From an uncultured Myroides sp. (GTDB lineage Bacteria; Bacteroidota; Bacteroidia; Flavobacteriales; Flavobacteriaceae), in contig CAJYTF010000033.1 in NCBI GenBank assembly GCA_913777665.1, positions 27,233 through 91,232 on the forward strand: a stretch of DNA of 64,000 nt, in the 5' to 3' direction. The notes beneath the pieces are model-generated. The model saw nothing but the letters and a program-made list of their open reading frames with translations. It did not search any database and was not told where the DNA came from. Every line of letters begins with the position of its first letter. Within the stretch, counting starts at the first letter, position 1. Both the position numbers and the translations under genes were made by a program. Positions 1 through 64,000 of the stretch are shown piece after piece.

Positions 1-524
1 AATCGTTTTTTCACGGAACATCTTCAGGATTGGATCCGTTGAACAGCTATTTAAGTCTGCCAATTTTAATCAATTCAAAAGATCATATCGAACCAACGGG
101 CATTCCGTCGCAAAAAGAAGAAGGTATGGGAGCTGTTTTCCTGATCGATTCTGAAATGGTTGGCGAAACCGCACCAATGGTCAATATTTTTATGGATAAT
201 TTAAAGAACGAAGGTTTCCGTAATATGATGAAATCACAGTTCACAAAATATACCGATGCTGCTGTTGAAAATTTCTTAAAAGGCGATTTTAAAACGCTTT
301 ACACCAATACAAAAGAAATTTCTAAAATAGCATTAAGTCATTTTAAACCAATGATTCCAGAAAAGTTCCACAACGTTTGGCAGCAGGGAATTGATAGCAA
401 CGACTACTATTTAAAATTGTGCGGATCGGGTGGTGGAGGCTACATTTTAGGTTTTGCCCCAGATTATAACAAAGCAAAAGAAGCGTTGAAAGATTACAAA
501 TTAGAATTGGTTTACAGATTTTAA
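1..524 (+). CDS. Mevalonate kinase / GHMP kinase family, C-terminal part (5' truncated by window edge)
   Basis: Frame 3 is open from the window start: SFFHGTSSGLDP... (GHMP-type HGTxSGxD motif) and CGSGGGGYILGF near the C-terminus. Followed directly by a UbiA gene, as is typical of flavobacterial mevalonate clusters. Confidence 0.8.
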   Translation, partial: SFFHGTSSGLDPLNSYLSLPILINSKDHIEPTGIPSQKEEGMGAVFLIDSEMVGETAPMVNIFMDNLKNEGFRNMMKSQFTKYTDAAVENFLKGDFKTLYTNTKEISKIALSHFKPMIPEKFHNVWQQGIDSNDYYLKLCGSGGGGYILGFAPDYNKAKEALKDYKLELVYRF

Positions 525-527
525 AAA

Positions 528-1454
528 ATGACACAGACACGACAACTTAAAAGAACATTAGTAAAATTTTTCAGTTTCTTTTCGGTAGTTCGTGGATACA
601 ATATCGCTGTTGTGGTGTTGGCACAATATCTCTCGGCAATCTTTATTTTTGGCTCTCAATCGAGAGCCATTAGTGTTTTAACCGATGGCGGTTTGTTTCT
701 GATCATTTTCAGCAGTTCGCTGGCAATTGCATCGGGGTACATCATTAACAATTTTTACGATACCGAGAAAGACCTTATTAACCGACCTTACAAATCAATT
801 CTCGATAAAAAAATAAGTAAAGCTACACAGTTTCGTGTCTATTTTTTTCTGAATTTTTTAAGTGTGGCTATTGCCTGGCTGGTTTCGTGGCGAGCTGCAT
901 TTTTCTATGCAGTGTATATTTTTCTGCTTTGGTTTTATTCGCACAAATTGAAAAGATATCCTATTGTTGGAAATATAACCGCATCTGTATTGGTTTTGCT
1001 GCCTTTTTTTGGAATTTTAATGCACTTTCAAAATTTTAGTTGGGGAATTTTCGCACACGGATTTTATTTGTATTTGATCCTTTTTATTAGGGAATCGGTT
1101 AAAGATTTGGAGAACTTAAAAGGAGATTTTGCTAATAATTATCAAACAATTCCCGTTCGTTTTGGTAGTAAGGCTTCTAAAAGTTTAATTACTTTTTTAG
1201 TGCTGCTAACTTTACTGCCTGCTTTTGCATTAATTGCCTACTATAAAGTTGGATACATGCAGTATTACTTTTACATAAGCAGCGGTTTGTTGCTGGCTTT
1301 TTTAATATTTTTATTTCAGGCATCTACTCAGACCGAATACAAAAAACTGCACATTCTTTTAAAACTGATTATTCTTTTCGGAGTTCTTTCTATTGTATTG
1401 ATCGATCCAAATGTGATTATTAATGGAAAAAACATGGTAATTCCTTATTTATAA
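528..1454 (+). CDS. UbiA-family prenyltransferase (geranylgeranylglycerol-phosphate geranylgeranyltransferase-like)
   Basis: Polytopic membrane protein with NNFYDTEKDLINRPYK (UbiA Asp-rich motif) and a second motif RESVKDLENLKGD. Confidence 0.85.
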   Translation: MTQTRQLKRTLVKFFSFFSVVRGYNIAVVVLAQYLSAIFIFGSQSRAISVLTDGGLFLIIFSSSLAIASGYIINNFYDTEKDLINRPYKSILDKKISKATQFRVYFFLNFLSVAIAWLVSWRAAFFYAVYIFLLWFYSHKLKRYPIVGNITASVLVLLPFFGILMHFQNFSWGIFAHGFYLYLILFIRESVKDLENLKGDFANNYQTIPVRFGSKASKSLITFLVLLTLLPAFALIAYYKVGYMQYYFYISSGLLLAFLIFLFQASTQTEYKKLHILLKLIILFGVLSIVLIDPNVIINGKNMVIPYL

Positions 1455-1816
1455 GCAAGTTGTTTATTGCTTGATTTTGGCAAATACTTCCATATCATTA
1501 AAAACGAAATCAAAATCGTTCCAAGAAAATAGGCGAGTCCTATAAATAATAATCTTTGTGCATCGCTGTTAAAACTTTCGAATTCATTTACTTCAGAAAA
1601 CAGTGCCAAAATCATATACATTGATAAGAGCATCAATACGCAAGGTATCAATATACCAATGACCTTATTTCTGAAAATAATCTGAAAAATTAAAACAGCT
1701 AACAATCCAATGGCAATCGGATTTAATAAGTTAGAAGTTCCGTGCCAATAAACTAATACAGCAAGCACAAGGAAATATTCGGCAGAATTTAAAAGAAAAG
1801 AAATACTATTTTTCAT
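1445..1816 (-). CDS. Hypothetical small membrane protein (4 TM)
   Basis: Hydrophobic ORF; its 3' end overlaps the convergent UbiA gene. Confidence 0.6.
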   Translation of the reverse strand: MKNSISFLLNSAEYFLVLAVLVYWHGTSNLLNPIAIGLLAVLIFQIIFRNKVIGILIPCVLMLLSMYMILALFSEVNEFESFNSDAQRLLFIGLAYFLGTILISFLMIWKYLPKSSNKQLAYK

Positions 1817-1872
1817 AAAACGCTTGTTTTTAATTAGTAACGAATGTTTTACAAAAAGTAGTATGTGTTATT

Positions 1873-2391
1873 TTATTTACCCAATTTTTTTATAGCAGCA
1901 GTGTAAATTTTCTTAATGCTGTTTTTTTCTTCACTTTCACAAATGGTTTCAATGATTTTAAGCAGATCAACATTGTGGTTAGTCTGCAACTTTAAAATTT
2001 CGCCTAAAGCAAAAGCTGCACTCCAACGTACGACGGTTCCTTCGTGATTTGTATTTTCTATTAAGTTTTGTATCGCATTTTTTATTTTATCAGGATACAA
2101 AAAAGCAATGTTACCAATTACTTTAGCACTTTCCCATTTTAGTTTCGCAGCTTTTTGGGTTAACGATGCACAAGCAAAATCAAACAAGCTTTCGGTTGAA
2201 ATAGTCGGATTTTCTTTTGTAGCATATTCGGCAGCCTCCATACAAGTTGCTTTAGTAGCATCTTTCTGTAATTCGGCAAAAGCAATTAGTTCATCAACTA
2301 GTAATGATTTTTCCAAAAGCCAACCACTTATAATCGTCGTTTTTTCCTTCGACTTAATTTCTTTATCTTTTAAAAGATCTTCAATAGTCAT
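1873..2391 (-). CDS. HEAT-repeat-like protein
   Basis: Alpha-helical repeats, e.g. WESAKVIGNIAFLYPDKIKNAIQNLIENTNHEGTVVRWSAAFALGEILK. Confidence 0.6.
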   Translation of the reverse strand: MTIEDLLKDKEIKSKEKTTIISGWLLEKSLLVDELIAFAELQKDATKATCMEAAEYATKENPTISTESLFDFACASLTQKAAKLKWESAKVIGNIAFLYPDKIKNAIQNLIENTNHEGTVVRWSAAFALGEILKLQTNHNVDLLKIIETICESEEKNSIKKIYTAAIKKLGK

Positions 2392-2407
2392 TCAAAAATA
2401 AAATTAG

Positions 2408-2881
2408 TTATAAATTACTAGAAATATCGGTGCTTTTTGTATCGCTAATAGTAGTATTAACAGGAACGATTTTCGGTTTTACACGAGCAAAAAAGAAAAA
2501 TACACAGCTAATAAACCAACCCGCCCAAAATAAATATCCGCCTGCATGAAACTGACTGTTCATGTATTTATGACTTGTTGATGTAAAATCGTAAAAAGTG
2601 TACAGTAAACCAATTAACCCGATAATAACAAAAATTAAATTTACCAGACTAAAGTTTTTATAGGTTGTTGTACGTTTAACAGCCCATAAAATGGCAATAA
2701 GCACCAACTGAATAATAAAAACTGCTGCAAAACCTTTGTACCAGTGTTTCATAAAACCATATTCGGTATAAACGGTTGATACGCCAATACGACCAATTAA
2801 CGACATTTTTGAAAGTAAAATTCCGGCAACCAAACTAATTATTGCCTGAATTAAAATAAGAATGATCCATTTATTTTTCAT
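2408..2881 (-). CDS. Hypothetical 4-TM membrane protein
   Basis: Hydrophobic ORF with intact start and stop. Confidence 0.55.
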   Translation of the reverse strand: MKNKWIILILIQAIISLVAGILLSKMSLIGRIGVSTVYTEYGFMKHWYKGFAAVFIIQLVLIAILWAVKRTTTYKNFSLVNLIFVIIGLIGLLYTFYDFTSTSHKYMNSQFHAGGYLFWAGWFISCVFFFFARVKPKIVPVNTTISDTKSTDISSNL

Positions 2882-2946
2882 AACGTTTTTACAATTTAAA
2901 ACTTATGGTAAAGATGCTAAATATTCTCTTATCTTTGTAAAAATTT

Positions 2947-3861
2947 TTGATAATGAATAAGCAAGGCGGAAACAGCGGCAACAGAAATAATAAAAAATCA
3001 TCTTTTTCGAAAAAAGGCTCGTTTGATAAAGGTAAACCGAATGAAAAATCGGCATCGGGATCAAACTTTAAAAAACCTTTTAAGAAAGACGATAAGCCGT
3101 TTAAGAAATGGAATGATAAACCTGCTTCATCATCAAAACCTGCAGTTTTAAAAAGCGATGATATTCGTTTAAATAAATATGTAGCTAATTCGGGTGTTTG
3201 TTCACGTCGCGATGCCGATTTGTATATTCAATCTGGAAATGTTACAGTTAACGGAGAAGTAATTACCGAAATGGGTTACAAAGTTAAACCGGGAGATAAA
3301 GTAGTTTTCGACGGTGTTTTGTTGAATCCCGAAAAAAAGGTATATGTTTTATTGAACAAACCTAAAGGTTTTTCTACAGCCGATGACGAAAATGTTTCAA
3401 GTGCTTATGATTTGGTTCGAAATGCATCAACATCTATTTTAAGACCTGTGGGAAGAATGGATAAAAGTACGGTTGGCTTGTTGTTGTTTACGAATGATAA
3501 CGAAATGATTCAGAAATTTACCAACGCTGCACAACATTCATCAAAATTGTATCAGGTTTCGTTAGATAAAAATTTAAAATACGAAGATTTAGAAAAGATA
3601 CAAACCGGAGTTTATATCAACGAACATAAGGTTTGGGTCGAAGAAATTTCGTATGTAGAAAACCAGCCAAAAAGTGAAGTTGGTATTAAATTAAAAACAT
3701 CAAACGTAAAAGTGGTTCGTGCTATTTTTGAAAAATTAGGTTACAACGTTATAAAGTTAGACCGTGTAATGTACGCTGGTTTAACCAAATGGGGAATTGC
3801 CCGCGGACAGTGGCGCTTTCTTACAGAGCAAGAAGTGATTAACTTAAAGAATTTAAAATAA
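2947..3861 (+). CDS. RsuA/RluB-family pseudouridine synthase with N-terminal basic low-complexity extension
   Basis: S4 domain RLNKYVANSGVCSRRDADLYIQSGNVTVNG; RPVGRMDKSTVGLLLFTND catalytic motif (GRxDxxTxGLLL). TATCTTTG -7-like promoter just upstream. Confidence 0.9.
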   Translation: MIMNKQGGNSGNRNNKKSSFSKKGSFDKGKPNEKSASGSNFKKPFKKDDKPFKKWNDKPASSSKPAVLKSDDIRLNKYVANSGVCSRRDADLYIQSGNVTVNGEVITEMGYKVKPGDKVVFDGVLLNPEKKVYVLLNKPKGFSTADDENVSSAYDLVRNASTSILRPVGRMDKSTVGLLLFTNDNEMIQKFTNAAQHSSKLYQVSLDKNLKYEDLEKIQTGVYINEHKVWVEEISYVENQPKSEVGIKLKTSNVKVVRAIFEKLGYNVIKLDRVMYAGLTKWGIARGQWRFLTEQEVINLKNLK

Positions 3862-3862
3862 C

Positions 3863-3893
3863 AAAAAGCGTTTCAGTTTTGAAATGCTTTTTT
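3863..3893 (+). terminator. Rho-independent terminator of pseudouridine synthase gene
   Basis: AAAAAGCGTTTCAGTTTTGAAATGCTTTTTT. Confidence 0.7.
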
Positions 3894-3919
3894 GTTATAT
3901 TGCAGAAAATTATAACCTT

Positions 3920-4267
3920 ATGAACAAATATATTTTAATGATCGCTTTACTGACTTTACAATTAAGCTATAGTCAAAATCAAGAACCTCAAGCAACAGAA
4001 CAAAATATCGAAAATACACAAACAAAAACATTAGCAAGCTTTATTGTGTTTAGCATTACCGATCAAAGTAATGCAGAAGAATATCTCAAGTTTAAAGAAA
4101 AATATAACGTGGATATTAAGTTTGAAAGTTGTGCTGTTGATCTTTCTTTATTTGGTAGAGCTAAAAAAAGTAATAAAGAATTAGCTGATGTTTTAACAGA
4201 GCAATACGGTAAAGTTTGGATGGATGAACTTCCTTGTAGTTTAGTTGGTGTTAGTATGGAACAATAA
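3920..4267 (+). CDS. Hypothetical small secreted protein
   Basis: Start set at the internal Met (MNKYILMIALLTLQLSYSQ signal peptide), because the upstream part of the 3884 ORF overlaps a terminator hairpin. Confidence 0.6.
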   Translation: MNKYILMIALLTLQLSYSQNQEPQATEQNIENTQTKTLASFIVFSITDQSNAEEYLKFKEKYNVDIKFESCAVDLSLFGRAKKSNKELADVLTEQYGKVWMDELPCSLVGVSMEQ

Positions 4268-4282
4268 ATAACTTTAAAGAAT

Positions 4283-4313
4283 AAAAAAGCTCGATTTTAC
4301 AATCGAGCTTTTT
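4283..4313. terminator. Bidirectional terminator
   Basis: AAAAAAGCTCGATTTTACAATCGAGCTTTTT between convergent genes. Confidence 0.75.
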
Positions 4314-4318
4314 GTTTA

Positions 4319-6463
4319 TTAATTCAATCCGCGTTTTTTTAACAACGGTTCAATTTTTGGGTCGGCACCACGGAATTTTCTGTATAATTCTGCTGGATCT
4401 TCTGTTCCTCCTTTTTCTAAAACATATTTACGGAACATCAATGCTTTTTCAGAATTAAATAAGCCTGCTGTTTTAAATGCTTCAAATGCATCTGTATCTA
4501 AAACGGCACTCCAAATGTAGCTGTAATATCCTGCCGAATATCCGCCTGCAAAAATGTGACTGAAATAGGTGCTTCGGTAACGCGGAATAATCGCATCAAT
4601 CAAACCGGCTTCTTTCATTGCGTTTATTTCAAACGTATTTACATCGTCTTTAATTTCTTCGGTTGCTGTATGGTATTTCATATCTAAAAACGATGCCGCC
4701 AAATATTCTGTGGTAGCAAAACCTTGATCAAAAGTTCCGGCTTTTTTCATTTTTTCGATTAATGCATCAGGAATTACTTCGCCTGTTTTGTAATGTTTTG
4801 CATACATTTTCAACACTTCAGGTTCGGCAGCCCAATTTTCCATAATTTGCGACGGCAGTTCAACAAAATCTCTTGGAACGTTAGTTCCTGCCAAACTTCT
4901 GTAATTTACGTTCGATAATAATCCGTGTAACGCATGACCAAATTCGTGGAAAAAAGTAGTTGTTTCGTCAAACGTTAATAAAGACGGAGTTGTAGCTGTT
5001 GGTTTTGTAAAGTTACAAACGATGGAAATTACCGGCATTTTGCGTTTACCGTTTTCCATTTGTTGATCACGGTACGATGTCATCCAAGCACCACCACGTT
5101 TTGATTCGCGCGGATGCATATCCATATACAATAATCCCAATGTTTTTTTATTGGCATCGAACACTTCCCAAACCGTAACATCGGCATGATATTTAGGAAC
5201 ATTTGTCAATTCTTTATATGTTAATCCCCACAATTTGTTGGTTACATCGAAAATTCCTTTGCGGACATTTTCTAAACTTAAATAAGGTTTTAATTCCTGC
5301 TCGTCTAAATTGTAACGCTCCTTACGAATTTTCTCTGCATAATAACGCCAATCAGCAGGTGCCACATCTTCATTAATTCCTTCTTTGCGCATTAAAGCCT
5401 GAATGTCTGTAGCTTCTTGTTTTGCCTTATTAACAGCTGGTGTCCATAATTTCATAAGCAAAGTATTCACCGCTTCTGGATTTTTCGCCATGCTTTCTTC
5501 TAACACATATTCTGCATGGTTTTTATAACCTAACAACTGTGCTTTCTGCATACGCAAATTGGCAATTTTCAGTACGTTTTCTTTATTGTCGTTACCATTA
5601 TTTTGGTTACCTCGCACCTGATAAGCATTCCAGATTGTTTTACGCAGCTCGCGATTATCGGCATACTGCAAAAACGGCATTACGCTTGAATTGCTTAAAG
5701 TGAAAACATATTTACCTTCTTTGTTTTTTGCTTTGGCCTCTTCGGTAGCAGCTTCAATTAATTCGGCTGGTAAACCTGCTAAATTTTCTTTTTTATCGAT
5801 AACCAATTCGTAATTGTTGGTTTCGTTCAATAAATTATCGCCGTATTTTAATGATAAAACCGATAATTCGCTGTTCAGTTTTTTAAGTTGGTCTTTATTT
5901 TCTGCCGAAAGATTTGCACCGCTACGAACAAATCGCTTGTAGGTTTCATCTAACAACATTTGTTGCTCCGCACTTAATTTTAATGTTTCCGGTTTTGTAA
6001 TTTGATATTGATTATAAACGGTTTTTACTTTCTGGAAAAGCGCATCGTTTAAATAGATGTTGTCATTATGTTCTGAAAGGGCAGGAGCCATTTCTTGCGA
6101 CAATTTCTGCAACTCGTCATTCGTATTGGCGCTTGTTAAATTGTAAAGTACGGTGGTAACTTTGCTTAATGTTTCGCCCGAATTATCAATAGCCACAATA
6201 ACATTTTCAAATGTTGGTTGTTCTTTGCTATCAACAATTGCCTGAATGTCTTTTTGGTGGTCTTTAATTCCTTCTAAAATAGCAGGTTTAAAATGACTGT
6301 TCTGTATTTTATCGAACGGAGGAACTTCAAACGGAGTGTTCCATTCTGCCAATAAAGGGTTTTCTTGTCCTGAAGTCATTGCGGTATTTTCCTTTTTGTT
6401 ACACGATTGTTGTGCAGCTGCGCCAACTAATAAGCACAGCATAATGATTGTTTTACGATTCAT
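4319..6463 (-). CDS. M3 family metallopeptidase (Dcp/oligopeptidase-like), lipoprotein
   Basis: FFHEFGHALHGLLS (HExxH) motif and M3-type sequence throughout; SPII signal (AAAQQSCNKK). Confidence 0.92.
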   Translation of the reverse strand: MNRKTIIMLCLLVGAAAQQSCNKKENTAMTSGQENPLLAEWNTPFEVPPFDKIQNSHFKPAILEGIKDHQKDIQAIVDSKEQPTFENVIVAIDNSGETLSKVTTVLYNLTSANTNDELQKLSQEMAPALSEHNDNIYLNDALFQKVKTVYNQYQITKPETLKLSAEQQMLLDETYKRFVRSGANLSAENKDQLKKLNSELSVLSLKYGDNLLNETNNYELVIDKKENLAGLPAELIEAATEEAKAKNKEGKYVFTLSNSSVMPFLQYADNRELRKTIWNAYQVRGNQNNGNDNKENVLKIANLRMQKAQLLGYKNHAEYVLEESMAKNPEAVNTLLMKLWTPAVNKAKQEATDIQALMRKEGINEDVAPADWRYYAEKIRKERYNLDEQELKPYLSLENVRKGIFDVTNKLWGLTYKELTNVPKYHADVTVWEVFDANKKTLGLLYMDMHPRESKRGGAWMTSYRDQQMENGKRKMPVISIVCNFTKPTATTPSLLTFDETTTFFHEFGHALHGLLSNVNYRSLAGTNVPRDFVELPSQIMENWAAEPEVLKMYAKHYKTGEVIPDALIEKMKKAGTFDQGFATTEYLAASFLDMKYHTATEEIKDDVNTFEINAMKEAGLIDAIIPRYRSTYFSHIFAGGYSAGYYSYIWSAVLDTDAFEAFKTAGLFNSEKALMFRKYVLEKGGTEDPAELYRKFRGADPKIEPLLKKRGLN

Positions 6464-6507
6464 TACTTATGTTTTGTTGCAATTTACTAAAACTATCGGC
6501 ATAAAAA

Positions 6508-6536
6508 AAGTACAATCTGTTGAAAGATTGTACTTT
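6508..6536. terminator. Hairpin upstream of the M3 gene / downstream of YceI region
   Basis: AAAGTACAATCTGTTGAAAGATTGTACTTT. Confidence 0.4.
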
Positions 6537-6563
6537 ACAAAAAACAATTAATAACGAACTCTT

Positions 6564-7085
6564 TTATTTTTGTTCAACAAGCTGAATTTCTGCGTTTAAC
6601 TTAACATCTTCGCCTACTAAAACACCGCCGGTTTCTAACGCAGCGTTATAAGTTAAGCCAAAATCTTTACGGTTAATTTTACCGTCTAAATTTAAACCGA
6701 CTTTGGTATTTCCCCAAGGATCGGTCATTAAACCACTAAATTCTGCATTTAAAGTAACCGGTTTTGTAATACCTTTTATGGTCAAATCGCCAGTAATTTC
6801 GTACTCGCTTCCGTTTCCTTGAATATTTGTCGATTTAAAATTTAAAGTAGGATATTGTTCTGCATCAAAGAAATCGGCACTTTTTAAGTGGTTGTCTCTA
6901 TCGGCATTGTTGGTGAAGATCGAATTGATTTTTGCTTCAAACTGTAAATTTGCCTCTTTTAAATCATCGTTAAAATCGATATCAGCCGAATAATCGTTGA
7001 ATAATCCTTTAACGTTTGTAAACATCATGTGTTTTACCTTAAAACCCACTTCGCTGTGTGTTGGGTCAATTGTCCATTTTTTCAT
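6564..7085 (-). CDS. YceI family protein
   Basis: WTIDPTHSEVGFKVKHMMFTNVKGLF ... GDLTIKGITKPVTL. Confidence 0.92.
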   Translation of the reverse strand: MKKWTIDPTHSEVGFKVKHMMFTNVKGLFNDYSADIDFNDDLKEANLQFEAKINSIFTNNADRDNHLKSADFFDAEQYPTLNFKSTNIQGNGSEYEITGDLTIKGITKPVTLNAEFSGLMTDPWGNTKVGLNLDGKINRKDFGLTYNAALETGGVLVGEDVKLNAEIQLVEQK

Positions 7086-7102
7086 ATTAAAAATTTTTTA
7101 AA

Positions 7103-7819
7103 TTAATTTTGATTCATTGGAACTTCAATAACAAGAAATTCACTTTTATCGTTTGTTTTGATTGTTACATTTTCGATTTCCCAGATTCCAATTGCATCGC
7201 GGGTTTCTAATTGATTTCCATCAACTTCGATCGATCCATTTAAAAGAAAAATATAAATTCCGTTGTTTTTAGGATCTTCCACAGTAATCGTAGTTTCTTT
7301 ACCAGCATCGAACTTCGCCATTTTAAACCAAGCATTTTGCTGTAATCTTAAAGTACCTTCGGCTGTTTCTGGCTGAATCAACGTTTTGATTTCGTTATCG
7401 TTTACCGCATATTCCATTTGACCATAACGTGGTGTAATATTCATTTTGTTTGGAATGATCCATATTTGAAGAAACTTTACAGCTTCGGTTGCACTGCCGT
7501 TCATTTCGCTGTGAGTTACACCTGTGCCGGCACTCATAAACTGAATTTCGCCTTTTTGAATGATTCCTTCAGATCCGGTACTGTCTTTATGAGCCAATTT
7601 TCCTTCTAACGGAATTGAAACAATTTCCATGTTTTGGTGTGGATGTGCGCCAAAGCCTCTGCCTGCTGCCACATAATCATCATTCAGAACCCGTAAAGCT
7701 CCAAAATGAACGCGCTCCGGATTAAAATATCCTGCAAATGAAAAAGTATGATAAGATTTTAACCAATCGTGATCGGCATATCCTCTTGATGCTGCTTTAT
7801 GAATTGTATATTTTGCCAT
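7103..7819 (-). CDS. Pirin family protein
   Basis: HTFSFAGYFNPERVHFGALRVLNDDYVAAGRGFGAHPHQNMEIVSIPLEGKLAHKDSTG. Confidence 0.95.
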   Translation of the reverse strand: MAKYTIHKAASRGYADHDWLKSYHTFSFAGYFNPERVHFGALRVLNDDYVAAGRGFGAHPHQNMEIVSIPLEGKLAHKDSTGSEGIIQKGEIQFMSAGTGVTHSEMNGSATEAVKFLQIWIIPNKMNITPRYGQMEYAVNDNEIKTLIQPETAEGTLRLQQNAWFKMAKFDAGKETTITVEDPKNNGIYIFLLNGSIEVDGNQLETRDAIGIWEIENVTIKTNDKSEFLVIEVPMNQN

Positions 7820-7924
7820 TGTTGTGCGTTTTTTAATTTTATAATGTAAAGGTACATTACACAGATTAATTGGCTGTTAATCTATATTAAGAAATAAAAA
7901 ACGCTGATTTTCAAATGTTTATTT

Positions 7925-8506
7925 TTACTTTTTACGCAGGAGGTTGCTTTTCATTTTACTGAAAAACTCGGGCGTAACACCAATAAACGATGCTATGTAT
8001 TTTTGTGGCAGGCAGTTAATAATATCGGGATATTTTTGCAGAAATTTTTCGTAACGTTCTTCGGCAGTTAACGCCATTTTATCTAAAATGCGCTGTTGGT
8101 TGGCAATTAAATTGTTTTCGGTAAGTATTCTAAAAAAACGTTCCAATTTTGGAACTTCGGTAAATAATCGTTCTGCATCGCAACGTTGTAAAATAAGTAC
8201 ATCGCAATCTTCCATTACATCAACATATAATACGGCAGGTTTTCCCGTTAGATAACTGTACATGTCGGCAACCCACCAACCTGGTGTTGCAAAACTTAAA
8301 ATGTGTACTGTTCCGTTATCGTCAATAGTGTAACTGCGTAAAATTCCCTTTAAAACAAAATAGGTAAAATGCGCTTCGTCGCCTGGTTTTATTACAATTG
8401 TTTTAGCTTTAAAACTGGCTTTTTCAAAAGCATTAAAAATAATATCTTCTTCTTCTGAAGTTAGCGAAACGTGTTTGGATATATTTTGAAGCAGTAAATT
8501 TTTCAT
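7925..8506 (-). CDS. Crp/Fnr family transcriptional regulator
   Basis: cNMP-binding fold (TIVIKPGDEAHFTYFVLKGILRSY) and HTH (IASFIGVTPEFFSKMKSNLLRKK). The canonical cAMP phosphate-binding cassette Arg-Ser/Thr is not evident. Confidence 0.85.
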   Translation of the reverse strand: MKNLLLQNISKHVSLTSEEEDIIFNAFEKASFKAKTIVIKPGDEAHFTYFVLKGILRSYTIDDNGTVHILSFATPGWWVADMYSYLTGKPAVLYVDVMEDCDVLILQRCDAERLFTEVPKLERFFRILTENNLIANQQRILDKMALTAEERYEKFLQKYPDIINCLPQKYIASFIGVTPEFFSKMKSNLLRKK

Positions 8507-8600
8507 TTGTGCGACTTGTTTATTTTACGATCATAAAAATAGCGATAAATTATGATAACATCTATTTTATTTACTATCTTGTTGCAAATATTAAATTTGC

Positions 8601-9050
8601 ATGTTAACATTTAAACAGATAAAAGCAGACGATGTAATTAACATTCGTCATACCGTATTAAAAGAAGGGCAACCCATTGAAGTTTGTCATTTTGAAGGAG
8701 ATTTAGATGAAGGAACCAAGCACTTTGGCGCATTTTTAAATAATGAATTGATAGGTGCGGTAACCATGATGTTAAAAAAAACTAACAATTATAAGGTATA
8801 TCCGGTGTATCGATTAACGGGCTTGTCTATTTTACCGGAACATCAGCACAAAAATATTGGCAAACGCCTGCTACATTTCGCCGAAGAAAACATTTCTCGC
8901 AAAGGATCTGTTATGATTTGGTGTTTTGCTCGTGATTATGCCGTAAATTTTTACAAAAAAAATGGTTATAGGTTAAATGTTCAGCAAGTGGTAATTCCGT
9001 ACATTGGTTCTCACAGAATTATGTTTAAATTTGTAGCGAAAGAAGATTAA
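8601..9050 (+). CDS. GNAT family N-acetyltransferase
   Basis: LTGLSILPEHQHKNIGKRLLHFAEENISRKGS (acetyl-CoA binding motif A). Confidence 0.85.
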   Translation: MLTFKQIKADDVINIRHTVLKEGQPIEVCHFEGDLDEGTKHFGAFLNNELIGAVTMMLKKTNNYKVYPVYRLTGLSILPEHQHKNIGKRLLHFAEENISRKGSVMIWCFARDYAVNFYKKNGYRLNVQQVVIPYIGSHRIMFKFVAKED

Positions 9051-9063
9051 CCGTTTTTATAGA

Positions 9064-10407
9064 ATGAATATTAGAAAAATTATTGTTGGGGCACTTATTT
9101 TTTCTGCATGTACAAGTAACAATTCTAACAAGAATTTATCAAACGCAGAAAAAACAGTAAGGGTTGAGAAGATTATGCTGTTTGGGAAAGATGAAAATGT
9201 GGTACAATTTTATACCGACAATAATTTTGAAACAATTTGGCAAGACAGTTTAAGCAGAAATCAACTGATTTCGGCTATTATTGATAGCAGATACGATGGC
9301 GTTTTGCCCGAAAAATATCCTTTAAAAAAATTAATTGCTGCGCATTTTAACTATAACGTTTTGAGTATTGCTGAACTTCAAAAAGCCGATGTTGCTTTTA
9401 GCGAAAACTTTTTTCGTATTGCAAAACAATTGGCAACAGGTAAGGTAAATCCTAAAAAAATGTATGGCGATTGGGAACCTTACATCCCGGAAAATGATTA
9501 TAAAGCATTATTGAACAAATCGTTGGCAGATCAAAAGGTGTATGATGTTCTAGAAGATATCAAACCTAAAAACGAATTGTACAAGAAATATAAAAAAGCA
9601 TTTGCTAAATATGTACCTGTAATTTCAAAGGATACATTGTCTGCCGAAGGATTACTGCGTAAAAAAGTGTGGGTGAATTTTGAACGAACCAAGTGGTTAG
9701 AACCCGATTTAGGCGAAAATTATGTTTGGATTAATTTGCCGCAATATGATTTACAGGTGGTTGAAAACGGATCGATTACCGATTCGTACAAAGTGATTAT
9801 TGGCAAGAAAGATAGAAGAACACCGATACTTTCATCGGCTTTCAACGGAATCATTGTAAACCCAAAATGGACAGTTCCTCCAACAATTCTTAAGAATGAT
9901 GTAGTGCCAAAAGCATCTGCTAACCGAGGTTATTTCGCATCGAACCGCTTAACTATTTTCGATAAAAAATCAGGGAAACAAGTCAGTCCCGATAATTGGA
10001 ATCCGGCTAATTATTCATCGTATCGTTATGTACAACAAACCGGACGATTAAATTCATTGGGTCAGATAAAATTCGATTTCCCCAACAAACACATGGTTTA
10101 TTTACACGATACCAATAACAGAACACGTTTTGTAGAAAGCAACCGTGCGTTGAGTTCGGGCTGTGTTCGTGTGGAAGATCCTTTTAGACTGGCAGAAAAA
10201 ATATTTAAGATCGAAGGAAAAAATATATCAAAAAGCGAAATTGATACCTTGGCGGTAAAAGAGAAGACTAAAAACTTTAAATTAAACAAAAAAGTAAACG
10301 TCCATCAAGTGTATTTTACAGCCGTAATCAACGATGCCGGCGATGTAAAAATTCTTAACGACGTTTACTCTTTAGATAATAAACTTTATAAAAGATTAAT
10401 TCAATAA
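9064..10407 (+). CDS. L,D-transpeptidase (YcbB/LdtD-like), putative lipoprotein
   Basis: YkuD catalytic motif HMVYLHDTNNRTRFVESNRALSSGCVRVEDP. Confidence 0.88.
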   Translation: MNIRKIIVGALIFSACTSNNSNKNLSNAEKTVRVEKIMLFGKDENVVQFYTDNNFETIWQDSLSRNQLISAIIDSRYDGVLPEKYPLKKLIAAHFNYNVLSIAELQKADVAFSENFFRIAKQLATGKVNPKKMYGDWEPYIPENDYKALLNKSLADQKVYDVLEDIKPKNELYKKYKKAFAKYVPVISKDTLSAEGLLRKKVWVNFERTKWLEPDLGENYVWINLPQYDLQVVENGSITDSYKVIIGKKDRRTPILSSAFNGIIVNPKWTVPPTILKNDVVPKASANRGYFASNRLTIFDKKSGKQVSPDNWNPANYSSYRYVQQTGRLNSLGQIKFDFPNKHMVYLHDTNNRTRFVESNRALSSGCVRVEDPFRLAEKIFKIEGKNISKSEIDTLAVKEKTKNFKLNKKVNVHQVYFTAVINDAGDVKILNDVYSLDNKLYKRLIQ

Positions 10408-11205
10408 ATTAGATGTTGTAAGATAACCTTTTTGGTCTGCATGGTAAATAAACAAACAACTTTCGTTTTTAATAAGGTTAATAATATCATGCGCAACTTC
10501 GTAAGGTAAAGCCGGGCAGCCTAAGCTACGTCCTAAATATCCTTGGTTTTTTCCTAAGTTTTCGTTGGCATAATCGGCAGCATGTATTACAATATCGCGC
10601 TCTCGAGCATTGTTGTTAATACCTGCTTCTAAACCATCTAATCGTAACGATAAACCGTGTTTTCCCATATAGGTTTCGGCAGTGGTATAAAAACCAAGGC
10701 TGCTTTTGTACGATTCGCGTGTGTTAGAAAAATCGTTCGCATATTCCTTTCCGCTGTTTCTACCGTGCGATACTACAGTTTGGTAAAGAATCTCGTGCGA
10801 TTTCATATCAATAACCCACATTCTGCGTTCGGTAGATGATTTGGTAAAATCAATAATTGTAAGGATTTCTTTATTTAGTTTTCCTTGGTCTTTTAGTTTG
10901 TAATAACCTTTAAAAGCCGCTTTAAAGCTTTCCATTTCAGGCTTTTCAAACTTTTTTTCGTCTAAATCTAAATATTCCGATAAAACCAATTTATCAAAAG
11001 CACTTAAATTACTTGTTGTGTTAGATTTTAAATTTGTTTTTGTTACAGCGGCAATTTCTTTCGATTTTATAGTAGAAGATTTTGTAACTACCGTAACTTT
11101 TTTACCATTTCCATTCCCATTGTTATCTCCGTTCGGGTCGTTAATTGTCATTGGTTTGAACGATAATAGACCCACCATCATTATAGGCAATAATTTAAAA
11201 TTCAT
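10396..11205 (-). CDS. Murein L,D-transpeptidase catalytic domain family protein
   Basis: LYQTVVSHGRNSG ... GRSLGCPALPYEVAHDIINLIKNESCLFIYH. Confidence 0.85.
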   Translation of the reverse strand: MNFKLLPIMMVGLLSFKPMTINDPNGDNNGNGNGKKVTVVTKSSTIKSKEIAAVTKTNLKSNTTSNLSAFDKLVLSEYLDLDEKKFEKPEMESFKAAFKGYYKLKDQGKLNKEILTIIDFTKSSTERRMWVIDMKSHEILYQTVVSHGRNSGKEYANDFSNTRESYKSSLGFYTTAETYMGKHGLSLRLDGLEAGINNNARERDIVIHAADYANENLGKNQGYLGRSLGCPALPYEVAHDIINLIKNESCLFIYHADQKGYLTTSNLLN

Positions 11206-11386
11206 TTGTTCTTATATTAATGTTGTTTAAACTTCTGAACGTAAATATAATAACTTTATTACAAACCAAACCGTTAATTTAATGTTTAATAAACATATTT
11301 AACATTTAATTTTAGTAAAATGTTAAAAAAATAGACCGAAATCTAAAATTCTATGAGTAAATTTGAACCATATTTTTAATCGAAAA

Positions 11387-12904
11387 ATGAACAAAAAAGT
11401 CCTTTTAATGATATTAGATGGATGGGGAAATTCACCCGATCCAAAAGTATCAGCCATAGATCATGCCAACACGCCCTTTATAGATAGTTTATATAAAAAG
11501 TATCCTTTTGCACAGTTACGAACCGATGGTTTAAATGTTGGTTTACCCGAAGGACAAATGGGTAATTCTGAAGTTGGTCACATGAATTTGGGTGCCGGTA
11601 GAATTGTATATCAAGATTTGGCAAAAATTAATCTGGCGGTTCAAAACAAAACATTAAATGTAGAACCTGTTTTGCAAGAAGCGTTTACTTTTGCTAAAGT
11701 TCATAACAAAAAGGTACATTTTTTAGGTTTGGTTTCCGATGGCGGCGTGCATTCACATATTAACCATTTGTGTGGTTTGTTAGATGTTGCTAAGGAATTT
11801 GATTTAAAAAATGTTTTTGTGCATGCGTTTACCGATGGGCGTGATGTAGATCCTAAATCAGGTGCCGATCATATTGCTTCATTGATTAAATACATGGATC
11901 AATCTACAGGAAAATTAGCTTCGGTTATAGGTAGATACTACGCAATGGATCGTGATAAACGTTGGGAGCGCGTTAAAAAAGCCTACGATTTATTGGTTAA
12001 AGGCGTGGGAATGCCGTCGCATAATGCCGTTTTAAGCATTGCCGATAGTTATATAAATGAGGTTACAGACGAGTTTATCGAACCAATTGTAATGATAAAT
12101 GAGGATAATACACCCGTTGCAACAATTGGCGAAGGTGATGTAGTTGTTTTCTTTAACTTTAGAACAGATCGCGGCAGACAGCTAACCGAAGTTTTATCGC
12201 AGGTAAATTTACCCGAATTTGGTATGGAAAAGTTAGATTTGTATTACGTTACTCTTACTAATTACGACGAAAGCTATAACAATGTAAAAGTTGTTTATAA
12301 TAAAGATAATATTACCAATACGTTGGGTGAAGTTTTGGAAAGTGCCGGGAAAAAGCAAATACGCATGGCAGAAACAGAAAAGTATCCTCATGTAACCTTT
12401 TTCTTTTCGGGCGGTCGTGAAGAACCTTTTAACGGGGAATCGCGTATTTTGTGTCCGTCGCCAAAAGTAGCTACGTACGATTTAAAACCTGAAATGAGTG
12501 CTTACGATTTAAAAGATGCATTAATACCCGAATTAAACAAAGCCGAAGCCGATTTTATTGTAATTAACTTTGCAAACGGAGATATGGTTGGACATACAGG
12601 TAGTATGAGTGCAGCAATAAAAGCTTGTGAAACGGTTGATATTTGTACAAACCAAATTGTTGATGCTGCTATTTTAAATAATTTTACAGTTATAATTTTG
12701 GCGGATCACGGTAATTGCGAAACTATGTTTAACGAAGACGGTAGCCCAAATACGGCACACACAACAAACCCTGTACCTGTAATTTTAATAGATAAAGATA
12801 TTAAAGAAATTCATAATGGTGTTTTAGCAGATATAGCTCCAACAGTTTTAAAATTAATGGGTGTTGAACAACCAGATGTTATGACAGCCAAAGCCTTGAT
12901 TTAG
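11387..12904 (+). CDS. gpmI: 2,3-bisphosphoglycerate-independent phosphoglycerate mutase
   Basis: VLLMILDGWGNS ... QMGNSEVGHMNLGAGRIVYQDL ... ILADHGNCETM. Start set at MNKKVLL. Confidence 0.97.
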   Translation: MNKKVLLMILDGWGNSPDPKVSAIDHANTPFIDSLYKKYPFAQLRTDGLNVGLPEGQMGNSEVGHMNLGAGRIVYQDLAKINLAVQNKTLNVEPVLQEAFTFAKVHNKKVHFLGLVSDGGVHSHINHLCGLLDVAKEFDLKNVFVHAFTDGRDVDPKSGADHIASLIKYMDQSTGKLASVIGRYYAMDRDKRWERVKKAYDLLVKGVGMPSHNAVLSIADSYINEVTDEFIEPIVMINEDNTPVATIGEGDVVVFFNFRTDRGRQLTEVLSQVNLPEFGMEKLDLYYVTLTNYDESYNNVKVVYNKDNITNTLGEVLESAGKKQIRMAETEKYPHVTFFFSGGREEPFNGESRILCPSPKVATYDLKPEMSAYDLKDALIPELNKAEADFIVINFANGDMVGHTGSMSAAIKACETVDICTNQIVDAAILNNFTVIILADHGNCETMFNEDGSPNTAHTTNPVPVILIDKDIKEIHNGVLADIAPTVLKLMGVEQPDVMTAKALI

Positions 12905-12923
12905 TTATTAAATAGAGTGAATT

Positions 12924-12950
12924 GCCCGAAATTATTTTCGGGCTTTTTTT
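12924..12950 (+). terminator. Rho-independent terminator of gpmI
   Basis: GCCCGAAATTATTTTCGGGCTTTTTTT. Confidence 0.8.
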
Positions 12951-13009
12951 ATAAAAAACAAAAATTTAATTTATAAACCGTAAATTTGCAGTTCAAAACA
13001 ATAAAGTAA

Positions 13010-13831
13010 ATGATTGTAATTAAATCCAAAGAAGAAATAGAAATCATGCGCACGGCTGCGTTGTTGGTTTCTAAAACTTTAGGAATGTTAGCTTCAGAAA
13101 TTAAACCGGGTGTAACCACCTTACATTTAGATAAATTAGCAGAACAATATATTAGAGATCACGGCGGCGTACCAGGCTTTTTAGGTTTGTACGGTTGCCC
13201 GTGTACCTTACTTACAAGTGTTAATGAACAAATTGTTCACGGTTTACCAACAGATAGACCTTTGCAAGATGGCGATGTTGTTTCTTGCGATTTAGGTGCA
13301 ATTGTAAATGAATATTATGGCGATCATTGCTATACTTTTGAAGTTGGTGAAGTTGCTGCCGAAACCAAAAAATTATTACAGGTTACTAAAGAATCTTTAT
13401 ACGTTGGTATTCGCGAATTTAAAGCAGGAAATAGGGTAGAAGATGTAGGTTCTGCTATTCAGCGTTATGCCGAAGGTCACGGATATTCTGTGGTACGTGA
13501 ATTGGTAGGCCACGGATTGGGTAAAAAAATGCACGAAGGTCCGGAAATGCCAAATTATGGTAAAAAAGGTCGCGGAAAATTGTTTCAAGAAGGAATGACC
13601 GTTGCTATTGAACCTATGATTAATATGGGAACTAAAAATATTAAGCAGTTAAAAGACGGTTGGACGATTGTTACACGCGACGGAAAACCAGCTGCACATT
13701 TTGAACATGATGTGGCGTTAGTTGACGGAAAACCTGAACTACTTTCAACATTTGCATATATTTACAAGGCTTTAGGAATTGTATCAAACGAAGAAGATGA
13801 GTTTCGTAAACAGCCTTTAGTTTTATCTTAA
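13010..13831 (+). CDS. map: Type I methionine aminopeptidase
   Basis: CDLGAIVNEYYGDHCYTF, GHGLGKKMHEGPEMPNYG, TVAIEPMI; metal-ligand pattern intact. Confidence 0.95.
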   Translation: MIVIKSKEEIEIMRTAALLVSKTLGMLASEIKPGVTTLHLDKLAEQYIRDHGGVPGFLGLYGCPCTLLTSVNEQIVHGLPTDRPLQDGDVVSCDLGAIVNEYYGDHCYTFEVGEVAAETKKLLQVTKESLYVGIREFKAGNRVEDVGSAIQRYAEGHGYSVVRELVGHGLGKKMHEGPEMPNYGKKGRGKLFQEGMTVAIEPMINMGTKNIKQLKDGWTIVTRDGKPAAHFEHDVALVDGKPELLSTFAYIYKALGIVSNEEDEFRKQPLVLS

Positions 13832-14599
13832 ATGATTAAAAAAGTTTTTAAAACGATATTAAATACCATACCTCGCCCCATTTTAATTCGGGCGAGTTAT
13901 TTTGTTCGCCCTGTTTTGGCTTTTGCTTTAAAAGGTAATCGTTTTACAGATCCGATCGACGGAAAATCGTTTAAAACATTTCTTCCTTACGGTTACGGAA
14001 ACCAGCGTAATAATGTTCTTTCTCCAAGCACTTTGTCTTTAGAACGCCATCGTTTATTGTGGTTGTATTTAAAAAATGAAACCGATTTTTTTTCGAAACA
14101 ATTAAAGGTATTGCATTTTGCTCCGGAACAGGCATTTTACAATCGATTTAGAAAGCAAAAGAATCTAAATTATACCACAACCGATTTAGAATCGCCTTTA
14201 GCCGATGTGAAAGCTGATATCTGTAATCTGCCTTTTGAAAGTGATTTGTATGATGTTATTTTGTGCAACCATGTTTTAGAACATATTCCTGATGATACCA
14301 AAGCAATGCAAGAATTGTATCGCGTTTTAAAGCCGGGCGGAATGGCAATTTTACAGATTCCGCAAGATTTATCAAGAGAAAAAACCTTTGAAGATAATTC
14401 TATTATCGATAAAAAAGAGCGTGCAAAAATTTTCGGACAATATGATCACGTTCGGGTTTATGGTCGCGATTACTTTGATAAATTAAGAAGTATTGGTTTT
14501 AAAGTTGATGAGGTAAATTACACTGCAAAATTATCAAAAGAAGAAGTAGAAAAATACTGTTTGGCAAAAGGAGAAATTATTCCGGTTTGTTATAAATAA
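13832..14599 (+). CDS. Class I SAM-dependent methyltransferase
   Basis: LYDVILCNHVLEHIPDDTKAMQELYRVLKPGGMAILQIP. Confidence 0.85.
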   Translation: MIKKVFKTILNTIPRPILIRASYFVRPVLAFALKGNRFTDPIDGKSFKTFLPYGYGNQRNNVLSPSTLSLERHRLLWLYLKNETDFFSKQLKVLHFAPEQAFYNRFRKQKNLNYTTTDLESPLADVKADICNLPFESDLYDVILCNHVLEHIPDDTKAMQELYRVLKPGGMAILQIPQDLSREKTFEDNSIIDKKERAKIFGQYDHVRVYGRDYFDKLRSIGFKVDEVNYTAKLSKEEVEKYCLAKGEIIPVCYK

Positions 14600-14637
14600 A
14601 AATAGAAAGTCCTGATTTTGTCAGGACTTTCTATTTT
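14600..14637. terminator. Bidirectional terminator
   Basis: AAATAGAAAGTCCTGATTTTGTCAGGACTTTCTATTTT. Confidence 0.8.
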
Positions 14638-15505
14638 AATGTGCATGTTTTTTCTTTAAAATTCCACCTGCAGTTTCTTTAATTGAACTTGAAAAGATAA
14701 ATGCTTTTTGATCGATCTCATGAATGGCATTCTTCAATTTTCTAACTTCTAAACGAGTAACAACCGTATACACAATATCGGTTTCGGTACTTACTTCAAA
14801 ACTATCTTTCATAAAACCGCGTTCGCCTTTGTAAACGGTAATTCCTTTGCTCATTTCTAACACTAAAAAGGCTTTAACTTCTTCGCTTTTCGATGAAATA
14901 ATGGTAACACCCGTGAATTCTTCAAAGCCTTCCACCACATAATCAATCGTTTTCGATGCAACAAAATAAGTAAGCATCGAATAAAAAGCAGCTTCTAGTC
15001 CAAAGAAAATTCCGGCAATTAAAAAGATCAAAATATTAATTCCCAAGATAATCTCGCTCATAGAAAAACCGACTTTTTTTCCAGTGTAAACTGCCAAAAC
15101 TTCAATTCCGTCTAAGGCAATGCCGCTTTTCATACCAAAACCAACGCCTAATCCAATAAAAAATCCACCGAAAACAGAAACGATTAATTTATCGTGCGAA
15201 ACTTCTGGAAACGGAATAAATAGCAAACAAAGACCTAAAATTATTACCGAAATGATCGATTTTATTGCAAAAGATTTACCTATTAATTTTCCACCCAAAA
15301 GCAAAAACGGGATGTTTAAGGCAACAAAAATTAATGCAATATTTATGTGGTATTTTTTGTATAGAAGCAGTGCGATACCAGTTACACCGCCATCGAAAAA
15401 ATGATTGGGAATAAGCAGACTTTTCAATGCGAAACTAATGCAAAGAATTCCCAAAAGCATGAATAGGTAATCTTTAAAACTGTCTTTCGATAAAATTTTG
15501 TCCAT
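14636..15505 (-). CDS. YitT family membrane protein (DUF2179 C-terminal domain)
   Basis: SLLIPNHFFDGGVTGIALLLY ... IDYVVEGFEEFTGVTIISSK ... GITVYKGERGF. Confidence 0.88.
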   Translation of the reverse strand: MDKILSKDSFKDYLFMLLGILCISFALKSLLIPNHFFDGGVTGIALLLYKKYHINIALIFVALNIPFLLLGGKLIGKSFAIKSIISVIILGLCLLFIPFPEVSHDKLIVSVFGGFFIGLGVGFGMKSGIALDGIEVLAVYTGKKVGFSMSEIILGINILIFLIAGIFFGLEAAFYSMLTYFVASKTIDYVVEGFEEFTGVTIISSKSEEVKAFLVLEMSKGITVYKGERGFMKDSFEVSTETDIVYTVVTRLEVRKLKNAIHEIDQKAFIFSSSIKETAGGILKKKHAH

Positions 15506-15517
15506 TGGTTTAGGTGG

Positions 15518-18178
15518 CTAAAGTAATTGTGATTTTATTAGTTGTAAATTTTCTTGTTTTTTGGCGTTGCGCAATCTTTTGGCAGATTCGGTAAAGTAAC
15601 TGTGTTTTTCAAAGAACGAAATCTGAATTCTGTTCCAAGAATCAATATCGGCTATTTTATTTTCTGCCTTTAGTTCTTCAAAAAGTCCGTTTGATATTTC
15701 TTCAAAATCAGTTCTTCCCAAATAATCCAAATCTGCATCTGCTAAAATCTGTTCCAAATGATTTTTCGGAGTTTGCGGAATTCTCGTTGCCATGATCATT
15801 CCTTTAATCTTTTCGATCTGATTAAAACTGTAACCAAAATCCGGCAAATATTCTTCGGCAAATCCGCACGAAATCAATTCATGTCCGTCTGCTTTTACAA
15901 TAAAGCCCGAATCGTGGAAAAGCGCAGCAACTTTAAGCAATTCAGTGTCTTCGGCACTAATTCCTTCTAATTTTGCATAACGCATGGCAGCATCATAAAC
16001 ATCTAAAATATGGCTGATGTTATGATAATGCAAATGCTTTGGCAACTCTTGCGTTAGCTTGTTTAATATAAATTCTTTTGCCCTTTCTAAATTCACGCTT
16101 TTTTCTTTAATTTCTGCAAAGTACATATTTAGTTGAGAATCTTCCAATTTTTCGGGACGTAATTCTGTACTAAAATTTTTATGAACCAATTGATAGGTGT
16201 ATTCGCTAATGTTTACTTTTCCTACGTGCCCGTTCACTTCCATTTCAGAAGCAATGTTTACTGCAGTTCCCCAAACATCATAAGCGAATTTTTTAATACC
16301 AACGATGCCTGCAACGACTTCGCCGGAATTTATACCAATACGCATTTCAAAATATTCTTTGCCTTCGGTTATGCGTTTTTGTTTGTATTCTTCCATAAAA
16401 TCGCGAATTTCTAACGCAGCATACACCATTTTAATAGCGTGCTTTTCGTCTTTGACAGGTAATCCGCTTACCGCCATGTAGGCATCGCCAATGGTTTTGA
16501 TCTTTTCAATACCGTATTTGCTGATGATTCTATCGAATTCCTTAAAACAATAGTTCAGTTCTTCGATCAATTCGGTAGAAGAAACCTTTTCCGTTAGTTT
16601 GGTGAAATCTTTAAAATCGGTAAAAAGAATGGTAACGCTGTCAAAGAATTTTGATTGTGTTTTACCTTTTTCTTTTAATTCTAACGCAATTTCTTCGGGT
16701 AGGATGTTTAGTAAAAGTGCTTCAGATTTTAATCGTTCTACTTCTAATTTTTCATTTTGAATTTTGATTTCACTCTTTTGAATTTCGATTTCGTTTTTAC
16801 GATTTTCAACCTGAACTTCTAATTCTTGATTGATGTTTTCTATGATGGTTTGTTTTTCTTTTTCTTGATCGAGATTCTGTGCGGTAAGATTTTTTACTTC
16901 CATTAATTTTTCTTCGTTTTCTGTATTGATATACGAAAAATACCATGCAAGATAAGCCGACATTGAAAACGGAATACTGAAAATTGAAAGTGCAAAACCA
17001 ACAAAAGATATCCCTACTAAAACATTGGTAAAGTCGTTTTGGTTATCGCCTAATTCTAAATTTCCGTTCTTAGAGAAAATTGAAAAAGCAATGATAATTA
17101 TTAAAGTGAAAAATAGGGTAAATAAAATACCGCTGGCTAAAATACGTGCGCCTTTTACTTTTTTCAAAATGGCTTTTATTAACAGTATGCTACATTCTAT
17201 ACAAGCAAATGCAAACAAAAAAGGTACAATGGCGCCGCTAGTATCAATACTAAAAAACAGAATAAGAATGGTTATTACAGAAAGTGCCGTAAAAATTTTA
17301 AAGCGCAATTGTTTTTTAGAAAAAAGGGTGTTTACCAAACCGCTTAATGCAAAACCAGACAAACACGTTAAAAACACAATGAATTTATAAACCCACTCTT
17401 CGCCTTTTACATCTGAAACCATTAAAAAGTATGAAATAGATACAAAAACACCACCCATACTAAAGCTGAATAAACTAAAGTATAAGTTAGGTTTAAATTG
17501 GCGGTAAAACAAGAACAATATCAAGTGAAACACGAAAAGCGTCATAAAAACAGAACCAATAATCATGACAATAGAACTGGTTTGGTTTTTTTTCTGTTTT
17601 AAAAGCAGCGCATTTTCTGTTTTAGTGATTCTAAAATCAAAATCAAAAAATGTATCGGTAGCTTTTATTTGGCTGTTTTCGTATTTTATGGCAAAAGTAT
17701 GTTTACCGGGCTTTGTAAAAACAAAATTGGTGTAAGGACGTTTTAGTTCGTTAAATGTAAAAAAAACAATTGTGCCGTTACTGCCATTAGAAAATGCACC
17801 GAAAGTTTTAAGTAGTTTTCCATCTAAATAAATAGAATAAGCACCGGTTAAATCTACCGATAAACTTAAAGGAATGCCCACCAAAGTAGAATCTATTTCA
17901 AATGAATTTCTAAACCAACCCATTTTATTAAAATTCATTTCTTGCTTGATTATGTTGCCTAAACTGTCTGTCTTAATCAAAGTCCAATCATTATCAACTA
18001 AATCAGGATTCTTCCATTTGTCATTGGTTCCATGTTTAAACTTCCATCCGTGTAACAATTTAAAATAGGCTTCTTCATTGGCAATAACTTCTTTGGTATA
18101 TCTTGGCAAAGAATCAGTGGTTTGTGCAAACGAAGTAATACATAGCAAAAGCAGTATAAATGTTATGAACTTTCTCAT
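15518..18178 (-). CDS. 7TM (7TMR-DISM-like) sensor - coiled coil - class III adenylate/guanylate cyclase - C-terminal HD phosphohydrolase-like domain
   Basis: Signal peptide, jelly-roll-like ectodomain, 7 TM and coiled coil. Cyclase motifs VTILFTDFKDFTKL (Asp1), KIKTIGDAYMAVSG (Lys, Asp2), FAYDVWGTAVNIASEME (Arg replaced by Glu). HD motifs HNISHILDV, LFHDSGF, GHELISC, ADADLDYLG. Confidence 0.9.
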   Translation of the reverse strand: MRKFITFILLLLCITSFAQTTDSLPRYTKEVIANEEAYFKLLHGWKFKHGTNDKWKNPDLVDNDWTLIKTDSLGNIIKQEMNFNKMGWFRNSFEIDSTLVGIPLSLSVDLTGAYSIYLDGKLLKTFGAFSNGSNGTIVFFTFNELKRPYTNFVFTKPGKHTFAIKYENSQIKATDTFFDFDFRITKTENALLLKQKKNQTSSIVMIIGSVFMTLFVFHLILFLFYRQFKPNLYFSLFSFSMGGVFVSISYFLMVSDVKGEEWVYKFIVFLTCLSGFALSGLVNTLFSKKQLRFKIFTALSVITILILFFSIDTSGAIVPFLFAFACIECSILLIKAILKKVKGARILASGILFTLFFTLIIIIAFSIFSKNGNLELGDNQNDFTNVLVGISFVGFALSIFSIPFSMSAYLAWYFSYINTENEEKLMEVKNLTAQNLDQEKEKQTIIENINQELEVQVENRKNEIEIQKSEIKIQNEKLEVERLKSEALLLNILPEEIALELKEKGKTQSKFFDSVTILFTDFKDFTKLTEKVSSTELIEELNYCFKEFDRIISKYGIEKIKTIGDAYMAVSGLPVKDEKHAIKMVYAALEIRDFMEEYKQKRITEGKEYFEMRIGINSGEVVAGIVGIKKFAYDVWGTAVNIASEMEVNGHVGKVNISEYTYQLVHKNFSTELRPEKLEDSQLNMYFAEIKEKSVNLERAKEFILNKLTQELPKHLHYHNISHILDVYDAAMRYAKLEGISAEDTELLKVAALFHDSGFIVKADGHELISCGFAEEYLPDFGYSFNQIEKIKGMIMATRIPQTPKNHLEQILADADLDYLGRTDFEEISNGLFEELKAENKIADIDSWNRIQISFFEKHSYFTESAKRLRNAKKQENLQLIKSQLL

Positions 18179-18179
18179 T

Positions 18180-20216
18180 TTAATTTGTTTTAGTTTCTAC
18201 AAAATACATTTTTGCCAAGCCTTTTCCTTTAATTTCCAATTCGCCGCGGTAACTGAAATCGAAAAACTGTTTTGCCAACTCATACGTTGTGTGCCCCACG
18301 TTAATTTTTCCGTTTTCGCTTCGGGCTTTCATGCGGGCAGCAGTGTTTACGGCATCGCCCCAAATATCGTAAGCGAATTTTTTAATACCTACAATTCCTG
18401 CAACAACTTCGCCCGAATTAATTCCAATCTTAATCTCAAAATAAGGCTTGTCTGCTTTTCTTCTTTCTTCTTGATAAGATGTAATGAAATCGCACATTTC
18501 TAACGCCACTTCGATCATTTTTTTTGCGTGATTATCATTTACCAACGGAAGTCCGCTTACTGCCATGTACGAATAACTGATGGTTTTAATTTTTTCGATC
18601 TGATGTTTGGTTGTAATATGATCAAAAGCCTGAAAACAATGGTTCAGTTCGTCTAATAATTCCTGTGAATTCAATCGTTGTGAAACCGAATCCAGATTAG
18701 TGAAATCAGAAAATAAAATAGACACGCTGCTGAATTGTTTTACCTTACTTTCACCACTTTCTTTTAATTCGTCGGCAATATCTTTTGGAAGGATATTTAA
18801 CAGTAAATCTTCTGATTTTTGTTTTTCAGAAAGCAATTCCGTCTGCTGTTTTTCAATTTCTTGTTTTTGAATTTCAATTTCCTTGGTACGTTCTTTAACT
18901 TCGGTTTCAAGAAAACTCATCTTGTTTTCTAAAAGTCCTTTACGTTCTTGTTGCTGCTTTAATGTTTGTGCCGATAGTTGCTTCACTTCTTTTAACTGTT
19001 GATTTAACTTGCGACTTACCGCAGCAAAATTTGAAGCTAAAAACGCCGACATAGCAAATGGAATGCTAAAGAAAGAGAATGTACCTAATATTATTAAAAT
19101 GCTAAGTAAAATAGCGTTCATGGTTTGTGTTGCGTAAAGTATTCCTACAAACATACCAAGTAAAATGGCAAAACCAAAACTGCAAATAAGCCCAAAAGCA
19201 ATGATTTTTGAACCTGGTTTTTTATTAATTGTCGCAATTAGTACAATAATAATTGCTTCGAATAACAAAAGTGTGGTGAAAACAGATCCTACAAAAGAAA
19301 AATCCATAGAAACAACATACATTAAAAACAAAGCAATCCCTACGCAAGCACTTAAAATAATTAGGCGTAATTTGTTTTTACTGAATAGAAAATTTACTGT
19401 GGTACTAATTGCCAAACTACCAATTAATGAAAAAGTAATTGATGTAGGATTGTTGAGCTCTGTAAACTGAATACCGTCGATTCCGGAATGCAGCATTGGA
19501 GCATATCCTAACAGAATACTTAATCCCGAACAAAAATTAAAGATACCAAAAAACAAATTTGCAATGAACTTTCTGTAAAAACCAAACAACATTAAATGTA
19601 TAACACCCAATGTAATAAATATAAAGCCAATGGCAGTAATGGCTAACCATAAATAGTTGTTAAGGTCTGCTTTTTCGCTGTAGTTATCAACAGTTACTAA
19701 AGAGAATTTAAAACCTTTTGGTTGAAATACCGATAATTTTTGATTATGTAAAACATCTTTATAATGAACAGCAAAAACATGTTCTCCAGGTTTGGAAAAG
19801 ATAAAAGTTACCGGTTGGTTTTTAAATTCTTTGGTTTTTTCATCAACCTTGCCAAAGCTCCCTAAATATAAACCGTTTAAGTAAACACCAGCATTTGCTT
19901 TAGAAAACACTAACAACGAAATAGGAACGTTTACTAAAGTAGAATCTACCTGTATTTTTTGTCTGAACCATATTTCACCCTTGTATGCTGAATCATTCAG
20001 ATTAAAAAAAACAGCTGTTTGTGGTTTCCATTCATCATCGTTAAAATCAGTTTCTTTCCATGATGAATTAGTACCAATTTTAGATTTCCAATCTTTTTTC
20101 AGATCAATTCCCTTTTCAAGATCTTGTAAAGAATAGATCTTTTTTGCTTGAATACTGTCCTGTGAAAAACAGATATTCATTACAAGAAACATTAGAAATA
20201 GTAGTATTTTTTTCAC
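18180..20216 (-). CDS. 7TM (7TMR-DISM-like) sensor - coiled coil - class III cyclase-like domain with second metal Asp lost
   Basis: Same architecture as the downstream gene. VSILFSDFTNLDS (Asp1 present), KIKTISYSYMAVSG (GD replaced by SY), FAYDIWGDAVNTAARMK (Asn and Arg present). Confidence 0.9.
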   Translation of the reverse strand: MKKILLFLMFLVMNICFSQDSIQAKKIYSLQDLEKGIDLKKDWKSKIGTNSSWKETDFNDDEWKPQTAVFFNLNDSAYKGEIWFRQKIQVDSTLVNVPISLLVFSKANAGVYLNGLYLGSFGKVDEKTKEFKNQPVTFIFSKPGEHVFAVHYKDVLHNQKLSVFQPKGFKFSLVTVDNYSEKADLNNYLWLAITAIGFIFITLGVIHLMLFGFYRKFIANLFFGIFNFCSGLSILLGYAPMLHSGIDGIQFTELNNPTSITFSLIGSLAISTTVNFLFSKNKLRLIILSACVGIALFLMYVVSMDFSFVGSVFTTLLLFEAIIIVLIATINKKPGSKIIAFGLICSFGFAILLGMFVGILYATQTMNAILLSILIILGTFSFFSIPFAMSAFLASNFAAVSRKLNQQLKEVKQLSAQTLKQQQERKGLLENKMSFLETEVKERTKEIEIQKQEIEKQQTELLSEKQKSEDLLLNILPKDIADELKESGESKVKQFSSVSILFSDFTNLDSVSQRLNSQELLDELNHCFQAFDHITTKHQIEKIKTISYSYMAVSGLPLVNDNHAKKMIEVALEMCDFITSYQEERRKADKPYFEIKIGINSGEVVAGIVGIKKFAYDIWGDAVNTAARMKARSENGKINVGHTTYELAKQFFDFSYRGELEIKGKGLAKMYFVETKTN

Positions 20217-20306
20217 GTTATGTTTATGTGTTTAAGTATAAAAACCAAATTGTTAAAGAAAGTATAAAAATAACTAAATAACCTATAACTAAGTTCATTT
20301 TAAAAG

Positions 20307-20341
20307 AAAAACTCCGATTGAAATTTCAATCGGAGTTTTTT
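20307..20341. terminator. Terminator hairpin downstream of the M16 gene
   Basis: AAAAACTCCGATTGAAATTTCAATCGGAGTTTTTT. Confidence 0.6.
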
Positions 20342-20357
20342 GTTGATTTGTATAAAA

Positions 20358-23171
20358 CTATTTTTTAGCAGTTTCTGGTTTTAATACCGCAATAACACGG
20401 TTTTTAGTCAGATACTTTTTAGCGACATCCTGAACGTCTTTCGCTGTTAAAGCTTTTAAGTTCTTTTCGAAATCTAAAGCTTTTTCCGGATTTTCTTGTT
20501 CGTTAAATGCTTTAAGCATAACGTTTAACCAATAGCTGTTTTCTTTTAAAGATTTGGTGTAATCGGTCATTTCACCTTCTTTAAATTTGTTTAAATCTGC
20601 TGCTTCTGGTCCGTTTTGCTGAATTTTCTCAACTTCTTTTAAAGTCAATTCAATTAATTTGTCAGCGTCTTTTGGATTTGTAGGATACGAAATAGAGAAG
20701 TTGTATGAACCATAAGGTAATTTGCTTAAACCGCCTTGAGCACCGGCACCATAAACGCCACCTTCTTTTTCACGTAATTCTTCGATTAACTTAATAGTTA
20801 AAATTTCTCCTAAAGCTTCCATTGCTAAATTTTCTTTTGCAGAATAGGTTGTTTCACCAGCGTAAGAAATTCTAACGGTAGCTTTATCGTCGTTTCCTTT
20901 GAAAACCTCTTTTTTATGAACACCAGTTTTACCACGGAAACCTGTATCTTTAAATGTTTCTTTACGGTTTAAAGCTGGTAACGAAGCTAAGTATTTTTCA
21001 GAGAACGTTTTCATTTGCTCGTCGGTTACGTTTCCAACAAAGTAAAATTCAAAGTCGCTTGCATCAGCAAAACGCTCTTTAAACAGTTCGTATGCTTTTT
21101 TGTAATCTGTGTTATCCCAATCTTTTTCAGTAGGAATTGGCGATGAATAACGTGCATTGTGTCCGTACATGAAATCAGAAACTTCAATTTGGAAAAATAC
21201 TTCAGGCATAGCCATAATGTTTGCCATGTAAGATTTTGTTTTGTTCTTTTCAGATTCAAACGCTTTTTCATCATAATTTAAATCAGTGAAATACGCATGA
21301 ACAGATTGGAACAGGAATTCTAAATCTTTTGGAGTTGCATTTCCAGAGAAACCTTCTGTGATACCACCAACAAATGGTGAAACACGGTACAATTTACCTG
21401 TATTGAATTTAGTTAACGCATTTTGATCCATACCAGCAATACCTGCCTGTGGCACAGCGCTTGATGCATGTTGCGTTTTCTTATATGTATCGTTGTCTAA
21501 TAAATTAGATCCACCAAAACTTCTTGCACCAAATAAAATTTCGTCGTTTTTAAAGTCAGTTTTTTTGTACGTTACTTTTGCACCGTTTGATAGCGTCAAC
21601 GTTGTTGTTCCTAATTTATCGTTTTTGGTTGTATTGGTAACTTTACCAGGTTTAATTTCGTTACGAATTAACGATTCTGCAACAACTGCATCTTCGTAAG
21701 GTGTAATTTCTACTTTTGATACATCTAAAGCCGCTAAAACATCTTTTTCGGTAGGTGTTTTTAAACCTTCTTTTTCAGGTCCGGTTAAAATAATTACACG
21801 GTTTTCGTCTTTAATGTACGATTGAATTACGTTGTTAACATCTTTTAATGTAATGGTAGGTAGTAATTCTTTTGCTAAATTGTACTCATAAGAGATTGAT
21901 GGCATTGCTTCCCCTTCTAAAAAGTGACTTTGGTAAATACCTAAATATCTTGATGAATTGTTTTTATCGCGATCGTTAAATGCTTTTTCGTAGTAAGCTA
22001 ATGTTTCCGTTTTAGCACGATCTAATTCCGATTGTGTAAATCCGAATTTTCTTGCGCGCTCATTTTCAATTGCTAAAACTCTTAAAGCTTCTAACTGCTT
22101 GTCTTCAGCCGTCATTGCTCTTGATTGAAAAGCTTCTTTACCACGACCTAACAATCCGCCATGAAAGCTGTATCCATAAACAAATGGTGGAGTAGGGCTG
22201 TTGGTATATTCTTCTAAACGAGCATTTAACATACTTGAGAATAAGTTATCAATAAAGTCGGTTTTATAATCGCCAACGGTTGTAGATGGTTTTGGCGTTC
22301 CTTGATCTTTATAGTAAATTTCTACGTTAGAAGAAGTTGCTTCTTTATCGGTATTGATAGATACAAAAGTTTCTTTGTGGTTAGGAATTTCAAATTCTTT
22401 ACGCTCTTTTGGATTTGCCGGATTTTTGTATTTACCGAAATGGCTTTTAATTTTGCCTTCCATTTCATTCACGTCAATATCCCCCACAACAATAACCGCC
22501 ATTAAGTTTGGACGGTACCAATCTTTATAAAACTGACGAATTTCTTCGTGTTTAAATGTCTCTAAATTTTCTTTGGTACCAATAGGTAAACGTTTTGCGT
22601 ATAACGAATTGTGAAGCATTTTTGGTAAATAGTTCTTCATCATACGTTCGTTTGCACCTAAACGCGTACGGTATTCTTCAATAACAACACCACGCTCGTC
22701 GTCTATATCTTTACTTTCTAAATTAGCATTAAAAGCCCAATCTTCTAAAATTTGGAAACCTTTGTCTAATTTCACTGGATCGTCTGAAGGAATTGGTAAG
22801 AAATAAACCGTTTCGTCAAAACTTGTGTACGCATTTAAATGCTGACCAAATTTTACACCGATACTTTGCAGGTAGCTGATTAATTCGTTTTTAGGGAACG
22901 TTTTTGTTCCGTTAAAAACCATGTGTTCCATAAAGTGCGCCAAACCAACTTGTTTGTCGGTTTCTAAGATAGATCCGGCATTTAAAACCATGCGTAAATC
23001 TACTTTTTTCTCTGGTTTTGCGTTTTTACGGATATAGTACGTTAAACCGTTTTCTAATTTGGCAATGCGAACATCGGGATCATTTGGAATTTTTTGGTTT
23101 AAATCTGCAACTTGTGCCCAAAGTGATGCAGGTAAGATCAAAAGACCTAAAGTAATTTTTTTTAAGTTCAT
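20358..23171 (-). CDS. M16 family metallopeptidase (pitrilysin-like, two-lobed)
   Basis: GLAHFMEHMVFNGTKTFP (HxxEH) with downstream Glu region; ~940 aa with a second M16 half. Confidence 0.93.
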   Translation of the reverse strand: MNLKKITLGLLILPASLWAQVADLNQKIPNDPDVRIAKLENGLTYYIRKNAKPEKKVDLRMVLNAGSILETDKQVGLAHFMEHMVFNGTKTFPKNELISYLQSIGVKFGQHLNAYTSFDETVYFLPIPSDDPVKLDKGFQILEDWAFNANLESKDIDDERGVVIEEYRTRLGANERMMKNYLPKMLHNSLYAKRLPIGTKENLETFKHEEIRQFYKDWYRPNLMAVIVVGDIDVNEMEGKIKSHFGKYKNPANPKERKEFEIPNHKETFVSINTDKEATSSNVEIYYKDQGTPKPSTTVGDYKTDFIDNLFSSMLNARLEEYTNSPTPPFVYGYSFHGGLLGRGKEAFQSRAMTAEDKQLEALRVLAIENERARKFGFTQSELDRAKTETLAYYEKAFNDRDKNNSSRYLGIYQSHFLEGEAMPSISYEYNLAKELLPTITLKDVNNVIQSYIKDENRVIILTGPEKEGLKTPTEKDVLAALDVSKVEITPYEDAVVAESLIRNEIKPGKVTNTTKNDKLGTTTLTLSNGAKVTYKKTDFKNDEILFGARSFGGSNLLDNDTYKKTQHASSAVPQAGIAGMDQNALTKFNTGKLYRVSPFVGGITEGFSGNATPKDLEFLFQSVHAYFTDLNYDEKAFESEKNKTKSYMANIMAMPEVFFQIEVSDFMYGHNARYSSPIPTEKDWDNTDYKKAYELFKERFADASDFEFYFVGNVTDEQMKTFSEKYLASLPALNRKETFKDTGFRGKTGVHKKEVFKGNDDKATVRISYAGETTYSAKENLAMEALGEILTIKLIEELREKEGGVYGAGAQGGLSKLPYGSYNFSISYPTNPKDADKLIELTLKEVEKIQQNGPEAADLNKFKEGEMTDYTKSLKENSYWLNVMLKAFNEQENPEKALDFEKNLKALTAKDVQDVAKKYLTKNRVIAVLKPETAKK

Positions 23172-23252
23172 TTGTGGTGTTTTAAATTTCTCAAAAATAT
23201 AAACAATTATTTTAAAACAAAATTAGAAACTAATAAGAAAGTGTTAAAAAAC

Positions 23253-23284
23253 AAAAAAGACTTTCTAAATTGAAAGTCTTTTTA
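23253..23284. terminator. Terminator of the aromatic amino acid hydroxylase gene
   Basis: AAAAAAGACTTTCTAAATTGAAAGTCTTTTT. Confidence 0.7.
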
Positions 23285-23293
23285 AGAAAAATA

Positions 23294-25027
23294 CTATAAT
23301 AAATTTAAACCGTTGGTAACTAAATGTGCTATTTCGGGTCTGTCTGTTTTTACTTTTAATAAATGATTTAATGCTTTGTCGTAAAGATCTAAATTGTTTT
23401 GCTTGGTTAATTCTACGATTTCTAAAGATAATAACCAATCTTGTGGATGATTTTGTATCAAATCAGATAAAATAACCTCTAAATCTTCGGTTGAATTTTG
23501 TTCGCGATGCATTCTTACTTTTTCGTACAGATTTTCTAAAGCAACGCGTTCATCATTCTTTTTAGATTTTATGGTTTTGGTTGATGGAACATGCGTGATC
23601 ATATCAAAACTTTTAATATCAGCTGGTCCTGAAAAAGCCGAAACTATTTTCTTGCCCACAGCCATGTCATAAGTTCCCCATTCTGGTTGAAACAACACGG
23701 TATCATTGTGCGTAACCGTACAGTTTTTAAAGCTGATGATGATGATTTCACCTTGAAGATTTCTTGATCCTGTGATAATTTCACCCGATACTTTAATATC
23801 ACCTTCAAATTCTAGTTCAATATGTTTACCTTCATATATATTGTATGCCTGCAAATCGCGCGGACTCATATCTTCTATGGTAAGATTGATGTTCTTTAGA
23901 CGACCAATAGGGCTTCCAAACCCTTCAGAATGATATTCCGTTCCGTGATTTACTAGTTCTTTTTCGCGGTAAGATAAAGCTGTTTTTCCTGTTGTTTGAA
24001 TGTAAACGGGCTTTCCTTCATCTTCAATTACATTTGTGAAAACACCCGAAATCTGCAAACCTGTAGAAAGTTCAATAGTTCCCAATGCTTTAGACTGAAT
24101 CAGTTTTTTAATACCGCTTAAGCCACCGGTACGTAATGCCATTTTGTTAGCAAATTCTTCTAAAACCATGCTTAATTCTGCGAAATCTTTTGTTACATAT
24201 AATTGAGGTTGCGGTTTGGTAATATCGAAACCTTGATAAGCAGCTTCTATACTATAAGGTAGTTTTTCAACTTTATCTGTCATACACCATTCGCTTTCAC
24301 CAATAGATGATAACAAACCGGCACCATATATTTTTGGATTTTCAACAGTTCCTATTAAACCGTATTCAACAGTCCACCAATGTAAATTACGAATTAATGC
24401 CATTTCCGATGGTTCTGTTGATTTCGCTTGTAATTCATCAACTTTAGATCGAATTCTAACCAGTTCGCTTTTCGGAGTTCCTTCTGCTTCTTCTAAAATA
24501 GATAATTCACGGATTGCTTCGTAAATTTCGTAATCATGTGCAGATGAAATAGCTTTGCAGCCAATTTCACCGAATCTGCGTAAATATTCTGCATATTCCG
24601 GATTAGCAATGATAGGAGCGTGACCGGCACCTTCGTGAATAATATCCGGAGCAGGTGTGTATTCAATATTTTCCAACTGACGAATATCTGAAGCGATGAC
24701 CAACACATTATATGCCTGAAACTCCATAAACGCATTCGGTGGAATAAAACCATCAACAGCAACAGCAGCCCAGCCAATTTCCTTTAAAATACGGTTCATA
24801 CCATACATACTAGGGATGCTTTCGATTGAAATTCCTGTTTTTTGTAAACCATCTAAGTAAGAAGAATGTGCAACTTTAGATAAATAATCCACATTTTTAC
24901 GCATTACGTAACGCCACACCGCTTGATTAATCGGAGAGTATTCCTCGTAATTCTGTGGTTTAATAAACTGTTTAAGGTGTTTAGGTAAACGATCAATTAA
25001 CGGATTGGTTTCAAAATGCTCGTTCAT
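23294..25027 (-). CDS. Aromatic amino acid hydroxylase (phenylalanine-4-hydroxylase-like) with long C-terminal extension
   Basis: APDIIHEGAGHAPIIANPEYAEYLRRFGEIG (Fe ligands HxxxGH), HWWTVEYGLIG, GAGLLSSIGE. Start at MNEHFETNPL preferred over the track start. Confidence 0.9.
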   Translation of the reverse strand: MNEHFETNPLIDRLPKHLKQFIKPQNYEEYSPINQAVWRYVMRKNVDYLSKVAHSSYLDGLQKTGISIESIPSMYGMNRILKEIGWAAVAVDGFIPPNAFMEFQAYNVLVIASDIRQLENIEYTPAPDIIHEGAGHAPIIANPEYAEYLRRFGEIGCKAISSAHDYEIYEAIRELSILEEAEGTPKSELVRIRSKVDELQAKSTEPSEMALIRNLHWWTVEYGLIGTVENPKIYGAGLLSSIGESEWCMTDKVEKLPYSIEAAYQGFDITKPQPQLYVTKDFAELSMVLEEFANKMALRTGGLSGIKKLIQSKALGTIELSTGLQISGVFTNVIEDEGKPVYIQTTGKTALSYREKELVNHGTEYHSEGFGSPIGRLKNINLTIEDMSPRDLQAYNIYEGKHIELEFEGDIKVSGEIITGSRNLQGEIIIISFKNCTVTHNDTVLFQPEWGTYDMAVGKKIVSAFSGPADIKSFDMITHVPSTKTIKSKKNDERVALENLYEKVRMHREQNSTEDLEVILSDLIQNHPQDWLLSLEIVELTKQNNLDLYDKALNHLLKVKTDRPEIAHLVTNGLNLL

Positions 25028-25217
25028 ATTTATTGTTGTTAGTATATTTAATAAGTTTCTGATTTTCAAAAATAGTGTATTTTTATTACTTTTCAATAAT
25101 TAAAACACCTAATTGAAATGTGTTAAAAAAAGCATTTTTTTTTAGGAAGTATTGTTTTTTAAAAATTAATACTTAAATTAGCCTTGTAAATTAACAATAA
25201 AATAATATAAATCTATT

Positions 25218-25922
25218 ATGAAAAAAGTATTTTTATCTTTAGCAACAATTGCATTTGTTGCTGCAGGGTCTTTAACAGTAACTTCTTGCGGAGGTGATGA
25301 TTCAGTTACACCAACACCACCACCACCACCACCGGGATTAACTGAAAATTTTGTTCAAATTCAAGATACAAAATCAGAATTAAACTTTACTTGGTTAGGG
25401 TATGAAAGTAATGCTGCTGTAGAAGGTGCTGACTTTTTAGAGCAAGCTTTAAATCCAAGTGATCCATCAAAATTATATGTTGTATGGAGATTCACCACAA
25501 TGACAGAAGATTCAGAAGAACCGGAATCAGTTGTTATTAACTGGTTTGCTACAGAAGTAGACCAAACTCAAACAGGAAATGCAAGATACAAATTGCCCTT
25601 TACAACAGGTTCTGGAACTGTGCGTTTACAAGCAGCAGCAGCTATTGGTGATACTCAATATCAAGAAGGAGATTCAGATGAGTTAACATTAGAATTAGGA
25701 GATAACTTCTCTTATACTGATGGATCAGAGAATATCGATATGACATTAAAAGGAACTTTAGAAGGAATTACCTTTGACATGGATATTGATCATGCATTAG
25801 ATATGCTATACTATATTGATGTTGATGCGTCTGCTGCAAAGGGTATTAATAAAAATAATAATGTAAATTTCAAGGCTGAAAAAGCTGGAAAAGTTTCTAC
25901 ATTAGGATTTTCTAGAAAATAA
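25218..25922 (+). CDS. Hypothetical lipoprotein with poly-Pro linker
   Basis: MKKVFLSLATIAFVAAGSLTVTSCGGDD lipobox, then PTPPPPPPG. Confidence 0.7.
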   Translation: MKKVFLSLATIAFVAAGSLTVTSCGGDDSVTPTPPPPPPGLTENFVQIQDTKSELNFTWLGYESNAAVEGADFLEQALNPSDPSKLYVVWRFTTMTEDSEEPESVVINWFATEVDQTQTGNARYKLPFTTGSGTVRLQAAAAIGDTQYQEGDSDELTLELGDNFSYTDGSENIDMTLKGTLEGITFDMDIDHALDMLYYIDVDASAAKGINKNNNVNFKAEKAGKVSTLGFSRK

Positions 25923-25994
25923 TAAAATATTATTATTTTAAATAAAACAACCGCTATATATCGGTTTTTTTATTTGCTTATTTTTTTTAATTGC

Positions 25995-26528
25995 TTATCT
26001 CTTTAATTTTTCAATTGTTTTGTCTTTTTGAATTTCAGCTTCAGTATTAATTTTGTTAGTGGTTGCCGCTGCTTTTTCATTTACATTTTTTTGAGCTTGT
26101 TCAACTCTGTTTTCAACTTTATTAACTGCTTTTTCTACTTTCTTTTCTGTATTTTTTACAGTTGTTTTTGCAGCAGCACCAGCTTTGTTAACAGCAGCGG
26201 TAGCTTCTTGTTTAACTTCTTCTGCAGTAGAAATTGCTTCACCTTTTAAAGTTGCCAATGCAGCTTTAGCATCGTTTAATTTTTTAGTTGCAGCTTGTTT
26301 TTCTTCTACAGTTACAGCATTTTTCAATTCTGCTTCTGCTTCTTTAATTTTAGCATCTAAAGATTCAACTGTTTCAGCTACTTCTTCTTTTACAACGTTT
26401 AAAGTATCTTCAACTTTTTCTGTGATTGAATCTAATTTGTTGTCTAAATTTTCTTGTGCAGCATCTTTCTTACAAGATGTAAAAACTAATCCACCGATAA
26501 CTGCTAATGATAAAACGATTTTTTTCAT
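25995..26528 (-). CDS. Ala/Lys/Glu-rich amphipathic-helix lipoprotein
   Basis: MKKIVLSLAVIGGLVFTSCKKDAAQ lipobox followed by continuous AEEVKQEATAAVNKAGAAAK-type helix repeats. Confidence 0.65.
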   Translation of the reverse strand: MKKIVLSLAVIGGLVFTSCKKDAAQENLDNKLDSITEKVEDTLNVVKEEVAETVESLDAKIKEAEAELKNAVTVEEKQAATKKLNDAKAALATLKGEAISTAEEVKQEATAAVNKAGAAAKTTVKNTEKKVEKAVNKVENRVEQAQKNVNEKAAATTNKINTEAEIQKDKTIEKLKR

Positions 26529-26660
26529 AATAAATATTTTATTTAAATTTAAATGCAAAATAAAACAATTATTTTGAGTGTTTTTTAAAAAATCGAAAAA
26601 AAACTTTTAAAATACAACGTTTTATAAATGATTAGTATCTTTACAAGAATCAGAATGTTA

Positions 26661-27902
26661 TCAACTATGAAAAAAAATCTACTTCTCATTTTATTATTTC
26701 TGTCCGTAATTCCTGCGTTTTCTGCTGGTGATCCTTACTACATCAAGTCGGTCTCTTTCAATCAAGGGAATGAATCTCTTATTCCGATTTTTAGATTGAA
26801 TGAAAATTTTCGGTTTTCGTTTGATGATTTAATGGGAAGCGAAACCGATTATTACTACAAAATTGTGCATTGTACACGCGATTGGAAGCAATCTGATTTA
26901 AAAGTTACTGAATATTTAAGCGGAATGCAGAATTTACGAATTACTAGTTTTGAAACCTCATTTAATACCTTACAGGCTTTTGTTCACTATAAACTTTCGT
27001 TGCCAAACCGTGATACCAGGTTTTTGATTTCTGGAAACTATAAGATTGAAATTTATAATAACGTGAGCGAAAAAGTGATAGAACGCCGTTTTGTTTTGTA
27101 CGAAGATTTGGTTACGGTTTCTATGGAAATTAAAAAAACTCGAGATTTAAAGGTAGCAGCTACAAAGCAAAATGTTTATATGACGATTGATTTTGGAACT
27201 GCTGTACTGCAAAATCCAAAGCGAAATGTAAATGTCGTTTTGTTGCAAAACGGGCAATGGTACAATGCGTTAACGGGTTTAAGTCCGCAATATGTAATTG
27301 GAAATCAGTTTCAATATCAGTACGATCAAGAAACCAATTTTTGGGCGGGTAACGAATACCTTTTTTTTGATAACAGTGATATTAAAATGGTAACAAATAC
27401 GGTTGAAAAAATAACACGTCAAGATTTGTTCGAAATTACTTTAAGAGAGAGATATCCTTTGAAAGAAAGCAATTTTTATACTTTTTATCAGGATATAAAC
27501 GGTGGATTTAAACCAAGAAACGCTCTACGCGAAAATCACAATACCGAAGCCGATTATGCTTGGGTTTACTTTAATTATCATTTAGATAAATTGCCATCAT
27601 CTCAAAAATTATATATAGTGGGTATGTTTAATAATTACCAATTAAATAGCGATTACGAATTAAAGTTTAACGAAGAAACACAAACCTATACCACCGCATT
27701 GCTTTTAAAACAAGGATTTACTAACTACAAATACGTAATAGCAAACACCAACGGCAAAGTTTTAGAAGAGTTAAACCCCGACGGGAATTACTTTGAAACC
27801 GAAAACCAATACAATGCTTTGGTTTATTATAAGAACGATTCCGATCGTTACGAAAGAATCATTGGGCTTGGTAAAGCAGACAGCAAATTGATTACCAATT
27901 AA
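26661..27902 (+). CDS. DUF5103 protein (type IX secretion system plug protein-like)
   Basis: DPYYIKSVSFNQGNESLIPIFRLNENFRFSFDDLMGSETDYYYKIVHCTRDWKQSDL. Start placed at MKKNLLLILLFLSVIPAFS. Confidence 0.8.
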   Translation, partial: STMKKNLLLILLFLSVIPAFSAGDPYYIKSVSFNQGNESLIPIFRLNENFRFSFDDLMGSETDYYYKIVHCTRDWKQSDLKVTEYLSGMQNLRITSFETSFNTLQAFVHYKLSLPNRDTRFLISGNYKIEIYNNVSEKVIERRFVLYEDLVTVSMEIKKTRDLKVAATKQNVYMTIDFGTAVLQNPKRNVNVVLLQNGQWYNALTGLSPQYVIGNQFQYQYDQETNFWAGNEYLFFDNSDIKMVTNTVEKITRQDLFEITLRERYPLKESNFYTFYQDINGGFKPRNALRENHNTEADYAWVYFNYHLDKLPSSQKLYIVGMFNNYQLNSDYELKFNEETQTYTTALLLKQGFTNYKYVIANTNGKVLEELNPDGNYFETENQYNALVYYKNDSDRYERIIGLGKADSKLITN

Positions 27903-27936
27903 AAATTTATTCGTAATTTTGAATAAATTCTAAAAT

Positions 27937-28323
27937 ATGGTTTCAAAAATCACAAGAGGAATAAAAATTATTGTAAAAGTGCAGTATGTAAAACAAAGTT
28001 TGCATTTAAATAATCTTGTGAACTTTTTTAACTACGAAATTAGTATAGAAAACCAAGGGAACGATGTAGTGCAGCTTTTACGCAGATACTGGCTCATAAA
28101 AGATTCTTTTAATAATGATGAAGTGGTAGAAGGCGACGGCGTAATTGGTCAAAAACCAATTGTTAATCCAAACGAAACCTTCCAATACACATCAGGATCT
28201 TACATTTTAGGATTCATAGGCAGTATGCAGGGCTACTTTACCTTTGTTAATTTCAGCACATCGCAAATATTTCATGTAAGAATACCATTGTTTAATATGA
28301 GTGTTCCGTATATATTCAACTAA
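27937..28323 (+). CDS. apaG: ApaG domain protein
   Basis: NYEISIENQGNDVVQLLRRYWLIKDSFNNDEVVEGDGVIGQKPIVNPNETFQYTSG. Confidence 0.93.
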   Translation: MVSKITRGIKIIVKVQYVKQSLHLNNLVNFFNYEISIENQGNDVVQLLRRYWLIKDSFNNDEVVEGDGVIGQKPIVNPNETFQYTSGSYILGFIGSMQGYFTFVNFSTSQIFHVRIPLFNMSVPYIFN

Positions 28324-28334
28324 AAAAGAAAAAA

Positions 28335-29960
28335 ATGTCAACAGGATTTTTTAACGTTCCAGTGGCTGTAAACGAGCCGGTTAAAACGTATGCTCCGGGA
28401 AGTCCAGAGCGTGAACAAGTGCAAAAAGCATTTAAAGAAATGTATCAATCAACGGTTGATATTCCGTTATATATTGGTGGAAAAGAAGTAAGAACAGGAT
28501 CTACAAAAAATCTTTTTCCTCCGTTTGATCACCAACATCATTTAGGAACATACCATACAGCAACACAAGATTTAATTCAAGATGCAATTAACGCAGCTTT
28601 AGAAGCACGCGTAAAATGGTCGCAAATGGCATGGGAACACCGTGCATCGATCTTTTTAAAGGCAGCAGAATTAATCGCGGGTCCTTACCGTGCAAAATTA
28701 AACGCTGCTACAATGATTGCGCAAGGAAAAACAGTTCATCAGGCAGAAATTGATTCGGCTTGTGAATTGATCGATTTCTTACGCTTCAACGTGCAGTATA
28801 TGACCGAAATATACAAACAACAGCCTATTTCTGCAAAAGGAATTTGGAACAGAGTTGAGCAACGCCCGTTAGAAGGTTTTGTGTACGCAATTACACCGTT
28901 TAACTTTACAGCAATTGCAGGGAATTTACCGTCTTGTGTAGCAATGATGGGAAATGTTGTAGTTTGGAAACCGGCTGCAACACAAATTTATTCGGCAAAT
29001 GTAATTGTTGAAATTTTCAAAAAAGCAGGATTGCCAGATGGAGTTATCAATGTGATTTATGGTGATTCTTCTATGATTACGAATACTATTTTAGAGTCAG
29101 CTGATTTTGCAGGAATCCACTTTACAGGATCAACAGGCGTATTTAACGATTTCTGGAAAACTATTGGAAATAACATCCATAAATACAAAACATATCCACG
29201 TATTGTAGGAGAAACAGGTGGAAAAGATTTCGTTTGGGCACATCCATCATCAAATGCAAAAGAAGTAGCTACAGCATTATCTCGTGGTGCTTTTGAATAC
29301 CAAGGACAAAAATGTTCGGCAGCTTCTCGCGCTTATATCCCAGCATCTTTATGGGAAGAAATTAAAAACTACGTGATAGAAGATGTAAAATCTTTCAGAA
29401 TGGGATCTACCGAAGATATGAGCAACTTTGTATCAGCAGTAATTTCAGAAGGATCTTTCGATAAATTAGCAAAAGCAATCGATGACGCAAAAGCATCAAA
29501 CGAAGCAGAAATTGTTGTGGGTGGTGGTTACGATAAATCTAAAGGTTGGTTTATTGAGCCGACTGTGATTGTAACAACAAATCCAAAGTACGATACCATG
29601 GAGCGCGAATTGTTTGGTCCGGTTTTAACTGTTTATGTTTATGAAGATGATAAATGGGAAGATAGCTTGAAATTGGTTGACAGCACATCTGAATACGCGT
29701 TAACAGGAGCCATTTTCTCTGGGTGCCGTTATGCAATTGAAACAGCTACAAAAGCATTAGAAAACGCAGCGGGTAACTTCTACATTAACGATAAACCAAC
29801 AGGTGCAGTAGTAGGACAACAACCATTTGGTGGTGCAAGAGGATCGGGAACTAACGATAAAGCAGGTTCTATGATTAACTTATTGCGTTGGGTTTCGCCA
29901 CGTACAATTAAAGAAACATTTGTACCTGATACAGATTACAGATATCCGTTTTTAGGATAA
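28335..29960 (+). CDS. pruA: L-glutamate gamma-semialdehyde dehydrogenase (1-pyrroline-5-carboxylate dehydrogenase)
   Basis: VGETGGKDFVWAHPSSNAKEVATALSRGAFEYQGQKCSAASRAYIP (catalytic Cys). Confidence 0.95.
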   Translation: MSTGFFNVPVAVNEPVKTYAPGSPEREQVQKAFKEMYQSTVDIPLYIGGKEVRTGSTKNLFPPFDHQHHLGTYHTATQDLIQDAINAALEARVKWSQMAWEHRASIFLKAAELIAGPYRAKLNAATMIAQGKTVHQAEIDSACELIDFLRFNVQYMTEIYKQQPISAKGIWNRVEQRPLEGFVYAITPFNFTAIAGNLPSCVAMMGNVVVWKPAATQIYSANVIVEIFKKAGLPDGVINVIYGDSSMITNTILESADFAGIHFTGSTGVFNDFWKTIGNNIHKYKTYPRIVGETGGKDFVWAHPSSNAKEVATALSRGAFEYQGQKCSAASRAYIPASLWEEIKNYVIEDVKSFRMGSTEDMSNFVSAVISEGSFDKLAKAIDDAKASNEAEIVVGGGYDKSKGWFIEPTVIVTTNPKYDTMERELFGPVLTVYVYEDDKWEDSLKLVDSTSEYALTGAIFSGCRYAIETATKALENAAGNFYINDKPTGAVVGQQPFGGARGSGTNDKAGSMINLLRWVSPRTIKETFVPDTDYRYPFLG

Positions 29961-29966
29961 TATCAT

Positions 29967-29996
29967 AAAAAAACCAGCTTTTCAGCTGGTTTTTTT
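29967..29996 (+). terminator. pruA terminator (left copy of hairpin)
   Basis: AAAAAAACCAGCT-TTTC-AGCTGGTTTTTTT. Confidence 0.85.
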
Positions 29997-30164
29997 ATAT
30001 TTCTGTTTATCATTCACTTCCTGAGTCCGCTTCGCTTGCTAATGAGGGTTATTTGATACGGTTTATGTTTTTTAAACTTTAATTTTGTAATATTACCACA
30101 CGAAAAGATTCGTGCGGCAGCTGGGGAGCTATGATTATATTGATGATAAATAAAATTATATAAA

Positions 30165-30497
30165 ATGTATAAATTTTTGTTTTACAAGTTATATCTTTTT
30201 GCGAAAACGCAAGAACAAACAGTTCCCGTAAATTTTGGTTTTGTTGCACTTGCATCAATGTTTGAATTGTTGCATTTTGCAATAATAGCAGTGTTTTTTA
30301 AAATTGTAGGATTAGAAATCAATCTTATTAGTAAAGAAGTCTTTGTTGCATTAATATTTATCTTTGGTTTTTCGATAAATTATTTTCTTTTTATAAAATC
30401 TAAACTGATTTATAGAATTAATGAGGAATATCAGAAGCAAAATCGTACTATATGGAAAGACAACGTATTATTTTTTTCTTATATAATATTTATTTAG
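30165..30497 (+). CDS. Hypothetical small 2-3 TM protein in inserted islet
   Basis: MYKFLFYKLYLFAKTQEQTVPVNFGFVALASMFELLHFAIIAVFFKIVG...; intact ORF. Confidence 0.5.
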   Translation: MYKFLFYKLYLFAKTQEQTVPVNFGFVALASMFELLHFAIIAVFFKIVGLEINLISKEVFVALIFIFGFSINYFLFIKSKLIYRINEEYQKQNRTIWKDNVLFFSYIIFI

Positions 30498-30663
30498 TTA
30501 TGTTGCTTGAAGTATGGGTATATCAAAAGTGTAATGTGTAATTTTTGTTTTTTAGAGACTTAAGCAGTTACCAAATTTTATAGTGTGGGTAGTTTTACTA
30601 TCCTCCCACATCTTGTATAGATCCTCATCAATAGTATTAATATTTATTGTAATATATTAAAAC

Positions 30664-30691
30664 AAAAAACCAGCTGAAAAGCTGGTTTTTT
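30664..30691 (-). terminator. Terminator of AIM24-family gene (right copy of hairpin)
   Basis: AAAAAACCAGCT-GAAA-AGCTGGTTTTTT. Confidence 0.8.
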
Positions 30692-30694
30692 ATT

Positions 30695-31387
30695 TTATTT
30701 CTGTTGGAAATATACTTCTTCGTAAGGTTGAATTAAAACCCAGCCTTCCCCTTGAAACATCATTTGAAATTCTTCGCCGCTGCCACGTCCTAATAAACTT
30801 TTAAAGGAAACATTGGTTTTTAATTCAGGTTTTAGATTACCACTCCATGCTACGGTAGCATTAGGATCTGTGAATACAGGTTCGCCCGGTTTTACCAACA
30901 ACGTTAACGGATCACCATGTGTAGAAATTGCTACGTGACCATTTCCGGTTAATCGTACCTGAAACAATCCGCCAGACATCATGCCGGCAATGCTTTTAAG
31001 CATCGTAATTTCGTTTTTAATGGTTTGATCGTGTGCTAAAATGTCGTTTCCGTTTACACAGATCGATTCACCTTCAAGTTTTAAAATCTGTACTTTTTTA
31101 CCCGAATCGGCAACATACAAACGACCGGTTCCGCTGGCTTTCATTAGTTTTGCACCTTCGCCTGTAAGTGTTTTCTTTAACAGGTTTCCTAAACCACCAG
31201 AAAGCATTCCTTCACGTTCAAATTTAATGTTACCAACGTATCCAACCATACTTCCGTTTTTTGTCCAAACGAACTGGTTGTTCAAATTAATTTCTAACAT
31301 TTGAGGTTTTTCTAACTCAAAATAATCGTGCTCTCTTTCGTTTTGACGCGTTTTTTCAACAAACGCTGCCAATGTGTACTCGCCCAT
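30695..31387 (-). CDS. AIM24 family protein
   Basis: MLEINLNNQFVWTKNGSMVGYVGNIKFEREGMLSGGLGNLLKKTLTGEGAKLMKASGTGRLYVAD. Confidence 0.9.
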   Translation of the reverse strand: MGEYTLAAFVEKTRQNEREHDYFELEKPQMLEINLNNQFVWTKNGSMVGYVGNIKFEREGMLSGGLGNLLKKTLTGEGAKLMKASGTGRLYVADSGKKVQILKLEGESICVNGNDILAHDQTIKNEITMLKSIAGMMSGGLFQVRLTGNGHVAISTHGDPLTLLVKPGEPVFTDPNATVAWSGNLKPELKTNVSFKSLLGRGSGEEFQMMFQGEGWVLIQPYEEVYFQQK

Positions 31388-31446
31388 AGTCTTTTTTTTA
31401 TTAATTGATTGTTTATTAAAAGTAGCAAAAAAAAGATTTGAAAAAC

Positions 31447-31477
31447 AAAAAGAGATAACAATTTGTTATCTCTTTTA
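31447..31477. terminator. Terminator of CsbD-like gene
   Basis: AAAAGAGATAACAATTTGTTATCTCTTTT. Confidence 0.65.
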
Positions 31478-31499
31478 AAATTAAGTATTTAATGAACAG

Positions 31500-31706
31500 T
31501 TAAAGATGGTTGTCTTCGTCTTGCCAATCTCTAATCTCTTGTTCAATGTCTTCTTTTGTTCTGCCGGTTTTTTCTTGAATTCTACCAACGTATTCATCAA
31601 ATTTACCTTCGGCAAACGCTTGGTCATCATCAAACCACTCTCCGTATTTCTGTTTAACGGATCCTTTGATTTTGTTCCATTTTCCTTCTAATTCTAATCT
31701 GTTCAT
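31500..31706 (-). CDS. CsbD family stress protein
   Basis: LEGKWNKIKGSVKQKYGEWFDDDQAFAEGKFDEYVGRIQEKTGRTKEDIEQEI. Confidence 0.9.
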   Translation of the reverse strand: MNRLELEGKWNKIKGSVKQKYGEWFDDDQAFAEGKFDEYVGRIQEKTGRTKEDIEQEIRDWQDEDNHL

Positions 31707-31781
31707 AGCAATATGATTTAAAATTAATAATACTAAAGTTAGAAAATGTAATTTAAAGTGGCTGTTAAAAAAGTTATAAAT

Positions 31782-31808
31782 AAAAAACGACCCGAAGGTC
31801 GTTTTTTG
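31782..31808 (-). terminator. Terminator of the RND efflux operon
   Basis: AAAAAACGACCCGAAGGTCGTTTTTTG. Confidence 0.75.
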
Positions 31809-31825
31809 AAAATATAGAGAAAAAA

Positions 31826-34800
31826 TTAGTTTTGTTTTTCACCGAATTCGTCAACGAAATTCTCGTTTTCTTCGTAATCGGCAACCATTAATTCTGCATA
31901 ATCGGCTTTTTTACCTTTTCTGAATCTTCTACCAATTCCATCGAAAATAGCATAAACAACCGGTACAATAATTAAGGTTAAGAATAATGATGATAACAAA
32001 CCACCAATAATTACAATTGCCAAACCGCGGTTAAAATCAGATCCGTCTCCTTGTGCCATTGCAATTGGTAACATACCTATAACCATTGCAATTGTGGTCA
32101 TTAAGATAGGGCGGAAACGTGCGTGGTTGGCTGCAACCAAGGCATCGTAAGTGCTGTAACCCAATTCTTTTTTATGGTTGGCAAAGTCAACAAGCATGAT
32201 GGCATTTTTGGCTACCAAACCAATTAACATGATAATACCCAAAATGGTAAAAATGTTCAGCGTTTGGTTGGTTAATGCCATGAATAATAATGCCCCGATG
32301 AACGATAACGGAATAGAGAACAAGATGATGAATGGTTTAGAGAAACTGTCATATAACACAACCATTACTGCGTAAACCAACAAGATCGATGCTACTAAGG
32401 CAATTCCTAAAGTACCAAAACCTTCGTCTTGGTTTTCTTTGTTACCACCCCATTTAAAGGTTACGCCTGGTTTTAGTTTTAATTTAGAGAATTCTGCTTC
32501 CCATTCTGTAGCAATTGTTCCTTCTGATTTACCTACAACCTGTGCCTGGATAGAAACCGATGGTGATTTATCGCGACGTTCTAACAACGTTGGACCAGAA
32601 CCATAAGTTACATCTGCAAACTGCTCTAACATGATTGATTGTCCGTCTTGGTTTATAAATTTCAATGTTTTAACATCGTCAATAGTACCACGACCAATTT
32701 CATCGTAACGTAAATTAATATCGTATTCTGTGTCTTCGGCACGGTATTTCATGTCGGTATTTCCGGCAAACGCTGTCTGCATGGTCATACCCACAGTTGC
32801 AACATTTAAACCTAAAGCATTCATTTTATCGCGGTCTAATTTTACAACAACTTCAGGATTTCCATCTTCAGAAGTTAAACGAACCTCACGCGATCCAGGA
32901 ATTTTCTCTAATAAATCGGCTGCTTTTTTAGCATACTCCAAAGCGTCTTCCTGGCTTGATGCAATTACGGTTAACATAAGTGGTGCTTGTTCTGCACCCA
33001 TAATACCAACTTCAACGGTTTTTACTTTTACACCAACCAATTCACGCTCCATTTCGCGTTTTAATTTAGCAGAATACACTTTGGTAGATTCTTTGTGCTT
33101 GTGACCGTCTTGAAGGTAAATCTGAATTTCAGATTTGTATTTTGTTCCCGAAGCTGTCATCATACCATCTGAAGCCTGACCAACCGTGGTAATCATTTTT
33201 TCGATTTCAGGTTTTTTCGATAAATAAGCTTCAGCTTTCTGTGTTAACAAGTTGGTTTGTTCAATAGAAGCATCTTTAGGTAATTCAAACTGAATTAAAA
33301 ATTCTTCTTTATCACTTGTAGGGAAGAATCCACCACCAATGTATCCACCAACTGCTAAACCAATCGAAGCAAAGAACAACACCAATGTTAATAATAGAGT
33401 AATGATTTTGTTTTTACGGTTTTTTAACGACCATTCTAAAATTCCTGAAATTCCGTTTGTTAATTTGGTTAATCCGGCTTCAAATCCGTATAAGATCTTT
33501 CCGAAAAAAGAATGTTTACTAATGTGCGATAATTTTCCAAAACGAGAATACAACCACGGCACTACCGTAAATGATACTAATAACGATAACATTGTAGCGA
33601 TAACAACCGTTATGCAGAACTGACGTAAAATATCGGATACCAAACCGGTTGACATGGCAATTGGTAAGAATACCACCACGATTACCAAGGTAATTGCTGT
33701 TACGGTAAAACCAATTTCTTTAGCACCATCAAAGGCAGCACGAACTTTGTTTTTACCCATTTCCATGTGGCGGTGAATATTTTCGATAACCACAATGGCA
33801 TCATCCACCAGAATACCTACCACAAGTGATAAACCTAACAACGTCATTAAGTTTAACGTATAGCCTAATAAATTTAAACCAATAAAGGTTGCAACTAACG
33901 ATAACGGAATGGCAATGGTTGCAATGGCAGCATCGCGCAAACTGTGTAAAAAGAACAACATGATAAACGCTACCAAGGCTACCGCAATACCTAAATCTAC
34001 CATTACGTGGTCTGCAGCACTAATAGTATAATCTGTAGAATCGGATGCAATTGAAATTTCAATTTTTTGCTGTTCGTAATCTTTTTCAACACCACTTAAT
34101 AATTTTCCGTCTTTATCTTTAACAGCAATAGTGTTTTTTACCGCTTCTGAAACTTCTACAGCATTCGCGTCAGATTGTTTAAACACCTGCATTAAGATGG
34201 TGTTTTTCTGATCGATACGAGCAATTTTTTCTGGATCTTTAACACCGTCTTGTACATCGGCAATATCGCTTAAACGAATAGATGTACCTGTTGGCGTTGT
34301 AATTGGCAGGTTTCGCATTTGATCTAACGAAGCAAATTTACCAGATAAACGAATGGTTGTTTGGTTGCTTTGCGTTTTAATACTTCCGGTAGGGAAATCC
34401 ATGTTAGACTGCCCTAAAATCTGTTGGATCTGACCGATTGTTAATCCGTAACCGGCTAATCTTTCAGGATTCACACTTACCTGAATTTCACGTTCTTCAC
34501 CACCAACCAAATCTACTTTTGCCACACCATTAATACGCGCAAAAACCGGCTGTATTTTTTGATCTAACAAATTGTACAATTCTTTTTCTGTAAGGTTTGA
34601 TGTTACCGAAAGGTTCATAATGGCAACATCATCTAACGAGAATTTACTTAACGAAGGCGTTTCGGCATCGTCGGGCAAATCGTTAATAACTGCATTAATT
34701 TTTCGTTGGGCATCGGTGAGCAAAAAGTTCACGTCGGCACCGGTGTTAAGTGTAATCATTACTACCGATACACTTTCCATAGATTTTGATTCGATCTTTT

Positions 34801-35032
34801 TAACGTTTTCCAACGAAGAAACGGCGTCTTCTATTACTTTGGTAACCGAAGTTTCAACCTCAGACGGAGCTGCTCCCGGATATATTGTTTGAACCGTAAT
34901 TACGTTTACGTCAAATTTTGGGATTAATTCGTACCCCATACTAAAGTACGAAGCAATACCCCCAAGAATCAGCATCAAAAATACGATGATGATGATACTG
35001 GGTCTTTTTATTGATATTTCAGATATTTTCAT
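31826..35032 (-). CDS. RND (AcrB/HAE1-like) efflux transporter permease
   Basis: 1068 aa; SIKRPSIIIIVFLMLILGGIASYF; LGLSLVVGILVDDAIVVIENIHRHME; two TM repeats. Confidence 0.95.
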   Translation of the reverse strand: MKISEISIKRPSIIIIVFLMLILGGIASYFSMGYELIPKFDVNVITVQTIYPGAAPSEVETSVTKVIEDAVSSLENVKKIESKSMESVSVVMITLNTGADVNFLLTDAQRKINAVINDLPDDAETPSLSKFSLDDVAIMNLSVTSNLTEKELYNLLDQKIQPVFARINGVAKVDLVGGEEREIQVSVNPERLAGYGLTIGQIQQILGQSNMDFPTGSIKTQSNQTTIRLSGKFASLDQMRNLPITTPTGTSIRLSDIADVQDGVKDPEKIARIDQKNTILMQVFKQSDANAVEVSEAVKNTIAVKDKDGKLLSGVEKDYEQQKIEISIASDSTDYTISAADHVMVDLGIAVALVAFIMLFFLHSLRDAAIATIAIPLSLVATFIGLNLLGYTLNLMTLLGLSLVVGILVDDAIVVIENIHRHMEMGKNKVRAAFDGAKEIGFTVTAITLVIVVVFLPIAMSTGLVSDILRQFCITVVIATMLSLLVSFTVVPWLYSRFGKLSHISKHSFFGKILYGFEAGLTKLTNGISGILEWSLKNRKNKIITLLLTLVLFFASIGLAVGGYIGGGFFPTSDKEEFLIQFELPKDASIEQTNLLTQKAEAYLSKKPEIEKMITTVGQASDGMMTASGTKYKSEIQIYLQDGHKHKESTKVYSAKLKREMERELVGVKVKTVEVGIMGAEQAPLMLTVIASSQEDALEYAKKAADLLEKIPGSREVRLTSEDGNPEVVVKLDRDKMNALGLNVATVGMTMQTAFAGNTDMKYRAEDTEYDINLRYDEIGRGTIDDVKTLKFINQDGQSIMLEQFADVTYGSGPTLLERRDKSPSVSIQAQVVGKSEGTIATEWEAEFSKLKLKPGVTFKWGGNKENQDEGFGTLGIALVASILLVYAVMVVLYDSFSKPFIILFSIPLSFIGALLFMALTNQTLNIFTILGIIMLIGLVAKNAIMLVDFANHKKELGYSTYDALVAANHARFRPILMTTIAMVIGMLPIAMAQGDGSDFNRGLAIVIIGGLLSSLFLTLIIVPVVYAIFDGIGRRFRKGKKADYAELMVADYEENENFVDEFGEKQN

Positions 35033-35105
35033 TGATATTTTTGCTTTAGGCGATAAGCTTAAGGCAGTAAGCTAAATGCTTACCACTTATAACTTACAGC
35101 TAATT

Positions 35106-36164
35106 TTATTTAATGATTTGAACAGCAGTGCCGTTAGCTAAATTTATTTGACCCGAAGTGATTACTTGTGTTCCTTTTTCGATTCCTGAAATTACTTCGA
35201 TCTTATCTCCAAAAGTTCTACCTGCAACAACTTTAGTTAACACCGCTTTACCATCTTTGTGAACAAAAACCTGGCTGCTGCTTACACTTCCAACAAACGC
35301 TGTACGCGGAATGGTTAAAACGTTTGCCATTTGGCTGTTTCCAAAATACGCGTTACCATACATACCAGCTTTTAAATCGTTGGCAGAATTGTTTTGAATT
35401 TCTAATTCAACCGGGAAATTCAAGCTTTCGTCTGCTTTTGGTGCAATAAACGAAACTTTACCTGTAAATTCTTTATCTGCAACAACCGGTGACTGTACTT
35501 TTATAGACTGACCAATTTTTAAAGAACCAATGTTTTTCTCGTCAACTTTTACCTTTAATTTTAAGGTTGATACATTTACGATTTCGAATAATTCGGTTCC
35601 CGGATTAGCATAAAAACCAGGTTCAACGCTTTTTTTGTTTACGATACCCGAAAACGATGCTTTAATGTTCACGTCACCCGCATTTAGTTGTGCACTTTGC
35701 AGGTTGTTTTTAGCGTTAACCAATTGCAGTTTCATTTGATCTAACTGTTGTTTGGTTACACCGCCTGTTGCATAAGCACTTTCAAAACGAGCTACTTCTG
35801 CCTTAGCATTATTGTAATTTGCCTGCGCATTGCTAAGATTTACATTTTGCTGATCTGCCTTAATAACTGCTAATGTTTGACCGGCACTAACGCGAGATCC
35901 TTCAGAAACTAAAACGCGTGTTACTCTTCCCGGAACTTCGGTCGAAATTTTAACCTCTTGTTTAGGAACAAATACTCCGTTTGCAATGTATTCTCCGCTT
36001 ACATCATTAAAATCGGCTGTTTCTACACGTACTGCAACAGCACTATTTTTTTGTGCAACAACTGCAGTTTCTGCTTCGTTCTTTTCTTGGTTTTTATTTA
36101 AAACGAACATAATTCCTGCTAAAGCTGCAATGATTACGATTCCTGTTATGATAACTTTTTTCAT
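35106..36164 (-). CDS. Efflux RND transporter periplasmic adaptor subunit
   Basis: PGRVTRVLVSEGSRVSAGQTLAVIKADQQNV ... INIKASFSGIVNKKSVEPG-type hairpin/lipoyl domains. Confidence 0.95.
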   Translation of the reverse strand: MKKVIITGIVIIAALAGIMFVLNKNQEKNEAETAVVAQKNSAVAVRVETADFNDVSGEYIANGVFVPKQEVKISTEVPGRVTRVLVSEGSRVSAGQTLAVIKADQQNVNLSNAQANYNNAKAEVARFESAYATGGVTKQQLDQMKLQLVNAKNNLQSAQLNAGDVNIKASFSGIVNKKSVEPGFYANPGTELFEIVNVSTLKLKVKVDEKNIGSLKIGQSIKVQSPVVADKEFTGKVSFIAPKADESLNFPVELEIQNNSANDLKAGMYGNAYFGNSQMANVLTIPRTAFVGSVSSSQVFVHKDGKAVLTKVVAGRTFGDKIEVISGIEKGTQVITSGQINLANGTAVQIIK

Positions 36165-36183
36165 CTTTAATATGCAATTAGTT

Positions 36184-37518
36184 TTATTCTTGTGTTAATG
36201 ATTTTAATTCTCCTTTTGCCTTAATTAATGCTATTTCGGCAACTTTATAATCTAGTAAAGCATTGGTGTGATTGTTTTGTGCGTCGGCATACTGTGTTTC
36301 TGCATCTAACAAATCGGTTAAGGTTGCTAAACCAAATTTGTAATTGTTTTCTATGTTTGTTAATACTTCTTTAGCCAAATTCACATTCTCTTTTTGGATG
36401 TTCAATGTAATTAAAGAGTTGTTTAACTGTGTTACGGCATTTTTAAGTTCTAAATCTAATCCTAAACGAGTATCGCGTTTGTCTGCTTCTAATTTTTCAA
36501 TATCAATCTGTGCTTGTCTAACTTTCGCTTTAACAGATCCACCATTGAAAATAGGTATGTTTAAATTTAATCCTATCGCTGAAAAGTTAGACCATGCAGC
36601 ATCTGGAAGTGTTTGAAACCATGGTAATTTTTCTCCAAATCCTAAGTAACCGTAATTTGCAGTAAAACTTAAGCTTGGATAACCTTCTGCATTAATGGCT
36701 TTTTTGTTTAATGCTAATAATTCACCTTGTTTTTCCAACAATAAAATCTCGGTTCTGTTTTCAATATTAGTAGATTCATCAACCAAAGCATGTTTTGTAA
36801 TTTCAAAGGTATTTTTAGGTAGTTCTATATCCTGATTCATATCCATACCTATTAAATACTTTAAAGCATTTTCTTGTAGTTGTAGAGCATTTACCAATTG
36901 TTGACGACTACTTTTTAAATTGTTCAGGTTTACATCAATACGGTCTAAATCGATTTTTTTTGCCAAACCGTTATCAAACAAACTTTTAATAACATCGCGA
37001 ACACGGCTTGTGTTTTCGATCGTTTTATCAATGGTTGTTAATTGCGATTCTGTTTTGTAAGCTTCGTAATAACTGTTCGCCACTTTTTCTATAACCTGTT
37101 CTTCTGTTAGCTGTGCGTTTATTTTGTAGAACTCACGAGTACTTTTTGCCGCTTTTAAACCTGTAAATACCGCCTGATTAAATATTTGCTGGTTTAAAGA
37201 AACAGACGCATTAGTTTGCCAAGGTAAGCCAAAAGGAATCATCATAATACCTGTTCCTTGTCCAAAAACACTAGCATCTACAGCACTTTTTTGTATAATC
37301 GCATTGTAAGTTAAACCTCCGTTAGCACTAATTTGCGGTAAAGCATTAGCACGAACTTCATCTATCTGGTATTCGCTGTTTTGCACATCTAAGCGGGCTT
37401 TTACAGCTTCGGCTTTATTTTGCAAAGCGTAATTAACCGCATCTTTAAGCGTTAACCGTTCTTGTGCCTGGGCAAAGAATCCTAAAAACGCTAATAAAAT
37501 TGAAATTCTATATTTCAT
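36184..37518 (-). CDS. TolC family outer membrane protein
   Basis: LTLKDAVNYALQNKAEAVKARLDVQNSEYQIDEVRANALPQISANGGLTYN. Confidence 0.93.
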   Translation of the reverse strand: MKYRISILLAFLGFFAQAQERLTLKDAVNYALQNKAEAVKARLDVQNSEYQIDEVRANALPQISANGGLTYNAIIQKSAVDASVFGQGTGIMMIPFGLPWQTNASVSLNQQIFNQAVFTGLKAAKSTREFYKINAQLTEEQVIEKVANSYYEAYKTESQLTTIDKTIENTSRVRDVIKSLFDNGLAKKIDLDRIDVNLNNLKSSRQQLVNALQLQENALKYLIGMDMNQDIELPKNTFEITKHALVDESTNIENRTEILLLEKQGELLALNKKAINAEGYPSLSFTANYGYLGFGEKLPWFQTLPDAAWSNFSAIGLNLNIPIFNGGSVKAKVRQAQIDIEKLEADKRDTRLGLDLELKNAVTQLNNSLITLNIQKENVNLAKEVLTNIENNYKFGLATLTDLLDAETQYADAQNNHTNALLDYKVAEIALIKAKGELKSLTQE

Positions 37519-37524
37519 TGCTAT

Positions 37525-38133
37525 TTATGATTTTTGTAATAATTGTTCTAATATTTCTAAACCTTTCGGTGTAACTATTCCTCTTAAATGGTATTCCAAT
37601 AATTTGTAATTTAATTCTTCTAACGATTGAGTACTTTGCAGGTTGATAAAAATTTCATCGTTAAAAAATGCTGTGGTACTTGCAAAAAAGATCTTCCCTA
37701 CAAAATCTATATCAATATCGCTTCGGTAATAACCTTGTTCTACACCATCTCTTAAGTTTCGAAGAATTGTAAAATCGTAATTTTCATGTTTTTTCTGCTG
37801 AATACGTTCAGCAAGTTTGGGATAATATTTGTTAAATTGATATATCGTACTAGCCTGAATATTCTGTCCAAACAAATCGCCCAAACAACTTTTCATTTCA
37901 AAATGTTCGTGAATTGGAGTTTCACAACTGCCGGCAATACTCTTCATTTTATCGGTTGCAGATATAAAAACATAATCAACAGTTGCCTTTACCAATTCAT
38001 CTTTAGCCGAAAAATGTTGATAAATCGTTTTTTTTGATATTCCCAGTTCTTTAGCAATATCATCCATAGTAACAGCTTTAAAGCCATTTTTAATGAATAA
38101 TTCTAAAGATTTTTTTAATACAGTCTCTTTCAT
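37525..38133 (-). CDS. TetR/AcrR family transcriptional regulator
   Basis: KNGFKAVTMDDIAKELGISKKTIYQHFSAKDELVKATVD HTH. Confidence 0.95.
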   Translation of the reverse strand: MKETVLKKSLELFIKNGFKAVTMDDIAKELGISKKTIYQHFSAKDELVKATVDYVFISATDKMKSIAGSCETPIHEHFEMKSCLGDLFGQNIQASTIYQFNKYYPKLAERIQQKKHENYDFTILRNLRDGVEQGYYRSDIDIDFVGKIFFASTTAFFNDEIFINLQSTQSLEELNYKLLEYHLRGIVTPKGLEILEQLLQKS

Positions 38134-38267
38134 TCAGTCAAAAAGTTTCGGCAAATGTACGCAGGAAACTTTTAATACCAAAAAAGTTTCCAAAGTTTTT
38201 TTTAAAATTTTATTTACATGATTAATTAGCTTACATTTGTATTCTTGAAACGAAGTTTATACCTTTT

Positions 38268-39239
38268 ATGAATAATTTCATTGAATACAAAAGCGCTGTT
38301 GCCGATTATATAAATCAGATTAATTTTACGAAAGAACCAAAGGAACTTTACGAACCAATAGGATACATTGCCAATTTGGGTGGTAAACGTTTGCGTCCGC
38401 TACTTACGCTTTTTGCAGCCGAAGTTTTTGGTGCCAAATTCAACGATGCCATTCATGCGGCAGTCGCTATTGAATTGTTTCATAATTTTTCATTGATTCA
38501 TGATGATATTATGGACGAAGCGCCATTACGAAGAGGTAATAAAACCGTTCATGAGAAGTGGAATGTAAATACTGGAATTTTATCGGGCGATGCGATGTTG
38601 ATCTTGGCTTATCAGTATTTCGAGAATTATGAGCCTGCGATTTTTAAGGATCTTGCAAAGTTGTTCAGTAAAACGGCATTAGAAGTTTGCGAAGGACAAC
38701 AATTGGATATCAATTTTGAAACCCGCAACAACGTTAGTATTCCCGAATATATTAAAATGATTGAATACAAAACGGCGGTTTTAGTTGGTGCTGCTTTAGA
38801 AATGGGAGCTATTGTTGCAAAAACTACCGAAAATAACAAAATTGCGATTTATAATTTTGGTAGAGATTTAGGGATTGCCTTTCAGTTGCAAGATGATTAT
38901 TTAGATGCTTTTGGCGAAACAGCAACGTTTGGAAAACAGATTGGTGGTGATATTTTAGAGAATAAAAAAACCTATTTGTATTTAAGATCTTTAGAAAATG
39001 CTTCGCCTGCTGATAAAACCGAATTGTTAAACTGGTTTTCATCAAAAGATGGCGGGCAAGAAAAAATTGAAGCGGTTAAATTGTTATTCGAAAAAACAAA
39101 TGCTACAAACGATACACAGGTTTTAATTGAAGAATACACACAGAAAGCGTTACTACAATTAGAAACCTTAGAAATTCCATATCATTTTAAAGAAGAATTA
39201 AAAGAATTTGCTTTATCATTAATGAGCAGAACTGTATAA
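38268..39239 (+). CDS. Polyprenyl synthetase family protein
   Basis: LIHDDIMDEAPLRRGNKTVH (first DDxxD) and FQLQDDYLDAFGE (second DDxxD). Confidence 0.95.
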   Translation: MNNFIEYKSAVADYINQINFTKEPKELYEPIGYIANLGGKRLRPLLTLFAAEVFGAKFNDAIHAAVAIELFHNFSLIHDDIMDEAPLRRGNKTVHEKWNVNTGILSGDAMLILAYQYFENYEPAIFKDLAKLFSKTALEVCEGQQLDINFETRNNVSIPEYIKMIEYKTAVLVGAALEMGAIVAKTTENNKIAIYNFGRDLGIAFQLQDDYLDAFGETATFGKQIGGDILENKKTYLYLRSLENASPADKTELLNWFSSKDGGQEKIEAVKLLFEKTNATNDTQVLIEEYTQKALLQLETLEIPYHFKEELKEFALSLMSRTV

Positions 39240-39241
39240 AT

Positions 39242-39273
39242 AAAAAATCCGAAACAAACGTTTCGGATTTTTT
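39242..39273. terminator. Bidirectional terminator
   Basis: AAAAAATCCGAAACAAACGTTTCGGATTTTTT. Confidence 0.75.
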
Positions 39274-39289
39274 GCATATATGTATCTTT

Positions 39290-39829
39290 CTAAAAGAAAA
39301 CGCGGATAAAAGGCATCCAAGCCTGGTTGTAAACCAAATCACTTTCTTTATATAAAACATTGTAACGAACACCAATTGTTACATTTTGAGTAGTGTAACC
39401 AGCGCCTAAAAATAAAGCGGTGTTCCAAAAGTTATCGTTAATTTTATTAGTGTGAGAAAAATCTGTAAAAATAGTATTGTTCACACGTAATTGTTCCAAT
39501 TCAGCAGAAAGTTGAATCATTTCTGCCGGACTGTAAATTCCCAGAATATTTGCACCATACGATGTACTTTCATAAAAACCTTTCGATCTTAAATAATTAA
39601 ACTGCAAACCCAAACCAGCCGAAAATTGTTCGGTAATTGGCTTCAAAGCCATAGGCGAAACCGAAATATTGGTAAATCCGCTACCAAAAGCCAAACCTAA
39701 TCCGCCACCAAATTGCATATCGCTAAAAAAAGTAGTGGTTCGTGGTTGGTAGGTGTCTGGGTTTTCTTGTGCAAACGAATTAAATCCTATTAAAAAGCAA
39801 GCTGTAAGTGTGTAAAATATTTTTTTCAT
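39290..39829 (-). CDS. Small outer-membrane-like protein of unknown function
   Basis: Signal peptide MKKIFYTLTACFLIGFNSFAQ; alternating beta-barrel-like sequence ending in F. Confidence 0.6.
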   Translation of the reverse strand: MKKIFYTLTACFLIGFNSFAQENPDTYQPRTTTFFSDMQFGGGLGLAFGSGFTNISVSPMALKPITEQFSAGLGLQFNYLRSKGFYESTSYGANILGIYSPAEMIQLSAELEQLRVNNTIFTDFSHTNKINDNFWNTALFLGAGYTTQNVTIGVRYNVLYKESDLVYNQAWMPFIRVFF

Positions 39830-40161
39830 AAGGGAATCAAATTTTCGCTAAGATATTAATTAAACAGTTAAATGTATCTTAATTGTTAAAATAGTGCATC
39901 AATTACTAAAAAGAAACCCACTGCGAATAATGAAAAAATGAATTTAAAAAAGAACAATAAACAATAAAGTTCGTAAAAATAAAGCAATTAAAAACGGTAT
40001 CCGTAAAAAACTATTTTATAAGCACATACTGTAAAAATCTAAAAATAAAATTCGAGTAAAAAATAAAGTATAAAACTATTTAAAATGTTATAATATTAAT
40101 TGAAACTATTGTATTTTTGTGAAAATTTTTTAACGAAAAAAAGAGTCATTAGACAAATATT

Positions 40162-42927
40162 ATGGATAGGTTTTCCTTTTTAAACGCTGCACATACCTCA
40201 TTTTTTGCCGATTTATACGATCAGTACCTAACAAGTCCTGACAGTGTTGAACCCAGTTGGAGAAGTTTTTTTCAGGGGTTTGATTTCGCAAATGAGTACA
40301 ATGGCAGCCCGGTAGAACAATTATCAAATGCATACCAAAGTTCTGGCGAATCGGCAGTTATAACTGATTCGGTTAAAAAAGAATTTGCGGTTTTAAAGTT
40401 GATCGATGCTTACAGAACACACGGTCACTTACTTACAAAAACAAATCCTTTAATTGAAAAAACGGGTGAAGCTCCCGATTTTTCTATCGAAAAATTTGGT
40501 CTTACACAGGCCGATTTAAACGTTACTTTTGATGCTGCACAAAGCATTCACTTACCAAAAAGTACCTTACAGCAAATTATAGCTCATTTAGAAAATACCT
40601 ATTGCACTACTTTGGGTATTGAATATATGTATATCCCAAGCGAAGAAAAAATTCAGTGGATATCTAAATATGTAGAATCTAAAGTTTCAGATTTAACTAC
40701 AGACCAGCAAAAACATATATTAGAAAAACTGGTTCAGGCTGCGGCTTTCGAGAATTTCTTCCATACAAAATATGTTGGTCAGAAACGTTTTTCGTTAGAA
40801 GGATTAGAAGCTACCATTCCTGCGTTAGATGCAATGATAGACGCTGCCGGAAATGCCGGTGTAGAAGATGTTGTAATTGGAATGGCGCACCGCGGACGCT
40901 TGAATATTTTGGCAAACGTAATGCAAAAACCTGCCAAGAAAATTTTCACGGAATTCGATGGAAAAGATTATGCCGATGTTGCCGATACGTTTGATGGCGA
41001 TGTAAAATACCATTTAGGATACACATCGGAACGCGAAACACGTTCAGGAAATAAAATTACTTTAAATTTAGCACCAAACCCATCGCATTTAGAAACTGTT
41101 GGAGCAGTTATTGAAGGGGTTGTACGTGCAAAACAAGATAAATTATACGCAGACGATTTTTCTAAAGTTTTACCGGTTGCCTTACACGGTGATGCTGCAG
41201 TAGCAGGACAGGGTATTGTGTACGAAATTGTTCAAATGAGCAAATTACGCGCTTACCAAACAGCCGGAACCATTCACGTAGTATTAAACAATCAGGTTGG
41301 TTTTACAACAAGTTATAAAGATGCACGTTCGGGCGTTTATTCTACCGATATTGCTAAAGTTGTTGCTGCCCCGGTTGTACACGTAAATGCAGATGATACC
41401 GAAGCGGCGGTTAAAGCTATGTTGTTTGCTTTGGCTTACCGTATGGAATTTAAGGAAGATGTTTTTGTTGATTTGGTTGGATACCGTAAATACGGACACA
41501 ACGAAGGTGATGAACCTCGTTTTACACAGCCAATTTTATACAAATTGATCTCTAAACACCAAAATGCACGCAACATTTACAACGCTCGCTTAATTGAAAA
41601 TAAAGTGATCGAAGAGGGTTATGTTGGATCTTTAGAAGATAAATACAAAGCTGTTTTAGAAGAAAACCTGGCTGAAGCTAAAGAAACCGAAAAAGCAATT
41701 GTGATTCCATTCATGCAGAAAGAGTGGGAGGGATATCACATTGCAGATGTTAACCGCATGTTGCAAACGTATGATACCAAAGTATCACGCGAAATGTTAG
41801 ACGATGTAGCACCGGCATTAACCGCGTTGCCTACCGATAAAAAATTCATAAGCAAAGTATCAAAATTAATAAAAGACCGTTACACCATGTACTATGAAAC
41901 CAATCGTTTAGATTGGGCAATGGGCGAATTATTGGCGTACGGAACATTAATTTCAGAAGGATATGATGTGCGTTTTTCAGGGCAAGATGTTCAGCGCGGA
42001 ACGTTTTCGCACCGCCATGCCGTTGTTAAAACCGAAGATACAGAATACGAATATGTACCTTTAAACAACATAAAATCGCAAAACGGACAAATGCGTATTT
42101 ACAACTCGCATTTATCAGAATATGCTGTTTTAGGTTTTGAATACGGATATGCAATGGCAAATCCAAAAGCATTAACCATTTGGGAAGCACAGTTCGGAGA
42201 TTTCTCTAACGGCGCTCAAATTATGATCGACCAATATATCGCTGCTGGCGAAGATAAATGGGGCAACCAAAACGGAATTGTTATGTTATTGCCACATGGT
42301 TACGAACACCAAGGAGCTGAACATTCATCGGCACGTTTAGAGCGTTACTTACAACTTTGTGCAAACCACAATATGTATGTAGCAAACTGTACAACGCCAG
42401 CAAACCATTTTCACATGTTACGCAGACAAATGGTTACCGATTTTAGAAAACCGTTGGTAATTATGTCGCCAAAATCATTGTTGCGTCACCCGGAAGCTAC
42501 TTCAACTATAGAAGAATTAACTAATGGATCGTTCCAAACAATTGTAGATGATCCAAGGGTTCAAGATAAATCGGCAGTAAAAACATTGGTTTTTGTTTCA
42601 GGTAAATTCTATTACGATTTACAGGCAGAAAAAGAAAATTTAGGCAGAAACGATGTTGCTTTTGTAAGATTAGAACAATTGTTTCCGTTAGATAACGATA
42701 AATTAAAAGAAGTAATAGCTTCGTACCCGAATGTTGATGATTATGTTTGGGCACAAGAAGAGCCTAAAAACATGGGTGCTTACGGTTATATGCTAATGAA
42801 TTTTGATTTGGTAAAATTCCGATTAGCAGCACCAGCAGCCGCAGCTGCACCAGCCGCAGGTTCATCAGTTCGATCTAAAGCAAGATATGCAAAAGCAATT
42901 GCTAAAGTATTCGATAAAAATTTATAA
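40162..42927 (+). CDS. sucA: 2-oxoglutarate dehydrogenase E1 component
   Basis: MDRFSFLNAAHTSFFADLYDQYLTSPDSVEPSWRSFF; VIGMAHRGRLNILANVMQKP; LPHGYEHQGAEHSSARLERYLQ. Confidence 0.97.
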   Translation: MDRFSFLNAAHTSFFADLYDQYLTSPDSVEPSWRSFFQGFDFANEYNGSPVEQLSNAYQSSGESAVITDSVKKEFAVLKLIDAYRTHGHLLTKTNPLIEKTGEAPDFSIEKFGLTQADLNVTFDAAQSIHLPKSTLQQIIAHLENTYCTTLGIEYMYIPSEEKIQWISKYVESKVSDLTTDQQKHILEKLVQAAAFENFFHTKYVGQKRFSLEGLEATIPALDAMIDAAGNAGVEDVVIGMAHRGRLNILANVMQKPAKKIFTEFDGKDYADVADTFDGDVKYHLGYTSERETRSGNKITLNLAPNPSHLETVGAVIEGVVRAKQDKLYADDFSKVLPVALHGDAAVAGQGIVYEIVQMSKLRAYQTAGTIHVVLNNQVGFTTSYKDARSGVYSTDIAKVVAAPVVHVNADDTEAAVKAMLFALAYRMEFKEDVFVDLVGYRKYGHNEGDEPRFTQPILYKLISKHQNARNIYNARLIENKVIEEGYVGSLEDKYKAVLEENLAEAKETEKAIVIPFMQKEWEGYHIADVNRMLQTYDTKVSREMLDDVAPALTALPTDKKFISKVSKLIKDRYTMYYETNRLDWAMGELLAYGTLISEGYDVRFSGQDVQRGTFSHRHAVVKTEDTEYEYVPLNNIKSQNGQMRIYNSHLSEYAVLGFEYGYAMANPKALTIWEAQFGDFSNGAQIMIDQYIAAGEDKWGNQNGIVMLLPHGYEHQGAEHSSARLERYLQLCANHNMYVANCTTPANHFHMLRRQMVTDFRKPLVIMSPKSLLRHPEATSTIEELTNGSFQTIVDDPRVQDKSAVKTLVFVSGKFYYDLQAEKENLGRNDVAFVRLEQLFPLDNDKLKEVIASYPNVDDYVWAQEEPKNMGAYGYMLMNFDLVKFRLAAPAAAAAPAAGSSVRSKARYAKAIAKVFDKNL

Positions 42928-42974
42928 TTTTAGAAACGCATTTTAAATAAAAACAAAATTAAATTAATATACTC

Positions 42975-44213
42975 ATGAGTATTTTAGAAATGAAAGTTCC
43001 TTCGCCAGGAGAGTCAATCACAGAAGTGGAAATTGCTACTTGGTTAGTAAAAGACGGAGACTATGTAGAGAAAGACCAAGCAATTGCTGAGGTTGATTCT
43101 GACAAAGCAACTTTAGAATTACCTGCTGAAGCTAGTGGTATTATTACTTTAAAAGCGGAAGAAGGAGATGCTGTGGCTGTTGGTCAGGTAGTTTGTTTAA
43201 TCGATACAAGTGCTGCAAAGCCATCGGGTTCTGATTCAGCTGCTGAACCTTCAAAAACCGAAGCTCCAAAAGCCGAAGAGAAAAAAGAAGAAGTTAAAGC
43301 TGCTCCGGCTGCTGCATCTGCACCAGCTGCTACGTATGCAACAGGATCTGCATCGCCGGCTGCTAAAAAAATATTAGACGAGAAAAGCATCGACGCTGCA
43401 TCTGTTCAAGGTACAGGTAAAGATGGTCGTGTAACTAAAGAAGACGCGTTAAACGCAACACCTTCAATGGGAACACCAACCGGCGGACCTCGTGGAACAG
43501 AGCGTAAAAAAATGTCTATGTTACGTAGAAAAGTAGCAGAGCGTTTGGTTGAAGCTAAAAATACAACAGCGATGTTAACTACTTTTAACGAAGTTAACTT
43601 AACCGAAGTAAATAAAATACGTGCCGAATTTAAAGATGCGTTTAAAGCAAAACATAATGCGTCTTTAGGCTTTATGTCGTTCTTTACAAAAGCGGTAACT
43701 CGTGCATTACAGTTGTATCCAGATGTAAACTCAATGATCGATGGTCAAGAGCAAATTAAATTTGATTTTGCCGATATCTCTATCGCGGTTTCTGGACCAA
43801 AAGGATTAATGGTTCCGGTTGTTCGCAATGCTGAATTATTATCGTTCCGTGGTGTTGAAGCAGAAATCAAGCGTTTGGCAACAAGAGCTCGTGACGGACA
43901 AATTACGGTTGATGAAATGACAGGTGGAACTTTTACAATTACTAATGGTGGTGTATTTGGATCTATGTTGTCAACGCCAATTATCAACCCACCGCAATCG
44001 GGTATTTTAGGAATGCACAATATCATTGAACGTCCGGTTGCAGTAAACGGACAAGTTGTTATTGCGCCGATGATGTACATTGCATTATCTTATGACCACA
44101 GAATTATCGATGGTCGTGAATCTGTTGGTTTCTTGGTAGCTGTTAAAGAAGCTTTAGAAAACCCAACGGAGTTGTTAATGAACAACGATCCTAAAAAAGC
44201 TTTAGAACTATAA
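42975..44213 (+). CDS. sucB: 2-oxoglutarate dehydrogenase E2 (dihydrolipoyllysine succinyltransferase)
   Basis: Lipoyl motif [15 protein letters not shown]3/E1-binding domain [33 protein letters not shown]; catalytic [16 protein letters not shown]. Confidence 0.97.
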
Positions 44214-44234
44214 TATTTTATTGTTTTTATATTG

Positions 44235-44268
44235 CAAAAAAGTCTTTCCAATTGGGAAGACTTTTTTT
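44235..44268 (+). terminator. Terminator of sucB
   Basis: AAAAAAGTCTTTCCAATTGGGAAGACTTTTTTT. Confidence 0.75.
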
Positions 44269-44374
44269 GTGGAAACTAATATATGCTGCGTTTATGATAT
44301 AAATTATCAATTTATTCTATTCTAGGAATTAGTTTTAATTTTTAGTAACTTTATATAATTAAATATAATTTAAT

Positions 44375-44638
44375 ATGTCAAAACATTTAAGTAAAACAGC
44401 CCAAAGAACTAAAAAGCGTAAGGAGCGTAGGTTAATAGAGAGGGCTGCTAAAAAAGCTTCTTCTACAGCAGTAAGAATATCTAGTGCTTTGCAGTTATCT
44501 ATGCAAATTGTAGACGGGAATAATGTTGTTGTTCATGAAGCCGATGGTACAAAAAAAGTATTAAAAAAAATAGTTCCTGTAAAAAGTAACGTCTATTTAG
44601 ATAAAGGAGTTAAAATATGTCTACGACCAAAAGATTAA
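44375..44638 (+). CDS. Putative antitoxin/partner ORF upstream of zeta-like toxin
   Basis: Small basic 87-aa ORF whose 3' end overlaps the zeta-like ORF start (44617) by 22 nt, as in many TA operons. Confidence 0.6.
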   Translation: MSKHLSKTAQRTKKRKERRLIERAAKKASSTAVRISSALQLSMQIVDGNNVVVHEADGTKKVLKKIVPVKSNVYLDKGVKICLRPKD

Positions 44639-45360
44639 GAGTGTTTGGTGGACCTAATGGTTCGGGAAAATCAACTCTTTTTTCTTCTGTTGCTGATCAA
44701 TTCAATGTTGGTCATTTTATCAATTCTGATGAAATTGAGAGAGAAATAAGTTCAAAAGGTTTTATAAATATTGAATAATATGGTCTTTATCTTACACAAC
44801 AAGATTTAGATGCTTTCAAAAAAGAGCCTAATACGATATCGCTTATCGAAAAGGCATCAATTGAAGGTCATCAAATTGATGTAGAAATTCGTGAAAATGT
44901 TATCGTTGATAAATCTAAACAAACTCATAGTTATGAAGCTTCATTGATTACTTCTTTTTTAAGGAAACACTTATTAGAAAATAAAATTAGTTATTCTTTT
45001 GAGTCTGTAATGAGTCATCCGTCAAAATTAGATGAAATTAAGTATGCAAAAGAATTAGGTTATAAAACTTACTTATATTTTGTGTGTCTACAAGATTCAG
45101 ATATTAATGTTTCAAGGGTTCTAAATCGTGTGCAAAAAGGAGGTCATGATGTTGATCCTGAGCGAGTAAAGAGACGATATGTAGAAACGTTGGAAAACTT
45201 GCTACAAGTGCTTTTTTTTGTAGATAGAGCATTTTTATTTGATAATTCTACTAATGAAATGGAGTTGATTGCTGAAGTGGCTAACAGTCAAATTGAAATT
45301 TTGGTATCTCAAGATAAAGTTCCTAATTGGTTTATTCAATATGTAATTAATAAGCTTTGA
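44617..45360 (+). pseudogene. Zeta-toxin-like P-loop kinase with an in-frame TAA stop at 44776-44778
   Basis: MSTTKRLRVFGGPNGSGKSTLF (Walker A) ... INSDEIEREISSKGFINIE*YGLYLTQQD ... ISYSFESVMSHPSKLDEIKYAKELGYKTYLYFVCLQDSDINVSRVLNRVQKGGHDVDPERVKRRY. The frame is otherwise continuous from 44617 to 45360. Confidence 0.8.
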
Positions 45361-45379
45361 AAATAAATAACGCCAAATT

Positions 45380-45850
45380 TTATAGATTACCTAAAATATT
45401 TATTAATTCAAAACTATTTTCATCTGTTATCAATCTTTCCTCATTACTAAAAGTATCAATATAATTTAACTGCGAACATTCAAAACAAATTTTAAAGATT
45501 CCTACGGTTTTATTCTTCTTTTTTAGAATTAAAAAATCACGATAAATAGGTAAACATTTACTGTTGTCTTTTGTGTTTTGATTAGATGTTAATACTTGGT
45601 GTAATTTTATATAATCAGATTCATTAACTTCTGATTTCACAAATCCGGATTCTGTAAATTGATCAATAATTAATGTGTCAGAGATATTTTGAATGACTTC
45701 TCCAGATAAAATGTCGCTAATATCCGTTTCGTTAATTGCTAAAGTGTCTGATTTGTAATGAATTAACTCGTTATAATCAGCAACAGCTAGTTGTTTGTCT
45801 TTACAAGATATCAAGCAAAAAATCAAAAATATAAAAGTGTAAATTCTCAT
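45380..45850 (-). CDS. Hypothetical lipoprotein
   Basis: MRIYTFIFLIFCLISCKDKQ lipobox. Confidence 0.6.
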   Translation of the reverse strand: MRIYTFIFLIFCLISCKDKQLAVADYNELIHYKSDTLAINETDISDILSGEVIQNISDTLIIDQFTESGFVKSEVNESDYIKLHQVLTSNQNTKDNSKCLPIYRDFLILKKKNKTVGIFKICFECSQLNYIDTFSNEERLITDENSFELINILGNL

Positions 45851-45931
45851 AATAAATATCAATACTTTAAAACGCTAATTTATAAAAAGTGCTTGCGTTT
45901 TCGTAGCTTTGTTTTCTAATTTTTAAAAGAC

Positions 45932-47149
45932 ATGAGTTCTAAAAAATCAGCTGCGATTGGTTTTATATTCATTACAATGTTAATCGATATTATAGGCATA
46001 GGCATCATTATTCCTGTAATTCCAAAGCTTCTGCAAGAGTTAAATCATTCCGATATTAGCGAAGCGGCACAATTAGGTGGTTGGCTGGCATTTGCTTACG
46101 CGTTTACGCAGTTTTTGTGTGCGCCTTTAATGGGTAGTTTGTCTGATAAATTCGGCAGAAGACCTGTTTTGTTGATTTCTTTAATGGCATTTGCGGTTGA
46201 TTATTTGGTTTTGGCATTAGCACCAACGGTAGCTTGGTTGTTTGTGGGTAGAATTATTGCAGGTATTACCGGTGCGAGTATTTCTACTGCAATGGCTTAT
46301 ATTTCTGATGTTAGTACACCCGAAAACAAGGCGAAAAACTTTGGTTTGGTTGGTGCAGCTTTCGGTATTGGTTTCATTATTGGTCCTGTAATTGGCGGTT
46401 TGTTGGGGCAGTTTGGTTCTCGAGTTCCGTTTTACGCCGCAGCGGTTTTGTGTTTTGTGAATTTTGTTTATGGATATTTTGTTTTACCAGAATCATTAAC
46501 GCCTGAAAGACGCAGAGTTTTTGAATGGAAAGCAGCAAATCCAATTGGAGCTTTGGCTCGATTAAAAAAGTTTCCGAATATTATAGGCTTGGTTGCAGCT
46601 ATGTTTTTTATGTATTTTGCATCGCATGCCGTTCACGGAAATTGGAGCTTTTATACCATGTACCGATACAATTGGGATGAACGCATGGTAGGAATTTCGC
46701 TGGGTGTTCTTGGTGTGTTGGTTGCAATTGTTCAAGGTGTTTTGGTTCGGTTTGTCAATCCAAAAATAGGTAACGGTAAAAGTATTTTAATAGGTTATTC
46801 CATAAATTCATTAGGTTTAATGTTGATTGCTTTTGCATCGCAAGAATGGATGGTTTTTGTATTCTTGATTCCTTATTGTTTGGGTGGTTTGGCAGGTCCA
46901 GCAATTCAGTCCGAAATCACCAATCATGTACCACCAAACGAGCAAGGACAAATTCAAGGAACATTAGCCAGCTTAAACAGTGCTACTGCGACTTTTGGAC
47001 CATTGGTAATGACAAGTATTTTTTATTTCTTTACACACGATTCGGCTCCGTTTAAATTTCCGGGTGCGCCTTTCATTTTGGCATCAATCTTAATGGTTTG
47101 CGCATTTTTCATGGCTTACAAAGGATTAAAGAAAACACAATCTATATAA
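45932..47149 (+). CDS. MFS transporter (TetA/TCR-like)
   Basis: [29 protein letters not shown] ... [17 protein letters not shown]. Confidence 0.9.
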
Positions 47150-47150
47150 A

Positions 47151-47846
47151 ATGAGTAGTTTTTATTATATCGACAGAAGCAGCGTTTCGTTTGAAGATTT
47201 CATTGCTTCGCCCGAAATTAAAAGTCATTTAATGGCGTTTTTGCACGAACAGCAGTTTAAGCATTTGTTCGATCAGTATAAAATACCAATTTCGAACAAA
47301 TTGTTGCTGTATGGAGATAGCGGTACGGGAAAAACCATGACTGCGAAGGTAATTGCCAATCATTTGAACAAAAAACTGATGATAGTGAATTTGGCAACCA
47401 TAATTTCATCAAAATTAGGCGAAACCGCTAAAAATTTAGATTTACTGTTTAAGGAATCGCAGTACGAAAGTATGGTTTTGTTGTTAGATGAATTCGATTC
47501 ATTAGGACAAATTCGCGATTACGACAATAAAGATAATTCTGAAATGAAACGTGTTGTAAATGCGATTATTCAGTTGATGGATTATTTTCCGCAGAAATCG
47601 ATTTTAATTGCAGCTACAAATCAAATTCACATGATTGATGAAGCGTTGAAACGTAGGTTTGAATGGCAAATTTCGTACGAAAAACCTTCGGATGAATTAT
47701 TAGATAATCTGTACGATACTCTTAAAATCCCGATTCCCGAGAAGTATCATCCTAAAAAACGTTTATATCAGGCATCGTACGCACAAGCGAAAGACGATTT
47801 TTATAAACAGGTAAAACAAAATATTATAAACGAACAATTGTCTTAA
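47151..47846 (+). CDS. AAA+ ATPase (stand-alone)
   Basis: LLLYGDSGTGKTMTAKVIANHL (Walker A), MVLLLDEFDSLGQ (Walker B), LIAATNQIHMIDEALKRRFEWQI (sensor 1/Arg finger). Confidence 0.88.
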   Translation: MSSFYYIDRSSVSFEDFIASPEIKSHLMAFLHEQQFKHLFDQYKIPISNKLLLYGDSGTGKTMTAKVIANHLNKKLMIVNLATIISSKLGETAKNLDLLFKESQYESMVLLLDEFDSLGQIRDYDNKDNSEMKRVVNAIIQLMDYFPQKSILIAATNQIHMIDEALKRRFEWQISYEKPSDELLDNLYDTLKIPIPEKYHPKKRLYQASYAQAKDDFYKQVKQNIINEQLS

Positions 47847-47848
47847 AA

Positions 47849-49195
47849 ATGACAAATACCATAATGGACTGGAAACAGTTACTTTCTTTAAAAAAATTTG
47901 GCGATACAAAAGTTCGCGAACGTAAAGATGAAAATCCCTCAAGAATTGGTTTTGAAGTAGATTACGACCGAATTATTTTCTCGAACGCATTCCGTAGTTT
48001 ACAAGATAAAACACAGGTAATTCCGCTATCGAAAACCGATTTTGTGCACACCCGTTTAACGCATAGTTTAGAAGTTTCTGTTGTTGGTCGATCTATCGGT
48101 CGGTTGGCTGGAGCGCAGATTATCGAAAAATATACCGAATTAACAGATTTAGGTTATACCATTAATGATTTTGGATCCATAGTTGCTGCAGCTTGTTTAT
48201 GTCACGATATCGGAAATCCGCCGTTTGGACATTCAGGTGAAAAAGCAATCGGTGATTTTTTTAAGCACGGAGCAGGCGAGCATTTTCGATTAGATTTAGA
48301 ACCGGCACAATGGCAAGATTTGATTGATTTTGAAGGAAATGCCAACGGATATCATATTTTAACCGATTCACGTCCGGGTGCCGAAGGTGGTTTGCGCATT
48401 TCGTATGCAACGTTGGGCGCTTTCATGAAATATCCAAAAGAGAGTCTTCCTAAAAAACCAACCAACGAAATTTCCGATAAAAAATACGGTTTTTTTCAAG
48501 CAGATAAATCAAGCTTTTTAGATGTTGCTGATACACTTGGTTTGTTGAAAAGGGAAGGAGAGACGTTGCGTTATCTGCGTCATCCGTTAACATATTTGGT
48601 GGAAGCTGCCGATGATATTTGTTACACAATTATTGATTTTGAAGACGGAATTAATTTAGGCTGGATTCCTGAAGAACACGCATTGGAATTTTTAATAAAG
48701 ATTGTAAAAAATAACATCAATTCTGTTAAATATGCACAGCTGAAAACTAAAGCCGAACGTGTGAGTTATTTGCGTGCCTTGGCAATTGGCAGTTTAATTA
48801 ACGATGTGGTGCGTGTGTTTATGGAAAACGAAGAAGAAATTTTAAAAGGAAATTTCCCGTTTGCATTAACAGATAAATGTGCGTATGTGGCGCAAATGAA
48901 AGATATTATTACCATAAGTATTTCTAACGTTTACGAAAGTAAAGAAGTTATAGAAAAAGAGGTGGTTGGTTATAAAGTGCTGCACACGTTATTGGAAAAA
49001 TTTATTGCTGCAACCAACAATAAGTTCAACGGAACAGCTACACATTACGACGAACTGATTTTAAAGTTGTTACCAGAACAATATCAAACCGAAAATGAAA
49101 GTCTGTATTTACGTTTGTTAAATGTATGCCGATTTATTTCGTTGTTAACCGATGGTAAAGCGTTAGAGTTGTATCATTCTATTGTGGGGCGATAA
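47849..49195 (+). CDS. dgt: Deoxyguanosinetriphosphate triphosphohydrolase family protein
   Basis: SNAFRSLQDKTQVIPLSKTDFVHTRLTHSLEVSVVGRSIG ... AACLCHDIGNPPFGHSGEKAI (HD motif). Confidence 0.93.
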   Translation: MTNTIMDWKQLLSLKKFGDTKVRERKDENPSRIGFEVDYDRIIFSNAFRSLQDKTQVIPLSKTDFVHTRLTHSLEVSVVGRSIGRLAGAQIIEKYTELTDLGYTINDFGSIVAAACLCHDIGNPPFGHSGEKAIGDFFKHGAGEHFRLDLEPAQWQDLIDFEGNANGYHILTDSRPGAEGGLRISYATLGAFMKYPKESLPKKPTNEISDKKYGFFQADKSSFLDVADTLGLLKREGETLRYLRHPLTYLVEAADDICYTIIDFEDGINLGWIPEEHALEFLIKIVKNNINSVKYAQLKTKAERVSYLRALAIGSLINDVVRVFMENEEEILKGNFPFALTDKCAYVAQMKDIITISISNVYESKEVIEKEVVGYKVLHTLLEKFIAATNNKFNGTATHYDELILKLLPEQYQTENESLYLRLLNVCRFISLLTDGKALELYHSIVGR

Positions 49196-49213
49196 ACTAC
49201 AAAGTTTATAAAA

Positions 49214-49243
49214 TAAAAAAAGCATCTCATTGAGATGCTTTTT
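49214..49243. terminator. Bidirectional terminator
   Basis: AAAAAAAGCATCTCATTGAGATGCTTTTT. Confidence 0.7.
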
Positions 49244-49264
49244 AATTTTTGTTGTCTAAGAAGA

Positions 49265-49525
49265 TTAAGCTTCAAATGGTACAATAGAAACGAAAGATTT
49301 GTTATCTCTCTTTTTCACAAATTGTACAACTCCGTCAACTTTAGCATGTAAAGTATGATCTTTCCCCATGTAAACGTTTTCACCTGGGTTATGTTTTGAA
49401 CCTCTTTGTCTTACAATGATGTTACCAGCAATAGCTGCTTGTCCACCATAAATCTTAACGCCTAAACGTTTCGATTCTGATTCTCTACCATTCTTAGAAC
49501 TACCGACACCTTTCTTGTGAGCCAT
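49265..49525 (-). CDS. rpmA: 50S ribosomal protein L27
   Basis: [65 protein letters not shown]. Confidence 0.99.
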
Positions 49526-49567
49526 GATGTTTGGTTTTTAAAATTGTTAATACTTTCTAGTTACAGA

Positions 49568-49879
49568 TTAAATAGTGATTCCCTCGATTACGATTTGAGT
49601 CAATGCTTGTCTGTGACCGTTTTTCTTTTTGTATCCTTTTCTTCTTTTCTTTTTGAAAACGATAACTTTGTCACCTTGAAGGTGTTTTAAAACTTTCGCT
49701 CCTACTGAAGCTCCTGTTATAGCTGGGGCGCCTAAAGTAATAGCTCCTGCGTTGTCTACTAAGAATACTTTATCAAACGTTACATTTGATCCTTCTTCAG
49801 CAGCCAAACGGTGAACATACACTTTTTGGTCTTTGCTAACTTTGAATTGTTGCCCTGCTATCTCTACGATTGCGTACAT
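49568..49879 (-). CDS. rplU: 50S ribosomal protein L21
   Basis: MYAIVEIAGQQFKVSKDQKVYVHRLAAEEGSNVTFDKVFLV; start at MYAIVEI. Confidence 0.98.
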   Translation of the reverse strand: MYAIVEIAGQQFKVSKDQKVYVHRLAAEEGSNVTFDKVFLVDNAGAITLGAPAITGASVGAKVLKHLQGDKVIVFKKKRRKGYKKKNGHRQALTQIVIEGITI

Positions 49880-50068
49880 AACAATTAAATTAAGATTAAT
49901 TTTAAGAGTGCAAATATACAAAAAATATCTATAAATCAAATGTAAGTACTTCGTTTTTAAAAAATTAATCGATCAAAATAAAAATAGTAAAAAAAATACA
50001 AATATAAATGTAACAAAATCACGAAATTGCGCACTAATTAAAAAATCAAATTAATTTAAATCGAAGTT

Positions 50069-51394
50069 ATGAGAAAATCTTTAACGGCTTTAGCGTCTGC
50101 ACTTTTACTTAGTAGTGTTGCAGTTGCACAGAAAGTTGAGTTTGAAGAGTATACACTTGACAATGGTTTGCATGTAGTTTTACATCAAGACAAATCGGCG
50201 CCTGTTGTAGTTACTTCTGTAATGTACCACGTAGGTGCAAAAGATGAAAACCCAGAGCGTACTGGCTTTGCGCACTTTTTTGAGCACCTTTTGTTTGAAG
50301 GTACCGAAAATATTGAAAGAGGTGAGTGGTTTAAGTTGGTAACTTCTAACGGAGGACACAACAACGCTAATACATCTGATGACCGTACGTATTATTATGA
50401 AGTATTTCCATCGAACAATTTAGAATTGGCTATTTGGATGGAATCTGATCGTTTATTGCAACCAGTTATCAATCAAATTGGTGTTGATACGCAAAACGAA
50501 GTTGTAAAAGAAGAAAAACGTTTACGTGTAGATAACAGCCCGTACGGAAACTGGATCACAGAAGTTAAGAAAAATCTTTTCAAAAAACACCCTTACCGTT
50601 GGGCGCCAATTGGTTCTATGGATCATTTAGATGCTGCTACTTTAGAAGAGTTTCAGGCATTCAACAAAAAATTCTATGTACCTAACAATGCTGTTTTAGT
50701 AATTGCTGGTGATATCGAGTTTGCAAAAACAAAAGAATTGGTGCAAAAATATTTCGGAGTGATTAAAAAAGGAGCAGCTGTTCCTCGTGTAAACATTCAG
50801 GAAGATCCAATCACTAAAACAATTCATGCAACGGCTTACGATGCTAACATTCAAATTCCAATGTACATCACTGCTTATAGAACACCTTCTATGAAAACAC
50901 GTGATGCAAGAGTTTTGGATATGATTTCATCTTACCTTTCTGGTGGAAAATCATCGCCAATGCAAAAGAAAATTGTTGACGAGAAAAAAATGGCGTTACA
51001 ATTATTTGCATTTAACTACGCACAAGAAGATTACGGTATGTACTTAATCGCTGGTTTACCAATGGGCGATACTACGCGTGAGGCTTTACAAACAGAAATT
51101 GATGCTGAAATTACTAAATTACAAACCGAGTTGATTTCTGAAAGAGATTACCAAAAATTACAAAACGATTTTGAGAACCGTTATGTAAGCCAAAATTCAG
51201 ATTTAGAAGGCTTGGCAGAGAACTTGGCTACCAACTATTTATTGTACGGCGATATCAATTTAATTAACGAAGAAATCGAAATTTACCGTTCAATTACAAG
51301 AGAAGAAATTCGCGATGTTGCTAAAAAGTATTTACAAAGCAATGCTCGTTTATTATTAGATTACGTACCAGCAAAAGAAGATTCAGCTAAATAA
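50069..51394 (+). CDS. M16 family peptidase, catalytic-type subunit
   Basis: GFAHFFEHLLFEGTENIERG (HxxEH). Confidence 0.93.
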   Translation: MRKSLTALASALLLSSVAVAQKVEFEEYTLDNGLHVVLHQDKSAPVVVTSVMYHVGAKDENPERTGFAHFFEHLLFEGTENIERGEWFKLVTSNGGHNNANTSDDRTYYYEVFPSNNLELAIWMESDRLLQPVINQIGVDTQNEVVKEEKRLRVDNSPYGNWITEVKKNLFKKHPYRWAPIGSMDHLDAATLEEFQAFNKKFYVPNNAVLVIAGDIEFAKTKELVQKYFGVIKKGAAVPRVNIQEDPITKTIHATAYDANIQIPMYITAYRTPSMKTRDARVLDMISSYLSGGKSSPMQKKIVDEKKMALQLFAFNYAQEDYGMYLIAGLPMGDTTREALQTEIDAEITKLQTELISERDYQKLQNDFENRYVSQNSDLEGLAENLATNYLLYGDINLINEEIEIYRSITREEIRDVAKKYLQSNARLLLDYVPAKEDSAK

Positions 51395-51407
51395 GAAAGT
51401 AAACAAA

Positions 51408-53456
51408 ATGAAAAAAATATTAGTATTCGCATCAGCTTTGTTACTAACTATTAGTGCCGAAGCTCAAATAAAACGCCCGCAACCGCAACCAGGCCCAATG
51501 CCAACGGTTCATGTACAAAAACCGCAAGAGTTTACCATGAAAAACGGGTTAAAGGTAATGGTGGTAGAAGATCACAAATTACCACGTGTAAGTTATATGT
51601 TAACTATTGATACACCACCTTATGTAGAAGGAGCAAAAGCAGGTGTATCAAGCTTAACAAGTGCTGTTGTTGGTAACGGAACAGCAAAAACATCTAAAGA
51701 AAAATTTAACGATGAAATTGATTTCTTAGGAGCAAGCGTTAACTTTTGGAATACCGGAGCATCTGCAAGCGGTTTATCAAAATACAGCTCTCGTTTGTTA
51801 GAATTAATGGCAGAAGGATCTTTAAGCCCATTATTCTCTCAAGAAGAATTCGATAAATCAAAACAACAAGCAATTGAAGGATTAAAATCAGATGAAAAAT
51901 CGGTTTCTTCAGTAGCAAGTCGTGTTACCAATGCGTTATTGTTCGGAACAAATCACCCAACAGGTGAATTTATCACAGAACAATCTTTAAACAACGTTAC
52001 TTTGGCAGATGTTAAGCAAAATTACGCATCGTATTTTGTACCAGAAAATGCTTATTTAGTAGTTGTTGGTGATGTTAAGTTTAAAGACGTTAAAAAACAA
52101 GTAGAAAAATTGTTTAAAGACTGGAAAAAAGCATCTGCACCGGTTTCTAAATATCCGGAACCAGTAAACGTTGCAAAAACACAAATTGATTTTGTTGACA
52201 TGCCAAATGCGGTTCAGTCTGAAATTGCTTTAGTTAACACCGTAAATTTAAAATTAACAGATAAAGATTATTTTGCCGCTTTAATTGCTAACCAAATTCT
52301 TGGTGGTGGTGGCGAAGGTCGTTTATTCTTAAACTTACGTGAAGCACACGGATGGACATACGGAGCTTATTCTTCATTAGGATCAGGTAAATACACGTCT
52401 AAATTTACATCGTCTGCATCGGTTCGTAACGTAGTTACCGATTCTGCTGTGGTTGAATTTGTAAACGAATTGCAAAAGATCAGAACACAACCTGTAACTC
52501 AGGCAGAATTAGATCTTGCAAAAGCTAAATACATTGGAAACTTTGTAATGGAAACTCAAAAACCAGGTACTATTGCAAGTTTTGCATTAAGAACAAAAAC
52601 GCAAAGTTTACCTGCAGATTTCTATGAAAACTACATTAAAAACATTCAAGCAGTAACAATTGCCGATGTGCAACGTGTAGCAAATACTTACTTTAAGAAA
52701 GACAACCAACGTATTGTAATTGTTGGTAAAGGTGCCGATGTAGCTGGTACTTTAGATCGTTTAGGATACCCTGTAAATTACTACGACCGTTATGCAAATC
52801 CGGTTGAAAAACCAGTTTTCAAAAAGGCAGCTCCGGCGGGTGTAACTTCTAAATCGGTTATCGAAAACCATATTAAAGCAATTGGTGGCGAGAAAAAACT
52901 AAGTGAAGTTAAATCGGTTTCTACTATTGCTAAAGGATCTATGCAAGGAATGGAAATTACTATGACTCAAAAACAAACTGCGAAAGGGCAAATGATGGCT
53001 TCTTTAAACGGAATGGGTATGGAGTTAATGAAACAAGTAATTACGCCTACAATGGGTTATATGTCTGGTCAAGGACAAAAACAAGAATTAAAAGGTGAAG
53101 AGTTAAAAGAAGCACAAGCATCTGCTAAATTGTTTGACGAGTTAGAAGATCTTAAAAATGCTGCTACTTTTGAATTATCAGGAATTGAAACTTTTAATGG
53201 TGAAGAAGCTTATGTTTTAAAGAAAGATAAAGAAACTGTTTATTACAGTGTAGCATCTGGATTAAAAATTGCTGCTTCAGAAACAATGGAAGCTCAAGGA
53301 CAAACAGTTGAAATGACCACATCTTACAAAGATTACAAAGAAGTAAAAGGAATTAAATTTCCACATACTTTTACAATGCCAATGTTAGGTGGTGCAGAAT
53401 TTAAAGTATCAGAAATTAAAATAAATGAAGGCGTAACAGACGCAGATTTTAAATAA
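51408..53456 (+). CDS. M16 family protein lacking HxxEH, with extra C-terminal ~200-aa domain
   Basis: GVSSLTSAVVGNGTAKTS occupies the HxxEH position; LREAHGWTYGAYSSLGSG conserved; C-terminal extension from about SKSVIENHIKAIGGEKKL. Confidence 0.9.
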   Translation: MKKILVFASALLLTISAEAQIKRPQPQPGPMPTVHVQKPQEFTMKNGLKVMVVEDHKLPRVSYMLTIDTPPYVEGAKAGVSSLTSAVVGNGTAKTSKEKFNDEIDFLGASVNFWNTGASASGLSKYSSRLLELMAEGSLSPLFSQEEFDKSKQQAIEGLKSDEKSVSSVASRVTNALLFGTNHPTGEFITEQSLNNVTLADVKQNYASYFVPENAYLVVVGDVKFKDVKKQVEKLFKDWKKASAPVSKYPEPVNVAKTQIDFVDMPNAVQSEIALVNTVNLKLTDKDYFAALIANQILGGGGEGRLFLNLREAHGWTYGAYSSLGSGKYTSKFTSSASVRNVVTDSAVVEFVNELQKIRTQPVTQAELDLAKAKYIGNFVMETQKPGTIASFALRTKTQSLPADFYENYIKNIQAVTIADVQRVANTYFKKDNQRIVIVGKGADVAGTLDRLGYPVNYYDRYANPVEKPVFKKAAPAGVTSKSVIENHIKAIGGEKKLSEVKSVSTIAKGSMQGMEITMTQKQTAKGQMMASLNGMGMELMKQVITPTMGYMSGQGQKQELKGEELKEAQASAKLFDELEDLKNAATFELSGIETFNGEEAYVLKKDKETVYYSVASGLKIAASETMEAQGQTVEMTTSYKDYKEVKGIKFPHTFTMPMLGGAEFKVSEIKINEGVTDADFK

Positions 53457-53472
53457 TATTTCTAAAAGGATA

Positions 53473-53506
53473 TAAAAAAACCAGTAGTGAAAACTACTGG
53501 TTTTTT
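53473..53506. terminator. Bidirectional terminator
   Basis: AAAAAAACCAGTAGTGAAAACTACTGGTTTTTTG. Confidence 0.8.
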
Positions 53507-53524
53507 GTTTAAAAATATTTTTTA

Positions 53525-53905
53525 TTAGAAAGGTTTCTGTGCAAATTGTACAGTAATTATTTCACTATCAACAAAACCTGCTCTTTTTGCTTGAACTTTT
53601 ACATTGGCAATAGTTGTGTGTGTATAAGTATTACCATTTATTTTAACACCATCAACATAATATGTGGCATCAGCTATTGTGTTAGATCCGCTATTTGTTG
53701 TGAACTTAACAGGTTTACCCAACTCACTAAAATATAGTTTTTTTTCTTCTATATAAGTTGTATTTGCTGTAACTTTTAATTGTTGACCAACATTAGGATT
53801 TGGATTAGGTGTTGGTATTTCCATAACTGCATCATCTTCTGAACACGAAGTAAAACCAATTGTTGAAAAGGAAGCTATTGCGATAAAGAACAAGATCTTT
53901 TTCAT
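53525..53905 (-). CDS. Hypothetical lipoprotein
   Basis: MKKILFFIAIASFSTIGFTSCSEDD lipobox. Confidence 0.65.
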   Translation of the reverse strand: MKKILFFIAIASFSTIGFTSCSEDDAVMEIPTPNPNPNVGQQLKVTANTTYIEEKKLYFSELGKPVKFTTNSGSNTIADATYYVDGVKINGNTYTHTTIANVKVQAKRAGFVDSEIITVQFAQKPF

Positions 53906-53959
53906 TGTATTATATATTAGTGGGTTAATTATTAAAATAAAGTTATAAAAATACAAAAA

Positions 53960-55159
53960 TTATTCATTCATCAAAATTTTTATTCTACTTGCAGCAATAT
54001 AAGATGCAATAATGCTTAAAATTAAGATAGTAATAGTAACTAATGCGCCATTTTTCCAACTAAAAGCAATGGGATAAGGAAAATCATCGGCTATTTTAAC
54101 AAAACCAAAATCTTGTTGTAATACAGTAATAGTTATTCCCAGAATCAATCCAATAATAACGCCGCCAACAGAAAGAATCAAACCTTGATAAAGAAAAATA
54201 CGTTTTAGTTTTTTTTGCGAAAAACCAATATCATACAGCGTTTTAATATGGGCTTTCTTTTCAAGAATAATCATTATTAACGCACCTGTTAAACAAAATA
54301 GAGTAACAATAATAATTAATGTGAAAATAAGATAAATTGCCAGACTTTCGGTTTTTAGCATTTTGTACAAACCTTCGTTTAGCTGAGATCGGTTTTTGAT
54401 TATTTCATTTGGAAAAATATCTTCCAAGGCAGAAGTTAATTCTCTTTCGGAAGTTCCATTTATTAGCTTAAATTCAATTTTAGAAAATTCGTTTGCTTTA
54501 AAACCTAACAAATCTTTTCCAACATTAATATCGGCATAAATGTATTTGTTATCAGTATCAATATTATTTAAACTGTAAATTCCTGAAGGATACAATGGCA
54601 GTTTAATATAAGCATCCTCGGGCATCGTAATCATGCCTTTGCCGGGTTTCATGGCTAAAACCTCTAAAAGTTTGTCGTTAGAGTACATTCCTGCCGAAAG
54701 TTCATCGGCTAAAACATTACCCATAACGGCATCATTCGTATTAGGCTGAATCCATTTTCCGTGTGGAATATTCTCTGTGATAGCAACCGTTTTAGGATAA
54801 TTACTATCGACGGCTTTTAAAATAGCAACGATCTGTTTATCGCCATAAGTAAAAATAACGCGGTCTTCAATAATTTTTGAATGATTAGTAATTTTACCTA
54901 ATGACTTCAGTTTTTCCTGTTGATTCGCAGTTACTGTAATACTTTTTCCTTTTGATGGAAGAACAACCAAATCGGGATCAATTACATTGGTGAACGAAAC
55001 CAACGAGTTTTCCAAGCCACTGAAAACCGACAGTACCACAAACAAAGCCATACTGCTTACAATGATTCCGATAGCCGAAATGCGTGTAATAATATTTATG
55101 GCTTTCGTTTTACTTTTACTGAAAGCGTATCGTTTGGCTATGTAAAAAACGGTATTCAA
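53960..55159 (-). CDS. ABC transporter permease (LolC/LolE-like, FtsX family)
   Basis: YIAKRYAFSKSKTKAINIITRISAIGIIVSSMALFVVLSVFSGLE and three C-terminal TM helices. Confidence 0.9.
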   Translation of the reverse strand: MNTVFYIAKRYAFSKSKTKAINIITRISAIGIIVSSMALFVVLSVFSGLENSLVSFTNVIDPDLVVLPSKGKSITVTANQQEKLKSLGKITNHSKIIEDRVIFTYGDKQIVAILKAVDSNYPKTVAITENIPHGKWIQPNTNDAVMGNVLADELSAGMYSNDKLLEVLAMKPGKGMITMPEDAYIKLPLYPSGIYSLNNIDTDNKYIYADINVGKDLLGFKANEFSKIEFKLINGTSERELTSALEDIFPNEIIKNRSQLNEGLYKMLKTESLAIYLIFTLIIIVTLFCLTGALIMIILEKKAHIKTLYDIGFSQKKLKRIFLYQGLILSVGGVIIGLILGITITVLQQDFGFVKIADDFPYPIAFSWKNGALVTITILILSIIASYIAASRIKILMNE

Positions 55160-55161
55160 AC

Positions 55162-55554
55162 TTATTTTTTCTTTCTGCGAGCCAATAACTCACGGTTTTC
55201 AATCGGGTTTTCATCACCTTTTAAAGCACTGTCAATTTTTTCTATATAATCTAAACTGTCATCAACATAAAAAATCAAGTTTGGAACTTTTCGTAACTGA
55301 TTTTTAACACGCTGCGCCAGATCATGCTTAATTAACGGAGCATTAGATTGTATTGCCTTTAACAATTCGCCGGCTTTTTCAGTTGGAAAAATACTTAAAT
55401 ATACTTTTGCGATAGATAAATCGGTAGTAATATTCACTTTTGAAACCGTGATGATTAAGTTCGATACTCCGTTTTTGCGAACTTCACCTTGTAATATATC
55501 AACTAGGTCAGCTTGTAATAAAGCCCCCATTTTTTTTTGTCTGTTTGTTTCCAT
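55162..55554 (-). CDS. rbfA: 30S ribosome-binding factor A
   Basis: KKMGALLQADLVDILQGEVRKNGVSNLIITVSKVNITTDLSIAKVYLSIFP. Confidence 0.93.
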   Translation of the reverse strand: METNRQKKMGALLQADLVDILQGEVRKNGVSNLIITVSKVNITTDLSIAKVYLSIFPTEKAGELLKAIQSNAPLIKHDLAQRVKNQLRKVPNLIFYVDDSLDYIEKIDSALKGDENPIENRELLARRKKK

Positions 55555-55618
55555 TGTGCAAAAATACGAAATTCATACAGATATATATTTATCTTTACAG
55601 AAACAAAATTTTTAGTTT

Positions 55619-56023
55619 ATGATGCGAAAAATTGAACATATTGGTATTGCTGTAAAGAGTTTGGAAGAATCGAACTTTCTGTTTGAAAAATTATTGGGAT
55701 TGCCTGCCTATAAGGAAGAAGAAGTTGAAAGCGAAGGTGTAAAAACATCTTTTTTTATGAACGGACCCAACAAAATTGAACTTTTGGAAGCCACAAATCC
55801 CGATTCTCCAATTGCAAAATTTTTAGAAAAAAAAGGCGAAGGCATTCACCACATAGCTTTTGATGTGGAAGATATTTTGGTTGAAATTGATCGACTAAAA
55901 AATGAAGGATTCACGGTTTTAAATGAAACACCTAAGAAAGGAGCTGATAATAAATTAGTTGCATTTCTACACCCGAAAACTACAAATGGAGTTTTAATAG
56001 AACTGTGTCAAGAAATAAAATAA
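55619..56023 (+). CDS. mce: Methylmalonyl-CoA epimerase
   Basis: IEHIGIAVKSLEESNFLFEKLLGLPAY ... GEGIHHIAFDVEDI; VOC-fold metal ligands. Confidence 0.92.
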   Translation: MMRKIEHIGIAVKSLEESNFLFEKLLGLPAYKEEEVESEGVKTSFFMNGPNKIELLEATNPDSPIAKFLEKKGEGIHHIAFDVEDILVEIDRLKNEGFTVLNETPKKGADNKLVAFLHPKTTNGVLIELCQEIK

Positions 56024-56102
56024 AATTAAAAATTATTTAACGAACGCTTGCAAATACTAAAAAAACATAGTAATATTGCACTCGTTAATAACAATTAACG
56101 CC

Positions 56103-56176
56103 GGTCCTATAGCTCAGTTGGTTAGAGCACCTGACTCATAATCAGGTGGTCCCTGGTTCGAGCCCAGGTGGGACCA
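56103..56176 (+). tRNA. tRNA with CAU anticodon (elongator Met, or lysidine-type Ile2)
   Basis: Full cloverleaf: GGTCCTA TA GCTC AGTTGGTTA GAGC A CCTGA CTCATAA TCAGG TGGTC CCTGG TTCGAGC CCAGG TGGGACC A. Confidence 0.95.
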
Positions 56177-56187
56177 CTCTCATAATC

Positions 56188-56219
56188 AAGCCTTTACAGA
56201 GATGTGAAGGCTTTTTTAT
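56188..56219 (+). terminator. Terminator downstream of tRNA
   Basis: AAGCCTT-TACAGAGATGTG-AAGGCTTTTTT. Confidence 0.65.
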
Positions 56220-56684
56220 TTTTAACTCCCTAACATTTGACGAACATCATTCCTTTTACTATCTCTTATTTTTGTTTATATTTATGAAAGCCAGATGATT
56301 TTACATGACTGCTTAAATATACTTTTTATCTTTTGTTTTATTTTTTCAAGAATAATTAATTACTATATAGTTCTATAATTCAAGAGATTGATATAGATAA
56401 TACAAATTTCAGTAATGCTCCAATTAATAAATTTTGTGCAGATTCATCAATTCGTTTTAATTTTCTTTATTTCTGTCTAATGTAACTATTGATGAATCGT
56501 TACATTAAGACTTTGATGTTTGTGCACACAGCTTTAAATTCTGACATTTTTCAGCAATATTATTTTTTGATACTTTTTTGATTAGACATCGTGCTCAATT
56601 TTATTTATCTACTGAAAATCTTCAGATTGAAAATGTGCTACCGCCAAATGTATAGTACTCCGGATAATAGAAGTTAAAAAAATC

Positions 56685-56703
56685 AAGGTAGTTTAACTGC
56701 CTT
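56685..56703. promoter_or_regulatory. Palindrome AAGGTAGTTTAACTGCCTT upstream of OMP gene
   Basis: Near-perfect inverted repeat ~53 nt upstream of the ATG at 56756; contains the GTAG-N5-CTRC core. Confidence 0.45.
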
Positions 56704-56755
56704 AATAAGTCATTTTAAATTCTGATTTTAGCACCAAAGTGAGAACACATAAAAA

Positions 56756-58858
56756 ATGAAAAAAATAATTATTCCTCTTTTTATTCTTAGTACGTTAAAT
56801 ACATTTGGACAACATGATTCATCAAAGAACGTCGCAAATGACAGTATAAACCGAACCAATATCAATAAAACTGAAATTGCTGACGAAGTATTAGATGAGA
56901 TCATTGTTGATTTTAAAAGGCAAATACAGCTAAAACAAAATGGTTCCAAATATGAAATCAATCTTGAGGGAACGAATTTTAAACAATTTCCTGATACTTG
57001 GGAAGGAATGAAAAGTCTTCCTCTACTTCAAACCAAGGATAGAGAACCTTTAAAAATAAACGGAAAAACAGCCATTGTAGAAATCGATGGTATTAGAACA
57101 GAATTAAACGGAGAACAGCTTGAAAATTATCTCAGAAGCCTTAATCCAGAAAATTTAAAGAAGATAGAATTAATTTCTAACCCTGGTGCAATGTATGATT
57201 CTTCTGTAGGAGCAGTTGTAAATATTGTATTGAAAGAAAAAGATGAGCAGTACCAATTCTCTGTGAGCGAAAATGGTGGAATCCGTACTAAACCGTTTTC
57301 ATATACAAATGTAAATTATTCACAGAATTTTAAAAAGCTATATCTATATGCCAACTATAATTTTGGGTACAGCACGTTGTCTTCTAACTCCGAAACAAAT
57401 ATTTATACTCCGCTAAATGGGAATCAGAATTATATTCTAAATTCAGATAATATTGGAAGATCACATAATCTGCAATTAAATTTGGTTTATCAGCTAAACG
57501 AAAAAAACAATGTCTATTTCTCTGGATTCTACACCGGAGGAAACGTTGATGAAATGGGATTAATGAATGGCAACATACCCTCAAGATCTTCGCATAATAA
57601 GACATATTCCGATTTTTATAGATTTTCGCAAGTATGGAAATCACAAATATCTGACAAATTTAATTTGAAAGTTGGGAGTTATCAGGTTGTCAATACTACA
57701 AATTCTAACTTTGCGGCCGTTCAAAACAACGCAGACCTGAGCCAAAAATTAAATAATGATACACCGATTATTATCGGTTTTGCAGATGCAAATTTAACCT
57801 CCAAATTAGGAATAACCGAGTTTGGAACACGATTCCACTCGATTAATCAGAAAAACGAAAACCAAAGTTTTGTTGCCAATCAATTAGAAAGTGCACCTTT
57901 TACATACAATGAAAAAGTACTTTCATTCTATCTAAATCATTCGTATCAGTTGAGTGATAAGAAATCCATTGTAGTTGGATTGCGAACAGAAAACACGTTC
58001 TCGGATTATTCATTTAAAAATAGTTTAATTGATAGAGAATTTAGTAAAAGTCAAAAATACACCAATCTTTTGTATAACATTGGTTATTACTGGAACAATG
58101 AAAAAGTTTATCAGTCACTTGCGTTCAGAAAACAAATATCCCGCCCAAATTATGCATACATCAATCCGTTTAAAAACATAGGAAGTGACATTACGCAATC
58201 TGCTGGAGATATGGATATCACGCCGGCATTACATTATAGCTTGAACTATGAAATATTGGTAAATAAGTTTGTTTTTTCATTGTCTGGAAGTTATGTAGAC
58301 AATTACATCACTTCATTTATGGACGAAGATAACGGTGTAATCCTTACTACCTATAAGAATTTTGATCAAGTGTATTTGTTCAATGGAGGTGTCGAATATA
58401 ACGAATCATTATTTAATAAAAAATGGAATTTAAAACCGTCATTATACGTTACCTTACCTAAAATGGTTGACAATGAATATGATATTAAGAAACCGAGTCC
58501 GATTACCTCATTTAGTTTACACAATGTGGTTGATTTAGGACGCGATTATATGTTTACACTTTATTTTAATTATGCTTCAACTTTCAAAGATGGTTTATTA
58601 AAACACAGACATAATGAAATGGTTAATGTGTCTTTTTCAAAACGAATTAAGAATTTAAATTTTACTTTGTATGCTAATGATATTTTTAAAACGTATAAAT
58701 CAGGAAGTCAAACTTTATTAGATAATTATTCTTTCAATTCACAGTCGTATAATGATTTTAGAAGCGTTGGACTATCTATAAGATACACACTATCTGGAAA
58801 GAATTTTAGTGCCAAACAAGTCGAAAACATAGATGATAAAACAATGAACAGATTGTAA
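56756..58858 (+). CDS. Outer membrane beta-barrel family protein (TonB-dependent-receptor-like plug and barrel)
   Basis: Signal peptide MKKIIIPLFILSTLNTFGQ; plug-like LNPENLKKIELISNPGAMYDSSVGAVVNIVLKEK; long beta-barrel C-terminus. Confidence 0.88.
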   Translation: MKKIIIPLFILSTLNTFGQHDSSKNVANDSINRTNINKTEIADEVLDEIIVDFKRQIQLKQNGSKYEINLEGTNFKQFPDTWEGMKSLPLLQTKDREPLKINGKTAIVEIDGIRTELNGEQLENYLRSLNPENLKKIELISNPGAMYDSSVGAVVNIVLKEKDEQYQFSVSENGGIRTKPFSYTNVNYSQNFKKLYLYANYNFGYSTLSSNSETNIYTPLNGNQNYILNSDNIGRSHNLQLNLVYQLNEKNNVYFSGFYTGGNVDEMGLMNGNIPSRSSHNKTYSDFYRFSQVWKSQISDKFNLKVGSYQVVNTTNSNFAAVQNNADLSQKLNNDTPIIIGFADANLTSKLGITEFGTRFHSINQKNENQSFVANQLESAPFTYNEKVLSFYLNHSYQLSDKKSIVVGLRTENTFSDYSFKNSLIDREFSKSQKYTNLLYNIGYYWNNEKVYQSLAFRKQISRPNYAYINPFKNIGSDITQSAGDMDITPALHYSLNYEILVNKFVFSLSGSYVDNYITSFMDEDNGVILTTYKNFDQVYLFNGGVEYNESLFNKKWNLKPSLYVTLPKMVDNEYDIKKPSPITSFSLHNVVDLGRDYMFTLYFNYASTFKDGLLKHRHNEMVNVSFSKRIKNLNFTLYANDIFKTYKSGSQTLLDNYSFNSQSYNDFRSVGLSIRYTLSGKNFSAKQVENIDDKTMNRL

Positions 58859-58986
58859 AATAGATTTTTTTTATATCGAAATTAAAAAAGATTAAAAATA
58901 AGTCCGATAAGTAATCGGGCTTATTAAAATGAATCTTAAAATTGCCTAAGTTTTTAGTTGTAGTATAAATTTCAGCACTATTTTCT

Positions 58987-60975
58987 TTAATTTTTATCTT
59001 TTTTGGGATACGGAATGTTAATAATATTTATCATCAATTGATCAATTTGTTTAATTTCAAATGTCCCTTCTAATTTTTTAACCCTTCTATCGATATTTTT
59101 TAAACCCAAGCCTTTCTGTATTTTTTCAAGATTCACACCTATCCCGTTGTCGTGTAATTTTATAACAAGTTCATTATCTTGTTTTAAAAAGAATACAAAG
59201 CAATTAGATGCTTTTGAATGTTTGTTGACATTTTGAAGAAGTTCTTGTATTATAATATACATTTGGGTTTTTTGCTTGATGGTAAAATCGTTCCAGTCAA
59301 TCAATTTATCGATAGAACAATTAAACACGGTGTTAAATGTATTTTGCTGTTCAAGAATAAGCTCTTTTAATACATTGGAAAAATTTTGTTCCCTTTGGAA
59401 TATATTTTGCGCGATATCGTGCGAAATCTGTCGTACCTGTTGTTCACAATCTTCAAGTTGTTCCATCAACTTTTGTTTCTCAAATGTGTTTTCAATAGGT
59501 ATGTTTTGTAGGTTAATACGTGTACTAAACAGTCTGTTTATAACCGAATCATGTAGATCACCTGCTATACGTTGTCTTTCTTCTTCTTTGGAATTATCTG
59601 CAACTGTCTGTTGCTTTTCAATTAAAGTCTGAATTTTTTGAATATTATCTTGTTCAGTTCTCTGATAATACAACTTTCTATTTCTCATTCGTAAACGAAA
59701 TACAATATAAACAGCCCCTGCAACAATAAATGCACAAGCAGCAAGTAACAACAGATATAAATTTCTTTGTTTTAAAAACTGATTATGCTCTTTAATTTCA
59801 TCAGTTTCGTAAGCAATCCGTGCAAATTTGTTTCTTGTTTGTCGGTCTATTTCATGTAGACTGTCTTTAACAATTAAATAATCTGTAAGGTATTTATTTT
59901 TATTTTTAGTATCACTCTCAGAGAGCAATTCTAAACTTTTTAATACTGTATAATAACTCTTATCTTCTACTGCAATTTTATATGCCTGCTTTATCTCTTC
60001 TATTGCAGGTAAAGTATCCTTTTGGGCTAATAAAAATTTACCGATTGTTATTTTACTTGCCATGATTCCTTCTCTACTATTTATTTCCAGCCTAATTTTA
60101 AGTGCCTCATTTAGTAAAGAATCAATTACTTTGTAATTTGTCGACGTTTCAAGAAAAACAACTGCATAATTATTTAATACCAAAGCGTTCAAAGAAGGAA
60201 ACTTATCTCTATATTTTAATGTAAGAGCTTTTTCAAGATATCTCTTTGATTGATTAAAATCTTTCAAATCAATGTATAAACTTCCCATATTGTTGTAGTA
60301 CAATAACCTTGCTTTTTCTATTTTCTCCGGATTGTAATTTTCCTTCTCCAATTGATCAATCAGGTCTGGTATTTTTTCGTAATAATGAATGGCATTATCA
60401 AACTCTTTAAGATCCTTTAATGTTAATGCCATTGTTAAATTGGTTTCATATTTTAGTCTGGTATGATCTAAATAGTTTAAAATGATCAATGCTTTTGTAA
60501 GCTCTCTTTCACTTTCGGTATAAATTCCCGTTTTATATAAAATACTACCTTTATAAGATATTACCCTTGCCCAATTAATACTATCTTTCTTAGATTGCTG
60601 ATAAAGTTTTTCAGCTTTAGTATAATATAAGAAAGCACTATCTGTAAATTTTTGATTACTATATAAATCACCTAAATATCTATAAATATTTGCATTAAAA
60701 ATAGTGTCTTTATTTGATTGGGCTATTTGAATACCTTTTTCAAGTATTTTTTTTGATTTATCAATAAAACCCATTTCTTCATATCCATAAGCTACTTTTA
60801 AGAGATTTTTTTGAAACAACGAATCTTGTTTATCTAAAAGGATATCTAATTGTAAACTGTCTAAATAGTTTTCCTTAATTTTTAAAGCGTGATTCCCAAT
60901 ATTTACTGAATGCGGCTTTTTTTCACAGGATAAAAAAATTACAAGTATAAAAAAACAGTATATTTTGATATTCAT
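58987..60975 (-). CDS. TPR-containing lipoprotein sensor histidine kinase (HisKA_3/NarX-type)
   Basis: Lipobox FILVIFLSCEKK; TPR repeats; single TM LLLLAACAFIVAGAVYIVF; phosphoacceptor EEERQRIAGDLHDSVINRLF; HATPase ELLQNVNKHSKAS ... LHDNGIGVNLEKIQKGLGLKNI. Confidence 0.93.
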   Translation of the reverse strand: MNIKIYCFFILVIFLSCEKKPHSVNIGNHALKIKENYLDSLQLDILLDKQDSLFQKNLLKVAYGYEEMGFIDKSKKILEKGIQIAQSNKDTIFNANIYRYLGDLYSNQKFTDSAFLYYTKAEKLYQQSKKDSINWARVISYKGSILYKTGIYTESERELTKALIILNYLDHTRLKYETNLTMALTLKDLKEFDNAIHYYEKIPDLIDQLEKENYNPEKIEKARLLYYNNMGSLYIDLKDFNQSKRYLEKALTLKYRDKFPSLNALVLNNYAVVFLETSTNYKVIDSLLNEALKIRLEINSREGIMASKITIGKFLLAQKDTLPAIEEIKQAYKIAVEDKSYYTVLKSLELLSESDTKNKNKYLTDYLIVKDSLHEIDRQTRNKFARIAYETDEIKEHNQFLKQRNLYLLLLAACAFIVAGAVYIVFRLRMRNRKLYYQRTEQDNIQKIQTLIEKQQTVADNSKEEERQRIAGDLHDSVINRLFSTRINLQNIPIENTFEKQKLMEQLEDCEQQVRQISHDIAQNIFQREQNFSNVLKELILEQQNTFNTVFNCSIDKLIDWNDFTIKQKTQMYIIIQELLQNVNKHSKASNCFVFFLKQDNELVIKLHDNGIGVNLEKIQKGLGLKNIDRRVKKLEGTFEIKQIDQLMINIINIPYPKKDKN

Positions 60976-61003
60976 AAAGTAGGGTTGAATATACAAATAT
61001 AAA

Positions 61004-61036
61004 AAAGAAAGCGGTTTCGTTAGAACCGCTTTCTTT
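61004..61036. terminator. Terminator between lipoprotein and histidine kinase genes
   Basis: AAAGAAAGCGGTTTCGTTAGAACCGCTTTCTTT. Confidence 0.65.
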
Positions 61037-61042
61037 AGTTTC

Positions 61043-61390
61043 TTATTTTTTCCCGATAATAATAGGTTTTACCTTACCATCATCCTTATCGTTGTCATTA
61101 TCATCACCTATTCCCGGACCTGTTATTCCCGGGTTAGTAATTACGGGAGGCGCTATTTCTGGAGCACCAAATGATGGGATTCCTGTTCCGGGGTTCCATA
61201 GCTCAGGATTTTCGTCAATTGGTTTTACTTCTTTGGATGAAGTTGTTTTTACCTGATTTTGATCATTTGTAGTTTGCAGAATTTCATTTTGTTGTATTTC
61301 GATTTCTTGATCCATTTCTTCATCTGCAGAACACCCCACAAATGTTGCAGACAAGCATAACAATGCCATTGCAAAAAATTGCTTTTTCAT
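61043..61390 (-). CDS. Small Pro/Gly/Asp-rich lipoprotein
   Basis: MKKQFFAMALLCLSATFVGCSADEE lipobox; C-terminus PPVITNPGITGPGIGDDNDNDKDDGKVKPIIIGKK. Confidence 0.65.
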   Translation of the reverse strand: MKKQFFAMALLCLSATFVGCSADEEMDQEIEIQQNEILQTTNDQNQVKTTSSKEVKPIDENPELWNPGTGIPSFGAPEIAPPVITNPGITGPGIGDDNDNDKDDGKVKPIIIGKK

Positions 61391-61504
61391 GTTTTTAAAA
61401 ATTAAGTTTAGAAAATAGCCCACGTGTCTGCAGCTTGCGCAGGCTTTGATTTTGCAGATATATCTTATAGCTTGAAAAAGGTTGAAACTAATTTTCAAAC
61501 CAAT

Positions 61505-61541
61505 ATTTAGTAGTTTTATTGAAGCTTCATAACTACTAAAT
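61505..61541. repeat. 37-bp nested palindrome (11-bp arms)
   Basis: ATTTAGTAGTT-TTAT-TGAAGCTTCA-T-AACTACTAAAT. Confidence 0.8.
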
Positions 61542-61696
61542 GCATGGCAAAGAAATTTAAAACCATTAGCTTATCAAAGAATATGATTACGCATTTAGTG
61601 AACCACTGAAGTCTGTGAGTAAACAGATGAAAATGAAGGGTGAATGGGTTGATTTAATGAATCTGCTGAATTTTATTCGTAAAAAAGTGATGCTCT

Positions 61697-62413
61697 TTAG
61701 AAGGAAATGCCATTTCTAAACAATAGTGCATCTACAGAATCTCTGTAAGAATTGGAGAACGGCAACTGTTCATTACTATTCAGAAAACATTTTGACTTGC
61801 TTATTTGAATACGGGATACGAACTGGATATTGACAATGTAACTTCTGTGAATTCGAATAAAATTAGCAGGCAGGTTATTTTCAAAATGTTTTAGTGTTTT
61901 ATACGCTGTGATATTCTCACCATTTATCATTCTGAAATCTGTGCTATTATTATCTGCTTTCAAATAAATAATATCCCTAAATTTAAGTATATGAAAATCA
62001 TTATACGAACGAATACATAAACTGTGCTGTAAAGGAAAAGGTGTTCTTTTCTCGAATCGCGCAAGTGACTTTCCCAAGCTGTGAATATCAGATCTTGTAA
62101 GATAATCAGAAAAACCACTTTGAATAGCTTTGAATGCGAACTCGGAAGAGTTATTCAAAGCGATAAAATAAGGTATGGTATCCAAATATTGAAACATCTC
62201 TGCAACAACATTGCAAGTAATTTCATTTTCTACAGGCTCAGAATCAACGTTAAAGATGACTAGGTGCGGTTTAAATTTTGTAATATATTCAATTGCCTTT
62301 AGATCATTCGGAAAAATTCCGGCACATGAGAAACGGGGAAAGAAAGACGAAATATCTTCTACCCGTATGCCTTCAACCTGCTGATTTCCTATAACGACAA
62401 ATGAATACTGCAC
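61697..62413 (-). CDS. LytTR-domain DNA-binding protein with degenerate receiver domain
   Basis: C-terminal LytTR: ILKFRDIIYLKADNNSTDFRMINGENITAYKTLKHFENNLPANFIRIHRSYIVNIQFVSRI. GTG start at 62413 (VQYSFVVIG) proposed because the upstream part overlaps a palindromic site; ATG at 62470 is the alternative. Confidence 0.8.
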   Translation of the reverse strand: MQYSFVVIGNQQVEGIRVEDISSFFPRFSCAGIFPNDLKAIEYITKFKPHLVIFNVDSEPVENEITCNVVAEMFQYLDTIPYFIALNNSSEFAFKAIQSGFSDYLTRSDIHSLGKSLARFEKRTPFPLQHSLCIRSYNDFHILKFRDIIYLKADNNSTDFRMINGENITAYKTLKHFENNLPANFIRIHRSYIVNIQFVSRIQISKSKCFLNSNEQLPFSNSYRDSVDALLFRNGISF

Positions 62414-62454
62414 CGTTAAAAAGTTTAGTTCAAAAGTATGTTCTTTGGATCTAA

Positions 62455-62474
62455 CTGCCGTGTAGCGCAACTAC
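62455..62474 (-). promoter_or_regulatory. GTAGTTGCGCTACACGGCAG site (minus orientation)
   Basis: 19/20 match to the site at 63230-63249; internal GTAG-N5-CTAC palindrome. Confidence 0.5.
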
Positions 62475-62554
62475 ACAAAGTGTTAATTATTCTTTTAAGC
62501 ATTTTTGTAAGAATTAAAATATTTATTCTTATTTTGTACCAAACACTATTACTT

Positions 62555-63181
62555 ATGAACATATTGCTACTTGATGATCATAGAATGACACTTGACGGTT
62601 ATTCACTGTATTTAAACCCTGAGGAAAATAATTTTTATAAAGTTTTAAATTGCAAAGATTTTTATGAATGGCTTATCTGTAATCCGGAGGTTGATTTTGC
62701 AATAATTGATCAAGAGCTACCTCCCTATCCTGAAAAAGAATTAGCGAACGGATGTGACTGCGCTGTTTTGTTGAATAGTTTAAAACCTAATTGTAAAGTC
62801 ATCATTATCACCTCTCACGAAGAAGCTGTTATTCTATATAATATCAATAAAAAGGGTAAACCAGACGCTTTAATCAGTAAATCGGATTTTGATGAAGAAA
62901 TGATAAAAAATATCATTAATGACAAAGTTTCTTTACCATTTTTTTCTGCCCGTGTAAAAAAGGCTATTACTGAGATCAATAAAAAGGAAACATTGTGGGA
63001 TCCTTTAAATCGTGAAATCCTTATGTATCTGTCGCAAGGATTCAAAATCTCTCAACTGGAACTCTTTATTCCACTCACAAAAAGTGGTATTCAGAAGAAA
63101 GTAAGTAAAATGATACAAGACTTTAATGTAAAAGATTATCAAGAACTTATTCAATTATTAAAAAAAGAAGACTGGCTATAA
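62555..63181 (+). CDS. Response regulator (NarL-like receiver with divergent C-terminal HTH), paralog 1
   Basis: MNILLLDDHRMTLDGYSLYL, FAIIDQELPPYP (phospho-Asp), DALISKSD (Lys); C-term LNREILMYLSQGFKISQLELFIPLTKSGIQKKVSKMIQDF. Start at MNILLLDD. Confidence 0.85.
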   Translation: MNILLLDDHRMTLDGYSLYLNPEENNFYKVLNCKDFYEWLICNPEVDFAIIDQELPPYPEKELANGCDCAVLLNSLKPNCKVIIITSHEEAVILYNINKKGKPDALISKSDFDEEMIKNIINDKVSLPFFSARVKKAITEINKKETLWDPLNREILMYLSQGFKISQLELFIPLTKSGIQKKVSKMIQDFNVKDYQELIQLLKKEDWL

Positions 63182-63229
63182 TATATAATTTCATTCAAAA
63201 ATTTGCTTAAGAATTATTTAACAAAAGGG

Positions 63230-63249
63230 GTAGTTGTGCTACACGGCAG
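63230..63249 (+). promoter_or_regulatory. GTAGTTGTGCTACACGGCAG site
   Basis: Ends 46 nt before the ATG at 63296; 19/20 match to the site at 62455-62474 in opposite orientation. Confidence 0.5.
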
Positions 63250-63295
63250 TTTATCTGAAAACTATTTTATTTGTGTTATAATTAAACCCTATCAA

Positions 63296-63919
63296 ATGAA
63301 TGTTTTATTAATTGATGACCACCCAATGATAATGGAAGGGTATATTTCTATCTTAAACCAACCTACCTACATATATCACAAGATAAAATCTTGCGAACAA
63401 TTTTTCAAATGGATTCATAGGGAGATTATACCTGATATTGCTGTTGTGGATTATAGTATGCCACCTTTTCCTCAACAAAACTTACATTCAGGTGCTGATT
63501 GTGTCGTACTTTTAAAAAAGTATGCTCCCAACTGCAAAATTATAATGGTTACAGGTCACGAAGAGTCAACGATATTGTATAATATATATGAACAAGTTAG
63601 TATTGATGCTCTCATTGTAAAATCTGATTTTACAACAAAAATTTTTAAGCAATCGATCTTTGATAATTTCTCTGAATCAATTTATTTGAGTCCAACAGCT
63701 AAAAAAGCACTTAATACTATTAAGGGAACTCTTCTTGATTCTAAAAACAGAGAAATCCTGATGTATTTATCAAATGGATTTAAGATTATCCAGTTACAAG
63801 ATTTTGTTTCATTATCTACAAGTGGCATACAAAAACGAATTATTAAAATGTTACAAGAATTTAATGTCTCTGACTATCAGGAATTAGTTGTTTTAGCTAA
63901 GAAAGAAGGTTTTTTGTAA
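63296..63919 (+). CDS. Response regulator, paralog 2
   Basis: MNVLLIDDHPMIMEGYISIL, IAVVDYSMPPFPQ, DALIVKSD, LDSKNREILMYLSNGFKIIQLQDFVSLSTSGIQKRIIKMLQEFNVSDYQELV; strongly similar to the preceding gene. Confidence 0.85.
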   Translation: MNVLLIDDHPMIMEGYISILNQPTYIYHKIKSCEQFFKWIHREIIPDIAVVDYSMPPFPQQNLHSGADCVVLLKKYAPNCKIIMVTGHEESTILYNIYEQVSIDALIVKSDFTTKIFKQSIFDNFSESIYLSPTAKKALNTIKGTLLDSKNREILMYLSNGFKIIQLQDFVSLSTSGIQKRIIKMLQEFNVSDYQELVVLAKKEGFL

Positions 63920-63927
63920 AACACTCT

Positions 63928-63953
63928 AAAAAGGTAGTTTAACTACCTTTTTT
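63928..63953 (+). terminator. Terminator / GTAG-N5-CTAC palindrome after paralog 2
   Basis: AAAAAGGTAGTTTAACTACCTTTTTT. Confidence 0.7.
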
Positions 63954-64000
63954 ATCAAGATTCATATATTAAGTTTGTTATTATTAATAATTAAAAATAA

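Follow-up and report, generated by a model that had tools for sequence, protein, structure and literature searches.

Bacterial class III cyclases have been stated to require homodimerisation (PMC4821796). In Rv1625c, neither the D300A nor the R376A variant is active by itself, yet the two complement one another (PMC4821796), and the duplication and fusion behind the C1/C2 pseudoheterodimer have been placed in early eukaryotes (review, PMC9552081). The fungal RGC1/NeoR cyclase is an obligate heterodimer, and the catalytic residues are intact in both RGC1 and RGC2 (PMC8815786). No natural heterodimeric bacterial class III cyclase was found in the open literature; subscription papers were outside the scope of the search and the absence is not proof.

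Here, two adjacent genes, A and B, were analysed in the window, i.e. the whole stretch of 64,000 nucleotides of DNA that was studied (Table 1). We propose that A and B are the two subunits of a single membrane adenylyl cyclase that is an obligate heterodimer, with a probability of roughly 0.8; the sequence, its conservation, the loss by face, the selection, the co-occurrence and the operon history are observed, while dimerisation, activity, the cAMP product and the function of the HD domain are all inferred.

Protein A consists of a signal peptide, a jelly-roll-like ectodomain, a 7TM region, a coiled coil, a class III cyclase domain and a C-terminal HD domain, while B has the same layout without the HD domain. 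The Guanylate_cyc family (PF00211, curated cut-off 21.9 bits) was matched with 170.5 bits (E 3.8e-50) in A and 169.3 bits (E 8.6e-50) in B, and by this Pfam criterion both are class III nucleotidyl cyclases. A signal peptide and about seven TM segments were detected in each protein by hydropathy. The family 7TMR-DISM_7TM (PF07695) was matched in A with 30.4 bits against a cut-off of 29, while B gave no significant Pfam 7TM match; for the latter, hydropathy and similarity to A agree with the 7TM receptor type. Both ectodomains are beta-rich. The BetaGal_ABD2 jelly-roll match in B is weak and under its own cut-off, and searches of solved structures put the A ectodomain close to a sugar-binding domain of the GH2 type (6ed1, E 3e-4). 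The HD domain of A (PF01966, residues 721-816) has the H...HD...D metal-ligand motifs present and conserved, and its best match among solved structures was an unspecified HD hydrolase (3ccg) with an E value of 0.014. That this domain is a phosphodiesterase hydrolysing cNMP is guessed from its linkage and its motif, without activity data.

The preliminary description of this DNA had given the reading frames, coordinates and motifs of A and B together with a shared architecture, all of which were recovered; the C-terminal HD domain of A had been overlooked. The single nucleotide that it reported between the stop of B and the start of A is also there, and TAA-1nt-ATG occurs at this junction in 5/5 pair-holding genomes. 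Its use of the matching coiled coils as support for 1:1 assembly could not be kept, because a linker of this kind is also present in homodimeric relatives of the family and the coiled coils are thus uninformative.

Table 1. Features of the A/B locus, with positions numbered along the window.
Feature	Position	Strand	Basis or remark
Gene A	15518..18178	-	886 aa; ORF, Pfam, hydropathy
Gene B	18180..20216	-	678 aa, GTG start; ORF, Pfam, hydropathy
B-A junction nucleotide	18179..18179	-	single base separating the stop of B (18180-18182) from the start of A (18178)
B catalytic domain, residues 492-674	18195..18743	-	Pfam PF00211
A catalytic domain, residues 509-674	16157..16654	-	Pfam PF00211
B 7TM region	19035..19664	-	hydropathy, no significant Pfam match
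A 7TM region (7TMR-DISM_7TM)	16949..17584	-	Pfam PF07695 and hydropathy
A C-terminal HD hydrolase domain, residues 695-885	15524..16096	-	H..HD..D motifs intact
A Asp521, first metal Asp kept (D256)	16616..16618	-	alignment
A Asp565, second metal Asp kept (D300)	16484..16486	-	alignment
A Glu645 replacing transition-state Arg (R376)	16244..16246	-	5/5 A orthologs
A Leu678 at invariant Lys1065-type column	16145..16147	-	loop RPEKLEDSQ in place of RGxxxxKxKG
B Tyr548 replacing second metal Asp (Rv1625c D300), Ser547 for preceding Gly	18573..18575	-	5/5 B orthologs
B Leu508-Asp509 replacing phosphate-loop Phe-Thr	18690..18695	-	other domains: Phe 98/98, Thr 96/98
B Arg628, transition-state Arg kept (Rv1625c R376)	18333..18335	-	alignment
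B Lys663, presumed C2 Lys1065 equivalent, kept	18228..18230	-	alignment and general knowledge
YitT/DUF2179 membrane protein	14636..15505	-	downstream neighbour, conserved with cyclase-HD operon

The two catalytic domains were aligned to six reference positions of Rv1625c (D256, K296, D300, D365, N372 and R376). The motifs read ILFTDF, KTIGDAYM and YDVWGTAVNIASEME in A, and ILFSDF, KTISYSYM and YDIWGDAVNTAARMK in B, and the residues at the six positions are DKDDNE and DKYDNR, respectively. This alignment, suggested earlier, gave the reciprocal substitutions at D300 (in B) and R376 (in A). Residues were assigned to a metal/phosphate face or an acceptor face following established class III structures (mammalian C1/C2 and Rv1625c), and losses were scored where some 95% or more of the remaining catalytic domains share the residue. 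On the metal/phosphate face, B has lost the Phe and Thr of the phosphate loop and the Gly and second Asp of the GD motif, while its acceptor face is without any loss (K544, D617, N624, R628 and K663, the last of which we take to be the equivalent of mammalian C2 Lys1065 from the alignment and general knowledge). B also deviates at two conserved positions not assigned to either face (R596K and E630K). The losses of A concern acceptor-face motifs, namely the Arg (Glu645), the Lys1065-type Lys (Leu678), flanking glycines and the Asp that follows WG, and its metal face is without any loss (D521, F525, T526, G564 and D565). Glu for Arg in A and Tyr for Asp in B were thus correctly described before, while the lost Lys1065-type loop of A and the Phe/Thr and Gly of B had been missed. 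The losses divide between the faces without exception, but they are few (Fisher p 0.015 in B, 0.45 in A and 0.067 for all losses combined), and the main evidential weight is therefore placed on cross-species conservation.

A homodimer would need all six catalytic residues in each chain, which neither A nor B has. The C1/C2-type criterion, complementary loss with one of the two interface sites fully equipped, is fulfilled by A and B: an A:B dimer would have one site with the full residue set, and B Tyr548 and A Glu645 would both fall in the other. The earlier inference that neither homodimer is complete and that A plus B has exactly one complete site is upheld by these residue sets, with the losses on opposite faces. 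In addition, of the two domains of mammalian AC8 and AC5, C1 is the better-scoring one for A and C2 for B. The unused faces are only partly degraded, A keeping the Lys, Asp and Asn and B the first metal Asp, so homodimers may still have weak activity or bind nucleotide. Since the base-specifying positions of B hold Lys and Asp (K544 and D617), ATP is predicted as the substrate, for which there are no product data; by these residues the pair is classed as adenylyl and not guanylyl cyclase. A structure prediction of A residues 480-886 (AlphaFold, four sequences) reached a mean pLDDT of 45.7 and was too poor to use.

In the proposed enzyme, A, as a C1-like subunit, would supply the metal Asps (D521 and D565) and the phosphate loop, while B, as a C2-like subunit, would supply the adenine-specifying Lys and Asp (K544 and D617) together with the Asn, Arg and Lys (N624, R628 and K663), and the two faces would combine into a single complete site for ATP. 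In the mirror site, Tyr548 of B would lie opposite Glu645 of A; this site would be dead and may be a regulatory pocket. Because neither an A/A nor a B/B homodimer would have a complete site, cAMP would be made only once two unlike jelly-roll/7TM receptor halves meet. The HD domain fused to A, whose function is inferred, would probably hydrolyse the cyclase product.

The window genome (2.93 Mb) encodes three class III cyclases, namely A, B and a distant one of 375 aa with different residues aligned at the substrate-specifying positions; among named relatives, Paenimyroides ummariense DS-12 is the nearest (98%). Two draws of the genus were searched (400 and 390 genomes, overlapping to an unknown extent, the window genome not being listed in the second), and the pair-holders were the same in both, i.e. 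the window genome, G130, G334, G022 and G301. These five come from one Paenimyroides-related clade and represent only about four distinct lineages. No further full-length relative was found in 251 genomes spanning 237 genera of the family, and neither a lone A nor a lone B was found in any genome of the genus draws or the family draw. Such a search of Bacteroidota for co-occurring pairs had been called for in the preliminary description, and both substitutions, Arg to Glu in A and Asp to Tyr in B, are kept in all five pair-holding genomes.

For comparison, 108 catalytic domains of about 80 loci in Bacteroidota were used, together with a further 39, taken from 20 loci of the family to which G438 belongs; the set was gathered by similarity, and very degenerate domains are perhaps under-sampled. 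Without the five A and five B domains it held 134 with DKDDNR, two with DKDTNR and one interrupted by a contig end. All six residues are therefore present in 134 of the 136 other complete domains, the remaining two differing only at the Asp365 position, and A-type or B-type reciprocal loss was absent from all 136 compared. Between species, the catalytic domains are 89-97% identical for A and 88-97% for B with omega of 0.03-0.07, being the most conserved part of both proteins with the lowest omega of any domain, while the ectodomains are only 38-64% identical (near-identical window/P. ummariense comparison excluded). No frameshifts or stops were found in A or B in the five genomes. By these alignments the sensors diverge fast and the output halves are held fixed. 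Sequencing error or a strain-specific change was ruled out by the recurrence in 5/5 genomes and the same omega values, and chance or sequencing error is also contradicted by the intact residues of 134 of the 136 other domains. Sequencing error, a change unique to the strain with other signs of decay, and homologous pairs without shared reciprocal substitutions had been named beforehand as results that would refute the heterodimer, and none of these was met.

Between the window genome and P. ummariense (15518-20216 against L078), synonymous divergence was 0.32 and 0.21 in the catalytic domains of A and B, respectively, and lower, 0.01-0.10, in the ectodomain, 7TM or coiled coil. The raised values are a hint of recombination within the catalytic domains.

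Several other explanations of these data were considered. A may be a weak homodimeric enzyme tolerating the missing Arg, with B only an allosteric pseudo-cyclase. Pseudo-enzymes commonly regulate paralogs, and A retains both metal Asps, the Lys, the Asp and the Asn. We nevertheless regard this as improbable, because both the Arg and the C2-type Lys are gone from A, the perfect conservation of the B acceptor face in all species is left unexplained, and R376A inactivates Rv1625c (PMC4821796). Somewhat harder to accept is that neither cyclase domain is catalytic and that both serve the HD hydrolase of A, as the real output, by dimerising or by sensing nucleotides. Such an arrangement would not keep exactly one complete site across two chains while the other degrades, and B is without an HD domain, yet its cyclase domain is constrained as strongly as that of A; in its favour, the HD motifs of A are intact and conserved.

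A third, intact TPR-type cyclase adjoins the pair in G334, which gives some ground for supposing that A or B partners another cyclase of the cell and not its neighbour. This is very doubtful, since the intact third copy is missing from the other pair operons, A and B are always together, and the only other class III cyclase of the window genome (375 aa) differs at the substrate-specifying positions. The least credible explanation is that A and B are relaxed or decaying duplicates heading for loss, as catalytic residues missing in both and the frequency of tandem duplication in this cyclase family might imply. The missing residues are not decay because the catalytic domains are 88-97% identical with omega of 0.03-0.07, and decaying duplicates are ruled out by these omega values and the fixation in 5/5 genomes without frameshifts or stops.

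An HD gene of its own and then a YitT gene come after one to four intact cyclases in G438, G829, G804, G897, G968, G988 and other relatives. G088 has the order cyclase, HD, YitT with TAAATG joining cyclase and HD in one frame. Given the separate HD gene of the relatives and the single frame in G088, A looks like a cyclase-HD fusion, formed plausibly by stop loss, in an operon that still ends with YitT. The cyclase(s)-HD-YitT operon is conserved in Bacteroidota, being seen in the window (14636-18178) and at L085, L122, L218-L222, L231 and L234; near a cyclase in the first comparison set, YitT was present in 31/83 loci and HD in 25/83. In G565 (L143 4163-9760), a class III cyclase and a domain of the same HD family are combined in one protein of 1865 aa, a fusion apparently separate from that in A.

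In the catalytic-domain tree, A forms one clade and B one clade with high support, also without the trait columns. The full-length tree places A and B as sisters (97/97) adjoining a G438 cyclase of the same jelly-roll/7TM type, while with catalytic domains only the sisterhood is undecidable (AU p 0.22). The third cyclase of G334, cyclase C, is intact, of TPR-type with one TM, and lies directly upstream of B (L079 457-2706). Its catalytic domain groups with A and its N-terminus comes from another lineage, so that C looks like a chimera or recombinant. Cyclase C as the parent of A and B was not supported, the full-length tree rejecting an A+B+C clade (AU p 0.001).

Identity between tandem neighbours was 100% in the catalytic domain versus 40% in the receptor at L227, 98% versus 41% at L222 and 97% versus 28% at L221. 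A and B are 52% identical, unlike the near-identical catalytic domains common in intact arrays. Over L227, L222, L221, L125, L121, L122 and L228, neighbouring catalytic domains are up to 94-100% identical with receptors at about 20-55%, a pattern suggestive of output domains evolving in concert within tandem arrays. Tandem duplication alone was ruled out as the cause of the losses, as the tandem arrays compared keep intact sites. We infer that recombination may homogenise the catalytic domains of arrays, that these domains could pair across chains, and that the pair in the Paenimyroides-related clade may have escaped homogenisation and become mutually dependent. Most likely, an ancestral cyclase(s)-HD-YitT operon gave rise to a C1/C2 division of labour between separate chains in bacteria.

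Elsewhere in the window, a CRP-like cNMP-binding protein is encoded at 7925-8506, about 7 kb from the pair, and the genome has nine such proteins; they are possible effectors of A/B, with no evidence linking any of them to the pair. A YkuD and a YkuD_2 gene, different from each other but both of the L,D-transpeptidase type (9064-10407 and 10396-11205), are convergent with a 12-nt overlap.

A wider reading, for which our confidence is lower but still favourable, is that of a natural obligate heterodimer on two receptor chains, with a C1/C2 split evolved independently of eukaryotes, an AND-gate receptor whose one active site would form only when two unlike extracellular sensors pair, and a phosphodiesterase-like HD domain in one subunit. 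If true, A and B would be a natural bacterial division of labour of the C1/C2 type without fusion, a counter-case to published accounts in which bacterial class III cyclases are homodimers and the C1/C2 pseudoheterodimer dates from early eukaryotes (PMC4821796, PMC9552081), and a receptor whose output needs two different sensors. The intact tandem receptor-cyclases of close relatives, often with near-identical catalytic domains, are a plausible starting state, so the route to an obligate heterodimer would be testable stepwise.

Compared with known systems, A and B share with the mammalian transmembrane adenylyl cyclases the metal/phosphate face on one domain and the adenine/Asn/Arg/Lys face on the other, with one live and one degenerate site, as inferred for A and B. 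They differ in being two chains from adjacent genes and not one fused chain, in having jelly-roll and 7TM receptors and not 6TM bundles, in the partial and not complete loss on the unused faces, in the HD hydrolase fused to A, and in their separate origin within a Bacteroidota operon. With Rv1625c/Cya (class IIIa, M. tuberculosis) they share the site type, and the engineered D300A and R376A are the positions lost in B and A, respectively; however, Rv1625c is naturally a homodimer with two equal sites, and its complementing pair was laboratory-made. The Bacteroidota 7TM or TPR class III cyclases (e.g. G438, G088, G829 and G968) have the same operon, domain types and homologous catalytic domain, but keep the six catalytic residues, have HD as a separate gene and often have near-identical neighbouring catalytic domains, against 52% for A and B. 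Fungal RGC1/NeoR and metazoan soluble guanylyl cyclase are obligate heterodimers of class III cyclase chains, as proposed for A and B, but these are eukaryotic and GTP-using, and RGC1/RGC2, unlike A/B, retain all catalytic residues (PMC8815786).
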